Shown here piece after piece: positions 1 through 40,520 of a stretch of 40,520 nucleotides of DNA. Position 1 is the first letter of the stretch. The number at the start of each line of letters is the position of its first letter. The position numbers were made by a program, and so were the translations under genes. The notes beneath the pieces were generated by a model that was given only the letters and a program-made list of their open reading frames with translations, was not told the origin of the DNA and made no database searches. The DNA comes from a virus, in IMG/VR virus record IMGVR_UViG_3300007559_000009, positions 1 to 40,520 of that record; one strand, written 5' to 3'.

Positions 1-149
1 AACTGTTTAAAATCAATGACTTATAAAAACTGTTTAAAATCAATGACTTATAAAAACTGTTTAAAATCAATGACTTATAAAAACTGTTTAAAATCAATGA
101 CTTATAAAAACTGTTTAAAATCAATGACTTATAAAAACTGCTAAAAATC
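1..149. repeat. 27-bp direct tandem repeat array, cut by the window edge
   Basis: Five back-to-back identical 27-bp units begin at 1, 28, 55, 82 and 109. A decayed sixth starts at 136 with AACTG and then drifts. The unit begins AACTGTTTAAAATCAATGAC and ends TTATAAA. There are no spacers between units, so this is not a CRISPR array. The array begins at base 1, so more copies may lie outside. Iterated AT-rich units in a noncoding phage region could be a replication-initiator or regulator binding array, or a site where assembly broke. The role is unknown. Confidence 0.97.
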
Positions 150-190
150 CCCTATTTTTCCAACATCCCCACATTCTCCAAAAATATCCA

Positions 191-232
191 CAACACCCAA
201 CACCCAACACCCAACATTCAACACCCAACACC
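191..232. repeat. 7-bp microsatellite-like repeat (CAACACC)
   Basis: Six consecutive 7-bp units, five reading CAACACC and one CAACATT, lie between the 27-bp array and the terminator at 246. One strand is strikingly free of G. No gene is seen between 150 and 245. A slippage-prone spacer is the simplest reading. Confidence 0.9.
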
Positions 233-245
233 TACATCCCAACAC

Positions 246-285
246 AAAAAAACGTAGCCAAGAATTTCACTTCTAAGCCACGTTC
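246..285 (-). terminator. Probable rho-independent terminator of the leftward early transcript
   Basis: Read on the minus strand, AACGT (284-280) pairs with ACGTT (255-251). Inner pairing continues through GC and AGAA/TTCT around a short loop with some mismatches, and the stem is followed by a run of seven T. It lies just after the last leftward gene (308-493), where transcription from the Cro side would be expected to end. Confidence 0.6.
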
Positions 286-307
286 TTTTCAAACCTATAC
301 CAACGTA

Positions 308-493
308 TTACTTTTTTGTAAATCGGCTACCATGCGATGCTTTGCCACCTTCTACCTCTATTTCATGCCGTCTTTCAGGTGTTAATGATGATGCCCTTGC
401 ATCTCCACCTTCACCAGCAATAGTTTCTTTACGCTCAGAACTAAGTGCCTTAGCCCTAGCTTCCCCACCAGCTTGTTGTGGTGTCATCGCCAT
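308..493 (-). CDS. Small KGG-repeat-like hypothetical protein
   Basis: A 61-residue hydrophilic protein. It contains two spaced copies of a GG-x-AR-A pattern followed by ERR/ERK (GGEARAKALSSERK and GGDARASSLTPERR) and a third, shorter GG at the end. This resembles the KGG/GGRTR-type repeats of small stress-associated bacterial proteins, but the match is by eye only. The start at 493 is chosen because GGGGA sits 7 bases upstream. A longer frame to 574 would run through the direct repeat at 523-556 and has no better start signal. It is the last gene of the leftward block. Function unknown. Confidence 0.6.
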   Translation of the reverse strand: MAMTPQQAGGEARAKALSSERKETIAGEGGDARASSLTPERRHEIEVEGGKASHGSRFTKK

Positions 494-522
494 AATATTA
501 TCCCCATAAATATATACACATG

Positions 523-556
523 CCTTCAGCAAGCAAGCTCCTTCAGCAAGCAAGCT
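523..556. repeat. Perfect 17-bp tandem duplication
   Basis: The 17-bp unit CCTTCAGCAAGCAAGCT occurs at 523-539 and again at 540-556, directly abutting. It fills most of the gap between the genes at 308-493 and 559-1137. It may be a slippage product or a binding site; nothing else is seen here. Confidence 0.9.
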
Positions 557-558
557 AC

Positions 559-1137
559 TTACAATTCTACCCACTCCAATGTAAAATAAATTTCTGTACC
601 AGTTGGTAATGCTTGACTGTTCATATTAATACACAATGATTCATTAACACCACGCAATACAATAGGCTGTTGATTACCTGTACCAAAAGCTTCCACCCAT
701 GTTTGTACAGCGATACCATTGGGTGATTTAGAGGCTAAAGTAATACGAGTAGCACGAACCAATGAACCTGTCCCCAATGCAGAAGGGTTAGCACTGTATA
801 ACTTTGCAACTGCTGTAGGTGCTGGATTGCTAGAATCATTAGGCGTAATAGCTGTTGCAGTTGATGTACCACCAGTGTTTGCTGTTGTTCGCTTATAAAC
901 ATAAAAATCCAACGAACCGTTAGCATTTGCTGTTGGTGTTATCTCAAACTTAGTCACCAATATAGTTTTAGTCGCACTACCAATCAATGCTATTACATCA
1001 GTTGGTGTAGCTACAGGTGTTATATCAGCATTAGTTGTTGTATATGTAGGTGATGTTGGTACTGTACCAAACACAGTTCTAACAGGTATTGCACCTGAAT
1101 CAAAAGTTTGGTTGTTATTGTGTCCATTTGTACTCAT
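559..1137 (-). CDS. Structural-type hypothetical protein, possible virion decoration or fibre component
   Basis: A 192-residue protein rich in Thr, Asn, Ala and Gly with alternating beta-type stretches and no membrane segment. Its centre (KFEITPTANANGSLDFYVYK) has the same pattern as the 133-residue virion protein at 21056-21457 (RIDYIDI then VNLFIYDGTTY), which suggests a related beta-sandwich. AGGA lies 8 bases before the ATG. It stands apart from the late block, at the end of the leftward early block, which is unusual for a structural gene. The late block may resume to its left outside the window, or the gene may be a separately expressed decoration or fibre protein. Exact role unknown. 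Confidence 0.65.
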   Translation of the reverse strand: MSTNGHNNNQTFDSGAIPVRTVFGTVPTSPTYTTTNADITPVATPTDVIALIGSATKTILVTKFEITPTANANGSLDFYVYKRTTANTGGTSTATAITPNDSSNPAPTAVAKLYSANPSALGTGSLVRATRITLASKSPNGIAVQTWVEAFGTGNQQPIVLRGVNESLCINMNSQALPTGTEIYFTLEWVEL

Positions 1138-1149
1138 TACATTTTTCCT

Positions 1150-1287
1150 TTAAAAATAAATAAAACTTGGTGTACGCCAATTGACATACGCCATTTTAGG
1201 TGAATCACCATAGGCTATCCTGTCTTTAGAATAACATTTCCAGCGTCTACCATCTAACTTAATCTTTGGCTTTGTATGAACTCTCAT
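1150..1287 (-). CDS. Small conserved-looking phage protein (45 aa)
   Basis: A 45-residue basic protein beginning MRVHTKPKIKLDGRRWKC. Its core pattern W-x-C, then YGDSP, then AY-x-x-W recurs in many very small phage proteins of unknown role. It stops 12 bases before the next leftward gene begins. AAGG and GAGG lie just upstream of the ATG. It is probably translated with its neighbours in the leftward operon. No catalytic motif is visible. Confidence 0.55.
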   Translation of the reverse strand: MRVHTKPKIKLDGRRWKCYSKDRIAYGDSPKMAYVNWRTPSFIYF

Positions 1288-1348
1288 TTGCCTTAAACCT
1301 CATTACCTTTTTCCTATTTTTGTTACTTGTCTTTAACGCCATTAATCA

Positions 1349-1522
1349 TTACCTTTGATGTTGTATTTTTATATCATACAATGGAAATTCCTTATGACAA
1401 TCTATGCACTCTTTCTTTTTCCATGAAACATAGATTGCCTTATTTTTATGCTTACATATCTTTACTTGCATTGGCGCATTAAATAAATTAATAGGAGGGG
1501 ACTTTAACATACTCCATTTCAT
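1349..1522 (-). CDS. Small zinc-ribbon-like protein (57 aa)
   Basis: A 57-residue Lys-rich protein with a Cys/His cluster (CKH near residue 23, then CIDCH near residue 39) that could bind one zinc ion. Its ATG overlaps the stop of the HNH-AP2 gene by four bases (ATGA), so it is probably translationally coupled to it. It could be an independent DNA-binding peptide, or a remnant of the gene into which the endonuclease inserted. Function unknown. Confidence 0.5.
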   Translation of the reverse strand: MKWSMLKSPPINLFNAPMQVKICKHKNKAIYVSWKKKECIDCHKEFPLYDIKIQHQR

Positions 1523-2025
1523 GCAACTTTATCCTCTACCCAAAAAGTATGTAATTCACGTTTAGCTTTCAAATAGGCTTCTGAAGCTTCTTCAGGCGTT
1601 ATATGCTCACCTAAAGATATTTGTTTCCCATTAATATTAATAGTGCTTCTATATTTACCACTATTTTTATTTAAACATACTCCTTTAAATCCAGACTTGT
1701 TATTTGTTTGTGGTGCTAATATATTTTGTGCATTTCCACTTTTAGTTATTTCTCTTAAATTACAAATACGATTATCATTTTTAATTTCATTAATATGATC
1801 TAAACTTGTAATAGGTAATTTTCCATTCATATATAGCCAAGCTAATTGATGTCCTCTGTATATAAATCCATCCAGTACAATTTTTTTATAACCTAATTCA
1901 TCAGTACATCCAGCAACATTACCAATTTTTATTTTTTTACTTCTTTGCGTAAGATTTGTAAAAATACCAGTTTCTGGGTCATAAGATAATAATTCTTTTA
2001 AACGTTTTTGTGTTAGTTCTGTCAT
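1519..2025 (-). CDS. HNH homing endonuclease with AP2 DNA-binding domain
   Basis: A 168-residue free-standing homing-type nuclease. The N-terminal half carries an HNH core: RGHQLAWLYMNG near residue 57, then SLDHINEIKNDNRICNLRE with the catalytic-type DH and the paired Asn residues. The C-terminal third is an AP2-like beta domain (SGFKGVCLNKNSGKYRS, then HITPEEASEAYLKAKRELH). This HNH_3 plus AP2 order is standard for phage homing endonucleases that nick or cut phage alleles lacking the gene. AAGGA lies about 8 bases upstream of the ATG. It sits among tiny genes rather than inside a recognisable essential gene. It differs in sub-family from the two HNH enzymes at 8708-9382 and 12306-12983. Confidence 0.9.
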   Translation of the reverse strand: MTELTQKRLKELLSYDPETGIFTNLTQRSKKIKIGNVAGCTDELGYKKIVLDGFIYRGHQLAWLYMNGKLPITSLDHINEIKNDNRICNLREITKSGNAQNILAPQTNNKSGFKGVCLNKNSGKYRSTININGKQISLGEHITPEEASEAYLKAKRELHTFWVEDKVA

Positions 2026-2065
2026 TTGAAAATTCCTTTAGCATAGAATTATTAAGCGAAAAGTT

Positions 2066-2114
2066 ATGTGGCAACCTTGCTTAAGGGTTTTCGGTTTGCA
2101 TTACCTAGCCACAT
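2066..2114 (-). promoter_or_regulatory. Structured leader candidate upstream of the HNH-AP2 gene
   Basis: On the minus strand, ATGTGGC (2114-2108) can pair with GCCACAT (2072-2066). This encloses a second potential hairpin, AACCCTT-AAGC-AAGGTT with one bulged base. The element lies 41 bases upstream of the endonuclease ATG and its AAGGA ribosome binding site. It could be a folded leader that controls expression or simply an operator. It matches no riboswitch I recognise. The rest of 2026-2161 shows no gene. Confidence 0.35.
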
Positions 2115-2161
2115 TTTAATTATATCATATTTTGTGATAATTTATTTTCATCTTTTATTTC

Positions 2162-2245
2162 TCATAACAAATCCTTAAATATCTCGAAATAAAGCCATTG
2201 CACAGCAACATAACCAACAGCAACCCATATCATTACTTCAATCAT
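2162..2245 (-). CDS. Tiny membrane peptide (27 aa)
   Basis: A 27-residue peptide, MIEVMIWVAVGYVAVQWLYF and seven more residues, which is almost entirely one hydrophobic helix. It overlaps the stop of the 74-residue gene by four bases (ATGA) and has GAGGAA close upstream inside that gene. It is too short for a confident call, but its position in a tightly packed run of small leftward genes supports translation. Role unknown. Confidence 0.4.
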   Translation of the reverse strand: MIEVMIWVAVGYVAVQWLYFEIFKDLL

Positions 2246-2466
2246 TTCATTTCCTCTTCAGCTTTCATGTCTTGATAACGTTCCAACGCATCTATCGCTT
2301 CTTGCACATCTTGCTGTTCATCCTTACTTCCCCTAGCTCCTGCACACAACAACTTCTTAATCGCATGTTGCAAACAAGGATTTGTAATTTCAAACAACTC
2401 CAACACTCGATACACATCAACCGCATCTAAATGGGTAACCTTCTTAAAATAATGATTATGTTTCAT
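2242..2466 (-). CDS. Conserved phage hypothetical protein (74 aa)
   Basis: A 74-residue helical protein. The pattern HYFK, DVYRVLELF, then AIKKLLCAGARG and DVQEAIDALERY resembles a small domain often found in phage early regions, alone or at the N-terminus of nucleotide-metabolism proteins. No catalytic residues are evident, so it may be a partner or regulatory domain. The gene begins immediately after the upstream 27-residue membrane peptide ends and overlaps the next one by four bases. Confidence 0.7.
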   Translation of the reverse strand: MKHNHYFKKVTHLDAVDVYRVLELFEITNPCLQHAIKKLLCAGARGSKDEQQDVQEAIDALERYQDMKAEEEMK

Positions 2467-2550
2467 TCACTCAACCCACTCATTCCATAACACAATAATA
2501 AAAATAATAACACAAATGGCATAGGGTAAAATCTTTAACGTATCAACCAT
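2467..2550 (-). CDS. Tiny membrane peptide (27 aa)
   Basis: A 27-residue peptide beginning MVDTLKILPYAICVII, with one hydrophobic helix and an acidic-aromatic tail (NEWVE). It ends exactly where the 74-residue gene begins and overlaps the preceding membrane peptide in another frame. Support is positional and by hydropathy only. Role unknown. Confidence 0.4.
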   Translation of the reverse strand: MVDTLKILPYAICVIIFIIVLWNEWVE

Positions 2551-2633
2551 AACATCAATCCAAACAAACCAATAAAAAACCCTATCACCAAAGCAATAGG
2601 CATTAAGTACCATTTAGTCATTTTTCTTTTCAT
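2535..2633 (-). CDS. Small membrane protein (32 aa)
   Basis: A 32-residue protein with a basic N-terminus (MKRKMTKWY) followed by one strongly hydrophobic helix with GxxxG spacing (GFFIGLFG). It is the first gene after the repeat-rich noncoding region and begins the chain of coupled small leftward genes. GGAA lies just upstream. It probably inserts in the inner membrane. Role unknown. Confidence 0.45.
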   Translation of the reverse strand: MKRKMTKWYLMPIALVIGFFIGLFGLMLWLIR

Positions 2634-2695
2634 AATTTTCCAATTTTTATCATTTTTAAGATAACTTGTTGATTTTAAAATAAATACTTGTTCGT

Positions 2696-3104
2696 GGGTC
2701 ACCATAAAAACACCCTAAATTTATGGTGACCCCTAATAACTAATTGATTTTTATAACAAATATGCCATTTGGGTCATGTGGGTCACCATTTTTGCCATCG
2801 CAGTCTTTTCTATAAGAGAATATATTTTTTTTTATTTCTTAATAGCATTTATGTAACCTATACAGTAAAAAATATATATTTCTCTCATGATACCGATTTT
2901 ACCTATATTACCCTGTCTTGGTGACCCATATAGTATATATAATATAAAAATCAATAACTTACTAGGGGACACCATTGGGTCACCATACCTATTTATGGTG
3001 ACCCAAATGACCAAGTGGTGACCCCTATTTCATCTAAAAATCTAAAAATCTAAAAATCACACTTTCTGTAAAAATTTTGCACTGCTGAAATGCGTGGGTC
3101 ACCA
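2696..3104. repeat. Array of GGTGACC inverted repeats, candidate replication origin or regulator array
   Basis: Seven copies of the near-palindrome GGGTCACCA / TGGTGACCC lie at 2696, 2724, 2780, 2919, 2977, 2996 and 3016, and an eighth at 3096 inside the 3' end of the primase-helicase gene. Copies 1 and 2 form a perfect 13-bp stem (GGGTCACCATAAA, 11-base loop) at 2696-2732. Copies 5 and 6 form a perfect 11-bp stem with a 6-base loop at 2977-3004. The surrounding 2650-3049 is very AT-rich and has no believable gene. Origins of P4-type replicons place short iterated sites near the primase-helicase gene, and the position here invites the same reading. That function is inferred. A triple 8-bp repeat (TCTAAAAA) follows near 3034-3057. 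Confidence 0.75.
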
Positions 3105-5587
3105 TTTTCAAAATTTTTCAGCCAAACAGTGTGTTTTTCTTTCTTACCATCATTTTTTGAAATCTTAACTCGGTTAGGAACTTTCTGAAAACCCATTCCT
3201 AACAAAATATGTTGAGTCATTTTTGCTGGTGGTAACTGAATGCCATCAGCTTCAAAATCCATTTTTATGCAAGATGCCAGATAGGTTAAATCAATAACAT
3301 CTTCATTTATAATTTCACAATTAAACTTATCAATCAAATCGTGCATATGCTCAACCTCCACATTTGCCGAATAATTAATCATAGCCGTTCTTGCACTTGT
3401 CAATGGCGCACGACTTTTAGGTTTAAAATCACTGCTAATTTGCCTGTTCATTAAATAACAAGCAATAGCATCTATTCTTCTTCTAGTTTCCAAAAACAAA
3501 GTTTCAAAATAATTATCAGCAGCTTCCGTTCCCCCTAAAACCTTATACAACTGCTCAGTGGATTGAATAGCCCCATAAATAATGCAAAAAGCCCGTTCAT
3601 CTTCAGTAATAGCCAAAGCATCAGGATGATTAGTAAAAAATAAATAACTGGCAAAATTAGGTACATTCCTATGATCCTGACCTTTTTCTTCAATTTGCAA
3701 TTCCTCATTTCGAATATAATCTTTAATCTTGTTCATCAAAGCATATTTATCATTGCCGGATACATAAATCTCCTCAATGATATTCAGAACAGACCCTGTA
3801 GCCCATGCCGAAAACCGACCCAATATGGCTTCAGGTTTAACCTTTTGTACATTACGCCCTAAAATACCCTGCATCACAACACTAAAATAAGATTTACCTG
3901 TACCTTGTGCGCCCTGCAATAATAAAGCCCAATGTAAACGCTCACCAGGGTTTTGCACAATATGGGACATCCAATCCAACATAATAGTCTGTTCACGCTC
4001 ATTGGCAAAAGTCATACGAACATGTGCCAGAAACAAATCAACTACTTTTTGACCATCAGCATCAATATTACCCTCACCCTGATTCTCTAAACTAGCCAAA
4101 GACATAACATCACTGACCCTATAGGTATTCAGCATAGCCTTACCCTGATACTCAAAAAACTCACCTGCAAGCGGAAAGTACATGCCATCAACAACAGTTG
4201 GCATAGGGTAATTAACACTCATTAATTGCGATGCAGATGTTTCTTCATCTTTACATTCAATAGTGCCACTGAACTTTTGGTTAAAAGCCTCTCGGTTTAA
4301 ACTATAATTCTTAATAATATTATGAAACTTACAACGTGTTTCAATATAAATCCAATCTTTAGCCCACTCAGGAAAGTCACTAGCTACTAACTCATTAACG
4401 GTTTCTTTCTTTTTAGGCATCAACTCCTTTTTAATAGTTGCTTTGCTAACACCAACTTCTTTCCCCCAAGATTCGTAAATTTCTTGAGCAAGTAATTGCC
4501 GTTTGCTTTCAGGAAATAATGTTAACGCTGTTTTGCTTAACTTCTTACGCAACTTGTCGTAACTATCAACATCAACAACAACACCATTGCCAACAGAAAC
4601 AACTTCAACAGTGCCATCAGCGTGTTCAACATCCACAACTTCAGCAGGGTTCATTATTTCTTCAAAATACCCCAACACCTCTTTTTCTTTTAGTTCATTA
4701 GCCTTCATAATGACAGTAGCGAAAGTCAATCGCTTTTTGCCTACACGTTTTTTAGCAAAAGATTTCCATTTACGATCCATTTTACTTTCATCAAATCGAG
4801 CAAGATCAAGTACAGACCAATGCCACCAAATACTAAAACCCTCCTCACTTCCTTCATACTGATGATACAAAGCCCTGCCAACATTCAACCAATCTTCATA
4901 CTCAACTATCCCTTCAGCTTTATATATTTCTAAACACTCAGCCACTTGCTCATCAGTAACATCTGACAAAGGTTGGTCATCTACCAATGCTTCTAAATCA
5001 TAATCACCTTCAGAAAAAGAATAACCATCTTCAATTGCTCTAAACTTCTCTATGTCAAAATCATTAATATCTAATAACTCACCTTCTTTGCTAAAAGTAA
5101 AAGCATCATAAACACCCTCAACAGATGCAGATGGCATATACATAGCGAGTTCAGGCTTGAACCCATGAGCATCAAATTTAAACTCTTTAAACTCATCTGC
5201 CAACGCCTTGCAAAAAGGTTCATAATCCTGAGCAGGTATTTCTGAAGCTAAAGGTATAACTATTCTAAAACGTGGAGCATCAACAGTGCTGGAGTAAGTG
5301 GAGTAAGCCACCAATGCATAAGGAAGCGTGTGTTCAAGCTCCAACAAAACATCTTCAGCAGTACCCTCATAACTATCAACATCAATAGTAACCAAACTTC
5401 TACTGAGCATGTTCTCAGCGTTGCGGTAATTGTTTGCAAAAGTACCGCCTACAAAATAACCATGTTCATCTTTACTTTTACCAACTTTGTGAGTAGTAAA
5501 CACACTGACCAACTTCTCCCAAGTAGCGGTTCTAAGTGTACACTTAGCACTTGTCTTTTCACCTCTGGATATAGTATATGTTTGCAT
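3050..5587 (-). CDS. Primase-polymerase / superfamily 3 helicase
   Basis: An 845-residue replication initiator-type protein. An archaeo-eukaryotic primase-like domain fills the first 170 residues, with a TIDVDSY metal-binding motif (Asp69, Asp71) and an APRFRIVIPL strand. A PriCT-2-like domain follows at about 210-300. A DUF5906/SF3-type helicase domain has its Walker A motif (QGAQGTGKSYF) near 555-565 and an acidic IIEEIY Walker B-like motif after it. The fusion suggests one protein that opens the origin, unwinds and primes. It starts two bases after the Cro-like gene ends, so the two share a leftward transcript. Its last codons run into the GGTGACC array, which contributes one site inside the coding region. 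Family-level function is confident; origin recognition is inferred. Confidence 0.9.
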   Translation of the reverse strand: MQTYTISRGEKTSAKCTLRTATWEKLVSVFTTHKVGKSKDEHGYFVGGTFANNYRNAENMLSRSLVTIDVDSYEGTAEDVLLELEHTLPYALVAYSTYSSTVDAPRFRIVIPLASEIPAQDYEPFCKALADEFKEFKFDAHGFKPELAMYMPSASVEGVYDAFTFSKEGELLDINDFDIEKFRAIEDGYSFSEGDYDLEALVDDQPLSDVTDEQVAECLEIYKAEGIVEYEDWLNVGRALYHQYEGSEEGFSIWWHWSVLDLARFDESKMDRKWKSFAKKRVGKKRLTFATVIMKANELKEKEVLGYFEEIMNPAEVVDVEHADGTVEVVSVGNGVVVDVDSYDKLRKKLSKTALTLFPESKRQLLAQEIYESWGKEVGVSKATIKKELMPKKKETVNELVASDFPEWAKDWIYIETRCKFHNIIKNYSLNREAFNQKFSGTIECKDEETSASQLMSVNYPMPTVVDGMYFPLAGEFFEYQGKAMLNTYRVSDVMSLASLENQGEGNIDADGQKVVDLFLAHVRMTFANEREQTIMLDWMSHIVQNPGERLHWALLLQGAQGTGKSYFSVVMQGILGRNVQKVKPEAILGRFSAWATGSVLNIIEEIYVSGNDKYALMNKIKDYIRNEELQIEEKGQDHRNVPNFASYLFFTNHPDALAITEDERAFCIIYGAIQSTEQLYKVLGGTEAADNYFETLFLETRRRIDAIACYLMNRQISSDFKPKSRAPLTSARTAMINYSANVEVEHMHDLIDKFNCEIINEDVIDLTYLASCIKMDFEADGIQLPPAKMTQHILLGMGFQKVPNRVKISKNDGKKEKHTVWLKNFENGDPRISAVQNFYRKCDF

Positions 5588-5588
5588 A

Positions 5589-5783
5589 TTAGCCCCGATG
5601 CTCTATGATAGGCATCTCAATAGCCTTCAGTTCTCCATTGGTTATCTTCTCGATCTGAATGGCTCTATTGGCTGGAATAGTACCTAACTTTGCCCATTCC
5701 CCAACAGATTGCCGGCTTACACCAAGTCGCAATGCCATCTTCCTTTGATTACCAAAGTGCTTAATAATTAATTCTGTATTCAT
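5589..5783 (-). CDS. Cro-like helix-turn-helix regulator
   Basis: A 64-residue protein with a clear Cro/YdaS-type helix-turn-helix: QRKMALRLGVSRQSVGEWAK at about residues 13-32, followed by the IPANRAIQIEKITNG segment typical of this family. It is divergently transcribed from the DUF2800 gene, and a 19-bp operator-like sequence sits in the gap. It therefore likely represses or balances the two early promoters and its own. No CI-type partner is visible. It shares a transcript with the primase-helicase. Confidence 0.88.
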   Translation of the reverse strand: MNTELIIKHFGNQRKMALRLGVSRQSVGEWAKLGTIPANRAIQIEKITNGELKAIEMPIIEHRG

Positions 5784-5785
5784 AG

Positions 5786-5847
5786 TTGCTTTCTTCCCAA
5801 TGACAATGTAGACTTGACACTCTACTTTGTTTTAATAGAAGGCGCAA
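5786..5847. promoter_or_regulatory. Divergent early promoter region with operator copy 1
   Basis: The 19-bp sequence TGACAATGTAGACTTGACA is at 5801-5819, an imperfect inverted repeat. Rightward promoter candidate: TTGCTT (5786-5791), 17 bases, TAGACT (5809-5814), with the -10 inside the operator. Leftward candidate on the minus strand: TTGCGC (5847-5842), 17 bases, TAGAGT (5824-5819), starting inside the operator. A protein bound here would block both directions. The Cro-like protein next door is the obvious candidate. Related copies lie at 6998-7016 and 13530-13548. Confidence 0.65.
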
Positions 5848-5853
5848 ATAAAA

Positions 5854-6975
5854 ATGACAGCACATGCGAAATTAAGTGCATCAGGATCACACACTTGGTT
5901 AAAGTGTACTGGTAGCATAAAAGCCCAAGAACCTTACACCAATATTTCTAGTACATTTGCTCAAGAAGGAACTGATGCACATGAGTTGGCTGAATGGTGT
6001 TTGAGCAAAGAATTAAACCCTTTTGACTTTGAAGGTAAAAAGTTAGATGGGTCAGCTAACTTTATTACTAAAGAAATGTGTAGCAACATACAAGTCTATC
6101 TTGATTTTATTGCATTAATAAAGGGAAGGGTCGAAATAGAAAAACGAGTAGACTTTTCAGATTATGCGCCTGAAGGGTTTGGTACAGCAGATTGTATAAT
6201 TTATAACCCTGATGAAAATCTATTAACTATTGTAGATTTGAAGTATGGAAAAGGTATAAAAGTTAATGCTTATGAAAATAGCCAGTTAAAACTTTATGCA
6301 CTTGGAGCGTTATCTGATTATCCCCTTAACTATAAAATAAAAAAAGTTAATATGGTAATAGTGCAACCACGCCTAGACCATATAGATGAGTTTTCTACCA
6401 CTGTTGACGAGTTGTACCGGTGGGGGGAATTTGTTAAACAACAAGCAACAATAGCCTTATCTGATGATGCCCCAAGAACACCAGGTGATGAACAATGCCG
6501 ATGGTGCAGACATAAACCCCTATGCCCAGAACTACTGCAATTAACAACGGATACACTATTAAGTGAGTTTGATAACTGCGATACAACGCCAGTAAACAGA
6601 TTAACCGATGCCCAGTTGACACAAGTATTGACTAATGCACCTTTAATTAAGTCATGGCTGTCAGCAGTAGAAGATTATATAAAAGACAAACTAGAAAATG
6701 GTGAAGAATTTAAAGGTTTTAAACTGGTAGAAGGTCGCAGTAGCCGCACATGGACTAATGAGGCATTAGCAGTTACAACCTTAACAAATTTATACACACA
6801 TGAAGAACTGTTTGAACAATCATTTATATCAGTTCCCAAAGCTGAGAAGTTATTGGGTAAAAAGAATATGGATATTATTAATGATTTGATTATTAAAAAA
6901 GCAGGTAAACCAACATTAGTGCCGGCAAACGATAACCGCAGATCAATATCAGTTTCGGCTGATGATTTTGATTAA
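5854..6975 (+). CDS. DUF2800 Cas4/RecB-like nuclease
   Basis: A 373-residue PD-(D/E)XK exonuclease-type protein. It opens with the SASGSHTWLKCTGS segment, includes an early Cys (Cys18) and an EGTDAHELAEWCL helix, then the nuclease core (GTADCIIY followed by IVDLKYGKG with the D-x-K pair). A C-terminal QCRWCRHKPLC cluster, with Cys18, could hold an iron-sulphur centre as in Cas4 and AddB. In phages this gene usually precedes the DUF2815 ssDNA-binding gene, as it does here, and the pair probably serve recombination or end processing. The start is downstream of the divergent promoter with a loosely spaced AAGG. Confidence 0.9.
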   Translation: MTAHAKLSASGSHTWLKCTGSIKAQEPYTNISSTFAQEGTDAHELAEWCLSKELNPFDFEGKKLDGSANFITKEMCSNIQVYLDFIALIKGRVEIEKRVDFSDYAPEGFGTADCIIYNPDENLLTIVDLKYGKGIKVNAYENSQLKLYALGALSDYPLNYKIKKVNMVIVQPRLDHIDEFSTTVDELYRWGEFVKQQATIALSDDAPRTPGDEQCRWCRHKPLCPELLQLTTDTLLSEFDNCDTTPVNRLTDAQLTQVLTNAPLIKSWLSAVEDYIKDKLENGEEFKGFKLVEGRSSRTWTNEALAVTTLTNLYTHEELFEQSFISVPKAEKLLGKKNMDIINDLIIKKAGKPTLVPANDNRRSISVSADDFD

Positions 6976-6982
6976 AATAAAT

Positions 6983-7016
6983 TTGACACTTAGCAAATGT
7001 CAATGTAGACTTTACA
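6983..7016 (+). promoter_or_regulatory. Promoter with operator copy 2 upstream of the DUF2815 gene
   Basis: TTGACA (6983-6988), 17 bases, TAGACT (7006-7011) makes a good sigma70-type promoter. The 19-bp operator-like TGTCAATGTAGACTTTACA covers the -10 (6998-7016). TTGACA at 6983 and TGTCAA at 6998 also form a second inverted repeat. A bound repressor would occlude the -10. This gives the ssDNA-binding protein gene its own control, separate from DUF2800. Confidence 0.7.
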
Positions 7017-7053
7017 AGCCAATTAAGGCACAAAACTAAAAGGTAAAAATAAA

Positions 7054-7563
7054 ATGTCAAAAATTAAAATAGAAAATGTACGTCTTTCTTTCCCATCTTT
7101 GTTCAAAAAATCTGTATTTGATGGTGTCGAAACAAAGTTTGAAGCAACTTTTTTGTTTGAAAAAGGTTCACCTACTCATAAAAAAGTAGAAAAAGCGATT
7201 GATGACTACATAGAAGAAAAATTTGAAGGTAAAATCCCTAAAGGTTTAAAAATCACTGCTCTTAAAGATGGTGATGAGAAGGAATATGATGGTTATGAAG
7301 GTATGATGGCTCTTAAAGCCGGAAGTACCAAAAGACCTTTGCTAATTGATGCTGATAAAACACCTTTAGCGGAAGAAGATGGTCGTTTATACGCAGGTTG
7401 TTACGTAAATGCCATATTAGATTTCTGGTATTCAGATCACCCAAAAGGTGGTAAACAAATACTAGGTAATTTGAGTGCAGTACAATTCTATAGAAATGGT
7501 GAACCATTCTCCGATGGCGCATCAGCATCTGTTGATGATTTTGAAGATGTGTCTGAATTCTAA
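7054..7563 (+). CDS. DUF2815 single-stranded DNA-binding protein
   Basis: A 169-residue protein matching the DUF2815 pattern: IENVRLSFPSLFKK at the start, FEATFLFEKGSPTHKKVEKA near residue 30, GRLYAGCYVNAILDFW near residue 108, and an acidic C-terminal tail (DDFEDVSEF). The OB-fold plus acidic tail is typical of phage replication-type ssDNA-binding proteins, where the tail contacts partners such as polymerase or helicase. It has its own promoter and is closed by a strong terminator at 7590-7614, so it can be made at higher levels than its neighbours. Confidence 0.9.
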   Translation: MSKIKIENVRLSFPSLFKKSVFDGVETKFEATFLFEKGSPTHKKVEKAIDDYIEEKFEGKIPKGLKITALKDGDEKEYDGYEGMMALKAGSTKRPLLIDADKTPLAEEDGRLYAGCYVNAILDFWYSDHPKGGKQILGNLSAVQFYRNGEPFSDGASASVDDFEDVSEF

Positions 7564-7589
7564 TACTTTTAAACTGATACTTATCAACT

Positions 7590-7614
7590 AAGCCCCTTAA
7601 TTGGGGCTTTTTTA
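7590..7614 (+). terminator. Rho-independent terminator after the DUF2815 gene
   Basis: AAGCCCC (7590-7596), a TTAATT loop and GGGGCTT (7603-7609) form a 7-bp stem that runs into a T tract (7608-7613). It lies 26 bases after the DUF2815 stop and before the polymerase ribosome binding site, so it probably sets a high ratio of ssDNA-binding protein to polymerase. Confidence 0.9.
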
Positions 7615-7632
7615 TCATCACAAGGACCAACA

Positions 7633-8733
7633 ATGGCAGTATTCATTGATGTGGAATGTTATAAAGACTACTTTCTTTTTTGCGCTAAAAATAGTAAGTC
7701 AGGGAAGATTACTAAAATTCCTATGCACGCTGATTGTAAGTTAAATAAAGAACTATTAGGTGAAATATTAAAAGTAGAACTTATTAGCTTTAATGGTAAT
7801 AACTATGATCTACCAATTATATCTGGAGCATTAGCAGGATGGGATTGTCAAAAATTACATAAATTATCAAATCAAATAATATTAAGTGATAAACCCACTT
7901 ATCAGATTTTAAAAGATAAAGATTTAACGGTAAAAAATTATAACCATATTGACCTTATAGAAGTTGCCATTGGAGTTGCGTCATTAAAGATATATGGTGG
8001 TAGATTGCATACTCAAAAGATGCAAGATTTACCTATAGACCCACAAAGTTCTATCTCGCCAGAACAACGTGAAATATTAGAACTTTATTGTCAAAACGAT
8101 TTGGAATTGACGGAGCTTCTTTATAACAAGTTATTACCTCAAATAAATCTCCGTAGAGAAATGAAAGCCACCTACGGTATGGATTTACGTTCTAAATCTG
8201 ATGCTCAAATTGCTGAAACAGTTATTAAATCAGAACTTAATGCTATAACTAATGATGCATATAGCCCCAAAGATTATGCAGAAGGATTTGTCTTTAATTA
8301 TAAAGACCCTTTGATTATTTCGTTTAAAAATCCAGAGCTAATTAATATTTATAATAGTTTGCTTGAACAAGAATTTACTTTGTCAGCTAAAGGCTCTGTA
8401 CAGATGCCAACGTGGTTGGCTAGACAAAAAATAACAATAGGTAACACTATTTATAAAATGGGGATTGGTGGTTTACATAGTTGTGAGAAAAGCCAATTAG
8501 TAAAAGCATCATCTACTTATTTAATAAGCGATTTTGATGTAACTTCTTTTTATCCTAGTATTATTTTGCAACAAGAACTTTATCCTGAAAATATGGGTAG
8601 AGAGTTTTTAACCTTATATAAATCTATTGTTGAACGTAGAATATTTGCAAAAAAAATGGTTTCTGAATTACAATGTCGAATTGAAACTTTGGAAAGAGAG
8701 ATCGAAAATGCCATTACCAAAAAGACCTTATAG
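7633..8733 (+). CDS. Family B DNA polymerase, N-terminal half (exonuclease and motif A), split gene
   Basis: A 366-residue fragment. 3'-5' exonuclease motifs are visible: FIDVECYKDY (Exo I, Asp6 and Glu8), FNGNNYDLPII (Exo II) and YCQNDLELTELLY (Exo III). Polymerase motif A is DFDVTSFYPSIIL with the metal-binding Asp at residue 302. The reading frame then enters a helical stretch (SELQCRIETLEREIE) and stops at 8733 inside the start of the homing endonuclease gene. Motifs B and C are in the separate ORF at 9345-10151. AAGGA precedes the ATG by 6 bases. The break lies between motifs A and B, where family B enzymes have the tip of the fingers, so two halves could assemble. The last 8 codons or so are probably insertion-derived. 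Confidence 0.9.
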   Translation: MAVFIDVECYKDYFLFCAKNSKSGKITKIPMHADCKLNKELLGEILKVELISFNGNNYDLPIISGALAGWDCQKLHKLSNQIILSDKPTYQILKDKDLTVKNYNHIDLIEVAIGVASLKIYGGRLHTQKMQDLPIDPQSSISPEQREILELYCQNDLELTELLYNKLLPQINLRREMKATYGMDLRSKSDAQIAETVIKSELNAITNDAYSPKDYAEGFVFNYKDPLIISFKNPELINIYNSLLEQEFTLSAKGSVQMPTWLARQKITIGNTIYKMGIGGLHSCEKSQLVKASSTYLISDFDVTSFYPSIILQQELYPENMGREFLTLYKSIVERRIFAKKMVSELQCRIETLEREIENAITKKTL

Positions 8734-9382
8734 TAAACGAGGGGATAAAGAAGAATGTGTAAAACATCCTTTATACATAACTTGGCACAACATGATGCGA
8801 AGATGTTATTTTGAAAAAGACAATTCATTTTTAAATTATGGAGCTAGAGGTATTGTGGTTTGCAAAGAATGGCATCGTTTTAAAAATTTTTTAAAAGATA
8901 TGGGTGATAAACCATCTAAATATCATAGTTTAGATCGTATTGATAACGATCTGGGTTATTCAAAATATAATTGTAGATGGGCAACTCGATCACAACAATG
9001 TGATAACAGGCGGACATTTAAAAATAATACTTCCGGTGAGAGAGGGATACAAAAAACAAACTTTGGTTTTTCAGCACGTTACGATTACGAACGTGTCAGA
9101 TATCATATTGGACACTTTATAACTTTTCAAGAAGCTGTGGAGGCTAGAAAAGCCTTTATAAAAATGCTCCATCTTGATAAAGAGCAAGCAATAAAATCCA
9201 TTTCAAATGAAACCGTGTGGAATAATTCTAAAACAAAAGTAAGAGGAGTCACACCCCATGTTGATGGGGGTTATATTGTCAGAGTGGGTGTTAAAGGTGT
9301 CCGTCATTATATTGGATATTTTAAAACTATAGAGGAAGCGTCTGATGCAAGACATAAATTTATTAAAGAAAGAACTGGTTGA
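8708..9382 (+). CDS. HNH-AP2 homing endonuclease splitting the DNA polymerase gene
   Basis: A 224-residue nuclease of the YGARGI-V-x-x-EW type. The HNH core includes LNYGARGIVVCKEWHRF near residue 40 and SLDRIDNDLGYSKYNCRWAT near residue 72. Two AP2-like domains follow, one from SGERGIQKTNFGFSARYDYE and one from KVRGVTPHVDGGYIVRVGVK. The ATG at 8708 overlaps the end of the polymerase N-half, and GAAAGAGAG lies 7 bases upstream. The gene's end overlaps the start of the polymerase C-half. It lies in the +1 frame relative to the N-half. The core closely resembles the HNH enzyme nested in intein 2. Almost all of the insertion is coding sequence, so there is no room for a ribozyme. Confidence 0.92.
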   Translation: MPLPKRPYSKRGDKEECVKHPLYITWHNMMRRCYFEKDNSFLNYGARGIVVCKEWHRFKNFLKDMGDKPSKYHSLDRIDNDLGYSKYNCRWATRSQQCDNRRTFKNNTSGERGIQKTNFGFSARYDYERVRYHIGHFITFQEAVEARKAFIKMLHLDKEQAIKSISNETVWNNSKTKVRGVTPHVDGGYIVRVGVKGVRHYIGYFKTIEEASDARHKFIKERTG

Positions 9383-10151
9383 AGCAAAAGCACAATTAAA
9401 TATGTATAAGACTGAGGAGGCTAGTAAAAAAATACAACTCAATGGCTCATACGGCAAATTTGGAAGCAGATTTAGTGCTTTATATTCACCTGAACTATTA
9501 CTACAAACTACTATAACAGGGCAATTAAGTTTGCTAATGCTAATTGAAGTATTAGAAGAAAATAATATACAAGTTGTTAGTGCAAACACTGATGGAATTG
9601 TAACTAAATATCGAGCAGAAGATAGTGAGTTAGTGCAGAAACTACTTGCTGAATGGACATTAAAAACAACCTACAATCTTGAACAAACAGATTATAGGAT
9701 AATAGCTTCAAGGGATGTTAATAATTATTTAGCAGTTAAAACTGATGGCAAGACAAAAGGAAAAGGTTGTTTTGCTGATCCGTCATTGTCTAAGAACCCT
9801 GACGGGCAAATAATTTATGAAGCGGTAATAGCTAAAATAGCATCAGGTAAACCGATTAGCCAAACTATTAAAAAATGCACTGACATTACTAAATTTGTGA
9901 CTGTGCGTACGGTTACCGGTGGTGCAATGTGGCAGGATACATATTTAGGAAAAGCCATAAGATTTTACCATACGTCAATACCAGAATTGAAAGAAGTAAC
10001 TATAACCTATGCTAAAAATGGCAATAAAGTGCCATTAAGTTTAGGATGTATGCCCCTTATGGATTTGCCAGATACTTTTCCTACTGATATTGATTATGAT
10101 TATTACATTATGAAAGCAAATGAATTATTAACAGGAGTTGGTTATGCTTGA
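9345..10151 (+). CDS. Family B DNA polymerase, C-terminal half (motifs B and C), split gene
   Basis: A 268-residue fragment starting with a charged helix (LLKKELVEAKAQLNMYKTEE). Motif B follows (KKIQLNGSYGKFG, residues 28-40), then motif C (SANTDGIVTKY, Asp83). It therefore holds the template/nucleotide-binding helix and the second catalytic Asp, while motif A is on the other polypeptide. It has a convincing start of its own: AGAGGAA lies 7 bases before the ATG at 9345, within the end of the endonuclease gene. This supports translation as a separate subunit rather than RNA splicing. Its end overlaps the VRR-NUC gene. A trans-assembled polymerase is inferred. Confidence 0.9.
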   Translation: MQDINLLKKELVEAKAQLNMYKTEEASKKIQLNGSYGKFGSRFSALYSPELLLQTTITGQLSLLMLIEVLEENNIQVVSANTDGIVTKYRAEDSELVQKLLAEWTLKTTYNLEQTDYRIIASRDVNNYLAVKTDGKTKGKGCFADPSLSKNPDGQIIYEAVIAKIASGKPISQTIKKCTDITKFVTVRTVTGGAMWQDTYLGKAIRFYHTSIPELKEVTITYAKNGNKVPLSLGCMPLMDLPDTFPTDIDYDYYIMKANELLTGVGYA

Positions 10152-10410
10152 ACGAGATATAGAAAAAGCATTATGTAAAAAAGTAAAAGAATTAGGGGGG
10201 ACATGTGAAAAATATACCTCTCCAAGTAGACGTTTTGTACCTGATAGATTGGTTATGCTCCCTGATAAACGTATTATTTTTGTAGAGTGCAAAGCACTAG
10301 GTAAAGTTCCAACAATAGCTCAAAAAAATGACCATGACCGCAGAAGAGCTATGGGGTTTGATGTAAGAGTAATAGACAGTATGGAGCAAGTTAATGCCTT
10401 CCCGAATTGA
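10144..10410 (+). CDS. VRR-NUC domain nuclease
   Basis: An 88-residue single-domain PD-(D/E)XK nuclease. The sequence shows GGTCEKYTSPSRRFVPDRLV followed by IIFVECKALGK (the E-x-K pair) and then TIAQKNDHDRRRAMGFDVRV, the usual VRR-NUC order of Asp, Glu and Lys. Such proteins are common in phage replication regions and are thought to resolve branched DNA. The ATG at 10144 has AGGAG 6 bases upstream; the TTG at 10138 is too close to it. It overlaps the polymerase C-half and the helicase, so the three are probably co-translated. Confidence 0.9.
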   Translation: MLERDIEKALCKKVKELGGTCEKYTSPSRRFVPDRLVMLPDKRIIFVECKALGKVPTIAQKNDHDRRRAMGFDVRVIDSMEQVNAFPN

Positions 10411-13400
10411 TTTACACGAATATCAAAATAGAGCTGTTGATTTTATAAAAGATAAAAAACGCTCATTTTTAATGTTAGAAATGGGTTTGGGCAAAACCGT
10501 ATCAACATTAACTGCTATTAGCGATTTATTAAAAACTAAATTAGTAAAAAAAGTATTAGTAATAGCCCCATTGCGAGTAGCCAATTCTGTGTGGGTTCAA
10601 GAATCACGCAAATGGGAACATACTAAACATTTATCTGTAGCTAGGGTGTTGGGTGACCAAAATGCACGCCTTAAAGTTTTACACTATGACTACGATGTTT
10701 ATGTCATTAACCGAGAAAATGTCCAATGGTTAGTTAATCATTACGGTAAAAAATGGGCATTTGATATGGTGGTTATTGATGAATGTTTCCCTGAAGGAAC
10801 TATGATATTGACCCCTTTAGGAGTTCGTGATATAAAACATCTTGAAACAGGTGATTTAGTAATGACATCTGTCGGTGAAATGCCTATTACAAAAACTTTT
10901 AGGAAACAAACAAATGAACTCGTTAAATTATATTTATCCGATGGATCAACAATTGAATGTACAAGAGATCATCCTTTTGCAACAGAAAAGGGGTGGGTAC
11001 AAGCATGGCGATGTAGGGGCTTGCATTTTGTGCGGAACGATTTTTATGAAACGAAAGCTGACTCATCAGCTATGCAGCAAAACTTGTTCAAAGAAACAAA
11101 TGCATTTGATGAAAACCCCAGAAGAAAGAGCAGCTATTTTATTAAAATCTGGAACTACTGCAAAAAGAAGATATGCAAATGGGGAAATAAAAATTTGGAA
11201 CAAAGGGAAAGAATGGTCAGAAGAAATAAAGAAAAAATTAAGCGATGCACACAAGAAAAGTGGGCATCGACCGATAACAAGAGGTGGAAATGGAAAAATA
11301 GCACGTTGCGAACAATTAATGTTAGAAATGTTATCAGACGAATGGAAAATGCAATGTGTGATACCTACCAAAATGCCAAGAGGGTCGGGTTATCCAACAT
11401 GTTACAAAGTAGATTTTGGCATTTATTCAAAAAAAATAGCTATAGAGGTGGATGGAAACTCTCACAGATCGCGAAAGCGTCAAGACGAAAAGAAAGATAC
11501 CTTTCTTCAACAGTTAGGGTGGACTATATTGAGAATATCAAATGTGAAAGTGGAAGAACAGTATACAATTTGGAAACAGACGGGATTAACGATTACTTTG
11601 CCGAAGGGATTTTAGTTCATAATTGTTCTTCATTTAAAAACCCTGCAAGCCAACGCTTTAAAGCCATGAAAAAGATACTACCTTTTGTTGAGTATATGGT
11701 TCTCCTGACGGGTACACCTTCCCCTAATGGGCTATTAGACTTGTGGTCGCAATGTTATCTTGTTGACTATGGTAATTCATTAGGGCGCACGATGACTGCA
11801 TATAAGCAACGCTTTTTTGAGCAAGATTATATGGGATATAGCTTTACCCCAAGAAAAGGCGCACAAGCATCAATTCAAAAACTGATGCAACCTTATAGTT
11901 TATCAATGCAAACCGCTGATTATTTGGAATTGCCAGATCGAATTGATTTGATAGAAGAAATAGAATTAGATAGTAAAAGTTTAGCTTTATATAAAGCCTT
12001 TGAGCGTGATTTATTCATAGAGTTTGAAGGGCATCAAGTAGAAGCCATTAACGCTGCTGTATTAGCTAATAAGTTGCTGCAATATTGCATAGCTGAAGGT
12101 ACTGAAGTATTAACAGATGGTGGTTGGAAACCAATAGAAATATTACACGAAAACGATATGTTGTGGGACGGTATAGAATGGTCAAACTATTCCAAATTAG
12201 TTTGCAACGGATATAAAGATGTAATAAAATTGGACGGTGTAAAAATGACACCCGAACACAAGGTTTTAACAATATCGGGATGGGAAACAGCCGGAGATAT
12301 ATTAAATGGTAATGCCAGTGAAAGATTTAACAGGGCTAACGTTCGGTTACCTGACGGTTTTAAAGAAAGCCGGAACAAGCAAAAACAAAAATGCAACATG
12401 GTTATGCAAATGTGTATGTGGAAACGAGATTATTCGCATTGGAAGCAATTTGCACAATCGACCGTTAAGACCCGGAAAAGCATCATGCGGATGTTCACTT
12501 GGAGAAACAATATTGGAAGGTCGCAAACGATTAGGTCTATCCCATCACGGTATGGCTCGCACAAGACCCTATCGAATTTGGACAAATATGCGTTCTCGGT
12601 GTTTGAACAAAAAAGACAAGGATTTTTCAAACTATGGGGCAAGAGGGATACTGGTTTGCAAAGAATGGGAAGTTTCTTTCAAAAATTTTTGGGAAGATAT
12701 GTCGGAAAGTTATCAGGATCATTTGACATTAGAGAGAATGGACAACGAAAAAGGCTATTCGAAAGAAAATTGTCGTTGGGCAACTGTGCAAGAGCAATCA
12801 AACAATACTCGTGTGAACCGTTGGATAAATACTCCGAATGGAAAAATGACGGTAACTCAAGCGTCAGTTTTTTACAAAATAAAAACGGTAACATTGTATG
12901 CAAGGATATTTCGGTACAAATGGGACGAATCTCAATGGTTCAATCAACCGATAAAGAAAAAAAAAGAGTCTATGACATTGTAAATTGCGGTAAAAGAAAT
13001 AGATTTACTGTGCGTGGCGACGCAGGTCAATTACTTATTGTCCACAATTGCAACGGGGCAATATATGTTGATGAATATAAGAATTGGGGAGAAATTCATA
13101 CCGCAAAACTTGATGCTCTAGCTGAATTAATTGAGCAAAATGACGAAAACATCCTTGTAGCTTATAACTATAGAAGTGATCTTGAACGCCTACAGGCACG
13201 TTTTCCAACAGCAGTACGCTTAGACAAACATGATGAAACTATACAAGCATGGAATAGAGGTGAAATTAAATTGTTATTAGCTCATCCGCAATCAGCAGGA
13301 CATGGTATCAACCTTTATGACGGTGGGTGTATGACCGTTTGGTTTTCATTGTGTTGGTCATTAGAATATTACCAACAATTCAATGCGAGATTACATCGTC

Positions 13401-13525
13401 AAGGGCAAACTAAACCCGTACGTATTGTACATTTAGTTGTAAAAGACGGCATTGATGGCAGGGTGATGCAAGTTATAAATGAGAAAGATGCCACGCAGAA
13501 TCGGCTATTGAGCGCATTGCGTTAA
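10394..13525 (+). CDS. SNF2-family DNA helicase precursor containing two inteins
   Basis: One uninterrupted 1043-codon frame. Removing both inteins leaves about 442 residues, a normal size for a phage SNF2 helicase. Visible extein motifs are motif I (LEMGLGKT, Lys34), motif Ia (VLVIAPLRV), motif II (VVIDE at 126-130), VLLTGTPSPNG (motif III), AGHGINL (motif V) and QFNARLHRQGQTKPVRI (motif VI). Intein 1 replaces the junction right after motif II (IDE/CSSFKN); intein 2 lies at LLQY/CNGAIY. The enzyme cannot be active until intein 1 is spliced, since it interrupts the Walker B region. It overlaps the VRR-NUC gene. The helicase probably remodels or unwinds DNA at phage forks. Confidence 0.93.
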   Translation: MPSRIDLHEYQNRAVDFIKDKKRSFLMLEMGLGKTVSTLTAISDLLKTKLVKKVLVIAPLRVANSVWVQESRKWEHTKHLSVARVLGDQNARLKVLHYDYDVYVINRENVQWLVNHYGKKWAFDMVVIDECFPEGTMILTPLGVRDIKHLETGDLVMTSVGEMPITKTFRKQTNELVKLYLSDGSTIECTRDHPFATEKGWVQAWRCRGLHFVRNDFYETKADSSAMQQNLFKETNAFDENPRRKSSYFIKIWNYCKKKICKWGNKNLEQRERMVRRNKEKIKRCTQEKWASTDNKRWKWKNSTLRTINVRNVIRRMENAMCDTYQNAKRVGLSNMLQSRFWHLFKKNSYRGGWKLSQIAKASRRKERYLSSTVRVDYIENIKCESGRTVYNLETDGINDYFAEGILVHNCSSFKNPASQRFKAMKKILPFVEYMVLLTGTPSPNGLLDLWSQCYLVDYGNSLGRTMTAYKQRFFEQDYMGYSFTPRKGAQASIQKLMQPYSLSMQTADYLELPDRIDLIEEIELDSKSLALYKAFERDLFIEFEGHQVEAINAAVLANKLLQYCIAEGTEVLTDGGWKPIEILHENDMLWDGIEWSNYSKLVCNGYKDVIKLDGVKMTPEHKVLTISGWETAGDILNGNASERFNRANVRLPDGFKESRNKQKQKCNMVMQMCMWKRDYSHWKQFAQSTVKTRKSIMRMFTWRNNIGRSQTIRSIPSRYGSHKTLSNLDKYAFSVFEQKRQGFFKLWGKRDTGLQRMGSFFQKFLGRYVGKLSGSFDIRENGQRKRLFERKLSLGNCARAIKQYSCEPLDKYSEWKNDGNSSVSFLQNKNGNIVCKDISVQMGRISMVQSTDKEKKRVYDIVNCGKRNRFTVRGDAGQLLIVHNCNGAIYVDEYKNWGEIHTAKLDALAELIEQNDENILVAYNYRSDLERLQARFPTAVRLDKHDETIQAWNRGEIKLLLAHPQSAGHGINLYDGGCMTVWFSLCWSLEYYQQFNARLHRQGQTKPVRIVHLVVKDGIDGRVMQVINEKDATQNRLLSALR
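10784..11623 (+). mobile_element. Intein 1 in the helicase, with an out-of-frame nested endonuclease
   Basis: A 280-residue intein at helicase residues 131-410. Block A is CFPEGTMILTPLG with catalytic Cys1, and block B is CTRDHPFATEKGW. Blocks F and G are VYNLETDGINDYFAEGILVH and HN, followed by Cys at +1. All residues for standard Cys-type splicing are present. Between B and F, where an in-frame endonuclease would normally sit, the intein frame reads about 180 codons of unrecognisable basic sequence. The +1 frame of the same DNA encodes a Vsr/DUF559-type endonuclease. The intein frame has no stop throughout. Confidence 0.93.
10914..11615 (+). CDS. Vsr/DUF559-like (EDxHD) homing endonuclease nested in intein 1, +1 frame
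   Basis: A 233-residue ORF lying entirely inside intein 1. The recognisable part starts with a zinc finger (CILC, then CSKTC), continues through a NUMOD3-like helix (IWNKGKEWSEEIKKKLSDAH) and ends in a PD-(D/E)XK Vsr-type core (CEQLMLEML, VDFGIY, IAIEVDGNSH, RQDEKKD, LGWTILRIS). This EDxHD family is known from homing endonucleases linked to split inteins. The ATG at 10914 is preferred because AGGAA lies 8 bases upstream; TTG at 10977 is an alternative and an earlier ATG at 10875 lacks support. The first 25 or so and last 18 residues overlap intein splicing blocks and are probably passengers. Confidence 0.88.
   Translation: MNSLNYIYPMDQQLNVQEIILLQQKRGGYKHGDVGACILCGTIFMKRKLTHQLCSKTCSKKQMHLMKTPEERAAILLKSGTTAKRRYANGEIKIWNKGKEWSEEIKKKLSDAHKKSGHRPITRGGNGKIARCEQLMLEMLSDEWKMQCVIPTKMPRGSGYPTCYKVDFGIYSKKIAIEVDGNSHRSRKRQDEKKDTFLQQLGWTILRISNVKVEEQYTIWKQTGLTITLPKGF
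12086..13048 (+). mobile_element. Intein 2 in the helicase, with an out-of-frame nested endonuclease
   Basis: A 321-residue intein at helicase residues 565-885. Block A is CIAEGTEVLTDGGW with Cys1, block B is MTPEHKVLTISGW, block F is RVYDIVNCGKRNRFTVRG, and block G is LLIVHN, followed by Cys at +1 (CNGAIY). Splicing residues look complete. The roughly 220 codons between B and F read as low-meaning basic sequence in the intein frame and stay open. The +1 frame encodes an HNH homing endonuclease. The architecture matches intein 1, but the nested nuclease is from a different family. Confidence 0.93.
12306..12983 (+). CDS. HNH homing endonuclease nested in intein 2, +1 frame
   Basis: A 225-residue ORF inside intein 2. 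It starts MVMPVKDLTGLTFGYLTVL, the usual opening of many phage HNH proteins, followed by a Cys-rich zinc segment (WLCKCVCGNE, ASCGC). The HNH core is FSNYGARGILVCKEW and then LTLERMDNEKGYSKENCRWA, with a C-terminal helix-turn-helix-like tail (NGKMTVTQASVFYKI). GGAG lies 9 bases before the ATG at 12306; ATG 12312 is also possible. Its start falls after intein block B and its stop just after block F begins, so overlap with essential splicing codons is minimal. Its core closely resembles the polymerase-splitting enzyme at 8708-9382. Confidence 0.92.
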   Translation: MVMPVKDLTGLTFGYLTVLKKAGTSKNKNATWLCKCVCGNEIIRIGSNLHNRPLRPGKASCGCSLGETILEGRKRLGLSHHGMARTRPYRIWTNMRSRCLNKKDKDFSNYGARGILVCKEWEVSFKNFWEDMSESYQDHLTLERMDNEKGYSKENCRWATVQEQSNNTRVNRWINTPNGKMTVTQASVFYKIKTVTLYARIFRYKWDESQWFNQPIKKKKESMTL

Positions 13526-13529
13526 TAAA

Positions 13530-13571
13530 TGTCAATCTAGGGTTGACATGATTGTTTATTGGTTTTAATCT
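13530..13571 (+). promoter_or_regulatory. Promoter with operator copy 3 after the helicase gene
   Basis: TTGACA (13543-13548), 17 bases, TAATCT (13566-13571) is a strong-looking sigma70-type promoter. The -35 is the right arm of the 19-bp operator-like TGTCAATCTAGGGTTGACA (13530-13548), whose arms TGTCAA and TTGACA are a perfect inverted repeat. It drives the accessory block from 13604. It is the most symmetric of the three copies and the best guess at the true operator. Confidence 0.72.
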
Positions 13572-13603
13572 ATGCCCACATTAACAACAACTAGAGAGAA
13601 GTT

Positions 13604-13828
13604 ATGAGTAATACACAAATAGCAATAATCGCACTATCAATCGCTTTAACATGCGGTTTTATCTTTGGCTATACGTTTTCCTACAACGATAAAGCATCTT
13701 TGATTCACAAAACCCGTAGCGGTAGCTTCATTATCCAAAAGAATCTGAAGGGAGAGGAGCAAATCTATCAGGTGCTAGAATTGCCTAGCAATGTTCCTTC
13801 ATTTGTAACGCCAAGAGGTGAGTTCTGA
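13604..13828 (+). CDS. Small membrane-anchored hypothetical protein
   Basis: A 74-residue protein with an N-terminal transmembrane helix (IAIIALSIALTCGFIFGYTF, residues 6-25) and a C-terminal hydrophilic part with KTRSGSFIIQKNLKGEEQIY. It is the first gene behind the operator-bearing promoter at 13530-13571, and GAGAGAAG precedes the ATG. It overlaps the next gene by one base. It may be an early host-modulating or superinfection-exclusion type protein, but nothing in the sequence proves this. Confidence 0.65.
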   Translation: MSNTQIAIIALSIALTCGFIFGYTFSYNDKASLIHKTRSGSFIIQKNLKGEEQIYQVLELPSNVPSFVTPRGEF

Positions 13829-14163
13829 TGAAAGGTCAAGTAACTTATGATTGCATGGCGGAAGAGTTTGAATATGAGTTTGATGATGACGCAATTGGTA
13901 TTCAGCTTCAAGTTGATGATCTGGTTGATAACATGCTAACAGATTGTGAAATTGGTGGTACTATGATTGCACAATCATTTGTTGATTATTGCCAAGCATT
14001 AATCAATGGAGAAATCATTGACAGCGATGGTTCAGAGTTTTTTCAAATTATAGAACATGCGGTTATTTCACCAAGATTTGAAGATCGCCATGAACCAATA
14101 AATCAACTTATTCAAACTGCCATGAACTGGCAAGCAGTAAAAACAGTTACCTCCTTAGGGTAG
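13828..14163 (+). CDS. Acidic hypothetical protein (111 aa)
   Basis: A 111-residue acidic protein with an early run EEFEYEFDDDAIG and no membrane segment or catalytic motif that I recognise. It is coupled to the membrane protein gene before it by a one-base overlap, and AGGTGAG lies upstream. A terminator follows closely at 14172-14199. The strong negative charge could suit a DNA-mimic or binding-partner role, which is speculation. Function unknown. Confidence 0.65.
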   Translation: MKGQVTYDCMAEEFEYEFDDDAIGIQLQVDDLVDNMLTDCEIGGTMIAQSFVDYCQALINGEIIDSDGSEFFQIIEHAVISPRFEDRHEPINQLIQTAMNWQAVKTVTSLG

Positions 14164-14171
14164 AAACCACT

Positions 14172-14199
14172 CGCCCAGCTTATGACTGGGCATTTTTTT
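14172..14199 (+). terminator. Rho-independent terminator
   Basis: GCCCAG (14173-14178), a CTTATGA loop and CTGGGC (14186-14191) are followed by A and seven T. It closes the two-gene unit that starts at the 13530 promoter. The small secreted-protein gene at 14209 begins right after it, with a ribosome binding site just behind the T tract. Confidence 0.88.
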
Positions 14200-14208
14200 G
14201 AGGTTTAT

Positions 14209-14388
14209 ATGAGAAATTACATAATTACAGCCATAATATTAATGGCGATCAGCAACACCGCTTTTGCAAAAGAACCAACAAGCAAACATTGCCTACAGCT
14301 TGGTAGGCAGTATCGACATGCTGTACGCACAAATAACCCTATTAAGCACAAATTAGCTGAACGGTTGTGGATGGAGTGTGGGAAATAA
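14209..14388 (+). CDS. Small secreted protein with signal peptide
   Basis: A 59-residue protein with a textbook signal peptide (MRNYIITAIILMAISNTAFA) and a likely cleavage after the Ala-Phe-Ala. The mature part is about 39 residues, with two Cys (HCLQLGR, WMECGK) that could form a disulphide in the periplasm. The start at 14209 is chosen over 14182 because GAGG lies five bases upstream and the longer frame would begin inside the terminator. Small periplasmic phage proteins can act in exclusion or lysis control, but this one is not identified. Confidence 0.65.
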   Translation: MRNYIITAIILMAISNTAFAKEPTSKHCLQLGRQYRHAVRTNNPIKHKLAERLWMECGK

Positions 14389-14590
14389 ACAAATTTTATA
14401 GGCAGTGTAACCGCACTCTTTGAATAAAAGACAGGGACGTAGCTAGGCTACGCTGGAGGCTTGAAATTTTAACAATGCTAATGATTATGTTCTGCCAACT
14501 TTCTCGGCATAATCAAAAGTAAAGGCTGGCGGTTATTGATAACGGCTCAATTGTTAATCCAGCACATTATTAATTTTATGAGAATTTATT
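14389..14590 (+). other. Noncoding region with potential RNA structure
   Basis: About 200 bases without a believable gene. They contain the hairpin CGTAGC-TAG-GCTACG near 14435-14449 and further GC-richer short pairings, for example TGCC/GGCA near 14495-14511, in an otherwise AT-rich phage. It reads as a possible leader or small RNA upstream of the regulator gene at 14591. It is not a tRNA: no acceptor stem with a T-loop consensus was found. Confidence 0.35.
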
Positions 14591-15058
14591 ATGTTGACAG
14601 AAGAAGAGAAAAAAGAAAAAAGAAGGTTACATAATCAACGCTATCGTGAAGAAAATCGGGCATCAATAAATGCTAGAGTTAGAGCAAGAAAATTAAAAGA
14701 GAGGATTGGGGAAATGCCAGAGATAAATGAACAGATAAACATCACCAAAAAAGAAATCGCCAAGTTAATTGGCGTTAAAATGTTGATGCTTGAAAAGATC
14801 CTAAAAGATAAGAAGTATTTAGCTCCAAAGCATACTGAACTACATTTTGATGGAACAGTTTTGTTTAACAGAGCTGAAGTAATGGAGTGGATACCTTATA
14901 TCCGTGAAGCCTGTGCTTTTATGAAAAAAAGTAAGCCTATAGTTTTGTCCGGTATGTCTGCTCAAATAGTTCAGTTCATGCATAAAAACAAAAAAGTAGA
15001 ATTGTTTTGCAATGAATTAAGACGTAAACAAATGGATGGACGAATTAACAATGGCTAG
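14591..15058 (+). CDS. Putative HTH/excisionase-like DNA-binding protein
   Basis: A 155-residue protein. The N-terminus is a very basic helix (EEEKKEKRRLHNQRYREENR). From about residue 52 there is a helix-turn-helix of the MerR/excisionase type (ITKKEIAKLIGVKMLMLEKI), followed by a wing-like FDGTVLFNRAEVMEWI. It likely binds DNA and may regulate the accessory genes that follow. The basic N-terminus resembles those seen on small phage and homing-associated proteins. It overlaps the next gene. Confidence 0.6.
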   Translation: MLTEEEKKEKRRLHNQRYREENRASINARVRARKLKERIGEMPEINEQINITKKEIAKLIGVKMLMLEKILKDKKYLAPKHTELHFDGTVLFNRAEVMEWIPYIREACAFMKKSKPIVLSGMSAQIVQFMHKNKKVELFCNELRRKQMDGRINNG

Positions 15059-15311
15059 GGATGTTGATTATTCTTTGATACTCCAAGTATTACATAAAAA
15101 AGGATATAGCTTATACGACATTGGAAAAAAAACAGGTGTTGCAATAAGCACATTATCAACTGTCAAACAAGAGACCAAAGGCGTACCTAAGCATTGGTAT
15201 GATGGCTGGGAAGGAATTGCATTACAGGAATACTATCGTAAAGCAATAGGTACAAACGCTCCTTTTGTGGGAGATTACATTGAATTAGAGGATTATTATG
15301 AAAAAATCTGA
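15051..15311 (+). CDS. Helix-turn-helix protein (86 aa)
   Basis: An 86-residue protein with a compact helix-turn-helix (GYSLYDIGKKTGVAISTLST at about residues 14-33), followed by a PKHWYDGWEGIALQEYY segment common to phage Cro- or antiterminator-region HTH proteins that sense or recruit at DNA. The start at 15051 gives an 8-base overlap with the previous gene; an upstream in-frame ATG at 15036 is possible. Likely a small transcription regulator of the rightward accessory operon. Confidence 0.68.
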   Translation: MARDVDYSLILQVLHKKGYSLYDIGKKTGVAISTLSTVKQETKGVPKHWYDGWEGIALQEYYRKAIGTNAPFVGDYIELEDYYEKI

Positions 15312-15630
15312 AGTAAAAACACATACAAAAGCTATACTTGATAAGCTGGAAATTTATTATGTTTGCCCTTCTACTACTGGCTATAAAAAATCAGCCATTC
15401 CTGACATAATAGCGTGTGTTTCAGGCACGTTTTTAGCTTTTAACTGTATTGGTACGGGTAAATCAATTACGCCCATACAAGTGGCTGAATTTAACAATAT
15501 TGTGTCATCACATGGCATTGCGTTTACTGTTGATAGCCAAAACATTCTTATTCTAGAAAACACTTTAACTGCAATTCAACAAATGAAAGAGGGTCTTATA
15601 CATGAAGATGAAATATCCGCTCCCAACTGA
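15298..15630 (+). CDS. VRR-NUC-like protein with degenerate active site
   Basis: A 110-residue protein with the layout of phage VRR-NUC/Holliday-resolvase-like nucleases: GYKKSAIPDIIACVSGTFLA, then TPIQVAEFNNIVSSHGIAFT. The Asp of IPD is kept. Where active members have E-x-K after the GTFLA strand (compare FVECK in the nuclease at 10144-10410), this one has FNCIG. The catalytic Glu and Lys therefore appear replaced by Asn and Ile. It may bind branched DNA without cutting it, or be decaying. GAGG precedes the ATG and it overlaps both neighbours. Confidence 0.65.
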   Translation: MKKSEVKTHTKAILDKLEIYYVCPSTTGYKKSAIPDIIACVSGTFLAFNCIGTGKSITPIQVAEFNNIVSSHGIAFTVDSQNILILENTLTAIQQMKEGLIHEDEISAPN

Positions 15631-15802
15631 AAATGCCAGATGTCTTGGTAGTAACTGTGATAAAAAGCAAGATTGTGCTAGGTACTTGTCTATTGAAATA
15701 GACACTCAAGATTATTTCTGGCACATGGATGCAATGAAGGAATTAAAAGAAATGGATTGCAATTTGTTTATAGATTTTCGAGGCAATTATTATGAGCATT
15801 GA
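15602..15802 (+). CDS. Cys-rich small phage protein (66 aa)
   Basis: A 66-residue protein with RCLGSNCDKKQDCARYL, a C-x4-C-x5-C pattern followed by a fourth Cys later (MDCNLFI), probably a small zinc- or disulphide-stabilised domain. The same Cys pattern is seen in many proteobacterial phage early proteins of unknown role. GAGGG lies upstream, and the gene overlaps its neighbours on both sides, so it is part of one long accessory operon. Confidence 0.65.
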   Translation: MKMKYPLPTENARCLGSNCDKKQDCARYLSIEIDTQDYFWHMDAMKELKEMDCNLFIDFRGNYYEH

Positions 15803-16307
15803 GAGAGAGCTGCTGGAGAAAGTTATATCTGGCGACAACAAAGGAGATTTTTTTGTCAGTTATGATCTATACAAAGAGATTTATGAGCTTCTTGCCCATC
15901 CTGAGTCTACCCAAGAGCCTGAAGCTTGGATACTGGAAGATAAAAAAACAGGATATAGAAGACAATCCGCTTATAAACCTACAGATTTAGACGAGGAAGC
16001 TTGTAACGTAATACCCTTATACACTGCACCACCAGTAAAATCTGAGCAGACTGAGCAAGAGCCAGTGGCAACAAAACTAGAAAGTCATCAGTTCACCGCT
16101 TTCCATGTATCAGCAGACGACTTTAAAAAATTGCAAAAACTGCCAACAGGAACAAAGATATATACAGCTCCGCCAAAACGTGAGCCTTTAATTAATATAT
16201 ATGTATTAAACGCTTTTAAAGCTGATGATGAAGCCACACATCCCTACAGTTATTGGGCAGGTGTTGAATTTGCTGAAAAACATCACGGCATTGGAGGTGG
16301 GGAATGA
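15792..16307 (+). CDS. Modular accessory protein, paralogue 1
   Basis: A 171-residue protein and the longest of three related genes. It has an N-terminal MSIERELLEK helix and YELLAHPESTQEPEAWI. Two segments ending in YTAPP (IPLYTAPP, KIYTAPP) resemble the common phage pattern where an EPVAW strand is followed by LYTAPP. The end is AEKHHGIGG. The same head, the ELLAQPEQ linker, the REPL element and the HGIGG tail recur at 16304-16639 and 16984-17388. It is translationally coupled to neighbours. Such proteins are widespread in phage accessory operons and their function is unknown. Confidence 0.65.
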   Translation: MSIERELLEKVISGDNKGDFFVSYDLYKEIYELLAHPESTQEPEAWILEDKKTGYRRQSAYKPTDLDEEACNVIPLYTAPPVKSEQTEQEPVATKLESHQFTAFHVSADDFKKLQKLPTGTKIYTAPPKREPLINIYVLNAFKADDEATHPYSYWAGVEFAEKHHGIGGGE

Positions 16308-16639
16308 GTAAAGAAAGAGCTTTATTGAAAGAGGTACTTTATGTGATCGGAGAATATACAGAAGATGCACAAGAAAGAACTGAAATACTAATTGCTGAGA
16401 TTGAAAAATTATTAGCCCAACCTGAGCAAGAGCCTGTGGCTTGGATGAATGATTCTGGTGGATGTTTTCTATCTGACGGTAACAAGTATAGTGAAAATTG
16501 GACGGCTCTCTACACAGCACCACAAAAACGTGAGCCTTTGAGTTCAATTAAAATATTAGAGTTAACGAGTAAACATGAGTACGCAATTAATTTAGTTAGA
16601 GCAATAGAAAAAGCACACGGCATTGGAGGTGAGGAATGA
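16304..16639 (+). CDS. Modular accessory protein, paralogue 2
   Basis: A 111-residue protein with MSKERALLKEV at the start, then EKLLAQPEQEPVAWMND, ALYTAPQKREPLSS, and EKAHGIGGEE at the end. This is the same modules as paralogue 1 with only one LYTAP unit. GGAGG precedes the ATG, which overlaps the previous stop by four bases. The shared ends with a variable middle suggest module exchange or duplication within the operon. Function unknown. Confidence 0.65.
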   Translation: MSKERALLKEVLYVIGEYTEDAQERTEILIAEIEKLLAQPEQEPVAWMNDSGGCFLSDGNKYSENWTALYTAPQKREPLSSIKILELTSKHEYAINLVRAIEKAHGIGGEE

Positions 16640-16866
16640 ATCTATTTAGTAAAAATGCTGAGGCATACAAATTAGATTTAAAGGATGTCATGAATGAAAA
16701 TCAACCTGCAACATATTATATTGGGCTTGGAGAGAGTGGCGGTGTTAATTTTCTCATTAAATCATGTAGCCAAGTACAGGAAGTAAATTTTACTAGAGAA
16801 CAAGCCAAATTTTTAGTCGAGCAATTTCAGTTTTATATTGGGGAAGATGATGATGATGAAAACTGA
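16636..16866 (+). CDS. Small acidic-tailed hypothetical protein (76 aa)
   Basis: A 76-residue protein with no recognised motif. It reads MNLFSKNAEAYKLDLKDVM, contains YYIGLGESGGVNFLIK, and ends in an acidic tail (GEDDDDEN). GGAGGTGAGG precedes the ATG, which overlaps the previous gene by four bases. The GATGAT-repeat that encodes the acidic tail also provides the start region of the membrane peptide that follows. Confidence 0.6.
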   Translation: MNLFSKNAEAYKLDLKDVMNENQPATYYIGLGESGGVNFLIKSCSQVQEVNFTREQAKFLVEQFQFYIGEDDDDEN

Positions 16867-16987
16867 TTTAGAATTAATTATTGCTATGCTTGCTTTTATT
16901 ATATTAGGTGGTGCGGTTATATTCATAATGTATAGCATATTCAAACTTATTTTTGATAAATTTAATGAGCTGAGAAAAAGATTATGA
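16856..16987 (+). CDS. Small membrane protein (43 aa)
   Basis: A 43-residue single-span protein: MKTDLELII, a hydrophobic core with GGAVIFIMY, and a basic C-terminus (NELRKRL). It starts within the ATGATGATG run at the end of the previous gene, with GGGGAA upstream (ATG 16853 is also possible), and ends in an ATGA overlap with paralogue 3. Both overlaps strongly suggest a real translated gene. The N-out/C-in charge pattern suits an inner-membrane peptide. Role unknown. Confidence 0.6.
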   Translation: MKTDLELIIAMLAFIILGGAVIFIMYSIFKLIFDKFNELRKRL

Positions 16988-17388
16988 GTGCTGAAAGAGA
17001 TTTGTTAAATAAAGCACTGGCTGTACTATTAGAACTAAAAGATTGTTCAGATTCGTGGTGCGAATACTGTGTTCCTATCGGCATCCATTATCGTATTGAT
17101 GAAGCTATACAAGAACTACTCGCCCAACCTGAGCAGACTGAGAAAGAGCCTTTTAAACCAGATTGGGTTAATTACCGACAAGGTGTAGAAGATGCAAAAC
17201 GCGATCCTATGACTCAGCGTGAAGCTTACCAACGAGGTTATGCACAAGCAGAGCATGATTTAAAACGTGAGCCTTTGGGATTGGAAATTATGGATTTCTG
17301 CGGTAGTGAAGATTACAGAGAAGGTTTTAAAGATGGTGCTTTATATGCAGAGAAGTGTCACGGCATTGGAGGCAATAATGATAATTAA
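16984..17388 (+). CDS. Modular accessory protein, paralogue 3
   Basis: A 134-residue protein with MSAERDLLNKAL at the start, a Cys-containing insert (DSWCEYCVPIGIHY), ELLAQPEQTEKEPF, a DUF-like repeat region (YRQGVEDAKRDP, YQRGYAQAEHD), KREPLG and a CHGIGG tail. It shares head, linker and tail with the two genes at 15792 and 16304 but has an unrelated centre. It is coupled by four bases to the membrane peptide before it and overlaps the gene after it. Function unknown. Confidence 0.65.
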   Translation: MSAERDLLNKALAVLLELKDCSDSWCEYCVPIGIHYRIDEAIQELLAQPEQTEKEPFKPDWVNYRQGVEDAKRDPMTQREAYQRGYAQAEHDLKREPLGLEIMDFCGSEDYREGFKDGALYAEKCHGIGGNNDN

Positions 17389-17614
17389 TCTTGAAATAAT
17401 GAAAAAACGGCTTGAGCAAATAAAATCTCAAGCGAGTCATTGGCTTTCATCATCTGATGGTAGTTATGAAGCTTGTTTACATGATAAAGGTTATTACAAA
17501 CTACAAAAACACATTAAATTGGTAGAACGGCTTAACGAAATTGAAGATACGGTTGATGCTCTTATGGATGAGCATGATGCTATTTTGCAAAAACTAGGTG
17601 AGGATATGCGATGA
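17378..17614 (+). CDS. Coiled-coil hypothetical protein (78 aa)
   Basis: A 78-residue mostly helical protein: EIMKKRLEQIKSQASHWL, then a short SSDGSYEAC loop, then KLQKHIKLVERLNEIEDTVD. It is probably a helical hairpin. The ATG at 17378 is chosen because GGAGG lies five bases upstream; the longer open frame is a shadow of paralogue 3. It ends in an ATGA overlap with the next membrane peptide. Function unknown. Confidence 0.6.
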   Translation: MIINLEIMKKRLEQIKSQASHWLSSSDGSYEACLHDKGYYKLQKHIKLVERLNEIEDTVDALMDEHDAILQKLGEDMR

Positions 17615-17727
17615 AACTTTATGATGTTTACAAGCTGGAAAAGGCAATTAAAAATTTATATTTAATAATGGGTATGGTTGTATCTACATTAATATCAATT
17701 ATTGTGTATTTTCTTAATCATTGTTGA
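17611..17727 (+). CDS. Small membrane protein (38 aa), last gene of the rightward block
   Basis: A 38-residue protein: a short amphipathic start (MKLYDVYKLEKAIKNL), then one transmembrane helix (LIMGMVVSTLISIIVYFL), ending HC. It overlaps the previous stop by four bases and ends five bases before the convergent endolysin gene. It could be a lysis-related or host-membrane peptide, but no family is recognised. Confidence 0.5.
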   Translation: MKLYDVYKLEKAIKNLYLIMGMVVSTLISIIVYFLNHC

Positions 17728-17731
17728 TTAT

Positions 17732-18196
17732 TTAAACATTAACAATGCCACCAGCATCGACATAAAATTTATTTAATACATCTAATTTATGTTCATGCTG
17801 GTTATATCCAGCACCAGGCAAACTTGCCCACCTTGATGCACAAGCCTTAACAGCATTAGCAAAATCACCAGCTTCAATTAAAGATAATGCCTTACATTCT
17901 TTAATTAATTGAATAGCAATCTTATCCTGACTATCTGGTGAAAAATCAGGCAATTTAAGTTGTTTTTTATAAACATCATAATAACGAGTTAAAATTTGAT
18001 AACGCCCTGCTGCACTTGATTTTAAACCTTTTCCTAAATTAATAACTACTCTAGGATGATCTTGATAATTATTAAAAAGATGAGGTTTAGTTTTTGTACT
18101 TCCTACAATTACATCATAACCCTGATTATTTCCAATATCTTGAGTTCCCTCAGACTTTGCAATCATAGTTAAAAATGCTTTTAAATTATTTGTCAT
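17732..18196 (-). CDS. Lambda R-type endolysin (lytic transglycosylase)
   Basis: A 154-residue protein closely following phage lambda gpR along its length: FLTMIAKSEGT with the catalytic Glu at 16, GYDVIVG, DHPRVVINLGKGLKSSAAGRY, DFSPDSQDKIA and WASLPGAGYNQ-EHK. It cleaves peptidoglycan glycan strands from the periplasmic side after a holin releases it. It has no signal peptide or membrane anchor, so it depends on a holin. It overlaps the upstream holin-accessory gene by one base and is the last gene of the late leftward block. Confidence 0.95.
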   Translation of the reverse strand: MTNNLKAFLTMIAKSEGTQDIGNNQGYDVIVGSTKTKPHLFNNYQDHPRVVINLGKGLKSSAAGRYQILTRYYDVYKKQLKLPDFSPDSQDKIAIQLIKECKALSLIEAGDFANAVKACASRWASLPGAGYNQHEHKLDVLNKFYVDAGGIVNV

Positions 18197-18426
18197 TATT
18201 TAACGCCCATGATGTACGCTATAAATGCAAAAATTGCCCCAACAGCAAAGACTACGCCACCAAAAAAACCTTTATTTGATGCAGACTGTGTTTTTAAAAT
18301 ATCCAAAGATTCACAAATACGTTCATATTGGCGTTTACTTTCCAGCTTATCTTCAGTTAATTCACGGCACAAACTATCTAGTCGTTGTTCCACTTTTACA
18401 AGCCTAATGTTGAGATCATCTGTCAC
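18196..18426 (-). CDS. XhlA-like lysis accessory membrane protein
   Basis: A 76-residue protein: a soluble helical N-terminal part with coiled-coil spacing (IRLVKVEQRLDSLCRELTED) and one C-terminal membrane helix (FFGGVVFAVGAIFAFIAYIM). This layout is typical of hemolysin XhlA-type proteins found beside holins and endolysins. It lies between the spanins and the endolysin, with short overlaps, and probably helps holin function or anchors at the inner membrane. It could also itself be a holin. Confidence 0.7.
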   Translation of the reverse strand: MTDDLNIRLVKVEQRLDSLCRELTEDKLESKRQYERICESLDILKTQSASNKGFFGGVVFAVGAIFAFIAYIMGVK

Positions 18427-18889
18427 GGTTTAATCCTTGAATAAATTTTTGGCATAGTTGAGCATAAGATGCTATTTGGTCGGCTCGATAGGCTTCCATT
18501 TTGAGAAATTCTGTAAGTTCCACTGAAAGTTCGTATCTATTTTCATCGGCTCGAATAACGGTTTTGGTATTATCACTTTTGGCTGTGGTGCAACGACTAC
18601 TTTTCCTGCCGTTGTCGTACATGCGTTGAGATTTAAAATCATCACGCTGAGTATTAATAGCTTTGATAGCTGATTCATTTGCGTCCTCCAATTCTTTATT
18701 AAGCTGTAAAGCCTTTGCGTTGGCTTTTTTAGCTTCTTCAGTCAATGTGGCAAGCAGTGCTTCTGCTTCTTGATTTTGTGTGGCAATGCTATCTGCCATT
18801 TCTTTAATTTCCAGTTGCGATACTTTATAAGCAAATCCATAACCGGAAGCAAAACTTGCAATAATAATGGCGACAAATAAGTAGGGCAT
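18416..18889 (-). CDS. Rz: Inner-membrane spanin (Rz)
   Basis: A 157-residue protein with an N-terminal membrane anchor (YLFVAIIIASFASGYGFAY) and then a long charged coiled coil (EAEALLATLTEEAKKANAKA and beyond). This is the classic Rz layout. With Rz1 it fuses inner and outer membranes at lysis. The Rz1 gene lies entirely within it in the +1 frame. It starts just after the holin gene and overlaps the XhlA-like gene, forming a holin-spanin-endolysin cassette. Confidence 0.88.
   Translation of the reverse strand: MPYLFVAIIIASFASGYGFAYKVSQLEIKEMADSIATQNQEAEALLATLTEEAKKANAKALQLNKELEDANESAIKAINTQRDDFKSQRMYDNGRKSSRCTTAKSDNTKTVIRADENRYELSVELTEFLKMEAYRADQIASYAQLCQKFIQGLNRDR
18472..18678 (-). CDS. 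Rz1: Outer-membrane lipoprotein spanin (Rz1), embedded in Rz
   Basis: A 68-residue protein nested in Rz in the +1 frame. It has a signal sequence with a lipobox ending LNAC (Cys20) and a mature part containing Pro and Lys-rich stretches (APQPKVIIPKPLFEP), as usual for Rz1. It would be lipidated, placed in the outer membrane and bind the Rz coiled coil in the periplasm. The overlapping arrangement is the lambda type. Confidence 0.88.
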   Translation of the reverse strand: MNQLSKLLILSVMILNLNACTTTAGKVVVAPQPKVIIPKPLFEPMKIDTNFQWNLQNFSKWKPIEPTK

Positions 18890-18890
18890 A

Positions 18891-19052
18891 TCAATCTTTT
18901 AGTATGACACCAAGTCCACCAGCAACACCTGTAGCCAACATTAATAATTGGTCAATAGGTTTGCCCATAAATAAGAATACTGTGCCTACAATGGCTGTAA
19001 TTAGCCATATTAAACCACGCTTAGTAGATGCTTCTGACCAATCTATTTTCAT
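18891..19052 (-). CDS. Probable holin (53 aa, two membrane helices)
   Basis: A 53-residue protein with a charged start (MKIDWSEASTKRG), a first helix (LIWLITAIVGTVFLFMG), a short KPID turn, a second helix (LLMLATGVAGGLGVIL) and a KD end. Size, two-helix hairpin and position directly upstream of Rz/Rz1 and the endolysin make it the best holin candidate. The ATG at 19052 is preferred to a TTG 24 bases upstream. It overlaps the preceding virion gene by four bases. Confidence 0.72.
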   Translation of the reverse strand: MKIDWSEASTKRGLIWLITAIVGTVFLFMGKPIDQLLMLATGVAGGLGVILKD

Positions 19053-19345
19053 GGGATAATACTTGGTGTTACACAAAAAGTTGATTCAACGGCACCGTTT
19101 GGCGCAATTGAGTCCCATCTGTATTTCCAGTAACCCGATTGGGTTAAATTAACTGTTGCTTTATAAACACCTGTAGCAACACGGGTAATAAATGTTCCAA
19201 CACCATAAGTATATGTTGTGATTGTGCCGTCAGGCATTTCAACAGTAAGCGTTAAAGTAGAGGGATTAGCCAATATACTATTAGATGTAATATTAGCGTT
19301 TAAAACGCTTGAATTGCCAATAAGATATTGATTATTAAATTGCAT
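19049..19345 (-). CDS. Small beta-rich structural protein (98 aa)
   Basis: A 98-residue beta-rich protein: NPSTLTLTVEMPDGTITTYT, then TGVYKATVNL and SGYWKYRWDS. The pattern of an Ig-like strand set ending in a YKA-W-YRW signature is common in small tail-fibre-region proteins. The ATG at 19345 overlaps the previous gene's stop region. It lies between fibre genes and the lysis cassette. It may be a fibre accessory or decoration domain; not proven. Confidence 0.6.
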   Translation of the reverse strand: MQFNNQYLIGNSSVLNANITSNSILANPSTLTLTVEMPDGTITTYTYGVGTFITRVATGVYKATVNLTQSGYWKYRWDSIAPNGAVESTFCVTPSIIP

Positions 19346-19538
19346 CTTGGTACACCACCATCCCTGCTTGATATTCTTCACTAATAGCTATAATAACATT
19401 TATATTTTCATAAATAATTATTGCTGATTCAAAAGATTCACTAATAGTTAATTTAGCTACTCTTCCAATATAATTAAATTCAGGTTTTGCATAATAAAAT
19501 TGACCGTATCCAGCTTTCCCGTATTGAGCAGAATTCAT
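19335..19538 (-). CDS. Small hypothetical fibre-region protein (67 aa)
   Basis: A 67-residue protein opening MNSAQYGKAGYGQFYYAKPE. The short NSAQYG-x-x-YG motif also ends the tail protein at 25054-25752 (SAQYGRIQYGVTHYGE), so the two may share a docking element. The rest is beta-prone. It follows a rho-independent terminator, so it may be made at lower level or from its own promoter. Function unknown. Confidence 0.55.
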   Translation of the reverse strand: MNSAQYGKAGYGQFYYAKPEFNYIGRVAKLTISESFESAIIIYENINVIIAISEEYQAGMVVYQDAI

Positions 19539-19550
19539 ATAAAATCCTTT

Positions 19551-19573
19551 AAAAAAGGCGGCATAAAGCCGCC
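19551..19573 (-). terminator. Rho-independent terminator within the late block
   Basis: On the minus strand, GGCGGC, a TTTAT loop and GCCGCC are followed directly by six T (stem 19557-19562/19568-19573). It sits after the fibre-assembly-like gene (19589-20056) and upstream of the gene at 19335-19538 and the lysis cassette. It probably dampens transcription of the downstream genes relative to virion genes. Confidence 0.9.
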
Positions 19574-19588
19574 AAACGGAGTTACTGA

Positions 19589-20056
19589 CTAAATCGGTTG
19601 ACCAGTTAAAATTTGAGCTTTACGACCTGTTGCTAAATAGGGAGCAGGAGGTGTTAAAGCTGGCTCAACATTAGTTGCTGATAAATAATCCAGCGTTTGG
19701 CTCATAGAATCAAGTGCAAGATTAACTTCAGTCACCCTAATATCTTGAAAACGAGTCCAAAACACTTTTACTATAGGGTCTGTTGAGTTCTGAATATACG
19801 CCTGCTCCTGTGGATAAAACAGCATCATAAACTGAACCGCTGTTACTATTGGAGGCACAGGCTCAGGAGTTGGAGGCACAGGCACAGGTGGAGGCGCACT
19901 CCACTTCTTAGTTGTTTCATTATACAACCATCCATCTTGAACATCTGCTGGCACAATAATAAACTCAGCAGCAACAGTTGGGTAGTAAATAGTGGTTGGG
20001 TCTGTGGTTGTTACATCAACGGCAACGTCATTAACATTTCTAGCGTAATTTGTCAT
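19589..20056 (-). CDS. Tail fibre assembly-like protein
   Basis: A 155-residue protein. An N-terminal beta part (YYPTVAAEFIIVPADVQDGW) is followed by W-x-x-PPPPVPVPPTPEPVPP-type proline-rich linker and a helical C-terminal part (FMMLFYPQEQAYIQNSTDPI, then VNLALDSMSQTLDYL). Fibre chaperones (Tfa-type) and small tail-tip accessory proteins near fibres often combine these parts. It follows the Gly-rich adhesin and ends at a terminator, which fits a chaperone or accessory to it. Family membership is not certain. Confidence 0.6.
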   Translation of the reverse strand: MTNYARNVNDVAVDVTTTDPTTIYYPTVAAEFIIVPADVQDGWLYNETTKKWSAPPPVPVPPTPEPVPPIVTAVQFMMLFYPQEQAYIQNSTDPIVKVFWTRFQDIRVTEVNLALDSMSQTLDYLSATNVEPALTPPAPYLATGRKAQILTGQPI

Positions 20057-20057
20057 T

Positions 20058-21056
20058 TTAATAACCTTCTGTCCAATACAATATTACTGCGCCTGTGCTA
20101 CCACCATTACCACCGCCTCCTAAACCCCCTATCGCTCCTCCACCAGCACCACCGCCACCAAAACCACCATTACCACCACCGCCACCACCGCCACCAAAAC
20201 CACCATTACCACCGTTACCACCACCCCCTCCGCCAGTTGCGCCAGAAAACACAGCACTTGCGGCTGCAATACCAGCACCGCCACCACCACCTAATGATTT
20301 AGTTATTAACTGTAAAAATGGTGATATTAAATTTGTACTTGTAGCCTGTGTTGTGACTGTTCCACCTAATCCAGCAATGCCCATTCCTCCTGCTGCTCCA
20401 CCAGACGTTCCAAGAGCACCTTTTGACGATGTTCCACCACCACCCCCATAAGTTCCGGCAGAATTGGAGTCACCACCTGCAAAACCTACGCCACCACCGC
20501 CACCATAAGCACCGGATGCCATAACACCGCCACCATTTCCTCCACCAAGACCGCCACCACCAGGATAAGCACCAGAAACACCAGAACCACCAGCCCCACC
20601 ATTTCCATAAAAAGAACCAGCAGCACCAGAACCACCATTATTGCCAGAACCACCAGCGCCACCAGAAGCCGTCATAAAACCACGAAGAAGCGATGATCCA
20701 GAACCAGAACCACCAGTACCTGGTGTAATAGTTACAGCGTTTGTTCCACCTGTAGCAGACAATAATGTGCCAAATGAAGATGTACCAGCACTTGCTCCAA
20801 TAGTAATTGTTGGCAGTAATTGACCTGGTATTACATCAACAATACCAAAAGCGAATCCACCACCACCTCCTCCAGCTACTGTGCTACCACCATTACCACC
20901 ACCACCAAAAACAGCTACGCCTATTTGAAACACATTTTGTGGTACGGTTTCAGTTGATGTTGTGGTAGTAATTAATTTGTATTGCTTCCATTCTGAAGGA
21001 GCAACACGAACAAAACCATTAGGCGGTAAAGGATAACCGTATGTACCTTTATTCAT
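20058..21056 (-). CDS. Glycine-rich tail adhesin
   Basis: A 332-residue protein. The first 40 residues are ordinary (NGFVRVAPSEWKQYKLI). From residue 50 on it is dominated by poly-Gly blocks separated by short beta strands, for example GGGGGGFAFGIVDVIPGQLL. Such glycine-rich motifs form the polyglycine-II sandwich in receptor-binding adhesins of T-even-like phages, where the loops between them touch the receptor. It lies at the fibre end of the late block. Host-receptor binding at the fibre tip is likely. The Gly repeats are prone to recombination and so to host-range change. Confidence 0.75.
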   Translation of the reverse strand: MNKGTYGYPLPPNGFVRVAPSEWKQYKLITTTTSTETVPQNVFQIGVAVFGGGGNGGSTVAGGGGGGFAFGIVDVIPGQLLPTITIGASAGTSSFGTLLSATGGTNAVTITPGTGGSGSGSSLLRGFMTASGGAGGSGNNGGSGAAGSFYGNGGAGGSGVSGAYPGGGGLGGGNGGGVMASGAYGGGGGVGFAGGDSNSAGTYGGGGGTSSKGALGTSGGAAGGMGIAGLGGTVTTQATSTNLISPFLQLITKSLGGGGGAGIAAASAVFSGATGGGGGGNGGNGGFGGGGGGGGNGGFGGGGAGGGAIGGLGGGGNGGSTGAVILYWTEGY

Positions 21057-21457
21057 TAGAAGTTACCTCCATAAGCGATTACCTTTACACCAGTTTGAGC
21101 AATAGTTGTTGTTGCTCTTAATGAATAGCCAGTTGGAATAATCATTGGCATAACATTTGGCGAATTATTAGTTGATGTTGTAGTGTTAAAAGCCGTTGCT
21201 GTGGTGCTTGATGTTACTGCGACAATTGGTATTTGTTGCCATAAATGATAGGTTGTACCGTCATAAATAAACAGATTAACAATACCTGCCACTGTGTTTG
21301 CTACACCTTGAATATCAATATAATCAATACGAGTGCCATTCGAACCAGCCGTTAAAACTGTTCCAACAGTTGTAGGTGCAGTCAATGAAGTATCTGCTGT
21401 TGTTAGTAGTGCTGCTCCAAATACGGGAGTTGCTGCATATTGGGCTGATGCTGACAT
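21056..21457 (-). CDS. Small virion/fibre protein (133 aa)
   Basis: A 133-residue beta-rich protein: GSNGTRIDYIDIQGV, VNLFIYDGTTYHLWQ, then MPMIIPTGYSLRATTTIAQT. This matches a small beta-sandwich type frequent beside phage fibres. It shares the strand pattern with the protein at 559-1137. It overlaps the adhesin gene by one base. Probably a fibre connector or decoration protein. Direct evidence of role is lacking. Confidence 0.65.
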   Translation of the reverse strand: MSASAQYAATPVFGAALLTTADTSLTAPTTVGTVLTAGSNGTRIDYIDIQGVANTVAGIVNLFIYDGTTYHLWQQIPIVAVTSSTTATAFNTTTSTNNSPNVMPMIIPTGYSLRATTTIAQTGVKVIAYGGNF

Positions 21458-21458
21458 A

Positions 21459-22562
21459 TTAAATTATTCCTTGAGCCATTAATAAAAGAGGTGGAACACT
21501 TATTGATATAAGAGAAGTTACTTGGTTTAAACTTGAGGCTTGTTGTGAATTAATTGCATCAACAATTTGTAATGCGCCACCTGTACAGTATTCTAATATA
21601 AATTGAGTACCATTATAAACAGCTTTACATTCACCATTGGCAACAATTTCACCGCCCTGTAAAGAAATACCAGCAAATCCGTATAAATTATAAATAGTGC
21701 CTGTTCCATTTATTTGTAAAGTAGACGCTCCGCTGTTTGCATTAGCCGCAGACCACATTATTTCAGAACCAACCGTTATTGTTGGCGCAGGAGTAATAGT
21801 TGGTTTATAAGTATTGGCTGTACCTGTATCTGCGCCATAAATGTAAGCGTTTTGTTGAATGGCTGTGGTTACGCCAGTAATAGCTGTGGTTAATTGTCCA
21901 AAACTAGACGCTTGCTGTGTTTGTGCGCCATCTACAATTTGTAATGCGCCTGTAGTACAATACTCAATATAATAATTTGTACCATTAAATATTGCTTTAC
22001 ACTCACCGCCAGCGACCAATTCACCGCCTTGCAATGCAGTACCATTCAAACCATATAAAGTATAAACAGTACCAGAATTAATTTGTAAAGTAGATGCGCC
22101 AGTGTTGGTGTTTAATACTCTAAATATTACTTCTGCAAACTCAAGGCTAGTTGGCATTGAAGGGTTTAATGCTATTTTATAGACATTAGCAGTACCTGTA
22201 TCAATAGCTGAAATATAAGTATTGTTTTGTACCCCTGCAAATTGTACACAATCCGTCATTGTACCAGCAGTAACAAAATGACCAGCGATGTCATTTATTA
22301 ACCATGCTTGAGCAGTTGTGCCTTCTTGCGCTCTTACAATTGTACACACATCGCCACTTCTAGCTGTACAATAAGTTATTTCATGAGCAGTTCTAGTCGC
22401 AACATCTGTTAATGATAATCTAAAGAATTCAGTGCCAACAACAGGGTTAGGGAATAAACCACCTGTACCCGATGCTAAATTAAGCGTAGTTGCCGATATA
22501 GATAAGCCACCCGTTGCAACTGTTGTTATTGCATTATTTGAAAAAATCTCTAGCATTGCCAT
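21459..22562 (-). CDS. Tail fibre protein with two internal repeats
   Basis: A 367-residue protein. The N-terminal 110 residues (GGLFPNPVVGTEFFRLSLTD, then CTARSGDVCTIVRAQEGT) match the N-terminus of the 684-residue fibre at 23003-25057, so the two probably attach at equivalent sites. Two repeats follow, each with DTGTANxYK, GASTLQIN, YNLYG, LQGGE and ALQIVD elements, ending QQASS. A fibre shaft built from tandem beta modules is the natural reading. Confidence 0.8.
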   Translation of the reverse strand: MAMLEIFSNNAITTVATGGLSISATTLNLASGTGGLFPNPVVGTEFFRLSLTDVATRTAHEITYCTARSGDVCTIVRAQEGTTAQAWLINDIAGHFVTAGTMTDCVQFAGVQNNTYISAIDTGTANVYKIALNPSMPTSLEFAEVIFRVLNTNTGASTLQINSGTVYTLYGLNGTALQGGELVAGGECKAIFNGTNYYIEYCTTGALQIVDGAQTQQASSFGQLTTAITGVTTAIQQNAYIYGADTGTANTYKPTITPAPTITVGSEIMWSAANANSGASTLQINGTGTIYNLYGFAGISLQGGEIVANGECKAVYNGTQFILEYCTGGALQIVDAINSQQASSLNQVTSLISISVPPLLLMAQGII

Positions 22563-22653
22563 TTACATGCGTCCTTGTTATTTACAAATATATAATTTCA
22601 TATGTAGTTATTATATAATAGCATCTTTAAAAATGATTGAATTTATAAACTTA

Positions 22654-22974
22654 TTATGACCACGGAGTGCCAGATTTAACAGCTTTACGTTCTTTAAATG
22701 CTTCTAGTTCAGCATCAGCTTGATCTTCTAGTGAGTTTTGTCTAACACCCTCATCATCTTTAGTGTCGAACATAGCTTTGATCCAACCAATTACCTGTTC
22801 TTCAGTTACTTTAGAATAATCAGTTGTCTTACTTTTTGGCGCAGCAAAAGCAGTGTTGTAGTTATGAGTGTTTGAATCAGTACCGTCAGAAGCAGTGATA
22901 GTAAAAGAAGCGGCGATAATGATGCCGTCTTTGTCACGTTGTAAATCAGATACTTTGTAGTTATATGTGTTCAT
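22654..22974 (-). CDS. Small tail-region protein (106 aa)
   Basis: A 106-residue protein with a beta-rich first half (YNYKVSDLQRDKDGIIIAAS, FTITASDG) and a helical second half (EEQVIGWIKAMFD, DQADAELEAFKERK), ending SGTPWS. This layout and the terminal TPWS are typical of a small family found among tail fibre genes of aquatic phages. It is not a known enzyme. It stands between the two related fibres and may be a chaperone or connector. Confidence 0.6.
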   Translation of the reverse strand: MNTYNYKVSDLQRDKDGIIIAASFTITASDGTDSNTHNYNTAFAAPKSKTTDYSKVTEEQVIGWIKAMFDTKDDEGVRQNSLEDQADAELEAFKERKAVKSGTPWS

Positions 22975-23002
22975 AGTGTTCTCTTAGTTAGTAATTAAAA
23001 AA

Positions 23003-25057
23003 TTAATAAGATGGATACCATTTAGTTGTGGTAGCGTCATACGTCATAATCAAGGCTTTACCGACAACTGCTGTACTAGCAAGTGCTATATTACCTGCTG
23101 TAGTTGTTGTAAAAATACCTGTAGGAATGAGCGTAATTTGTCCTCCACCCAGTGATATTGGGCTTGGTGCAGTTATAGTAGCTATTGCAGTTGTACCCGA
23201 TATAAAAGTTATTTGAGTGGTAGGCGCAATAGTTGTTGCTGATGCTATAGTAGGGGCTGCTGCTGAAGTAGCTTTAAGTCCTGCTGTTATTAAAGAGCCA
23301 CCAAGATAGTTATTAGCAGTACCAGCCATATAGAGATTATAACGACCTGTACCTGAGGCTATAGCGCCATAGAAACCGTAGTTATTAGTTGCGCCTGTGA
23401 GTGATGATTCTGCCGAAAAACCAAATTGTGCTGTTATAGACGCTCCTGCCCCTTTAGTACCTTGATTGGCATCAAAATGGTAAACATTTGTTAACGCTGC
23501 CGAGGCTTGTATAGATGGCGTTGAGTTATAAATTATTGCATATATAGAAGCATCTGAATTTATTTGACCGTTATATTTCACAGCATTAGATGCTGTAGTA
23601 CCAGTTAAACTTGTACCTAAGCTAAGTATATTCCCAGATAAAGACGTTGTACCAATCCCCAACCGTCCACCTAAATAGTTATCAGCAGTACCCCCCATGT
23701 AGAGGTTATAGCGACCTGTAGCTGCAGGGATAGCTCCATAGAAGCCGTAGTCGTTGGTTGCTCCTGTGAGGGTGGAGTCAACATAATAACCGTATTGTGC
23801 AGATACAACTGAATTTAACCCAAAAGCCCCTTGATTGGCATTGTAATGCTTCAATGCTGTAAGGGTAAATGTTGCAGCTTGTGTTACCGCATAAGTTGAA
23901 AAGAAAGCAGCTTGTGCAGTAACATCAGATTGTACGCTTGATGTTACTCCGATTCCCGTTGATCCAGTTGAACCTGTTAAATCTTTATTAATTTGAAAAA
24001 TTTGTCCAGCAGAAGTAACACTACCAATCCCCAGACTACCCGCCAAATAGTTATCAGCAGTGCCAGCCATATATAAGTTATACCGGCCTGTACCAGAGGC
24101 TATATTGCCATAGAAACCGTAGTTGTTGGTTGCCCCAATTAAGTTAAGTGGCGCATAAAAACCCCTTTGATTTGTTACAGCTGATCCTGCGCCTATAGTT
24201 GCCTGAGAAGCATAAAAATGTTCATAATCAGTTAAAGTAAAGGAAGCTGCCTGAGTGCTAAGTATATTAAGCACGCCAATACTTTCAATCGTAACATCGG
24301 ATAGGGTCGTCCCAGTATTGCGTATACCCTGCCCAGAAGTTCCGCCAGTAATACTTTTTCGAAGGGCTAGAGTAATTGTCGCTGAAGGATTACCACCAAT
24401 ACTTAAGGTACCATAAGGAATAACTGTTCCAGTAACTGCGCTTCCACCTATTGTAATTGTATTACTTCCAGAACCAATTGCGTTATAACCAATCACTGTT
24501 TCATTGGTTACATTATTAGCAGATGCTTTTGTATTGCTTCCAATATAAGTTGAATTGGTCGCAATAGTCAAAGCAGTAGAACCATTGGAAAGGTATCTAG
24601 CAGATTGATACCCTAAAGCTGAATTACCAGAACCAGTTGTAATACTTTGTAATGAAGAAGTACCAACTGCTGAGTTATTAGCACCAGTTGTAACTGAATC
24701 TAATGATAATGCTCCAATAGCAGTATCACTATTTAAACCTTGTGATCTTAATTCTGAAAATGCCCCTGCCGTAAGTACGTTTTCAATAATATCCCCAGCC
24801 AACCACGATCTAGCTAAAGTCCCTTCTGCATTTCTAGTTACTGTTAATACGTCACCGCTTCTAGCTGTACATAATACAATTTCATTGTAATTAGATGTAG
24901 CAATATCAGTAATTAATATTCTAAAATAATTACCCCCAGATGGATTAGGAAATAATGCTCCAGCACCAGGAAACAAAGTAATAGTTGTAGCACTTGCATT
25001 TATTGGAGAAGCTAATACCGTTTTGGCAAAATTAGAAGTTAATTCTAAACCGATCAT
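23003..25057 (-). CDS. Large tail fibre with three long internal repeats
   Basis: A 684-residue protein. The N-terminal domain (GALFPNPSGGNYFRILITDI, CTARSGDVLTVTRNAEGT) is shared with the fibre at 21459-22562. A region of short SAVGTSS-like units typical of trimeric adhesin heads follows (residues 110-200). Three roughly 120-residue modules come next, each ending in GATNxYGFYG, GRYNLYM and NYLxG. The C-terminal part is beta-rich. It overlaps the upstream baseplate gene by four bases. Near-identical module ends suggest expansion by recombination. Confidence 0.85.
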   Translation of the reverse strand: MIGLELTSNFAKTVLASPINASATTITLFPGAGALFPNPSGGNYFRILITDIATSNYNEIVLCTARSGDVLTVTRNAEGTLARSWLAGDIIENVLTAGAFSELRSQGLNSDTAIGALSLDSVTTGANNSAVGTSSLQSITTGSGNSALGYQSARYLSNGSTALTIATNSTYIGSNTKASANNVTNETVIGYNAIGSGSNTITIGGSAVTGTVIPYGTLSIGGNPSATITLALRKSITGGTSGQGIRNTGTTLSDVTIESIGVLNILSTQAASFTLTDYEHFYASQATIGAGSAVTNQRGFYAPLNLIGATNNYGFYGNIASGTGRYNLYMAGTADNYLAGSLGIGSVTSAGQIFQINKDLTGSTGSTGIGVTSSVQSDVTAQAAFFSTYAVTQAATFTLTALKHYNANQGAFGLNSVVSAQYGYYVDSTLTGATNDYGFYGAIPAATGRYNLYMGGTADNYLGGRLGIGTTSLSGNILSLGTSLTGTTASNAVKYNGQINSDASIYAIIYNSTPSIQASAALTNVYHFDANQGTKGAGASITAQFGFSAESSLTGATNNYGFYGAIASGTGRYNLYMAGTANNYLGGSLITAGLKATSAAAPTIASATTIAPTTQITFISGTTAIATITAPSPISLGGGQITLIPTGIFTTTTAGNIALASTAVVGKALIMTYDATTTKWYPSY

Positions 25058-25752
25058 ATTACATTTACCTGATAAGTGAATTGAAAAGGTAACGGCAAAA
25101 TACCGCTATCAATAGCATTTTTTAACATTATAGCAGAAGGTCTTGTGATAACATTTACTGAAGTAACTTCAGTTTCTCCATAATGCGTAACGCCATATTG
25201 AATACGTCCATATTGTGCGGAAACTAAAGTAGTTACTGAAATATTTGTGTTAATAGTAATGGTAACAAGACTTCCAGAAAAAACAACGCTTACATTTGGA
25301 GTTGTAGATATGGCTGGAGAAGAACCATCAAAACCAAGACAAAAACGTACAATTCTGCGTTTTAACCAATTAATTGTAAATACTTGCCCATCAGCTTTGT
25401 AAAAAAACCAAGTAACAATACGTTTATAATAATCATCAGTTATATATTGTGGCGTACCAGCAGGTGCTTCATCAATACCGTTTAAAGGTATGGTATTCAT
25501 TGCCCATGAATTTAATGGCGCACTCCATGCCAAAAACCCATTAGCAATAGTTGGTCTAGGTATGCCATATAATCCTGTTGCCACCCAATCTAGCATAGTG
25601 CCTGATTGCACAGTATAAATAGGAAGATTGATATTATTAAACCAATCTAAATATTCTTGCGTCATTGTATTGTAAGCACTTACAAAACTTTGTAAGTTTA
25701 CATCATCAGCATACTGAGTATATAAATACGATGGCAGGATTTTAGTTAGCAT
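25054..25752 (-). CDS. Baseplate protein, tail protein I / DUF2612-like
   Basis: A 232-residue protein. N-terminal helices (LPSYLYTQYADDVNLQSFVS, YNTMTQEYLDWFN) resemble gpI-type proteins that follow baseplate J in P2- and Mu-like tails. The middle has YYKRIVTWFFYKADGQ and LKRRIVRFCLG, and the end carries the QYGRIQYGVTHYGE motif. Its position between baseplate J and the fibres fits a role in docking fibres to the baseplate. Confidence 0.75.
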   Translation of the reverse strand: MLTKILPSYLYTQYADDVNLQSFVSAYNTMTQEYLDWFNNINLPIYTVQSGTMLDWVATGLYGIPRPTIANGFLAWSAPLNSWAMNTIPLNGIDEAPAGTPQYITDDYYKRIVTWFFYKADGQVFTINWLKRRIVRFCLGFDGSSPAISTTPNVSVVFSGSLVTITINTNISVTTLVSAQYGRIQYGVTHYGETEVTSVNVITRPSAIMLKNAIDSGILPLPFQFTYQVNVI

Positions 25753-25755
25753 TAC

Positions 25756-27180
25756 TTATCCCTGTTGAATAGTAATGGCATTTGAAGCCGCATAGAAATA
25801 GCCTTCAATATCACCGGATATTGCGCCAGTACCAGCATCAGGGGCAGTCAAAATGCCATCAATAAACACGTTAATAACCATCCTAGTTATTAAGTTAATA
25901 GGAATTAATGTTGCAATAGATGCTGTAAATACAGTTTGCATGGTGAATATATTAATAGGTTGTCCAACTGTAATGCTATTAATATATTCAACCAATGCAG
26001 GTGCAGCTAACTGAGATACTGCATTATTAGTAACAGCATTAGTAGCTACCGAATTCCATACAAAACCAACAGTTACAATTTGCTGTGGTGGAGTTACATA
26101 AGTAACTGTATAAGTGTCTGGAGAATCAATAATTGAAATACTATTATTTCTTAAATTTGGCGTACAAATACCACCCGATACATAAGTAGGATAAGCCGTT
26201 GTATTAACGCCAATACTAAATGTTTTTAAACTAATAACAGTAATGGTCAAAGGTATGCCATTTAAAGCCGTCATGCCTACTATACCGTTGATATAAACAA
26301 CTTGCCCTGTAGTGTATCCATGATTCAAATTAGTTGTTACTACACCAGCCGCTGCTTTGGTAATACCTGTAACATTAAGTACCGAACCAACCAATAGCGA
26401 TACATCAAACAACCCTTGATAAATTGCATAGGCTTGTGCGTATAAATCACCACCAGCTACTAATATTTTCCAGCCACCACCATTTGCAACAGTTTGCTGT
26501 TGAATAGAAACTAATCGAGATTGAACACCAGCCACATTATTCAATAATGTTTTGACATAGGTTGGCATACCTTGAGCTGCAACAAGCCCTGCATTAATAA
26601 CTTGCGCTCTGTAGTCATCAGTTGTTTGTACACCTGAACTTGGTGTGCCGGCAATAAGATTATTAACGGATAATGTAATGTAGGTGGGTACTGAAGTAAT
26701 TAATTGATTAACAGTATTAATAGGTACTGCCCATGAGCCTGTTACCGTTGCTAAACAATATAGCTCAACAGTTACACCACCAGACCCTACTATTCCACCT
26801 GATTGCACTACATATTGATATGTACCATCAGATACTACAAACCCTTCAGGAATAATAAATCCAACCGATCCTGTAAAAATAACATTTACACTTGTATTGG
26901 TGACAGAATCAGCTTGTACACCATAGATTTGACCCAACTGATTTAATAAAAATTCATTTGCACCATATGGGGTTAATGAATTAACCAGCTCAACTCTAGC
27001 CGCATCAATAATGCTAACTGCTCCAACATCGGTAGAACTTATATCTTCAATTAATGAACCAGGCAATTGAGCAGTATAGCCCGGTGTTGTTGAAGCTACT
27101 AAAGCAAGTAATTGAGCTAATAAAGCAGAGGGTGCTTGTGGCTGTAACCCTGCTTTTGTAACAACTGTAGGTATTGACAT
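25756..27180 (-). CDS. Baseplate J-like protein
   Basis: A 474-residue protein with the baseplate J pattern: an ELVNSLTPYGANEFLLNQLG segment near residue 65, TDDYRAQVINAG in the middle and a C-terminal core. At about residues 268-345 it carries an inserted beta module (NLNHGYTTGQVVYINGIVG, TFSIGVNTTAYPTY), a phage-associated Ub-E1 FCCH-like domain also present in the sheath. J proteins form the wedge ring of contractile baseplates and hold the fibres. It overlaps the W-like gene by one base. Confidence 0.88.
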   Translation of the reverse strand: MSIPTVVTKAGLQPQAPSALLAQLLALVASTTPGYTAQLPGSLIEDISSTDVGAVSIIDAARVELVNSLTPYGANEFLLNQLGQIYGVQADSVTNTSVNVIFTGSVGFIIPEGFVVSDGTYQYVVQSGGIVGSGGVTVELYCLATVTGSWAVPINTVNQLITSVPTYITLSVNNLIAGTPSSGVQTTDDYRAQVINAGLVAAQGMPTYVKTLLNNVAGVQSRLVSIQQQTVANGGGWKILVAGGDLYAQAYAIYQGLFDVSLLVGSVLNVTGITKAAAGVVTTNLNHGYTTGQVVYINGIVGMTALNGIPLTITVISLKTFSIGVNTTAYPTYVSGGICTPNLRNNSISIIDSPDTYTVTYVTPPQQIVTVGFVWNSVATNAVTNNAVSQLAAPALVEYINSITVGQPINIFTMQTVFTASIATLIPINLITRMVINVFIDGILTAPDAGTGAISGDIEGYFYAASNAITIQQG

Positions 27181-27515
27181 TATTGAGCAACCTGTGTATT
27201 TATTTTAGCTCCATTATGAAGCGTAATGGCTACATTGTAAACAGGAATAGGGGTTGTATCTTTTGAAATAACTAAACTAGCAAAATACCCTGAAAACTGT
27301 GCTTGTGTTTGATTTACATAGAAATCAGGGAATACGCTAGTCACCACTGATTGCTGTGCGTTGATTCCATAATTTGCCCAAAATGGAGATTCATTAATAT
27401 TAAGTTTTAAGCACTGGCATAATGTAGTGACCATAACTGCATCATTTAAACCATTGTTATCAGTAGTTATTTCTTGCCAAGTTGTTGAGCCAGCTACTCT
27501 TCCCCAAGTTCTCAT
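27180..27515 (-). CDS. gp25/W-like baseplate wedge protein
   Basis: A 111-residue protein beginning MRTWGRVAGSTTWQEITTD, with CQCLKLNINESPFWANYGIN in the middle. This is the wedge-protein pattern in which a short helix and the SPFWANYG strand pack on baseplate J. The start at 27515 (rather than the longer frame to 27566) gives an ATGA overlap with the previous gene, as seen repeatedly in this operon. Its neighbours, the spike on one side and J on the other, support the call. Confidence 0.8.
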   Translation of the reverse strand: MRTWGRVAGSTTWQEITTDNNGLNDAVMVTTLCQCLKLNINESPFWANYGINAQQSVVTSVFPDFYVNQTQAQFSGYFASLVISKDTTPIPVYNVAITLHNGAKINTQVAQ

Positions 27516-27820
27516 AAGAACTCTAATCCAGAAGCGGATATATCCTCTAATAAAACTGCTCCACATTTAGTTACTGAGCCTGTATCTGGATTTCCTGCTA
27601 AAGCAACTCTATATCCATTTGTTTTAACTTTCGAACTACATGTTTCAGGATATAAATCAGTCACTCCATGCCCCGCCACAGGGCAAGCGTGCATATCTGT
27701 TTCTATACAAACTGATCCATCTGTTGTTTGTATAAATGAACCTGATGCTGAAATCATAATCCCACCATGTGTGGATGTTGTAAATCTTTCAGATAAAGAA
27801 TTGCTAATTGCTACTTTCAT
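27512..27820 (-). CDS. PAAR-like baseplate spike tip protein
   Basis: A 102-residue protein with a beta-rich core and conserved-looking His/Cys positions: SVCIETDMHACPVAGHG, then PETCSSK and SVTKCGAVL. These could bind a metal at a spike tip as PAAR proteins do. It lies directly after the spike gene and before the wedge gene, the expected position for a spike tip. Family assignment rests on pattern and context. Confidence 0.7.
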   Translation of the reverse strand: MKVAISNSLSERFTTSTHGGIMISASGSFIQTTDGSVCIETDMHACPVAGHGVTDLYPETCSSKVKTNGYRVALAGNPDTGSVTKCGAVLLEDISASGLEFL

Positions 27821-27821
27821 A

Positions 27822-28538
27822 TTAAATTACCGTTAAAGTTCCAGTTATTAAAACATTAGAGGTTATTGTCATTAGAGGGCATGTCATATTGACACTACCT
27901 GTACTATTCACTGTAATGGTAGCAATGCCGTTTGTTAATGAAATTTCGCCTATAGAATTCATGCTAAAATGGCTAGTCCCAGCCGTTAATGAAATTTCGC
28001 CTATAGAATTCATGCTAAAATGGCTAGTCCCAGCCGTTAATGAAATTAATGTTTCAGCATGTCCTGTTATATTTTCAGGCGTTAATGTAATAGCAGAATT
28101 TGAATCAGTATCCCTTAATACTACACCATTTGGTGCATAAACAGTAACTGCATTTATATCTACTTGACTCCAATCAACATTACCAAACGGGATAAACACT
28201 AATGCTGATAAATTTCCTTGTAACACAAGTGATGAAGCGTTATCACCTTGCCCACTCATTGCTGACAAACTAGCAGATGCACTTGTTACAAAACCTTTAT
28301 CCCCTTCTTTAATAGGGTAACGGATATATTCCGCACCAGCTAAAGGTACTGTTACCTGTGGCAATGTATATGTTGTGTCAGTTTTTAATTCAAATTTAAC
28401 GGTAATCATTGCACCTTGAACTGATACAACAGAACAAGGTAATGATTTACCATTCATTGCGTTAGCCGCATCTATCTTGCCATCAGCAAAGATGTTTAAC
28501 GAATTATTGAGCGGTGTTTTGTAAGTATTATCACTCAT
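27822..28538 (-). CDS. Baseplate central spike protein (Gp138/gp45-type)
   Basis: A 238-residue protein. The N-terminal OB-fold-like part (LPCSVVSVQGAMITVKFELK, then KEGDKGFVTSAS) matches Gp138-type spike proteins. The C-terminal half is a beta-helix-like series of SLTxGTSHFSMNSxGE strands. An exact 17-residue unit is present twice in a row (51-bp DNA repeat at 27934-28035). Trimeric spikes of this type pierce the outer membrane. The gene overlaps the hub gene by four bases. Confidence 0.82.
   Translation of the reverse strand: MSDNTYKTPLNNSLNIFADGKIDAANAMNGKSLPCSVVSVQGAMITVKFELKTDTTYTLPQVTVPLAGAEYIRYPIKEGDKGFVTSASASLSAMSGQGDNASSLVLQGNLSALVFIPFGNVDWSQVDINAVTVYAPNGVVLRDTDSNSAITLTPENITGHAETLISLTAGTSHFSMNSIGEISLTAGTSHFSMNSIGEISLTNGIATITVNSTGSVNMTCPLMTITSNVLITGTLTVI
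27934..28035. repeat. Perfect 51-bp tandem duplication in the spike gene
   Basis: Two identical 51-bp copies (27934-27984, 27985-28035) lie in frame, followed by the first 12 bases of a third (28036-28047). Each adds 17 residues (ISLTAGTSHFSMNSIGE) to the beta-helical shaft. Perfect identity means a recent duplication, or an assembly effect. Confidence 0.95.
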
Positions 28539-29599
28539 AATATTTCAGTAACGATAGGTATTGATGGTAACAATGGAGTAGTAACAACCGAACTTGTAGG
28601 TAATACCGTAGGTAATGGTGTCCATACATTTTCTAGGCTAGTCAAACAGGCATTTATAACTGTTATCCATGCGTGAGCATCAGGGCTTCTAAAATTACCT
28701 GTATGCCGTACCATTATTACCCGTAGATTTTGACCTTGAAATACACTTGATTGCATAATCCCACCTGTTGTTGTGGCATTAATAGAACCTGGTATTGTTA
28801 TGATTGGCGTTTTTGGCAAAGTAACATAACTATTCAAGGCTATATCTGCTCGCATAGGGCAAGTTATTTGTATGGTTTCCGCATCAATCCATGTGGGTTG
28901 ACCCATAAGATCAGTAAATTTAAGATTTACTGTTGATTTACCTGTGCTACTTGTATCGTCCCAAATAATTATGGAGTTTAAAACTCTACTTATACTTATT
29001 CCATTGTAAGAATTACCTAAAATGTCATAACTAATAGCATTAACATACTGAGATAACTGATTTAATGTTGCACAAAAATGAGTAACATCACTGCCTAATA
29101 CTAATTTAGAACTAATATTGATGTCTATATAAAGACCAGGGTACGCTCTATTTAATGTTTGAGTTAATGCTTGTGTTAAAGTCTGACCTTTTTTCCATTC
29201 AATAACAATGTTAGATGGATTATATTTAGTGCCTGTATCTGACTGAATAATCATATCAAGAGTCATGGCAGTACCAATCCAATTAGCAAATGATCGGACA
29301 ACTCTGCCACTTGCTATTAATCCAGCTTGATTGGGATTTGCTAAGGGTAGTCCTTTTTGAAAACCTGCCCATACTAAAACACTATTTCCAGTTAATTGTG
29401 AAGCCTGTGATATATCTTCAATAGGAATACCCCAAACTCTGACATAAGAGGCATTTGTAGCAATAGTATAACTGACAACCTGTAGATCAAACTCTACATT
29501 TAGGGCAGACATAATTGGATTGCCAAGTCTATCCTGACTATTGTAGCTTTTATACTGTAAGCCTTGAGAATTAAAAAGCTGAATACTGTAGTATCTCAA
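28535..29599 (-). CDS. Baseplate hub protein (gp27/gp44-like)
   Basis: A 354-residue protein with hub-like features: a beta-rich N-terminus (MRYYSIQLFNSQGLQYKSYN), SYVRVWGIPIEDISQASQL, GQTLTQALTQTLNRAYPGL in a helical segment, and VIMVRHTGNFRSPDAHAWIT near the end. Position between the small plug-like protein and the spike matches the hub of small contractile baseplates. It would form a trimer that links tube to spike. Assigned from pattern and context. Confidence 0.75.
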   Translation of the reverse strand: MRYYSIQLFNSQGLQYKSYNSQDRLGNPIMSALNVEFDLQVVSYTIATNASYVRVWGIPIEDISQASQLTGNSVLVWAGFQKGLPLANPNQAGLIASGRVVRSFANWIGTAMTLDMIIQSDTGTKYNPSNIVIEWKKGQTLTQALTQTLNRAYPGLYIDINISSKLVLGSDVTHFCATLNQLSQYVNAISYDILGNSYNGISISRVLNSIIIWDDTSSTGKSTVNLKFTDLMGQPTWIDAETIQITCPMRADIALNSYVTLPKTPIITIPGSINATTTGGIMQSSVFQGQNLRVIMVRHTGNFRSPDAHAWITVINACLTSLENVWTPLPTVLPTSSVVTTPLLPSIPIVTEIL

Positions 29600-29871
29600 C
29601 TTATCACCTCAAAATTTCCAGAGCTATTTCTATAAATCAATTTACTTGTAAAATAACCACCGGTCATTGATATATTTTGATTATCTGGTGAGCCAATTAA
29701 AGGTAAACATACAACTAATGTGCCGTACAAATCACTAATATTAATATAATAGCGTTGACCGTAAACATTCCAATTAACAAGCACTGTGTAAGTTTGACCA
29801 TCTAAAATAGGTTGAAAGCTAAAATTAGATAGCGCAGTTGGATTAAAAGTAAAATAAGAAATAGTCGCCAT
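29596..29871 (-). CDS. Small baseplate plug-type protein (DUF6983-like)
   Basis: A 91-residue beta-rich protein: ATISYFTFNPTA, FSFQPILDGQTYTVLVNWN, YGQRYYINISDLYGTLV, LIYRNSSGNFEVI. This is the pattern of small plug or cap proteins at the base of contractile tails in aquatic myoviruses. The ATG at 29871 makes a TAATG overlap with the previous stop. A longer frame to 29901 is less likely. It lies next to the hub gene. Confidence 0.7.
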   Translation of the reverse strand: MATISYFTFNPTALSNFSFQPILDGQTYTVLVNWNVYGQRYYINISDLYGTLVVCLPLIGSPDNQNISMTGGYFTSKLIYRNSSGNFEVIS

Positions 29872-30518
29872 TAAATTATTGCTCCAAGCAATCCTGACCA
29901 TGTTGGGTTGCCAACAATAGGTAGTCCACCTTCTAAAGATTGCATAAAAGAACTAAATGATCCTGCATCTTCAAGTGTTATTAAGGGTTGCACAAAATCA
30001 AATCGCCATGCCGTTTGCACTTGATTAGATTCACCACCTGTTGCATCAGTCATTGCAGTTAATATGCAACCCGTATAAATATAAGATGGTGTAACAACTG
30101 TATATGTGCCACCGCTTTGATGATGATAATCTAATGTTTTCTTTAATGCAGATATTGTTGCCAATTTAGTAGCATACCCACCTGTTCTTTGTGCAGGACA
30201 CACCATTAACATAGATATGTTATTAGGCTGTTTAATGATCGCATTAGCCGCAATAATTTGATTGGCAAACGGATAGCTTCCTATTTCATTTTTAATCAAT
30301 GTAGAGCCTGCTAGAGGCATCCAATGGGCAAAATATTGGTCAACATTAGTTAGTGCGCTTAAACCGTTACCTTGCAACAGTCCTGAAACTAAACTAGGTG
30401 CTTCAGTTAAAGCTACAATGGGTAAATAGCCACCAATTAATTTTGCAATACCATTGGTTAAAATAATAGGTGAAATTTCGTAGCCAAGTCTAAATGCTGT
30501 CCTTAACGCTGTACTCAT
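29871..30518 (-). CDS. Baseplate/tail-tube-end protein, unassigned family
   Basis: A 215-residue protein with mixed helix and strand: FRLGYEISPIILTNGIAKLI, YATKLATISALKKTLDYHHQ, VVTPSYIYTGCILTAMTD, and WRFDFVQPLITLEDAG near the end. The last segment resembles tail-initiator/Dit-type proteins that follow the tape measure. It starts right after the tape measure gene ends. Probably connects tube and hub, but the family is not certain. Confidence 0.65.
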   Translation of the reverse strand: MSTALRTAFRLGYEISPIILTNGIAKLIGGYLPIVALTEAPSLVSGLLQGNGLSALTNVDQYFAHWMPLAGSTLIKNEIGSYPFANQIIAANAIIKQPNNISMLMVCPAQRTGGYATKLATISALKKTLDYHHQSGGTYTVVTPSYIYTGCILTAMTDATGGESNQVQTAWRFDFVQPLITLEDAGSFSSFMQSLEGGLPIVGNPTWSGLLGAII

Positions 30519-32486
30519 TTATTGCCCTCTGACCTGTGATGCAACCGTTGCACCTGTCGCATTATAATTAGCTGGTATATTTGATGTTATATTAAGATTA
30601 ATAATAGGTTGAGTAAGTATATCTTTTAACTTGCCAACATTGGTTTGTGCAGTATCAATTTTATGTGATACATATTTACCTGTAAGATCACTTATTCCAT
30701 GAAGAATACTACTTATAAATGCAGAAGATATATCTACCATGCCTTCTGTAAGCGTAATGGCGGCATTGGGTTCACCACTTTTAGTAAATTCATTTAATTT
30801 ATTAATTTCATTATTTTTATTAAGTTCATTTACTCTAGTAAATTCATTATTTTTATTAAGTTCATTTACCTTAGTAAATTCATTATTTTTAGTAAATTCA
30901 TTTACTTTATTAATTTCATTTAATTTGTTACTTTCGTCATTTTTAGTAAATGAACTTAAGGTATTAGATTGTCCGCCTATATTGCCTTCATTTCTAGCCA
31001 TAGCTTGTCTAATAGCTTCTAACTGATCTGGCGTAATTTGTTGATTTTCTTTAATGCCTGTCATTTTTATGACATTAGCAATAGCAGAAGGTGCATCTTT
31101 TAAATCAGCTCCACTACCTAACCAACCTTTTGTTGATCCAGAACCATAATAAAGTTTGTGAATGGTATCAAGACCTTTTTTATATTTATTCTCTAAAAGC
31201 GTTCTTTGTGCATTTGCACCAGCTTCCATTGAAGAGAAAATAGCAAATCCATCTTCATCTTGTCCTGTAGCACCTAAACCTTTAGTGTATTCATTAAATT
31301 TTAAATTGCCAGGGTTGTTATTTCTAATATTTCTAGAAGCTCCAGAGCCTCCATTACCCCCTGCCATAGTTTCAGATTTTGTTGTCAAACCAAAAAAGTT
31401 AGTAATGCCTCTTACGCCAGCTTCAAAATCTTTAAGAGATTGAAGTAATTTTCCTGTTGCAAGGTAATCAGCTACACCTTTAATTCCATCACCCAATTTA
31501 ACAATAGAATCTTTAAAAGTACCAGTGTGCATTACATCGCTTGCAAATGTTGAAAATTGTTTTATTAAAGTGGTAATTTCAGGAGCAAGATCAGCGGTTA
31601 ATCTTTTTAAATCTTGGGTAAATTTATCAATTTCTACTGTAAATGCAGTATTTAACTTAGCATAATCTTGTTGTTGTTTGTCAGTAAGCGTTAATGCTTT
31701 AACATTAGTATGCGCTAATTCTAATAAACTACTGATAAATTCATTTGAATTATTTTTTAATGATTTAATAGCGTCCATGCTAAATAAATCAGTAATTTTA
31801 TTTGCTTCCATGTATTGTTGCAAAGAAATATCATTTGCGCCTACTTTGGTTAATTCTGCTTTTAGCTTGGGGATCATAGCAAGCATCATTTCAGCAGGTG
31901 TTTTGCCTAAGCGTTCTTCTTGTGACAAAAGATTTAATGATACATTTTTTAGAGTGCTAGTAGCCGCTTCAGCAAAATTAGCTAAAGTTGTATTTACATC
32001 CATTAATGGTTCTAAGGTATCTTGTAGAGCTTTCATTTGCCCTACATTAACGCCTAACTCTTTTGATCTTCTAAATTCATCTTGCGTTTCTCTAGCACCA
32101 CGCATATAGCCAAACCCAGCACCGACAACAACACCTGTGCTAATACCTGCTGTCCATTTTGCTAATGATGCGCTGAATGATCCAACAGAAGATGTGAAGT
32201 TTTTTAAACCTTCTAAATTATCTTTACGAGCTCGGCTTTCTTGTTTTCTATAAGTATCTGTTTCTGACCATTCCTTTTTATCTTTTTTATGCTGTTTTTC
32301 TTTTTCAGCATTAAATTTAATATCGGAAGTGGTAGTTGCAGAAGTGGTAGCTGAAGAAGATGAAGGTGCAGAAGTTGTAGCACCTGTAGGCGCATTGATG
32401 CCAATGGTTAGCTTATGAGCAGTCGCCAACCATTCTTTGAATTTGGTATCATCAATATCAATTTCTACAATGCTCTTTAACGCCAT
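30519..32486 (-). CDS. Tail tape measure protein with lysozyme-like domain
   Basis: A 655-residue protein with long helical stretches, a hydrophobic segment near 113-130 (ISTGVVVGAGFGYMRGA), and a muralytic-type domain at about 385-500. The domain opens NIRNNNPGNLKFNEY and continues with EDGFAIFSSMEAGANAQRTL, the pattern of P5/peptidase-like tail lysozymes. At about 509-570 there is a tandem NEFTKVNELNKN-type repeat. By the usual rule of about 1.5 angstrom per residue the tail would be about 100 nm. It overlaps the chaperone frame by one base. Confidence 0.88.
   Translation of the reverse strand: MALKSIVEIDIDDTKFKEWLATAHKLTIGINAPTGATTSAPSSSSATTSATTTSDIKFNAEKEKQHKKDKKEWSETDTYRKQESRARKDNLEGLKNFTSSVGSFSASLAKWTAGISTGVVVGAGFGYMRGARETQDEFRRSKELGVNVGQMKALQDTLEPLMDVNTTLANFAEAATSTLKNVSLNLLSQEERLGKTPAEMMLAMIPKLKAELTKVGANDISLQQYMEANKITDLFSMDAIKSLKNNSNEFISSLLELAHTNVKALTLTDKQQQDYAKLNTAFTVEIDKFTQDLKRLTADLAPEITTLIKQFSTFASDVMHTGTFKDSIVKLGDGIKGVADYLATGKLLQSLKDFEAGVRGITNFFGLTTKSETMAGGNGGSGASRNIRNNNPGNLKFNEYTKGLGATGQDEDGFAIFSSMEAGANAQRTLLENKYKKGLDTIHKLYYGSGSTKGWLGSGADLKDAPSAIANVIKMTGIKENQQITPDQLEAIRQAMARNEGNIGGQSNTLSSFTKNDESNKLNEINKVNEFTKNNEFTKVNELNKNNEFTRVNELNKNNEINKLNEFTKSGEPNAAITLTEGMVDISSAFISSILHGISDLTGKYVSHKIDTAQTNVGKLKDILTQPIINLNITSNIPANYNATGATVASQVRGQ
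30777..30960. repeat. Imperfect 18-bp tandem repeats in the tape measure gene
   Basis: About ten imperfect 18-bp units encode a six-residue repeat of the form NE-F/L/I-T/N-K-x. The DNA is very AT-rich (TTCATT, TTTAGTAAA themes). The repeat is in frame, so copy-number change would alter tail length without breaking the frame. It sits between the lysozyme domain and the C-terminal helix. Confidence 0.85.
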
Positions 32487-32722
32487 TAATAAAACCTACT
32501 TGATTTTAATTGATTGATGATATGCCTCTGCCTAAATTCTTGGGCAGAACTGTATTTTATATCGTATTCTTCAAAATATTCTGTAAAACCTGAATCGGAA
32601 AGCCAATCTAGGACGGCACTAACGAGATGTTGCCCATCACGCCAGAACTCTCTTGACCTGTCGACATCGGCAAGGAAAGACAATACTCCGAAGCGTTCAA
32701 GTATTCTATTGACGCACCCCAC
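32486..32722 (-). CDS. Tail assembly chaperone C-terminal extension, likely made by -1 frameshift
   Basis: An open frame in the -1 phase to the upstream chaperone (32608-33168). The frame stays open well upstream of 32722 (to about 32856) but contains no ATG. It has no good ribosome binding site, only a GTG at 32722. It encodes a helical, charged segment (DRSREFWRDGQHLVSAVLDW). A G/GT pair made by programmed -1 frameshifting just ahead of the tape measure is nearly universal in long-tailed phages, and the position fits exactly. I could not pick a textbook slippery heptamer. Confidence 0.65.
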   Translation of the reverse strand: MGCVNRILERFGVLSFLADVDRSREFWRDGQHLVSAVLDWLSDSGFTEYFEEYDIKYSSAQEFRQRHIINQLKSSRFY

Positions 32723-33168
32723 ATTGATAGTAGTGCTAAGACCCCGGTCAAATTGTCTTTCTTGTGCATTGCCGAGGCTACAATAAAATAAGTGATGATA
32801 CCGTCTATTTCCCCAGCATCTTGTGCGTTTAATAAATTCTTTTGTAAAGCATCATAATAAGGGATAGTTTCCCATCCTTTATCTGATGGCATTACGATGT
32901 TTGTTAATCTTCTAATTTCGTTAATTAGACCTTTTTCAACATTTTCTAATTCGCCTAAGTCCCTAGCACATTTTTTTAATAACAAGCTCGCCACTCTAGG
33001 CGCAGCTACATGACTAAGACCTTGCGAATATATTTCAGAAAAAGTTTTTGATATAACCAAAAAATACTTTTCAAAAACTTCAAAACTGATAGGTGTAGAG
33101 TGAACGAAACACTCCACACCATCAATATCAACAGGGACAACGATGTTCATTGCCTTATTGATTTTCAT
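32608..33168 (-). CDS. Tail assembly chaperone (G-type)
   Basis: A 186-residue mostly helical protein: PISFEVFEKYFLVISKTFSE, VASLLLKKCARDLGELENVE, LINEIRRLTNIVMPSDKGWE. It lies between the tail tube and tape measure genes, where G-type chaperones are found. The ATG at 33168 is preferred; the frame extends to a TTG at 33186. Its 3' end overlaps the -1 frame at 32486-32722, and the longer frameshift product would be the GT form. The chaperones coat the tape measure before the tube assembles. Confidence 0.75.
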   Translation of the reverse strand: MKINKAMNIVVPVDIDGVECFVHSTPISFEVFEKYFLVISKTFSEIYSQGLSHVAAPRVASLLLKKCARDLGELENVEKGLINEIRRLTNIVMPSDKGWETIPYYDALQKNLLNAQDAGEIDGIITYFIVASAMHKKDNLTGVLALLSMWGASIEYLNASEYCLSLPMSTGQESSGVMGNISLVPS

Positions 33169-33170
33169 AT

Positions 33171-33617
33171 TTATACAAGATTCCAAAGATCATTGTTGAT
33201 GTTGTAAATACCTTTTACAGTAATTGCAACTTCAGCCGTTGTACCATTGAAAGCCATATCAGCAACGGATTCTATTGCACAATTGACCAGCTTGTAAGAT
33301 GGAAAAGCTAAAGTATCAGAAGATACAACAATATCACCCAACAAAGTAGTATTTTCCATTTGTGTTTTCCACAAAGCCGCAATACCGTTTGTTTTTAAAG
33401 TGCTGATAACAACAGTCACCAATTGATACGGTTCAGGTGCAGTAACTGAGCCTGTCATTGTATCAATATAAGTAGTTGCTACACCTTGTAGGGCTAAAGA
33501 TATACCTGCTTTTCCAAGATAAGGAGCAGTAACAGTTAGGTTAGGTATGTTGGTAACAACAACACTTCCCCGTAATCTGTTAAGCGTACCCTGAGCTATT
33601 AAAGGATTACTTGCCAT
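33171..33617 (-). CDS. Tail tube protein
   Basis: A 148-residue beta-rich protein following the contractile tail tube pattern: LIAQGTLNRLRGSVVVTNIP at the start, AGISLALQGVATTYIDTMTG, EPYQLVTVVISTLKTN, and VADMAFNGTTAEVAITVKGI near the end. It is just downstream of the sheath gene and upstream of the chaperones, the standard order. It forms the hexameric rings of the inner tube. Confidence 0.88.
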   Translation of the reverse strand: MASNPLIAQGTLNRLRGSVVVTNIPNLTVTAPYLGKAGISLALQGVATTYIDTMTGSVTAPEPYQLVTVVISTLKTNGIAALWKTQMENTTLLGDIVVSSDTLAFPSYKLVNCAIESVADMAFNGTTAEVAITVKGIYNINNDLWNLV

Positions 33618-33629
33618 GATTTATATGTC

Positions 33630-34928
33630 CTATGGTGCAAGGTTAGAGATTACAAGATTAAATGTAATCGTCAAGAACCCTTGTTGGGTGCTGATAGTTA
33701 CTGATAATCCATTATAAATACCATTTGCATAATCAGTTGGATTAGCAGTTGTATAATCAACATAAGATGTAGCATTAACAACTGGTGTACCACCAAGCAT
33801 ACCAAAAGATACGCCATTGTTAATAATGGCTTGTAATGATGCTTGTAACCTGTTAATACCATTTTGGTTATAGTACAACGGATTAACAGCACTATTAGAC
33901 CCATTAATGATTGCTGCGGCTAATGCCATTTTACCGTTGATGTATACCCAATCAACTGAATAGTTATGTTGAATAGATGATCCATCAGCCATTACACCTT
34001 TTTTCAGGATAACATTTGATAAGCCACCTTCAGCACCTGAAGCCATGTAATTTACTTTAGCAGTTTCCATTGTTGGAATAGAAGTGCTATTAACATTCCA
34101 TGCTGTCAAACCATACATGTAAGAATAAGCCGCTTGTGTAACTAAATTAGTTGCACTTGGAGCATATCCAATCATCAAATGAAATGGTGCGGCAGATGGT
34201 ACTTCAGTTAAAGCTGATGTTGGCGCACTAGACACCATAACAACTGATTTAACGCCAGTATAAGTTGCCCATGATGTTGCAGTAACTGGTAAGAAGAAAT
34301 AAACCGCTGTTGATACGCTTGTATATTGATTTACAAAAGCAAGTGTAGTTGCTTCAGCGTCCCATAATACAGGTAACAAATAAGCGTAGAATATGCCAGC
34401 ATTTGCTGTAATCCATGCTTGTAGCGCTGTTACACCAGCCGCAGCCGTTCCAGAACCTAACTCCAACACATATACACTGCCAGCAGTACCTTGTGCAAAA
34501 AATGTAGCTACTGAATTAGTCAATAAACCAGCATTATAATTAGTTACTGTACCTTGTGTTGTTGAAGAACCAGGGTTTGTAGCCAATGCGTAAGTAAATT
34601 GAGTGGCACTTGTAACAGTTATAGAATAAGTACCGTTATAACCAGTTGGCGTAACACCAGCAATAGTAGCTGATATGGGGTTAGCACTAACTGGATAACC
34701 ATGACCACCTGTAACCGTAGCAGTGACAACACCCAATGTCCAAGTCATTGTAGTAATGGCTTTAGGTGCAGCTAATATTGCTGTTAATGATGATGCGCTA
34801 GTTAATAGAGTATAAGTACCAGATGAAGTTGTAGTTCCACCTTGCGTTACTATCGCCCCTGTTGCTTGTAAGGTACTAGGAGCAGATGCCGCCTGTACGC
34901 TTACATTTACATTTACTATATTGCTCAT
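33630..34928 (-). CDS. Tail sheath protein
   Basis: A 432-residue protein with sheath features: N-terminal NIVNVNVSVQAAS, a middle domain, and the C-terminal core from about residue 280 (AKVNYMASGAEGGLSNVILK, then DWVYINGKMALAAAIING). At about residues 60-131 it carries an inserted HGYPVSANPISATIAGVTPT / YNGTYSITVTSATQFTY module, related to the FCCH-like domain in baseplate J. The insertion probably decorates the outer sheath surface. Contractile sheath defines the phage as a myovirus type. Confidence 0.92.
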   Translation of the reverse strand: MSNIVNVNVSVQAASAPSTLQATGAIVTQGGTTTSSGTYTLLTSASSLTAILAAPKAITTMTWTLGVVTATVTGGHGYPVSANPISATIAGVTPTGYNGTYSITVTSATQFTYALATNPGSSTTQGTVTNYNAGLLTNSVATFFAQGTAGSVYVLELGSGTAAAGVTALQAWITANAGIFYAYLLPVLWDAEATTLAFVNQYTSVSTAVYFFLPVTATSWATYTGVKSVVMVSSAPTSALTEVPSAAPFHLMIGYAPSATNLVTQAAYSYMYGLTAWNVNSTSIPTMETAKVNYMASGAEGGLSNVILKKGVMADGSSIQHNYSVDWVYINGKMALAAAIINGSNSAVNPLYYNQNGINRLQASLQAIINNGVSFGMLGGTPVVNATSYVDYTTANPTDYANGIYNGLSVTISTQQGFLTITFNLVISNLAP

Positions 34929-34938
34929 TATCTAATCC

Positions 34939-35295
34939 TTAGATGTAAGAGATTGAAACAACTTGACCAGTACCAGGCGTTACAACTAAGCCCAATGCAA
35001 TTGGGAAATCAAGTTCATAGATACCAACAGTGTTTGGAATGTTGAATATTAAGTTAGCAGCAGCAACACCGCCAGTAGTAGCGACATCGCTTATTTTACC
35101 TGGTGCTGAACCAGCAGTTACTACAACAACTTTAGCTACTCTGCCAGCGCCAACTTTAATCAAAGTTAATGCAGTTACGTTCAAAGAAGAACTAAGACTT
35201 CCAGTAGCTAATACCGATTTACCATTGTTATCTAATACTAATGGTGCTAATGCGTTAGATTGATTTTTTGATACATAATATGGAGATTGTGGCAT
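34939..35295 (-). CDS. Small virion protein upstream of the sheath (118 aa)
   Basis: A 118-residue beta-rich protein: LDNNGKSVLATGSLSSSLNV, VGAGRVAKVVVVTAGSA, then IFNIPNTVGIYELDFPIALG and TPGTGQVVSISY. The pattern matches small phage virion proteins whose members decorate heads or tails. It lies between the neck gene and the sheath. It is probably structural; exact site unknown. Confidence 0.65.
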   Translation of the reverse strand: MPQSPYYVSKNQSNALAPLVLDNNGKSVLATGSLSSSLNVTALTLIKVGAGRVAKVVVVTAGSAPGKISDVATTGGVAAANLIFNIPNTVGIYELDFPIALGLVVTPGTGQVVSISYI

Positions 35296-35314
35296 TGCCT
35301 TGTCCTTGTGTTAA

Positions 35315-36247
35315 TTAAATAAAAGTATAGGTTGGAATTGATGATAATATCAATTGACGTGCTATATCCTGTGCAACAGATTGATAATAGCTTATTTCAA
35401 ACTCAATTGATTTTTTCATGCCTCTAACATTTAATTCAGATTGCGTTCTCACTTCATCCTTAATAATTGGCATATTCATAATACCAAATTCATCATTCAG
35501 ACTATTTGATAAAATATAGTCTTGAAAATCCAAAGCCACGTTATTTCGCAATCCATATATAACTATCTTAACAGTTTCTTGAATCAACTGCGAATGATTT
35601 GAAGTGCTGTCAAGATAAGGAAATGATTGTAATGCTTTTTGTGAATTACTAAGAATATTTATAACCGCATACGGTGGTGTTAGGTTGGTTGGGACAAGAT
35701 ATGCTGGATATATGGGCATTAGGGCATCTTGCGCCAACCAAATAGGTAAGCTGTTAGAAACAACTTGGGACGTATCAGATAATTGTGCTATATCATTAAT
35801 GATTTGTGAGCGCATAGCTGGAAATACTGCATCACCATAATAATGATACAGTCCAGACTGTTTATAATACATCGTACGAGCGGTAAAACTAAATTCTAAG
35901 TTTTCAAAACACCCCAAATACATGGAGGTTGATTCTACATAATTAAATGATTCAACTTCCTGATTTGTAGTAAATATAACTTTTTGAACAGCTATAGTTT
36001 CATCTTCATTCTGAGATTGATTAGAATTGTAATGTAACGATCCTTCAACTTGTATAGTTATAGGACTTGGTGGCACATCTGCCAATAAATCAGCACGAAC
36101 CCAAAATACAAACCCATCAAGCGGTAAAATTAATTGTTTGTACAGGTTAAAAGTTATTACTTGGTTTTCTGATAAAGTATTTAAACCAGATAACAATGAC
36201 GCACTCATTTGTGAGCCTTGCGTTCCTGCTTGCTCTAATATGCTCAT
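35315..36247 (-). CDS. Neck/tail structural protein (310 aa)
   Basis: A 310-residue protein with no enzyme motif: YKQLILPLDGFVFWVRADLL near residue 39, IQVEGSLHYNSNQSQNEDET, and a C-terminal helical part (EVRTQSELNVRGMKKSIEFE, YYQSVAQDIARQLIL). The ATG at 36247 overlaps the previous stop by four bases; the TTG at 36259 is an alternative. By position (after two small connector genes, before the sheath) it may be a tail terminator or neck component. Not confidently assigned. Confidence 0.65.
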   Translation of the reverse strand: MSILEQAGTQGSQMSASLLSGLNTLSENQVITFNLYKQLILPLDGFVFWVRADLLADVPPSPITIQVEGSLHYNSNQSQNEDETIAVQKVIFTTNQEVESFNYVESTSMYLGCFENLEFSFTARTMYYKQSGLYHYYGDAVFPAMRSQIINDIAQLSDTSQVVSNSLPIWLAQDALMPIYPAYLVPTNLTPPYAVINILSNSQKALQSFPYLDSTSNHSQLIQETVKIVIYGLRNNVALDFQDYILSNSLNDEFGIMNMPIIKDEVRTQSELNVRGMKKSIEFEISYYQSVAQDIARQLILSSIPTYTFI

Positions 36248-36648
36248 GAATTTGTCCAAGCTCTAAAATTTACTTCATATAATCCAGAATCAATAAAACT
36301 TGGACGTACCGGACCTTTTTTTCTTTTAAAACGAATACTTTTTCCCAGTAATGACGCTTTAGTTGGAACTCCATCTATTTGACCATCCATCTCTTTATCA
36401 GCAAGAAAACGTCTAAATCTTTCATTAATTGAATCTATTGCTATATCGCTATCTAAACTACGGCTATCTGTACCGCTTGTGATACCTAAATATGTTTCCG
36501 CAATATCATTCAATATTTCTTGTTCATGATTATAGTAAAAATGCTCCATAATACCGTATTTACCTTCTAGTATTTCAGCAACATCTCCTGTAGATATTGA
36601 TCCTTTATCGCCATAAGGAAATTCCTCAATTCCCAAATGCAATTTCAT
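36244..36648 (-). CDS. Head-tail connector-type protein (134 aa)
   Basis: A 134-residue protein: MKLHLGIEEFPYGDKGSIST, then VAEILEGKYGIMEHFYYNHE, ending RPSFIDSGLYEVNFRAWTNS. The GxLxExNFRAW ending is typical of gp10/HK97-type neck proteins that bind the tail. The ATG at 36648 gives an ATGA overlap; the GTG at 36660 is less likely. Its position among neck genes supports the call. Confidence 0.65.
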   Translation of the reverse strand: MKLHLGIEEFPYGDKGSISTGDVAEILEGKYGIMEHFYYNHEQEILNDIAETYLGITSGTDSRSLDSDIAIDSINERFRRFLADKEMDGQIDGVPTKASLLGKSIRFKRKKGPVRPSFIDSGLYEVNFRAWTNS

Positions 36649-37082
36649 GTAGAACCCCACAAAGTGCCGTAGGATTGCGCTAATCCCATATAGTTACGCC
36701 CATATGGGGTTTTGAGCATTTGAAGGTTAGCCATAGTCAGATTCTTCATAAACTCTGGGTTTAATAAAGATTGACCTGTGCTTTCATCATGAGATTCTGT
36801 TATAACACCCGGTACAAAACTATTTATCTTAAAACTTGCCCGTAGGTCAACAAAATAGCATTGACCGGGTTGATCCTGAGCAAAATTAATTAAATTATCT
36901 GTCGCCAAGTTATATACACATAATGTATATATGTTTGAACTAATATCCGCCAATTGAAGATTTACAATTTCAATAGCAATGTCATAAGAACTAGCAATAA
37001 CAGGGCTGTTGTTAGGTAAATAAGTAGTAGTTATACCTACAATATTACGCAAATAATCAAGATACCCTGCTAGTGTTGGCAT
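36645..37082 (-). CDS. Head-tail adaptor-like protein (145 aa)
   Basis: A 145-residue protein with MPTLAGYLDYLRNIVGITTT at the start, SYDIAIEIVNLQLADI in the middle, and TPYGRNYMGLAQSYGTLW at the end. This matches small neck/adaptor proteins in aquatic myoviruses, where a helical N-terminal part and the GRxYxxxAQxYG motif recur. It overlaps the next gene by four bases. Exact ring position unknown. Confidence 0.65.
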   Translation of the reverse strand: MPTLAGYLDYLRNIVGITTTYLPNNSPVIASSYDIAIEIVNLQLADISSNIYTLCVYNLATDNLINFAQDQPGQCYFVDLRASFKINSFVPGVITESHDESTGQSLLNPEFMKNLTMANLQMLKTPYGRNYMGLAQSYGTLWGST

Positions 37083-37556
37083 TTATTTTCTCTTACGTCC
37101 ACGTGAAACTTCAAATCCTTCTGATATTGAAGGGTCTTTGTCTTGACTAACTTCTTCAATTACTGATGATCGAGTGTTATTTACAGCACCAGGTGTTAGT
37201 TGGTCAATATATTGGTCAGCCGCAATTGCCGCTGCTTTTCTTATTTCTTGACCACGTTCATCTAAAACCTTATCGTTTAGATCAAACGCCAATTTAATAT
37301 AATCTAATTTAACAGGTGCATCTACACTGTAGCATAAACCTACAAAATCACGCTGTCCTTTAATCCTTGATGCTTCAATAAAGCCGTATTGCTCATGTTG
37401 TTCAATAATGCTTTTTACTTCTTCAGGTTGCATGTCCCCAAAGATTTGAATTTGTTGACCAGCCGAAATATGCTGATTCATTAATTTGCTAGAGCCAATT
37501 ACACGGTAGTGAAAATGCTCATTTTGTTTTTTAGTATTAGCAACGTATAACTTCAT
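37083..37556 (-). CDS. Hypothetical virion-region protein (157 aa)
   Basis: A 157-residue protein. The N-terminal half has MKLYVANTKKQNEHFHYRVI followed by QHISAGQQIQIFGDMQPEEV, a pattern seen in proteins between capsid and neck genes in several phage groups. The C-terminal part is helical, ending in a very basic GRKRK. The ribosome binding site is weak. It stops one base before the next gene begins. No function can be assigned. Confidence 0.6.
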   Translation of the reverse strand: MKLYVANTKKQNEHFHYRVIGSSKLMNQHISAGQQIQIFGDMQPEEVKSIIEQHEQYGFIEASRIKGQRDFVGLCYSVDAPVKLDYIKLAFDLNDKVLDERGQEIRKAAAIAADQYIDQLTPGAVNNTRSSVIEEVSQDKDPSISEGFEVSRGRKRK

Positions 37557-37591
37557 TTTTTTATGTTTGGGGTTATTTTAATTAGAAGATT

Positions 37592-37614
37592 GACCCTCTT
37601 TTTTAAGGAGGGTC
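37592..37614. other. 7-bp inverted repeat downstream of the GIY-YIG gene
   Basis: GACCCTC (37592-37598) and GAGGGTC (37608-37614) surround a 9-base loop. No T run follows on either strand in the right place, so it is not a clear terminator. It marks the left side of the endonuclease insertion between the capsid and 37083-37556 genes. Confidence 0.6.
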
Positions 37615-37631
37615 GCCCAAAACATCCTTAT

Positions 37632-38510
37632 CTATATATCTTCCTGATTAGATAATACAACATTAAGAGAATCTTGTATTATCTTTTCTTTTCGCCTAGC
37701 GTGAGCTTCTACCATTTTTTGTCTAGTTTCAAAAGATCTTTTTTTACCTGTATGGGCTTCACTTATTTTTCGTTTATGTTCTTCAGATTTAGGAACATTT
37801 TTAAACCTTATACTTAATTTATCTTTAAAATCAGAACTTCTTTTTCTTCCAATATTTGATTGAATTACTTTTTTAAAATTTTCTTTTGCTTTTTCACTAT
37901 TTTTTTGCCCATTGGACATGTTTATTTTTTGTTCTTCAGTAAAAATACGACCTTTCATTTTTACTGAAAGATTAGCACAAAACTCAGGTGATTTTTTAAT
38001 TCCTCTTAATGGTGCAATTCTTTTTTCAATAGTTTCAGCACTTTGTTTTTTACCTTTTTTCTTTTCAGATTGGCTTTTATTTGCCGCTTCTTTTTTAGGT
38101 GAATTTTTTTGTGCAATGCTCATATTTAAACGCATTTGCTCAGTATAAACTCTACCTATACAATTTTTATTACCTTTGCTTTTTTCAGATAATATTAATT
38201 TTGTTTCTTCAGAATGATATGCTCCAGCCCATCCTTCACCACCATCAGTGAAATTAACTAATTCAATATTCATTCCTTTAAGTTTATTGATTAACTCAAT
38301 CTCATAAGCTAATGCGTCAACTTCTTTTTCAAATTCTTTTACTATACGAACAATGATATTTTCTTTGCCATATTTGGCAACCATGTTTTTATGATAAGGT
38401 GATCTCCCTGCAAAACGTCTTGCTCTGCGTCCAATTCCTTTTCCTACATAAAAAATACCAAATTCATCCTCAGTATCAGGTTTTGCATGTGTATATACAT
38501 AATGAATCAT
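37632..38510 (-). CDS. GIY-YIG homing endonuclease with NUMOD3 repeats
   Basis: A 292-residue nuclease. The GIY-YIG core is at residues 1-95 (MIHYVYTH, then IFYVGKGIGRRARRF, a conserved Arg helix, and EIELINKL with the metal-binding Glu). The rest holds a chain of NUMOD3-like segments (SEETKLILSEKSKG, TEEQKINMSNGQK, SEEHKRKISEAHTGKKRSFE) that wrap DNA in enzymes such as I-TevI. It is free-standing between capsid and neck genes. Its AGGAGG ribosome binding site is buried in a 10-bp hairpin at 38514-38542, a control seen in T4 homing endonuclease genes. Confidence 0.93.
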   Translation of the reverse strand: MIHYVYTHAKPDTEDEFGIFYVGKGIGRRARRFAGRSPYHKNMVAKYGKENIIVRIVKEFEKEVDALAYEIELINKLKGMNIELVNFTDGGEGWAGAYHSEETKLILSEKSKGNKNCIGRVYTEQMRLNMSIAQKNSPKKEAANKSQSEKKKGKKQSAETIEKRIAPLRGIKKSPEFCANLSVKMKGRIFTEEQKINMSNGQKNSEKAKENFKKVIQSNIGRKRSSDFKDKLSIRFKNVPKSEEHKRKISEAHTGKKRSFETRQKMVEAHARRKEKIIQDSLNVVLSNQEDI

Positions 38511-38513
38511 GAA

Positions 38514-38542
38514 ACTACCTCCTCAATAAATAAGGAGGTAGT
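38514..38542 (-). promoter_or_regulatory. Hairpin sequestering the ribosome binding site of the GIY-YIG gene
   Basis: On the minus strand ACTACCTCCT (38542-38533), a 9-base loop and AGGAGGTAGT (38523-38514) form a perfect 10-bp stem. The second arm contains the perfect AGGAGG, 7 bases before the ATG. Read-through transcripts from the capsid gene would fold this and hide the site. A transcript starting inside the loop would leave it free. Confidence 0.85.
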
Positions 38543-38551
38543 GTATCATAT

Positions 38552-38573
38552 TAATACTATGTTGATAGTATTA
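38552..38573. other. 9-bp perfect hairpin after the capsid gene
   Basis: TAATACTAT (38552-38560), GTTG loop and ATAGTATTA (38565-38573) lie directly after the capsid stop codon. It is AT-rich with no T tail, so it may stabilise the capsid mRNA 3' end rather than terminate. Together with 38514-38542 it makes two hairpins in a row at the insertion edge. Confidence 0.7.
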
Positions 38574-39596
38574 TCACTGATATGTGGCACTAACAACGGT
38601 CACGGCTTCTGGACGCAATACCCAACCAGAAGTAATACGCAATTCAGAAATAATGTTAGTACCGCCTTGTGGCAATGGTGACACGATTTCTTTTGGAGCT
38701 GCCATATCAGACAACATCAACATAGTTGCATCTAAGCCTGGGGCTAGTTTAGCAAATTCGTTGGTGTTAGGAGTGCCGACAGGTTTTTTGATGGTAGGAG
38801 CAGAGATAATGATAGCATCAGTACCACCAGCACCTTGACCAATCAAAGTATCATCCAACAACCACTCAACATCATCACCATGTAGGCTTGCTACTTTTTC
38901 TACCATTTCAGCGATAGTTGCAGTACCAGCACCTTCACGTTGGAATTGAGTCAACTGAACGATACCAGTATAAGTCAATGCAACTTGAATACGTTGTGGA
39001 GTAGTGATTGTGATCTTACCTGGCATACCAACTTGCATCATGCGAGTTTTCAATGCACCGATTTGACCTAACAAGAATTGACCTAATTGACCATTATCGT
39101 AAGTTACGATAGTAGTGTTGCCATTAGAGTCAGCAGGTAGGTTGACAGCAGTAGCACCAGCAGCGTTTAAAATACCTTCACCATTTGCAGGGTTAAAACC
39201 GTACAATAAAGCATTACGCATTTGTTGGAAAATACCTTGACGCATACCTAATCTTTGCGCTTCTGGAAGTGAAATACCCCAGTTGCCAGCCGCTGCTAGA
39301 TCATGATGGTCATAATCAGCTTGAGTACGGATAAGATAAGTTGGTGTATTGATTTGTTGTGCTGCTATAGCAACACCAGGCAATACATTGTAAGCATTAG
39401 TACCAGCGGCAACTTTAGTTCTTACATCAACTTTCTTGATGTAAACTTGAAGATCGCCTTCAGATAAACGTACCATAGGCGTACCCTCTGGCAACATGCC
39501 AAAAGCACCTGACGCTTGTTGATATTGAAGAAGTAACTCAGGTAGTACCAGTGAAGGATTGACCTGAATCCAACTTGGAGTAATATTTCCAGCCAT
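38574..39596 (-). CDS. Major capsid protein (DUF2184-type)
   Basis: A 340-residue protein with the DUF2184 encapsulating-protein pattern: PEGTPMVRLSEGDLQVYIKK, TYLIRTQADYDHHDLAAAGN, GISLPEAQRLGMRQGIFQQM, a middle beta region (KITITTPQRIQVALTYTGIV), and VSPLPQGGTNIISELRITSG near the end. It folds like the HK97-type capsid. AAGGAATC precedes the ATG. Its neighbour upstream is the decoration protein, with a 12-base gap. Confidence 0.9.
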   Translation of the reverse strand: MAGNITPSWIQVNPSLVLPELLLQYQQASGAFGMLPEGTPMVRLSEGDLQVYIKKVDVRTKVAAGTNAYNVLPGVAIAAQQINTPTYLIRTQADYDHHDLAAAGNWGISLPEAQRLGMRQGIFQQMRNALLYGFNPANGEGILNAAGATAVNLPADSNGNTTIVTYDNGQLGQFLLGQIGALKTRMMQVGMPGKITITTPQRIQVALTYTGIVQLTQFQREGAGTATIAEMVEKVASLHGDDVEWLLDDTLIGQGAGGTDAIIISAPTIKKPVGTPNTNEFAKLAPGLDATMLMLSDMAAPKEIVSPLPQGGTNIISELRITSGWVLRPEAVTVVSATYQ

Positions 39597-39608
39597 TTTG
39601 AGATTCCT

Positions 39609-40205
39609 TTAGATTTGAATTAGGGCTACAGAGCCAGAATTGTTCCAAGTAGCGTTACCACCACTGTAAGAAACAGTTTTGCTGTTACCAATGTTTAAAC
39701 CAATAATTTTACATGGTAAAGCACCGATACCTGCGCTGTATGCAATCAATTTTTGGTTAGTAAAGTCCCAGCTAACTTGTACGTTAGTTGCGCCAGCTTC
39801 CAAAGTTGCAGCAAATGCTGAATCAATAGCTACTGGAATTTTAGCATCAGAACCAAAACGGTAGAAATTTGCAGTTTGACCAGCTTGACCAGTTGGTACT
39901 GGAGATTGTGGAGTATTGATCCAAGCATGTGCTTGATTGAATACTGAAAAGCCAGCAACCGCAGCGTTAGTTAATGCTCTACCAACAGTGTTTCCTAATG
40001 TGTAATCAGGGTTTGATGGTAGGTTTTCATAAAGTGCAACTGCACCCCACATTGGTAAAGTTTCAGAAGTAGCAATAACGCCACCAGCTAATTGATAACG
40101 AACCGCAGGTTCATCAATAGCTTCACCCTGAACATAACCAGTTGAAGAAATACTAAATCCACCAAGTGCATTGGTAGTTTGCATAGGGTTAATACTTAAT
40201 GACAT
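39609..40205 (-). CDS. Head decoration/cement-type protein
   Basis: A 198-residue beta-rich protein: SISSTGYVQGEAIDEPAVRY, VIATSETLPMWGAVALYENL, VAGFSVFNQAHAWINTPQSP, and PCKIIGLNIGNSKTVSYSGG. It matches structural cement proteins placed directly upstream of DUF2184 capsid genes. AGGA precedes the ATG. It probably trims or stabilises the head. It contains no protease motif. Confidence 0.78.
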   Translation of the reverse strand: MSLSINPMQTTNALGGFSISSTGYVQGEAIDEPAVRYQLAGGVIATSETLPMWGAVALYENLPSNPDYTLGNTVGRALTNAAVAGFSVFNQAHAWINTPQSPVPTGQAGQTANFYRFGSDAKIPVAIDSAFAATLEAGATNVQVSWDFTNQKLIAYSAGIGALPCKIIGLNIGNSKTVSYSGGNATWNNSGSVALIQI

Positions 40206-40210
40206 GTCTA

Positions 40211-40520
40211 TTATCCTTTAGTGTTGATGCCGACCAGTTTAGAACCAGGCAGTTTAAATTGACCCATCCATGCGTTAGAGTCGCCAGTAAAAGTAGTAAT
40301 TTCTGTACCCCCACGCATACGAGTAGTGCTTTCACGCAATACGCCTTCACCATAAGATGCTGGCATATTAGCAGCAGACATAGCGTCAGCATAGATAGCA
40401 CGTTCAGCTATACCGAGTGAGCTTCCCAATACAGACAAGTCCATATCTTTCCAATCAGCACTGTATTTTTTGAACATATCAGCTACACGTCTGCGATATG
40501 ATAAAGGCTTTTCACCCATC
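40211..40520 (-). CDS. C-terminal part of a head protein, cut by the window edge
   Basis: At least 102 residues of a larger protein whose start lies outside the window. The visible part has SYRRRVADMFKKYSADWKDM, ERAIYADAMSAANMPASYGE and ESTTRMRGGTEITTFTGD. DUF2213-type prohead protease/scaffold proteins of similar phages sit directly upstream of the decoration and capsid genes, and this helical tail suits their scaffold end. The identification rests mainly on position. Confidence 0.5.
   Translation of the reverse strand, partial: MGEKPLSYRRRVADMFKKYSADWKDMDLSVLGSSLGIAERAIYADAMSAANMPASYGEGVLRESTTRMRGGTEITTFTGDSNAWMGQFKLPGSKLVGINTKG

Follow-up and report, generated by a model that had tools for sequence, protein, structure and literature searches.

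Putative homing endonuclease genes in the +1 frame of two helicase inteins and a polymerase gene split by an HNH gene in a viral genome

The window is an IMG/VR virus record of 40.5 kb. The features of its replication region are listed in Table 1. A DNA polymerase gene in two halves is followed by a SNF2-type helicase gene with two inteins, and each of these three places holds a putative endonuclease gene. The first-pass annotation had described three endonuclease ORFs that overlap replication genes, each in the +1 phase, and the ORF phases confirm this. HNH-A overlaps polN by 26 nt and polC by 38 nt. The ORF nested in intein 1 is open from 10875 and ends at 11615, and only a candidate start can be given for it. 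An HNH identity for its product was considered and is corrected to a DUF559/REase-like one by the Pfam match (E 3e-11); the product also matches 3hrl (1e-9) and, weakly, I-Bth0305I (3r3p, E 0.1).

Table 1. Features of the polymerase and helicase region of the window
Feature	Positions	Strand	Phase	Evidence and remarks
Family B DNA polymerase N-half (polN, motif A)	7633-8733	+	1	PHROG 1252, E 7e-90; unsplit in L003
HNH-A, HNH endonuclease gene splitting the polymerase	8708-9382	+	2 (+1 to polN)	PHROG 374, E 4.5e-51
Shine-Dalgarno-like AGAGGA for polC, within the HNH-A 3' end	9331-9336	+		8 nt upstream of ATG 9345; sequence
Polymerase C-half (polC, motifs B and C), own start	9345-10151	+	0	PHROG 1252, E 4e-85
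SNF2-type helicase ORF, 1043 aa, two inteins	10394-13525	+	2	Pfam SNF2-rel_dom 2.5e-19, Intein_splicing 4e-12; uninterrupted in L003
Helicase extein parts	10394-10783, 11624-12085, 13049-13525	+		extein alignment
Intein 1, 280 aa, site DE^C in helicase motif II	10784-11623	+		ends from extein alignment
DUF559/EDxHD-like endonuclease nested in intein 1, conserved part	11004-11615	+	0 (+1)	Pfam DUF559 3e-11; conserved in L038-L044
Intein 2, 321 aa, site LLQY^C	12086-13048	+		ends from extein alignment
Shine-Dalgarno-like GGAG upstream of HNH-B	12293-12296	+		9 nt before ATG 12306; same in L046, AGGA in L033
HNH-B, HNH endonuclease nested in intein 2	12306-12983	+	0 (+1)	PHROG 374, E 1.2e-60; same arrangement in L046 and L033

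The host frame of the helicase is continuous through both inteins. The two inteins and their homologues keep C1, the TxxH of block B, the C-terminal HN and the +1 Cys. AlphaFold models built from host-frame alignments have a splicing domain formed by both intein ends, with pLDDT above 90, and a linker that lies mostly at 30-50 and is predicted to be disordered. The best Foldseek matches of these predicted folds are inteins, i.e. the HINT fold; those of intein 1 are an intein-like domain and gp41-1 (TM 0.83 by target). The helicase of the relative L003 is 96% identical to that of the window, is uninterrupted at both intein sites, and has exteins that join in frame, as in other close relatives; the polymerase site of L003 is empty as well. 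The inteins are patchily distributed at conserved helicase sites, being present in L038-L044, L046 and L033 and absent from L003-L006 and L030. L035 is left out as independent support, because it is the same virus (100% identical over 13.9 kb). The empty sites of L003, the splicing residues and the predicted fold uphold the claim that one insertion splits its gene while the other two lie within inteins and leave the host protein undivided, these inteins being presumably removed by splicing.

At the level of sequence, dual coding in both helicase inteins is real. The number of host-frame stops is 0 through both endonuclease genes of the window and through their homologues in L046, L033 and L038, while 21-28 are expected from synonymous back-translation with phage codon usage, and the minimum is 8-16 in 20,000 draws. 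A host-frame stop arises where an endonuclease codon ending in T precedes AA, AG or GA. Codons at such positions end in T in 0/43, 0/42, 0/46, 0/42 and 0/40 cases in the five nested endonucleases; T-endings account for ~40-48% elsewhere, and for 31/58 in HNH-A. The pN/pS values of the endonuclease frame are 0.09/0.34 (L046), 0.34/0.66 (L033) and 0.21/0.54 (L038), and those of the intein frame at the same sites are 0.14/0.12, 0.41/0.41 and 0.27/0.32 respectively. This contrast between the frames indicates that the endonuclease is under selection and that the linker is free except for staying open. When drift is simulated with the endonuclease constraint alone, 4.8 (L046) and 7.1 (L038) new host stops arise, and runs without any new host stop make up only 0.8% and 0% of 500 respectively. 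The lack of T-ending codons in the larger set of nested genes is not counted as evidence, because it follows from the definition of "nested"; as evidence we use only the pairwise tests, the bimodal distribution of stop counts and the frame-blind survey described below.

A tblastn search of cultured phages with the two endonucleases finds them out of frame, in +1, in helicase inteins (Vibrio phages CP-T1, 1.027.O, 159E43-1b and 104E43.1, Pseudomonas MR14 and Corynebacterium phi673) and in PolA inteins (APSE-1, Caulobacter RW and Shewanella SFCi1). All 9 of the 9 cases examined have 0 stops in the host frame and 9-16 in the third frame. The annotation of APSE-1 already carries an overlapping HNH gene, P46, inside the polymerase gene. 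When the survey is seeded with endonucleases, 99/103 DUF559-type and 34/176 HNH-type genes are nested in +1, the remaining HNH genes being mostly free-standing. About 110 distinct inteins are delimited; many of these occupy the DE^C site in motif II of a helicase, and others interrupt PolA or DnaX-like proteins. The idea of an essential cellular host, raised by the DnaX of L302 and L308, is weakened by another DnaX-like gene in two such genomes. The frame-blind survey uses the intein N-domain as the sole query and thereby removes the bias of the endonuclease seed. In this survey the endonuclease is in +1 in 61/61 distinct inteins of the DUF559 type. The HNH type comprises 54 inteins in +1, 12 in +2, 2 mini-inteins and one that is decayed over all three frames, as well as 3 with a broken host frame; these counts are non-independent, since the surveyed inteins are often related. 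A cleanly in-frame endonuclease is found in none of the inteins of the frame-blind survey. The endonucleases of the +2 set belong to a different HNH subfamily, so that at least three endonuclease acquisitions (DUF559 in +1, HNH in +1 and HNH in +2) would have occurred. Judged by their sequences, the out-of-frame nested inteins are a class of more than 100 related inteins, which extends across phages and some bacterial MAG contigs.

Relatives of the HNH type occur in other forms. In L360 and L047 (the latter being the contig also labelled L336), PolA has true split inteins, in which the HNH gene lies between the halves and the IntC half has its own start; the HNH of L047 is placed inside the nested clade of the tree. 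The host frame is also broken in L324, the sequence of which contains ambiguous bases. The mini-inteins of L372 and L377 (145 and 151 aa) retain HNH remnants, still in +1. The nested, split and mini forms thus appear to belong to one intein family, and the direct series from split gene to intein that the first-pass annotation had proposed does not agree with them. An ordinary HNH gene has ~17 stops in the host frame (16.8 in +1 vs 9.6 in the other shifted phase), so that its direct insertion would break the host, and the host frame must have been maintained or rendered free of stops. The intein was also said to make the insertion harmless by being spliced out; the host protein would indeed be left whole, but in view of these ~17 stops splicing alone is insufficient. 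The easiest entry path for an endonuclease gene may be through the split form. A broader reading, which we hold tentatively and rate somewhat below an even chance, is that out-of-frame nesting is how whole intein families are normally built and that it shields the endonuclease: an indel in the endonuclease gene would at the same time damage an important host protein, and this entanglement would slow the decay of the gene. The split and nested forms would then interconvert, with the split form admitting a stop-rich endonuclease gene.

The nested genes of the HNH type have an NTG start ~200-220 nt into the intein, and a Shine-Dalgarno-like site precedes 28/29 of these starts, a figure slightly inflated because the best of several candidate starts was taken, vs 14% of the other NTG codons of the same inteins. 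An in-frame NTG is present in 107/107 nested loci examined. Start codons are 3.5-4 times commoner in the +1 than in the +2 frame of host genes, ATG occurring 61 times in +1 vs 16 times in +2 in the host genes of the window (3.8 times) and 213 vs 68 times at the intein starts, where some true endonuclease starts are included. Such a compositional phase bias of start codons is described by Sabath et al. (PMC2542354). The 54:12 ratio of +1 to +2 fits this bias, with the reservation that common descent makes the draws non-independent, and three insertions would all fall in +1 with P=1/4 if the phases were equal. The uniform +1 phase of the three genes in the window is correctly noted, but it is not universal, since 12 relatives are in +2, and a special cause is unnecessary. 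The idea that +1 is a special phase is rejected, as its frequency follows from start-codon composition, HNH genes carry more stops in this phase than in the other shifted one, and there is a group in +2.

An alternative source of the endonuclease is programmed +1 frameshifting from the intein frame, which would yield a fusion of the N-extein, the intein N-part and the endonuclease and would account for the prevalence of +1 among the nested cases. The DUF559-type start, which differs between the window and L038 (L038 lacks the ATG found at 10941 in the window), is compatible with it. We consider frameshifting improbable, however, because the HNH-type start codon lies at a fixed place with a Shine-Dalgarno-like site, every one of the nested loci has an in-frame NTG, the +2 group exists, and start-codon composition already predicts +1. 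It is more improbable still that the endonuclease ORFs are dead relics, in which case each intein would be a mini-intein plus linker and production of the +1 protein would have ceased. Decayed and mini forms do occur in the family (L367, L372 and L377), but the endonuclease frame is under purifying selection at 70-84% identity, the catalytic-type residues are invariant across distant homologues, and nearly all members have an intact ORF.

The polymerase insertion is of a different kind. The host (polN) frame has 31 stops across HNH-A, without the signature of a frame kept open, so that the polymerase gene is truly split. The polymerase of L003 reads through between motifs A and B, with halves that are 93% and 97% identical to those of the window. 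Both halves have a purifying pattern against L003 (pN/pS ratio 0.15 and 0.08), although this conservation may mostly predate the split. The flanks of the insert are unlike L003, being MVSELQCRIETLEREIENA on the N-side and ELVEAKAQLNMYKTEEASKK on the C-side, and L010 and L032 have a longer loop at the insertion place. The differing flanks and longer loops would fit either insertion into a variable loop or co-conversion. The same polymerase gene is split at a different site by a GIY-YIG gene in L036, and a scan for HNH-A gives only 3 loci. Group I introns commonly carry HNH genes, but a self-splicing intron carrying HNH-A is the least likely of the alternatives and is rejected, because the window has no Rfam match at gathering score, the insert of ~742 nt is almost wholly HNH gene and leaves no space for a ribozyme core, and polC has its own Shine-Dalgarno sequence and ATG.

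The two HNH genes had been regarded as close, one having probably spread to the other. Their cores are indeed 54% identical over 81 aa, but the spread is contradicted by the phylogeny, in which HNH-B lies deep in the intein-nested clade and HNH-A groups with the free-standing HNHs of L126 and L012 (support 98/98). The AU test rejects a placement of HNH-A with the nested clade (p=0.018), and a sister relationship of HNH-A and HNH-B is likewise rejected by the tree and this test. The HNH of L012 is located between polymerase and helicase genes in a relative.

The two frames with their different constraints, the splicing motifs, the predicted fold, the empty sites and the range over which the class occurs are features of the sequences, and they are very probably accounted for by helicase inteins that are mobile elements with two proteins in two frames, the polymerase HNH gene being a separate and simpler gene-splitting event. 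The helicase frame would be read straight through to give a precursor containing the intein, the two ends of which would fold as a splicing domain around the disordered linker and excise themselves to leave an intact helicase. Ribosomes starting inside the intein coding sequence in the +1 frame would produce a separate homing endonuclease, either DUF559/EDxHD-like or HNH. This endonuclease would cut an intein-free allele, and repair would copy in the intein and the endonuclease gene together. The host frame across the endonuclease gene would drift freely, but no stop would be allowed in it. In the polymerase, a free-standing HNH gene would have entered between motifs A and B to give two separately started halves.

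Descriptions of inteins treat them as one protein in which a splicing domain and an endonuclease domain are combined. The helicase inteins resemble canonical bifunctional inteins, such as PI-SceI and PI-MtuI, in the splicing domain, the conserved site and the homing endonuclease inside, but the endonuclease is an in-frame domain in those and a separate predicted protein from an overlapping frame here. Fractured genes with split inteins of the gp41-1 type were reportedly described by Dassa et al. in 2009, their halves being separated by a free endonuclease gene. The endonuclease gene is likewise separate between IntN and IntC here, and intein 1 is closest to gp41-1 and an intein-like domain by both profile and fold. 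The gp41-1 type consists of split halves, however, whereas the continuous host frame of the window predicts cis splicing from one polypeptide; L047 and L360 of the HNH-type family match the gp41-1-type split form. In T4-type split DNA polymerase genes (gp43A/gp43B), a mobile element divides the polymerase B gene into two cistrons; the window has the same division of this gene, but in a different phage and by a different insertion. Among published elements, the nearest is the ShiLan domain (PMC11855218), in which an HNH lies out of frame within a phage methylase and a splicing domain is lacking. It is similar in that the HNH is in another frame than the host ORF, the host frame is open and the distribution is patchy. 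Its host-frame product is thought to remain in the methylase, whereas the host frame here encodes a full intein, and it uses the third frame, whereas the genes here are mostly in +1. A genome announcement also contains an out-of-frame HNH in a methylase (PMC12613952). For out-of-frame endonucleases inside inteins, no publication was found with partial coverage of the journals, and a preprint on actinobacteriophage inteins of "non-canonical architecture" (10.1101/2025.01.02.630785) could overlap. Inteins whose endonuclease and splicing protein are specified by two frames of one stretch of DNA would represent a new variant.

Surveys of one frame would list such inteins as endonuclease-free, and "endonuclease-free" inteins with long linkers merit rescanning in other frames. 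The locus provides a natural case in which dual coding extends over a long stretch and can be compared cleanly within one genome, as the host frame has no stops across the nested HNH-B and 31 across the gene-splitting HNH-A. Through the class, contiguous inteins are connected with split inteins, which serve in biotechnology, and it becomes possible to test whether selfish genes gain stability from gene overlap.

The family B DNA polymerase gene, which is split by an HNH gene in the window, is split at a different site in contig L036 by a GIY-YIG endonuclease gene, indicating that this polymerase gene is a repeated target. A small nuclease-like ORF lies between the polymerase and helicase genes of the window, and this order is the same in relatives. 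In contig L043, the small nuclease gene is separated from the helicase gene, which bears an intein, by a DNA methyltransferase gene that near relatives do not have. As in the window, one helicase ORF contains both the DUF559-type and HNH-type nested inteins in contigs L222 and L223.

The PolA gene of contig L229 contains two inteins, with different HNH genes in different phases. The PolA genes of contigs L047 and L360 contain split inteins, with an HNH gene between the halves, and are possibly either intermediates toward the nested form or derivatives of it. The DnaX-like clamp-loader genes of three bacterial MAG contigs (L302, L307 and L308) contain nested DUF559-type inteins. These genes may be located on mobile elements, because two of these genomes contain another DnaX-like gene.

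HNH remnants are still present in the +1 frame of the mini-inteins of contigs L372 and L377 (145 and 151 aa). In these mini-inteins, the nested form has decayed through deletion that left the host frame intact.

Coordinates of the genes and ORFs
Feature	Location	Remark
Small nuclease-like ORF	window:10138-10410	
Family B polymerase	L036:687-3161	
GIY-YIG endonuclease	L036:2114-2770	
DNA methyltransferase	L043:2510-3451	
PolA	L229:108-3941	
HNH	L229:1703-2191	+2 of one intein
HNH	L229:2989-3636	+1 of other intein
PolA	L047:2185-4941	
PolA	L360:419-3962

Follow-up and report, generated by a model that had tools for sequence, protein, structure and literature searches.

Canonical mobile inteins, such as PI-SceI and PI-MtuI, combine a Hint splicing domain with a nuclease located between blocks B and F, and show empty-site polymorphism among related alleles. 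In the fractured genes reportedly described by Dassa et al. in NAR in 2009, the host gene is broken into two open reading frames (ORFs) with a split intein and a free-standing endonuclease gene, and intein splicing is thus combined with an endonuclease that is its own gene at the endonuclease position. Free-standing HNH endonucleases of phages (phrog_374) often move through the cutting of neighbouring genes. A further arrangement is the ShiLan domain, presented together with the Pacc40 insert (Arsenault, Gosselin and Gogarten, 2025, Genes 16:178, PMC11855218), where an HNH gene occupies another frame of an insert that is open in the methylase host frame, and where the patchy distribution suggests homing; no splicing domain is detectable there, no ribosome-binding site is present, and the insert is thought to stay in the protein. 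For overlapping reading frames in actinobacteriophages, that paper cites a preprint of Gosselin, Arsenault and Gogarten (bioRxiv 2025.01.02.630785) on actinobacteriophage inteins ("non-canonical architecture") and Gorbalenya (1998, NAR, "Non-canonical inteins"); both may contain related cases, and the preprint may overlap with the present finding.

Then, could an endonuclease gene be hidden in a second reading frame of an otherwise complete intein? Here, we describe such a case in a viral DNA of 40,520 nucleotides (IMG/VR record IMGVR_UViG_3300007559_000009), the whole of which is called the window below. The second of two inteins in its helicase gene is very probably a mobile composite, in which a Hint splicing domain in the helicase frame and an HNH homing endonuclease gene in the +1 frame are written in the same DNA on the same strand, with splicing, translation and cleavage as its predicted activities. 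In contrast to canonical mobile inteins, the HNH nuclease is not in frame with the splicing domain, and its product is predicted to be separate from the precursor. The host ORF is unbroken and overlaps the endonuclease gene, which differs from the fractured genes, and a split is found in a relative (L222) rather than in the window. Unlike ShiLan, a complete intein surrounds the hidden gene, and Shine-Dalgarno (SD) signals occur at the nested starts. Such nested inteins are best regarded as a new and widespread version of the mobile intein; an out-of-frame HNH insert that is not spliced has already been published.

The helicase gene and its inteins

The features of the locus are as follows, with related loci denoted by L and a number.

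10394–13525, plus strand: host gene, SNF2/DEAD-type phage helicase, 1043-aa precursor with two inteins and no internal stop
10784–11623, plus strand: intein 1, 280 aa, inserted in the helicase DE-box, from Cys1 to VHN, then Cys+1
10914–11615, plus strand: gene nested in intein 1 in the +1 frame, zinc finger and EDxHD (Vsr-like, DUF559) nuclease
12086–13048, plus strand: intein 2, 321 aa, with Cys1, TxxH and HN, then Cys
12086–12304, plus strand: N-terminal splicing region of intein 2, blocks A and B, 90% identity with L004
12293–12296, plus strand: GGAG, Shine-Dalgarno-like in sequence, 9-nt spacer to the nested ATG
12306–12983, plus strand: nested HNH gene (phrog_374), predicted homing endonuclease, 225 aa, +1 frame
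12362–12928, plus strand: host-frame translation of the nested gene, a disordered loop at the endonuclease position of the intein as predicted from pLDDT
12968–13048, plus strand: C-terminal splicing region of intein 2, blocks F and G with the HN end, overlapping the nested TAA
13049–13051, plus strand: Cys+1 of the C-extein, kept in the intein-free L125 and L126, Ser in L127

The host ORF matches SNF2-rel_dom (E 2.5e-19) and the phrog_62 DNA helicase (E 2e-138). Its second intein begins with Cys1 (TGC, 12086–12088) and ends with Asn321 (AAT, 13046–13048), followed by Cys+1; block B reads TPEH and blocks F and G read VYDIVNCGKRNRF...LLIVHN. In an alignment of 25 inteins, C1, T55, H58 and N321 are invariant, and V295, D297, R306, F307, H320 and N321 are invariant or nearly so. 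Residues 1–79 and 290–321 form a Hint fold in the AlphaFold2 model, with pLDDT of 85–95 over most of it (87–95 in the N-terminal region up to residue 70), while pLDDT is mostly below 50 for residues 93–281. The model was aligned by VIA-align with the Mtu RecA intein (3ifj) over 118 residues, with a Z of 15.9 and an rmsd of 2.3. The hallmarks of a class 1 intein (Cys1 nucleophile, TxxH in block B, C-terminal His-Asn and Cys+1) are found together with the Hint fold, and exact empty sites occur at site 2 in L125, L126, L127 and L084. As judged from sequence and model, intein 2 is a complete Hint-type intein, whose splicing is predicted; the initial annotation, which had described complete splicing blocks and an open frame, is borne out by C1, TPEH, HN followed by C, and the lack of an internal stop.

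The nested HNH gene starts with ATG, and its TAA (12981–12983) falls within block F. The start at 12306, the GGAG 9 bases upstream and the stop just inside block F had all been located by the initial annotation, exactly to the base. Its protein matches the phrog_374 HNH endonuclease with an E of 1e-60 and has a Cys-rich N-terminal region, an HNH core and a C-terminal HTH-like segment; in an alignment of 22 rows, R144, Y151, N155, C156, W158 and N167 are conserved, as expected for the HNH family. For the structural model (mean pLDDT 80), no significant match was returned by Foldseek, PacI was the sole match shown by VIA-align (Z 5.2, weak), and the match to the I-HmuI profile was also weak (E 0.67). 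Since the fold matches are weak, the identity of the nested nuclease is taken from its sequence. SD matches of at least 4 nt were present at 47 of 48 nested starts in the +1 frame and 28 of 32 in the +2 frame, compared with 31% and 20% of internal control windows (p ~1e-19 and ~4e-12, respectively), a comparison of ORF 5' ends with internal windows that is no proof of initiation. In the +2 lineage (L097–L118), about 98 nt after Cys1, the conserved motif WDGEEWVC of the intein is encoded by DNA like GGA(G)GAGGAGTGGGTATG, which is a protein motif, an SD sequence and the nested start codon at once.

A similar nesting, with an unrelated nuclease, had been noted for intein 1, and it is found here as well. 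Intein 1 matches PF14890 Intein_splicing (E 4e-12) and TIGR01445, and its +1 gene matches DUF559 (E 3e-11), with GTG at 10875 as an alternative start. The ExDGxSH (EDxHD-type) motif and a Cys cluster are invariant in 6 nested relatives. This nuclease is nested in the +1 frame in 78 of its 80 best IMG/VR relatives, and an EDxHD gene is nested in the same frame in helicase inteins of Vibrio, Pseudomonas and Corynebacterium phages. Among the EDxHD relatives, 9 of 10 host ORFs checked match Intein_splicing, the tenth being truncated at the start of its locus. The EDxHD nuclease of the fractured-gene system presumably resembles the gene nested in intein 1. In addition, L341 (2166–5639) carries an EDxHD-nested intein in a gene that fuses a helicase with an N6/N4 DNA methylase and is thus similar in type to Pacc40 gp60 of the ShiLan paper.

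Elsewhere in the window, the DNA polymerase gene (7633–10151) consists of two ORFs, 7633–8733 and 9345–10151, both overlapped by an HNH gene at 8627–9382. A GIY-YIG-like gene lies ahead of a similar C-terminal polymerase ORF in L089 and at another point in L004, and the polymerase of L084 is one unbroken ORF. The window polymerase looks like a gene broken by homing genes without an intein.

Host frame across the nested genes

The host frame stays open for 225 codons across the nested HNH gene. With nesting in +1, every HNH codon that ends in T and is followed by AA, AG or GA creates a host-frame stop. None of the 68 codons at such risk ends in T, compared with 57 of the 156 safe codons; in the gene nested in intein 1, the corresponding counts are 0 of 75 and 56 of 170. 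When synonymous codons of the HNH gene were permuted, 16.6 ± 2.6 host-frame stops appeared, with a minimum of 7 in 5,000 shuffles, and resampling from phage codon usage gave 27.6 ± 3.4 with a minimum of 15. The free-standing HNH relatives, which are homologous to the nested nuclease, do not avoid stops in the second frame: 63 non-redundant members have 4–46 stops in the corresponding frame. Among 93 related phage inteins with nests of at least 150 codons (21,630 codons), there are 0 stops in the host frame and 1,453 in the third frame. The chance of an open host frame had been put at about 3 in 100,000 by the initial annotation, which is far too mild in view of the 0 of 68 risk codons and the shuffle minimum of 7 stops.

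In 11 independent pairs of nested genes, the nested frame has an omega of 0.33, the host frame one of 1.22 and the third frame one of 1.73; it should be noted that omegas of overlapping frames are interdependent, so the host value of 1.22 partly mirrors the constraint on the nested gene. Single-step stop changes in these pairs number 19 in the host frame against 64.6 expected, and 77 in the third frame against 84.0 expected. Between the nested HNH genes of the window and L004, 49 of the 93 differences fall at HNH third positions (omega ~0.36). Taken together, omega and the stop-change counts argue that the host frame between the splicing blocks is kept open with its amino acids nearly free, while the HNH protein is conserved. 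Selection for an open splicing frame, as had been proposed, is therefore supported by the risk codons, the nests and the stop changes alike, and openness by chance is ruled out by the codon shuffles, the 63 free-standing HNHs, the 93 nests and the stop-change counts. Purifying selection on the HNH shows that the gene is used, not that it has a role in homing intein 2.

Distribution, mobility and origins

Based on loci with an intein-2-like N-block, we surveyed the family; this base samples the relatives of one intein, not the share among all inteins. L211 and L234 were left out because of N runs and apparent frame breaks. Among the 108 complete members remaining after clean-up, 96 contain a nested gene (57 in +1 and 39 in +2), and 12 are without a long nest. 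All 70 distinct nests match the HNH profile, and no match to it was found in the host-frame translations of the sampled relatives. Among the host genes are PolA, SNF2 helicases, one further helicase and a gene that is resolvase-like, the latter two assigned by reading the protein rather than by profile. In GenBank, nested HNHs are found in APSE phages, Caulobacter phages such as RW and GB2A, Shewanella SFCi1, Salmonella and Sodalis phages, as well as in Pseudomonas MR14, Gardnerella AB1 and Streptococcus Javan255. A single scan of genome contigs with the intein N-block found no relative of the intein 2 family, and one distant intein without a nest. Single PolA genes of L244 and L253 have two inteins each, one with a +2 nest and one with a +1 nest, and the PolA gene of L121 has a +2 nest plus a +1 ORF at an earlier intein-like site.

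The relatives closest to the window bear on mobility. In L004, intein 2 is present with a nested HNH 84% identical in protein and an open host frame, and intein 1 is absent; in L084–L090, intein 1 is present with its nested gene (67%), and intein 2 is absent in those read through. The helicase of L125 is 92.6% identical to the window in extein DNA, with both intein sites empty and the junctions exact. The intein 1 site is empty in L004, L125, L126 and L127. At this site, the +1 residue is Ser in L004 and the empty L125–L127 and Cys in the window and L084, as expected if the intein imports its own downstream residue, which would be the cause. Between the window and L004, intein 2 DNA is 88% identical and extein DNA 67.6%; the excess points to horizontal movement of the composite. 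Intein and nest are lacking together from the empty sites, with exact junctions, and are shared by the window and L004. This pattern of presence and absence, with the excess identity, is an indirect pointer to homing, in which an intein-less allele would be cleaved.

In the tree of splicing domains, which is built on few columns and has many unresolved forks, +1 and +2 members group by phase, with 11 changes where shuffles give 34. Of the 47 +1 nests in the HNH tree, 44 lie in one clade inside the free-standing phage HNHs (97, starred), 29 +2 nests form a separate clade (99, starred), and three +1 nests (L265, L269 and L284) lie outside the main +1 clade. Since the two HNH phases come from separate clades and EDxHD occurs in another intein lineage, at least three captures of endonuclease genes by inteins are likely. 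Accordingly, the repeated evolutionary route suggested for this locus holds for HNHs in two phases and clades and for the unrelated EDxHD/DUF559 nuclease in a different intein lineage. The accompanying idea of free-standing genes invading mini-inteins stands in part. The position of the +1 nests inside free-standing HNHs agrees with an invasion, but a mini-intein as the recipient is conjectural, because most short inteins examined carry scars of a lost nested gene and are therefore derived. The nest of intein 2 itself did not arise by a recent invasion at this locus; it belongs to an old composite, which is passed on and moves as one piece in the inteins of PolA and helicase genes.

Decayed and split forms

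HNH N-terminal pieces (e.g. GQTFGYLTVL) were recognised by eye in the nested frame of the short inteins L219, L119, L232, L264 and the second of L245, some with a C-terminal segment as well. Also by eye, L112 has apparently only a C-terminal HNH piece and L241 a core piece. L226, L102, L254 and L268 are shortened nests. We considered R..VRLPDG, a conserved host-frame string kept in short inteins, as an intein motif, but this reading is unnecessary; translated in +1, the string gives the HNH N-terminus GQTFGYLTVL, and the short inteins look like deletion relics. Decay of the nested frame beside a conserved intein frame had been named as an observation that would count against a used nested gene; it is seen in the short relics and not in most members. 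Since most members conserve the nested frame, decay in the relics can be regarded as the ordinary end stage of a homing cycle.

In the PolA intein of L222 (3001–4100), two ORFs lie around an HNH gene, with 5 host-frame stops through the HNH. The host frame stops ten bases past the HNH ATG and resumes at an ATG overlapping the HNH TGA (ATGA). The C-half has block F, block G and SN followed by C intact, and splicing residues are kept in both halves. Judging from these frames, L222 is a split intein around a free HNH gene. Its HNH (same contig as L005) belongs to the starred set that holds the +1 nests, which suggests the direction from nested to split. In L242 (1287–2300), the first PolA intein appears split around an overlapping HNH gene, and the second intein of the same gene is nested and intact.

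Proposed mechanism and alternatives

In the proposed composite, the helicase frame would supply two Hint halves, linked by a read-through peptide of about 190 residues that is predicted to be disordered, and the +1 frame an HNH homing endonuclease of the phage free-standing type. A ribosome on the helicase frame would produce the precursor, from which the intein would be spliced out, and a second ribosome would start at the internal SD sequence and ATG to make the HNH enzyme. To judge from the distribution, this enzyme may cut intein-less helicase alleles of co-infecting phages, and repair would copy the whole composite into the gap. The nested state would have been reached several times, by HNHs in two phases and by EDxHD in another intein lineage. 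It could decay through internal deletion into short inteins with scars, or break apart, so that the halves of a split intein lie on either side of a free-standing endonuclease gene.

Several other readings should be weighed. Intein endonucleases are normally in-frame domains at the same position (PMC6801210), and the HNH could be such a domain, displaced by indels or sequencing errors or reached via ribosomal frameshifting. That is very improbable, as the profile that matches every distinct nest finds no in-frame HNH in the sampled relatives, phase is stable within large clades, and the nests have their own starts, SD signals and stops; with frameshifting, two shifts would be required to place splicing and HNH in one chain. 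An assembly artefact is rejected on the recurrence of the arrangement in L004, in many independent contigs and in GenBank phages, and frameshift, in-frame origin and assembly error were all dismissed on these grounds. The published ShiLan insert (PMC11855218) makes it conceivable that intein 2 no longer splices, with the helicase dead or the insert retained and only the HNH gene of importance. We hold this to be quite unlikely, given complete and conserved splicing blocks, a confident Hint fold, insertion into conserved helicase and PolA motifs, the avoidance of host-frame stops throughout the nests, and the splicing residues retained by both halves of the split L222.

The nested gene might instead be a true translated HNH nuclease that spreads independently of the intein and merely hitch-hikes in a safe site. 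The descent of the nested +1 HNHs from free-standing HNHs, with their habit of cutting neighbouring genes, agrees with such a spread, although phase and HNH clade track the splicing-domain phylogeny and intein and nest are absent together at exact empty sites and shared by L004, which renders it unlikely. A group I intron with an HNH gene is scarcely credible: GenBank labels gp38/gp39 of Sodalis phage SO-1, where the nested gene is homologous, as "type I self-splicing intron", but no Rfam family, and hence no group I ribozyme, reaches its gathering score in the window, and the insert has an open host frame, in which a Hint domain with Cys1 and HN followed by Cys is encoded.

Implications

Beside in-frame fusion and split inteins, out-of-frame nesting is probably a third mobile-intein architecture in phages, widespread and repeatedly evolved, which occurs in two phases, involves at least two nuclease superfamilies that are unrelated to each other, and is a source of short endonuclease-less inteins and split inteins. 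Existing annotations are affected. In APSE-1, P46 is annotated in GenBank as an HNH endonuclease inside P45. In Sodalis phage SO-1 (L281, 2578–3336), the nested HNH gp39 is annotated as an intron, and the host gene holds a complete intein. The PolA intein of Salmonella phage Ent3 (L280) is annotated with "splicing domains" only, its hidden HNH being unannotated; in the same phage, the PolA intein adjoins a helicase intein with a LAGLIDADG endonuclease. Therefore, inteins annotated without an endonuclease, such as that of Ent3 PolA, may conceal one, and some nested genes have been misread as introns, as in SO-1.

The finding also touches two old questions, namely by what route an intein acquires an endonuclease gene and where split inteins come from. 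A gene inserted at random into an intein would be out of frame two times out of three, and the nested family shows that such an insertion can survive if the splicing frame stays open. The family offers a graded series, from the nested intein to the scarred short intein and to the intein split around a free gene. It is, in addition, a large natural collection of genes that overlap on the same strand, with one of the two frames mostly constrained to openness, and as such a useful test bed for the theory of overprinting.
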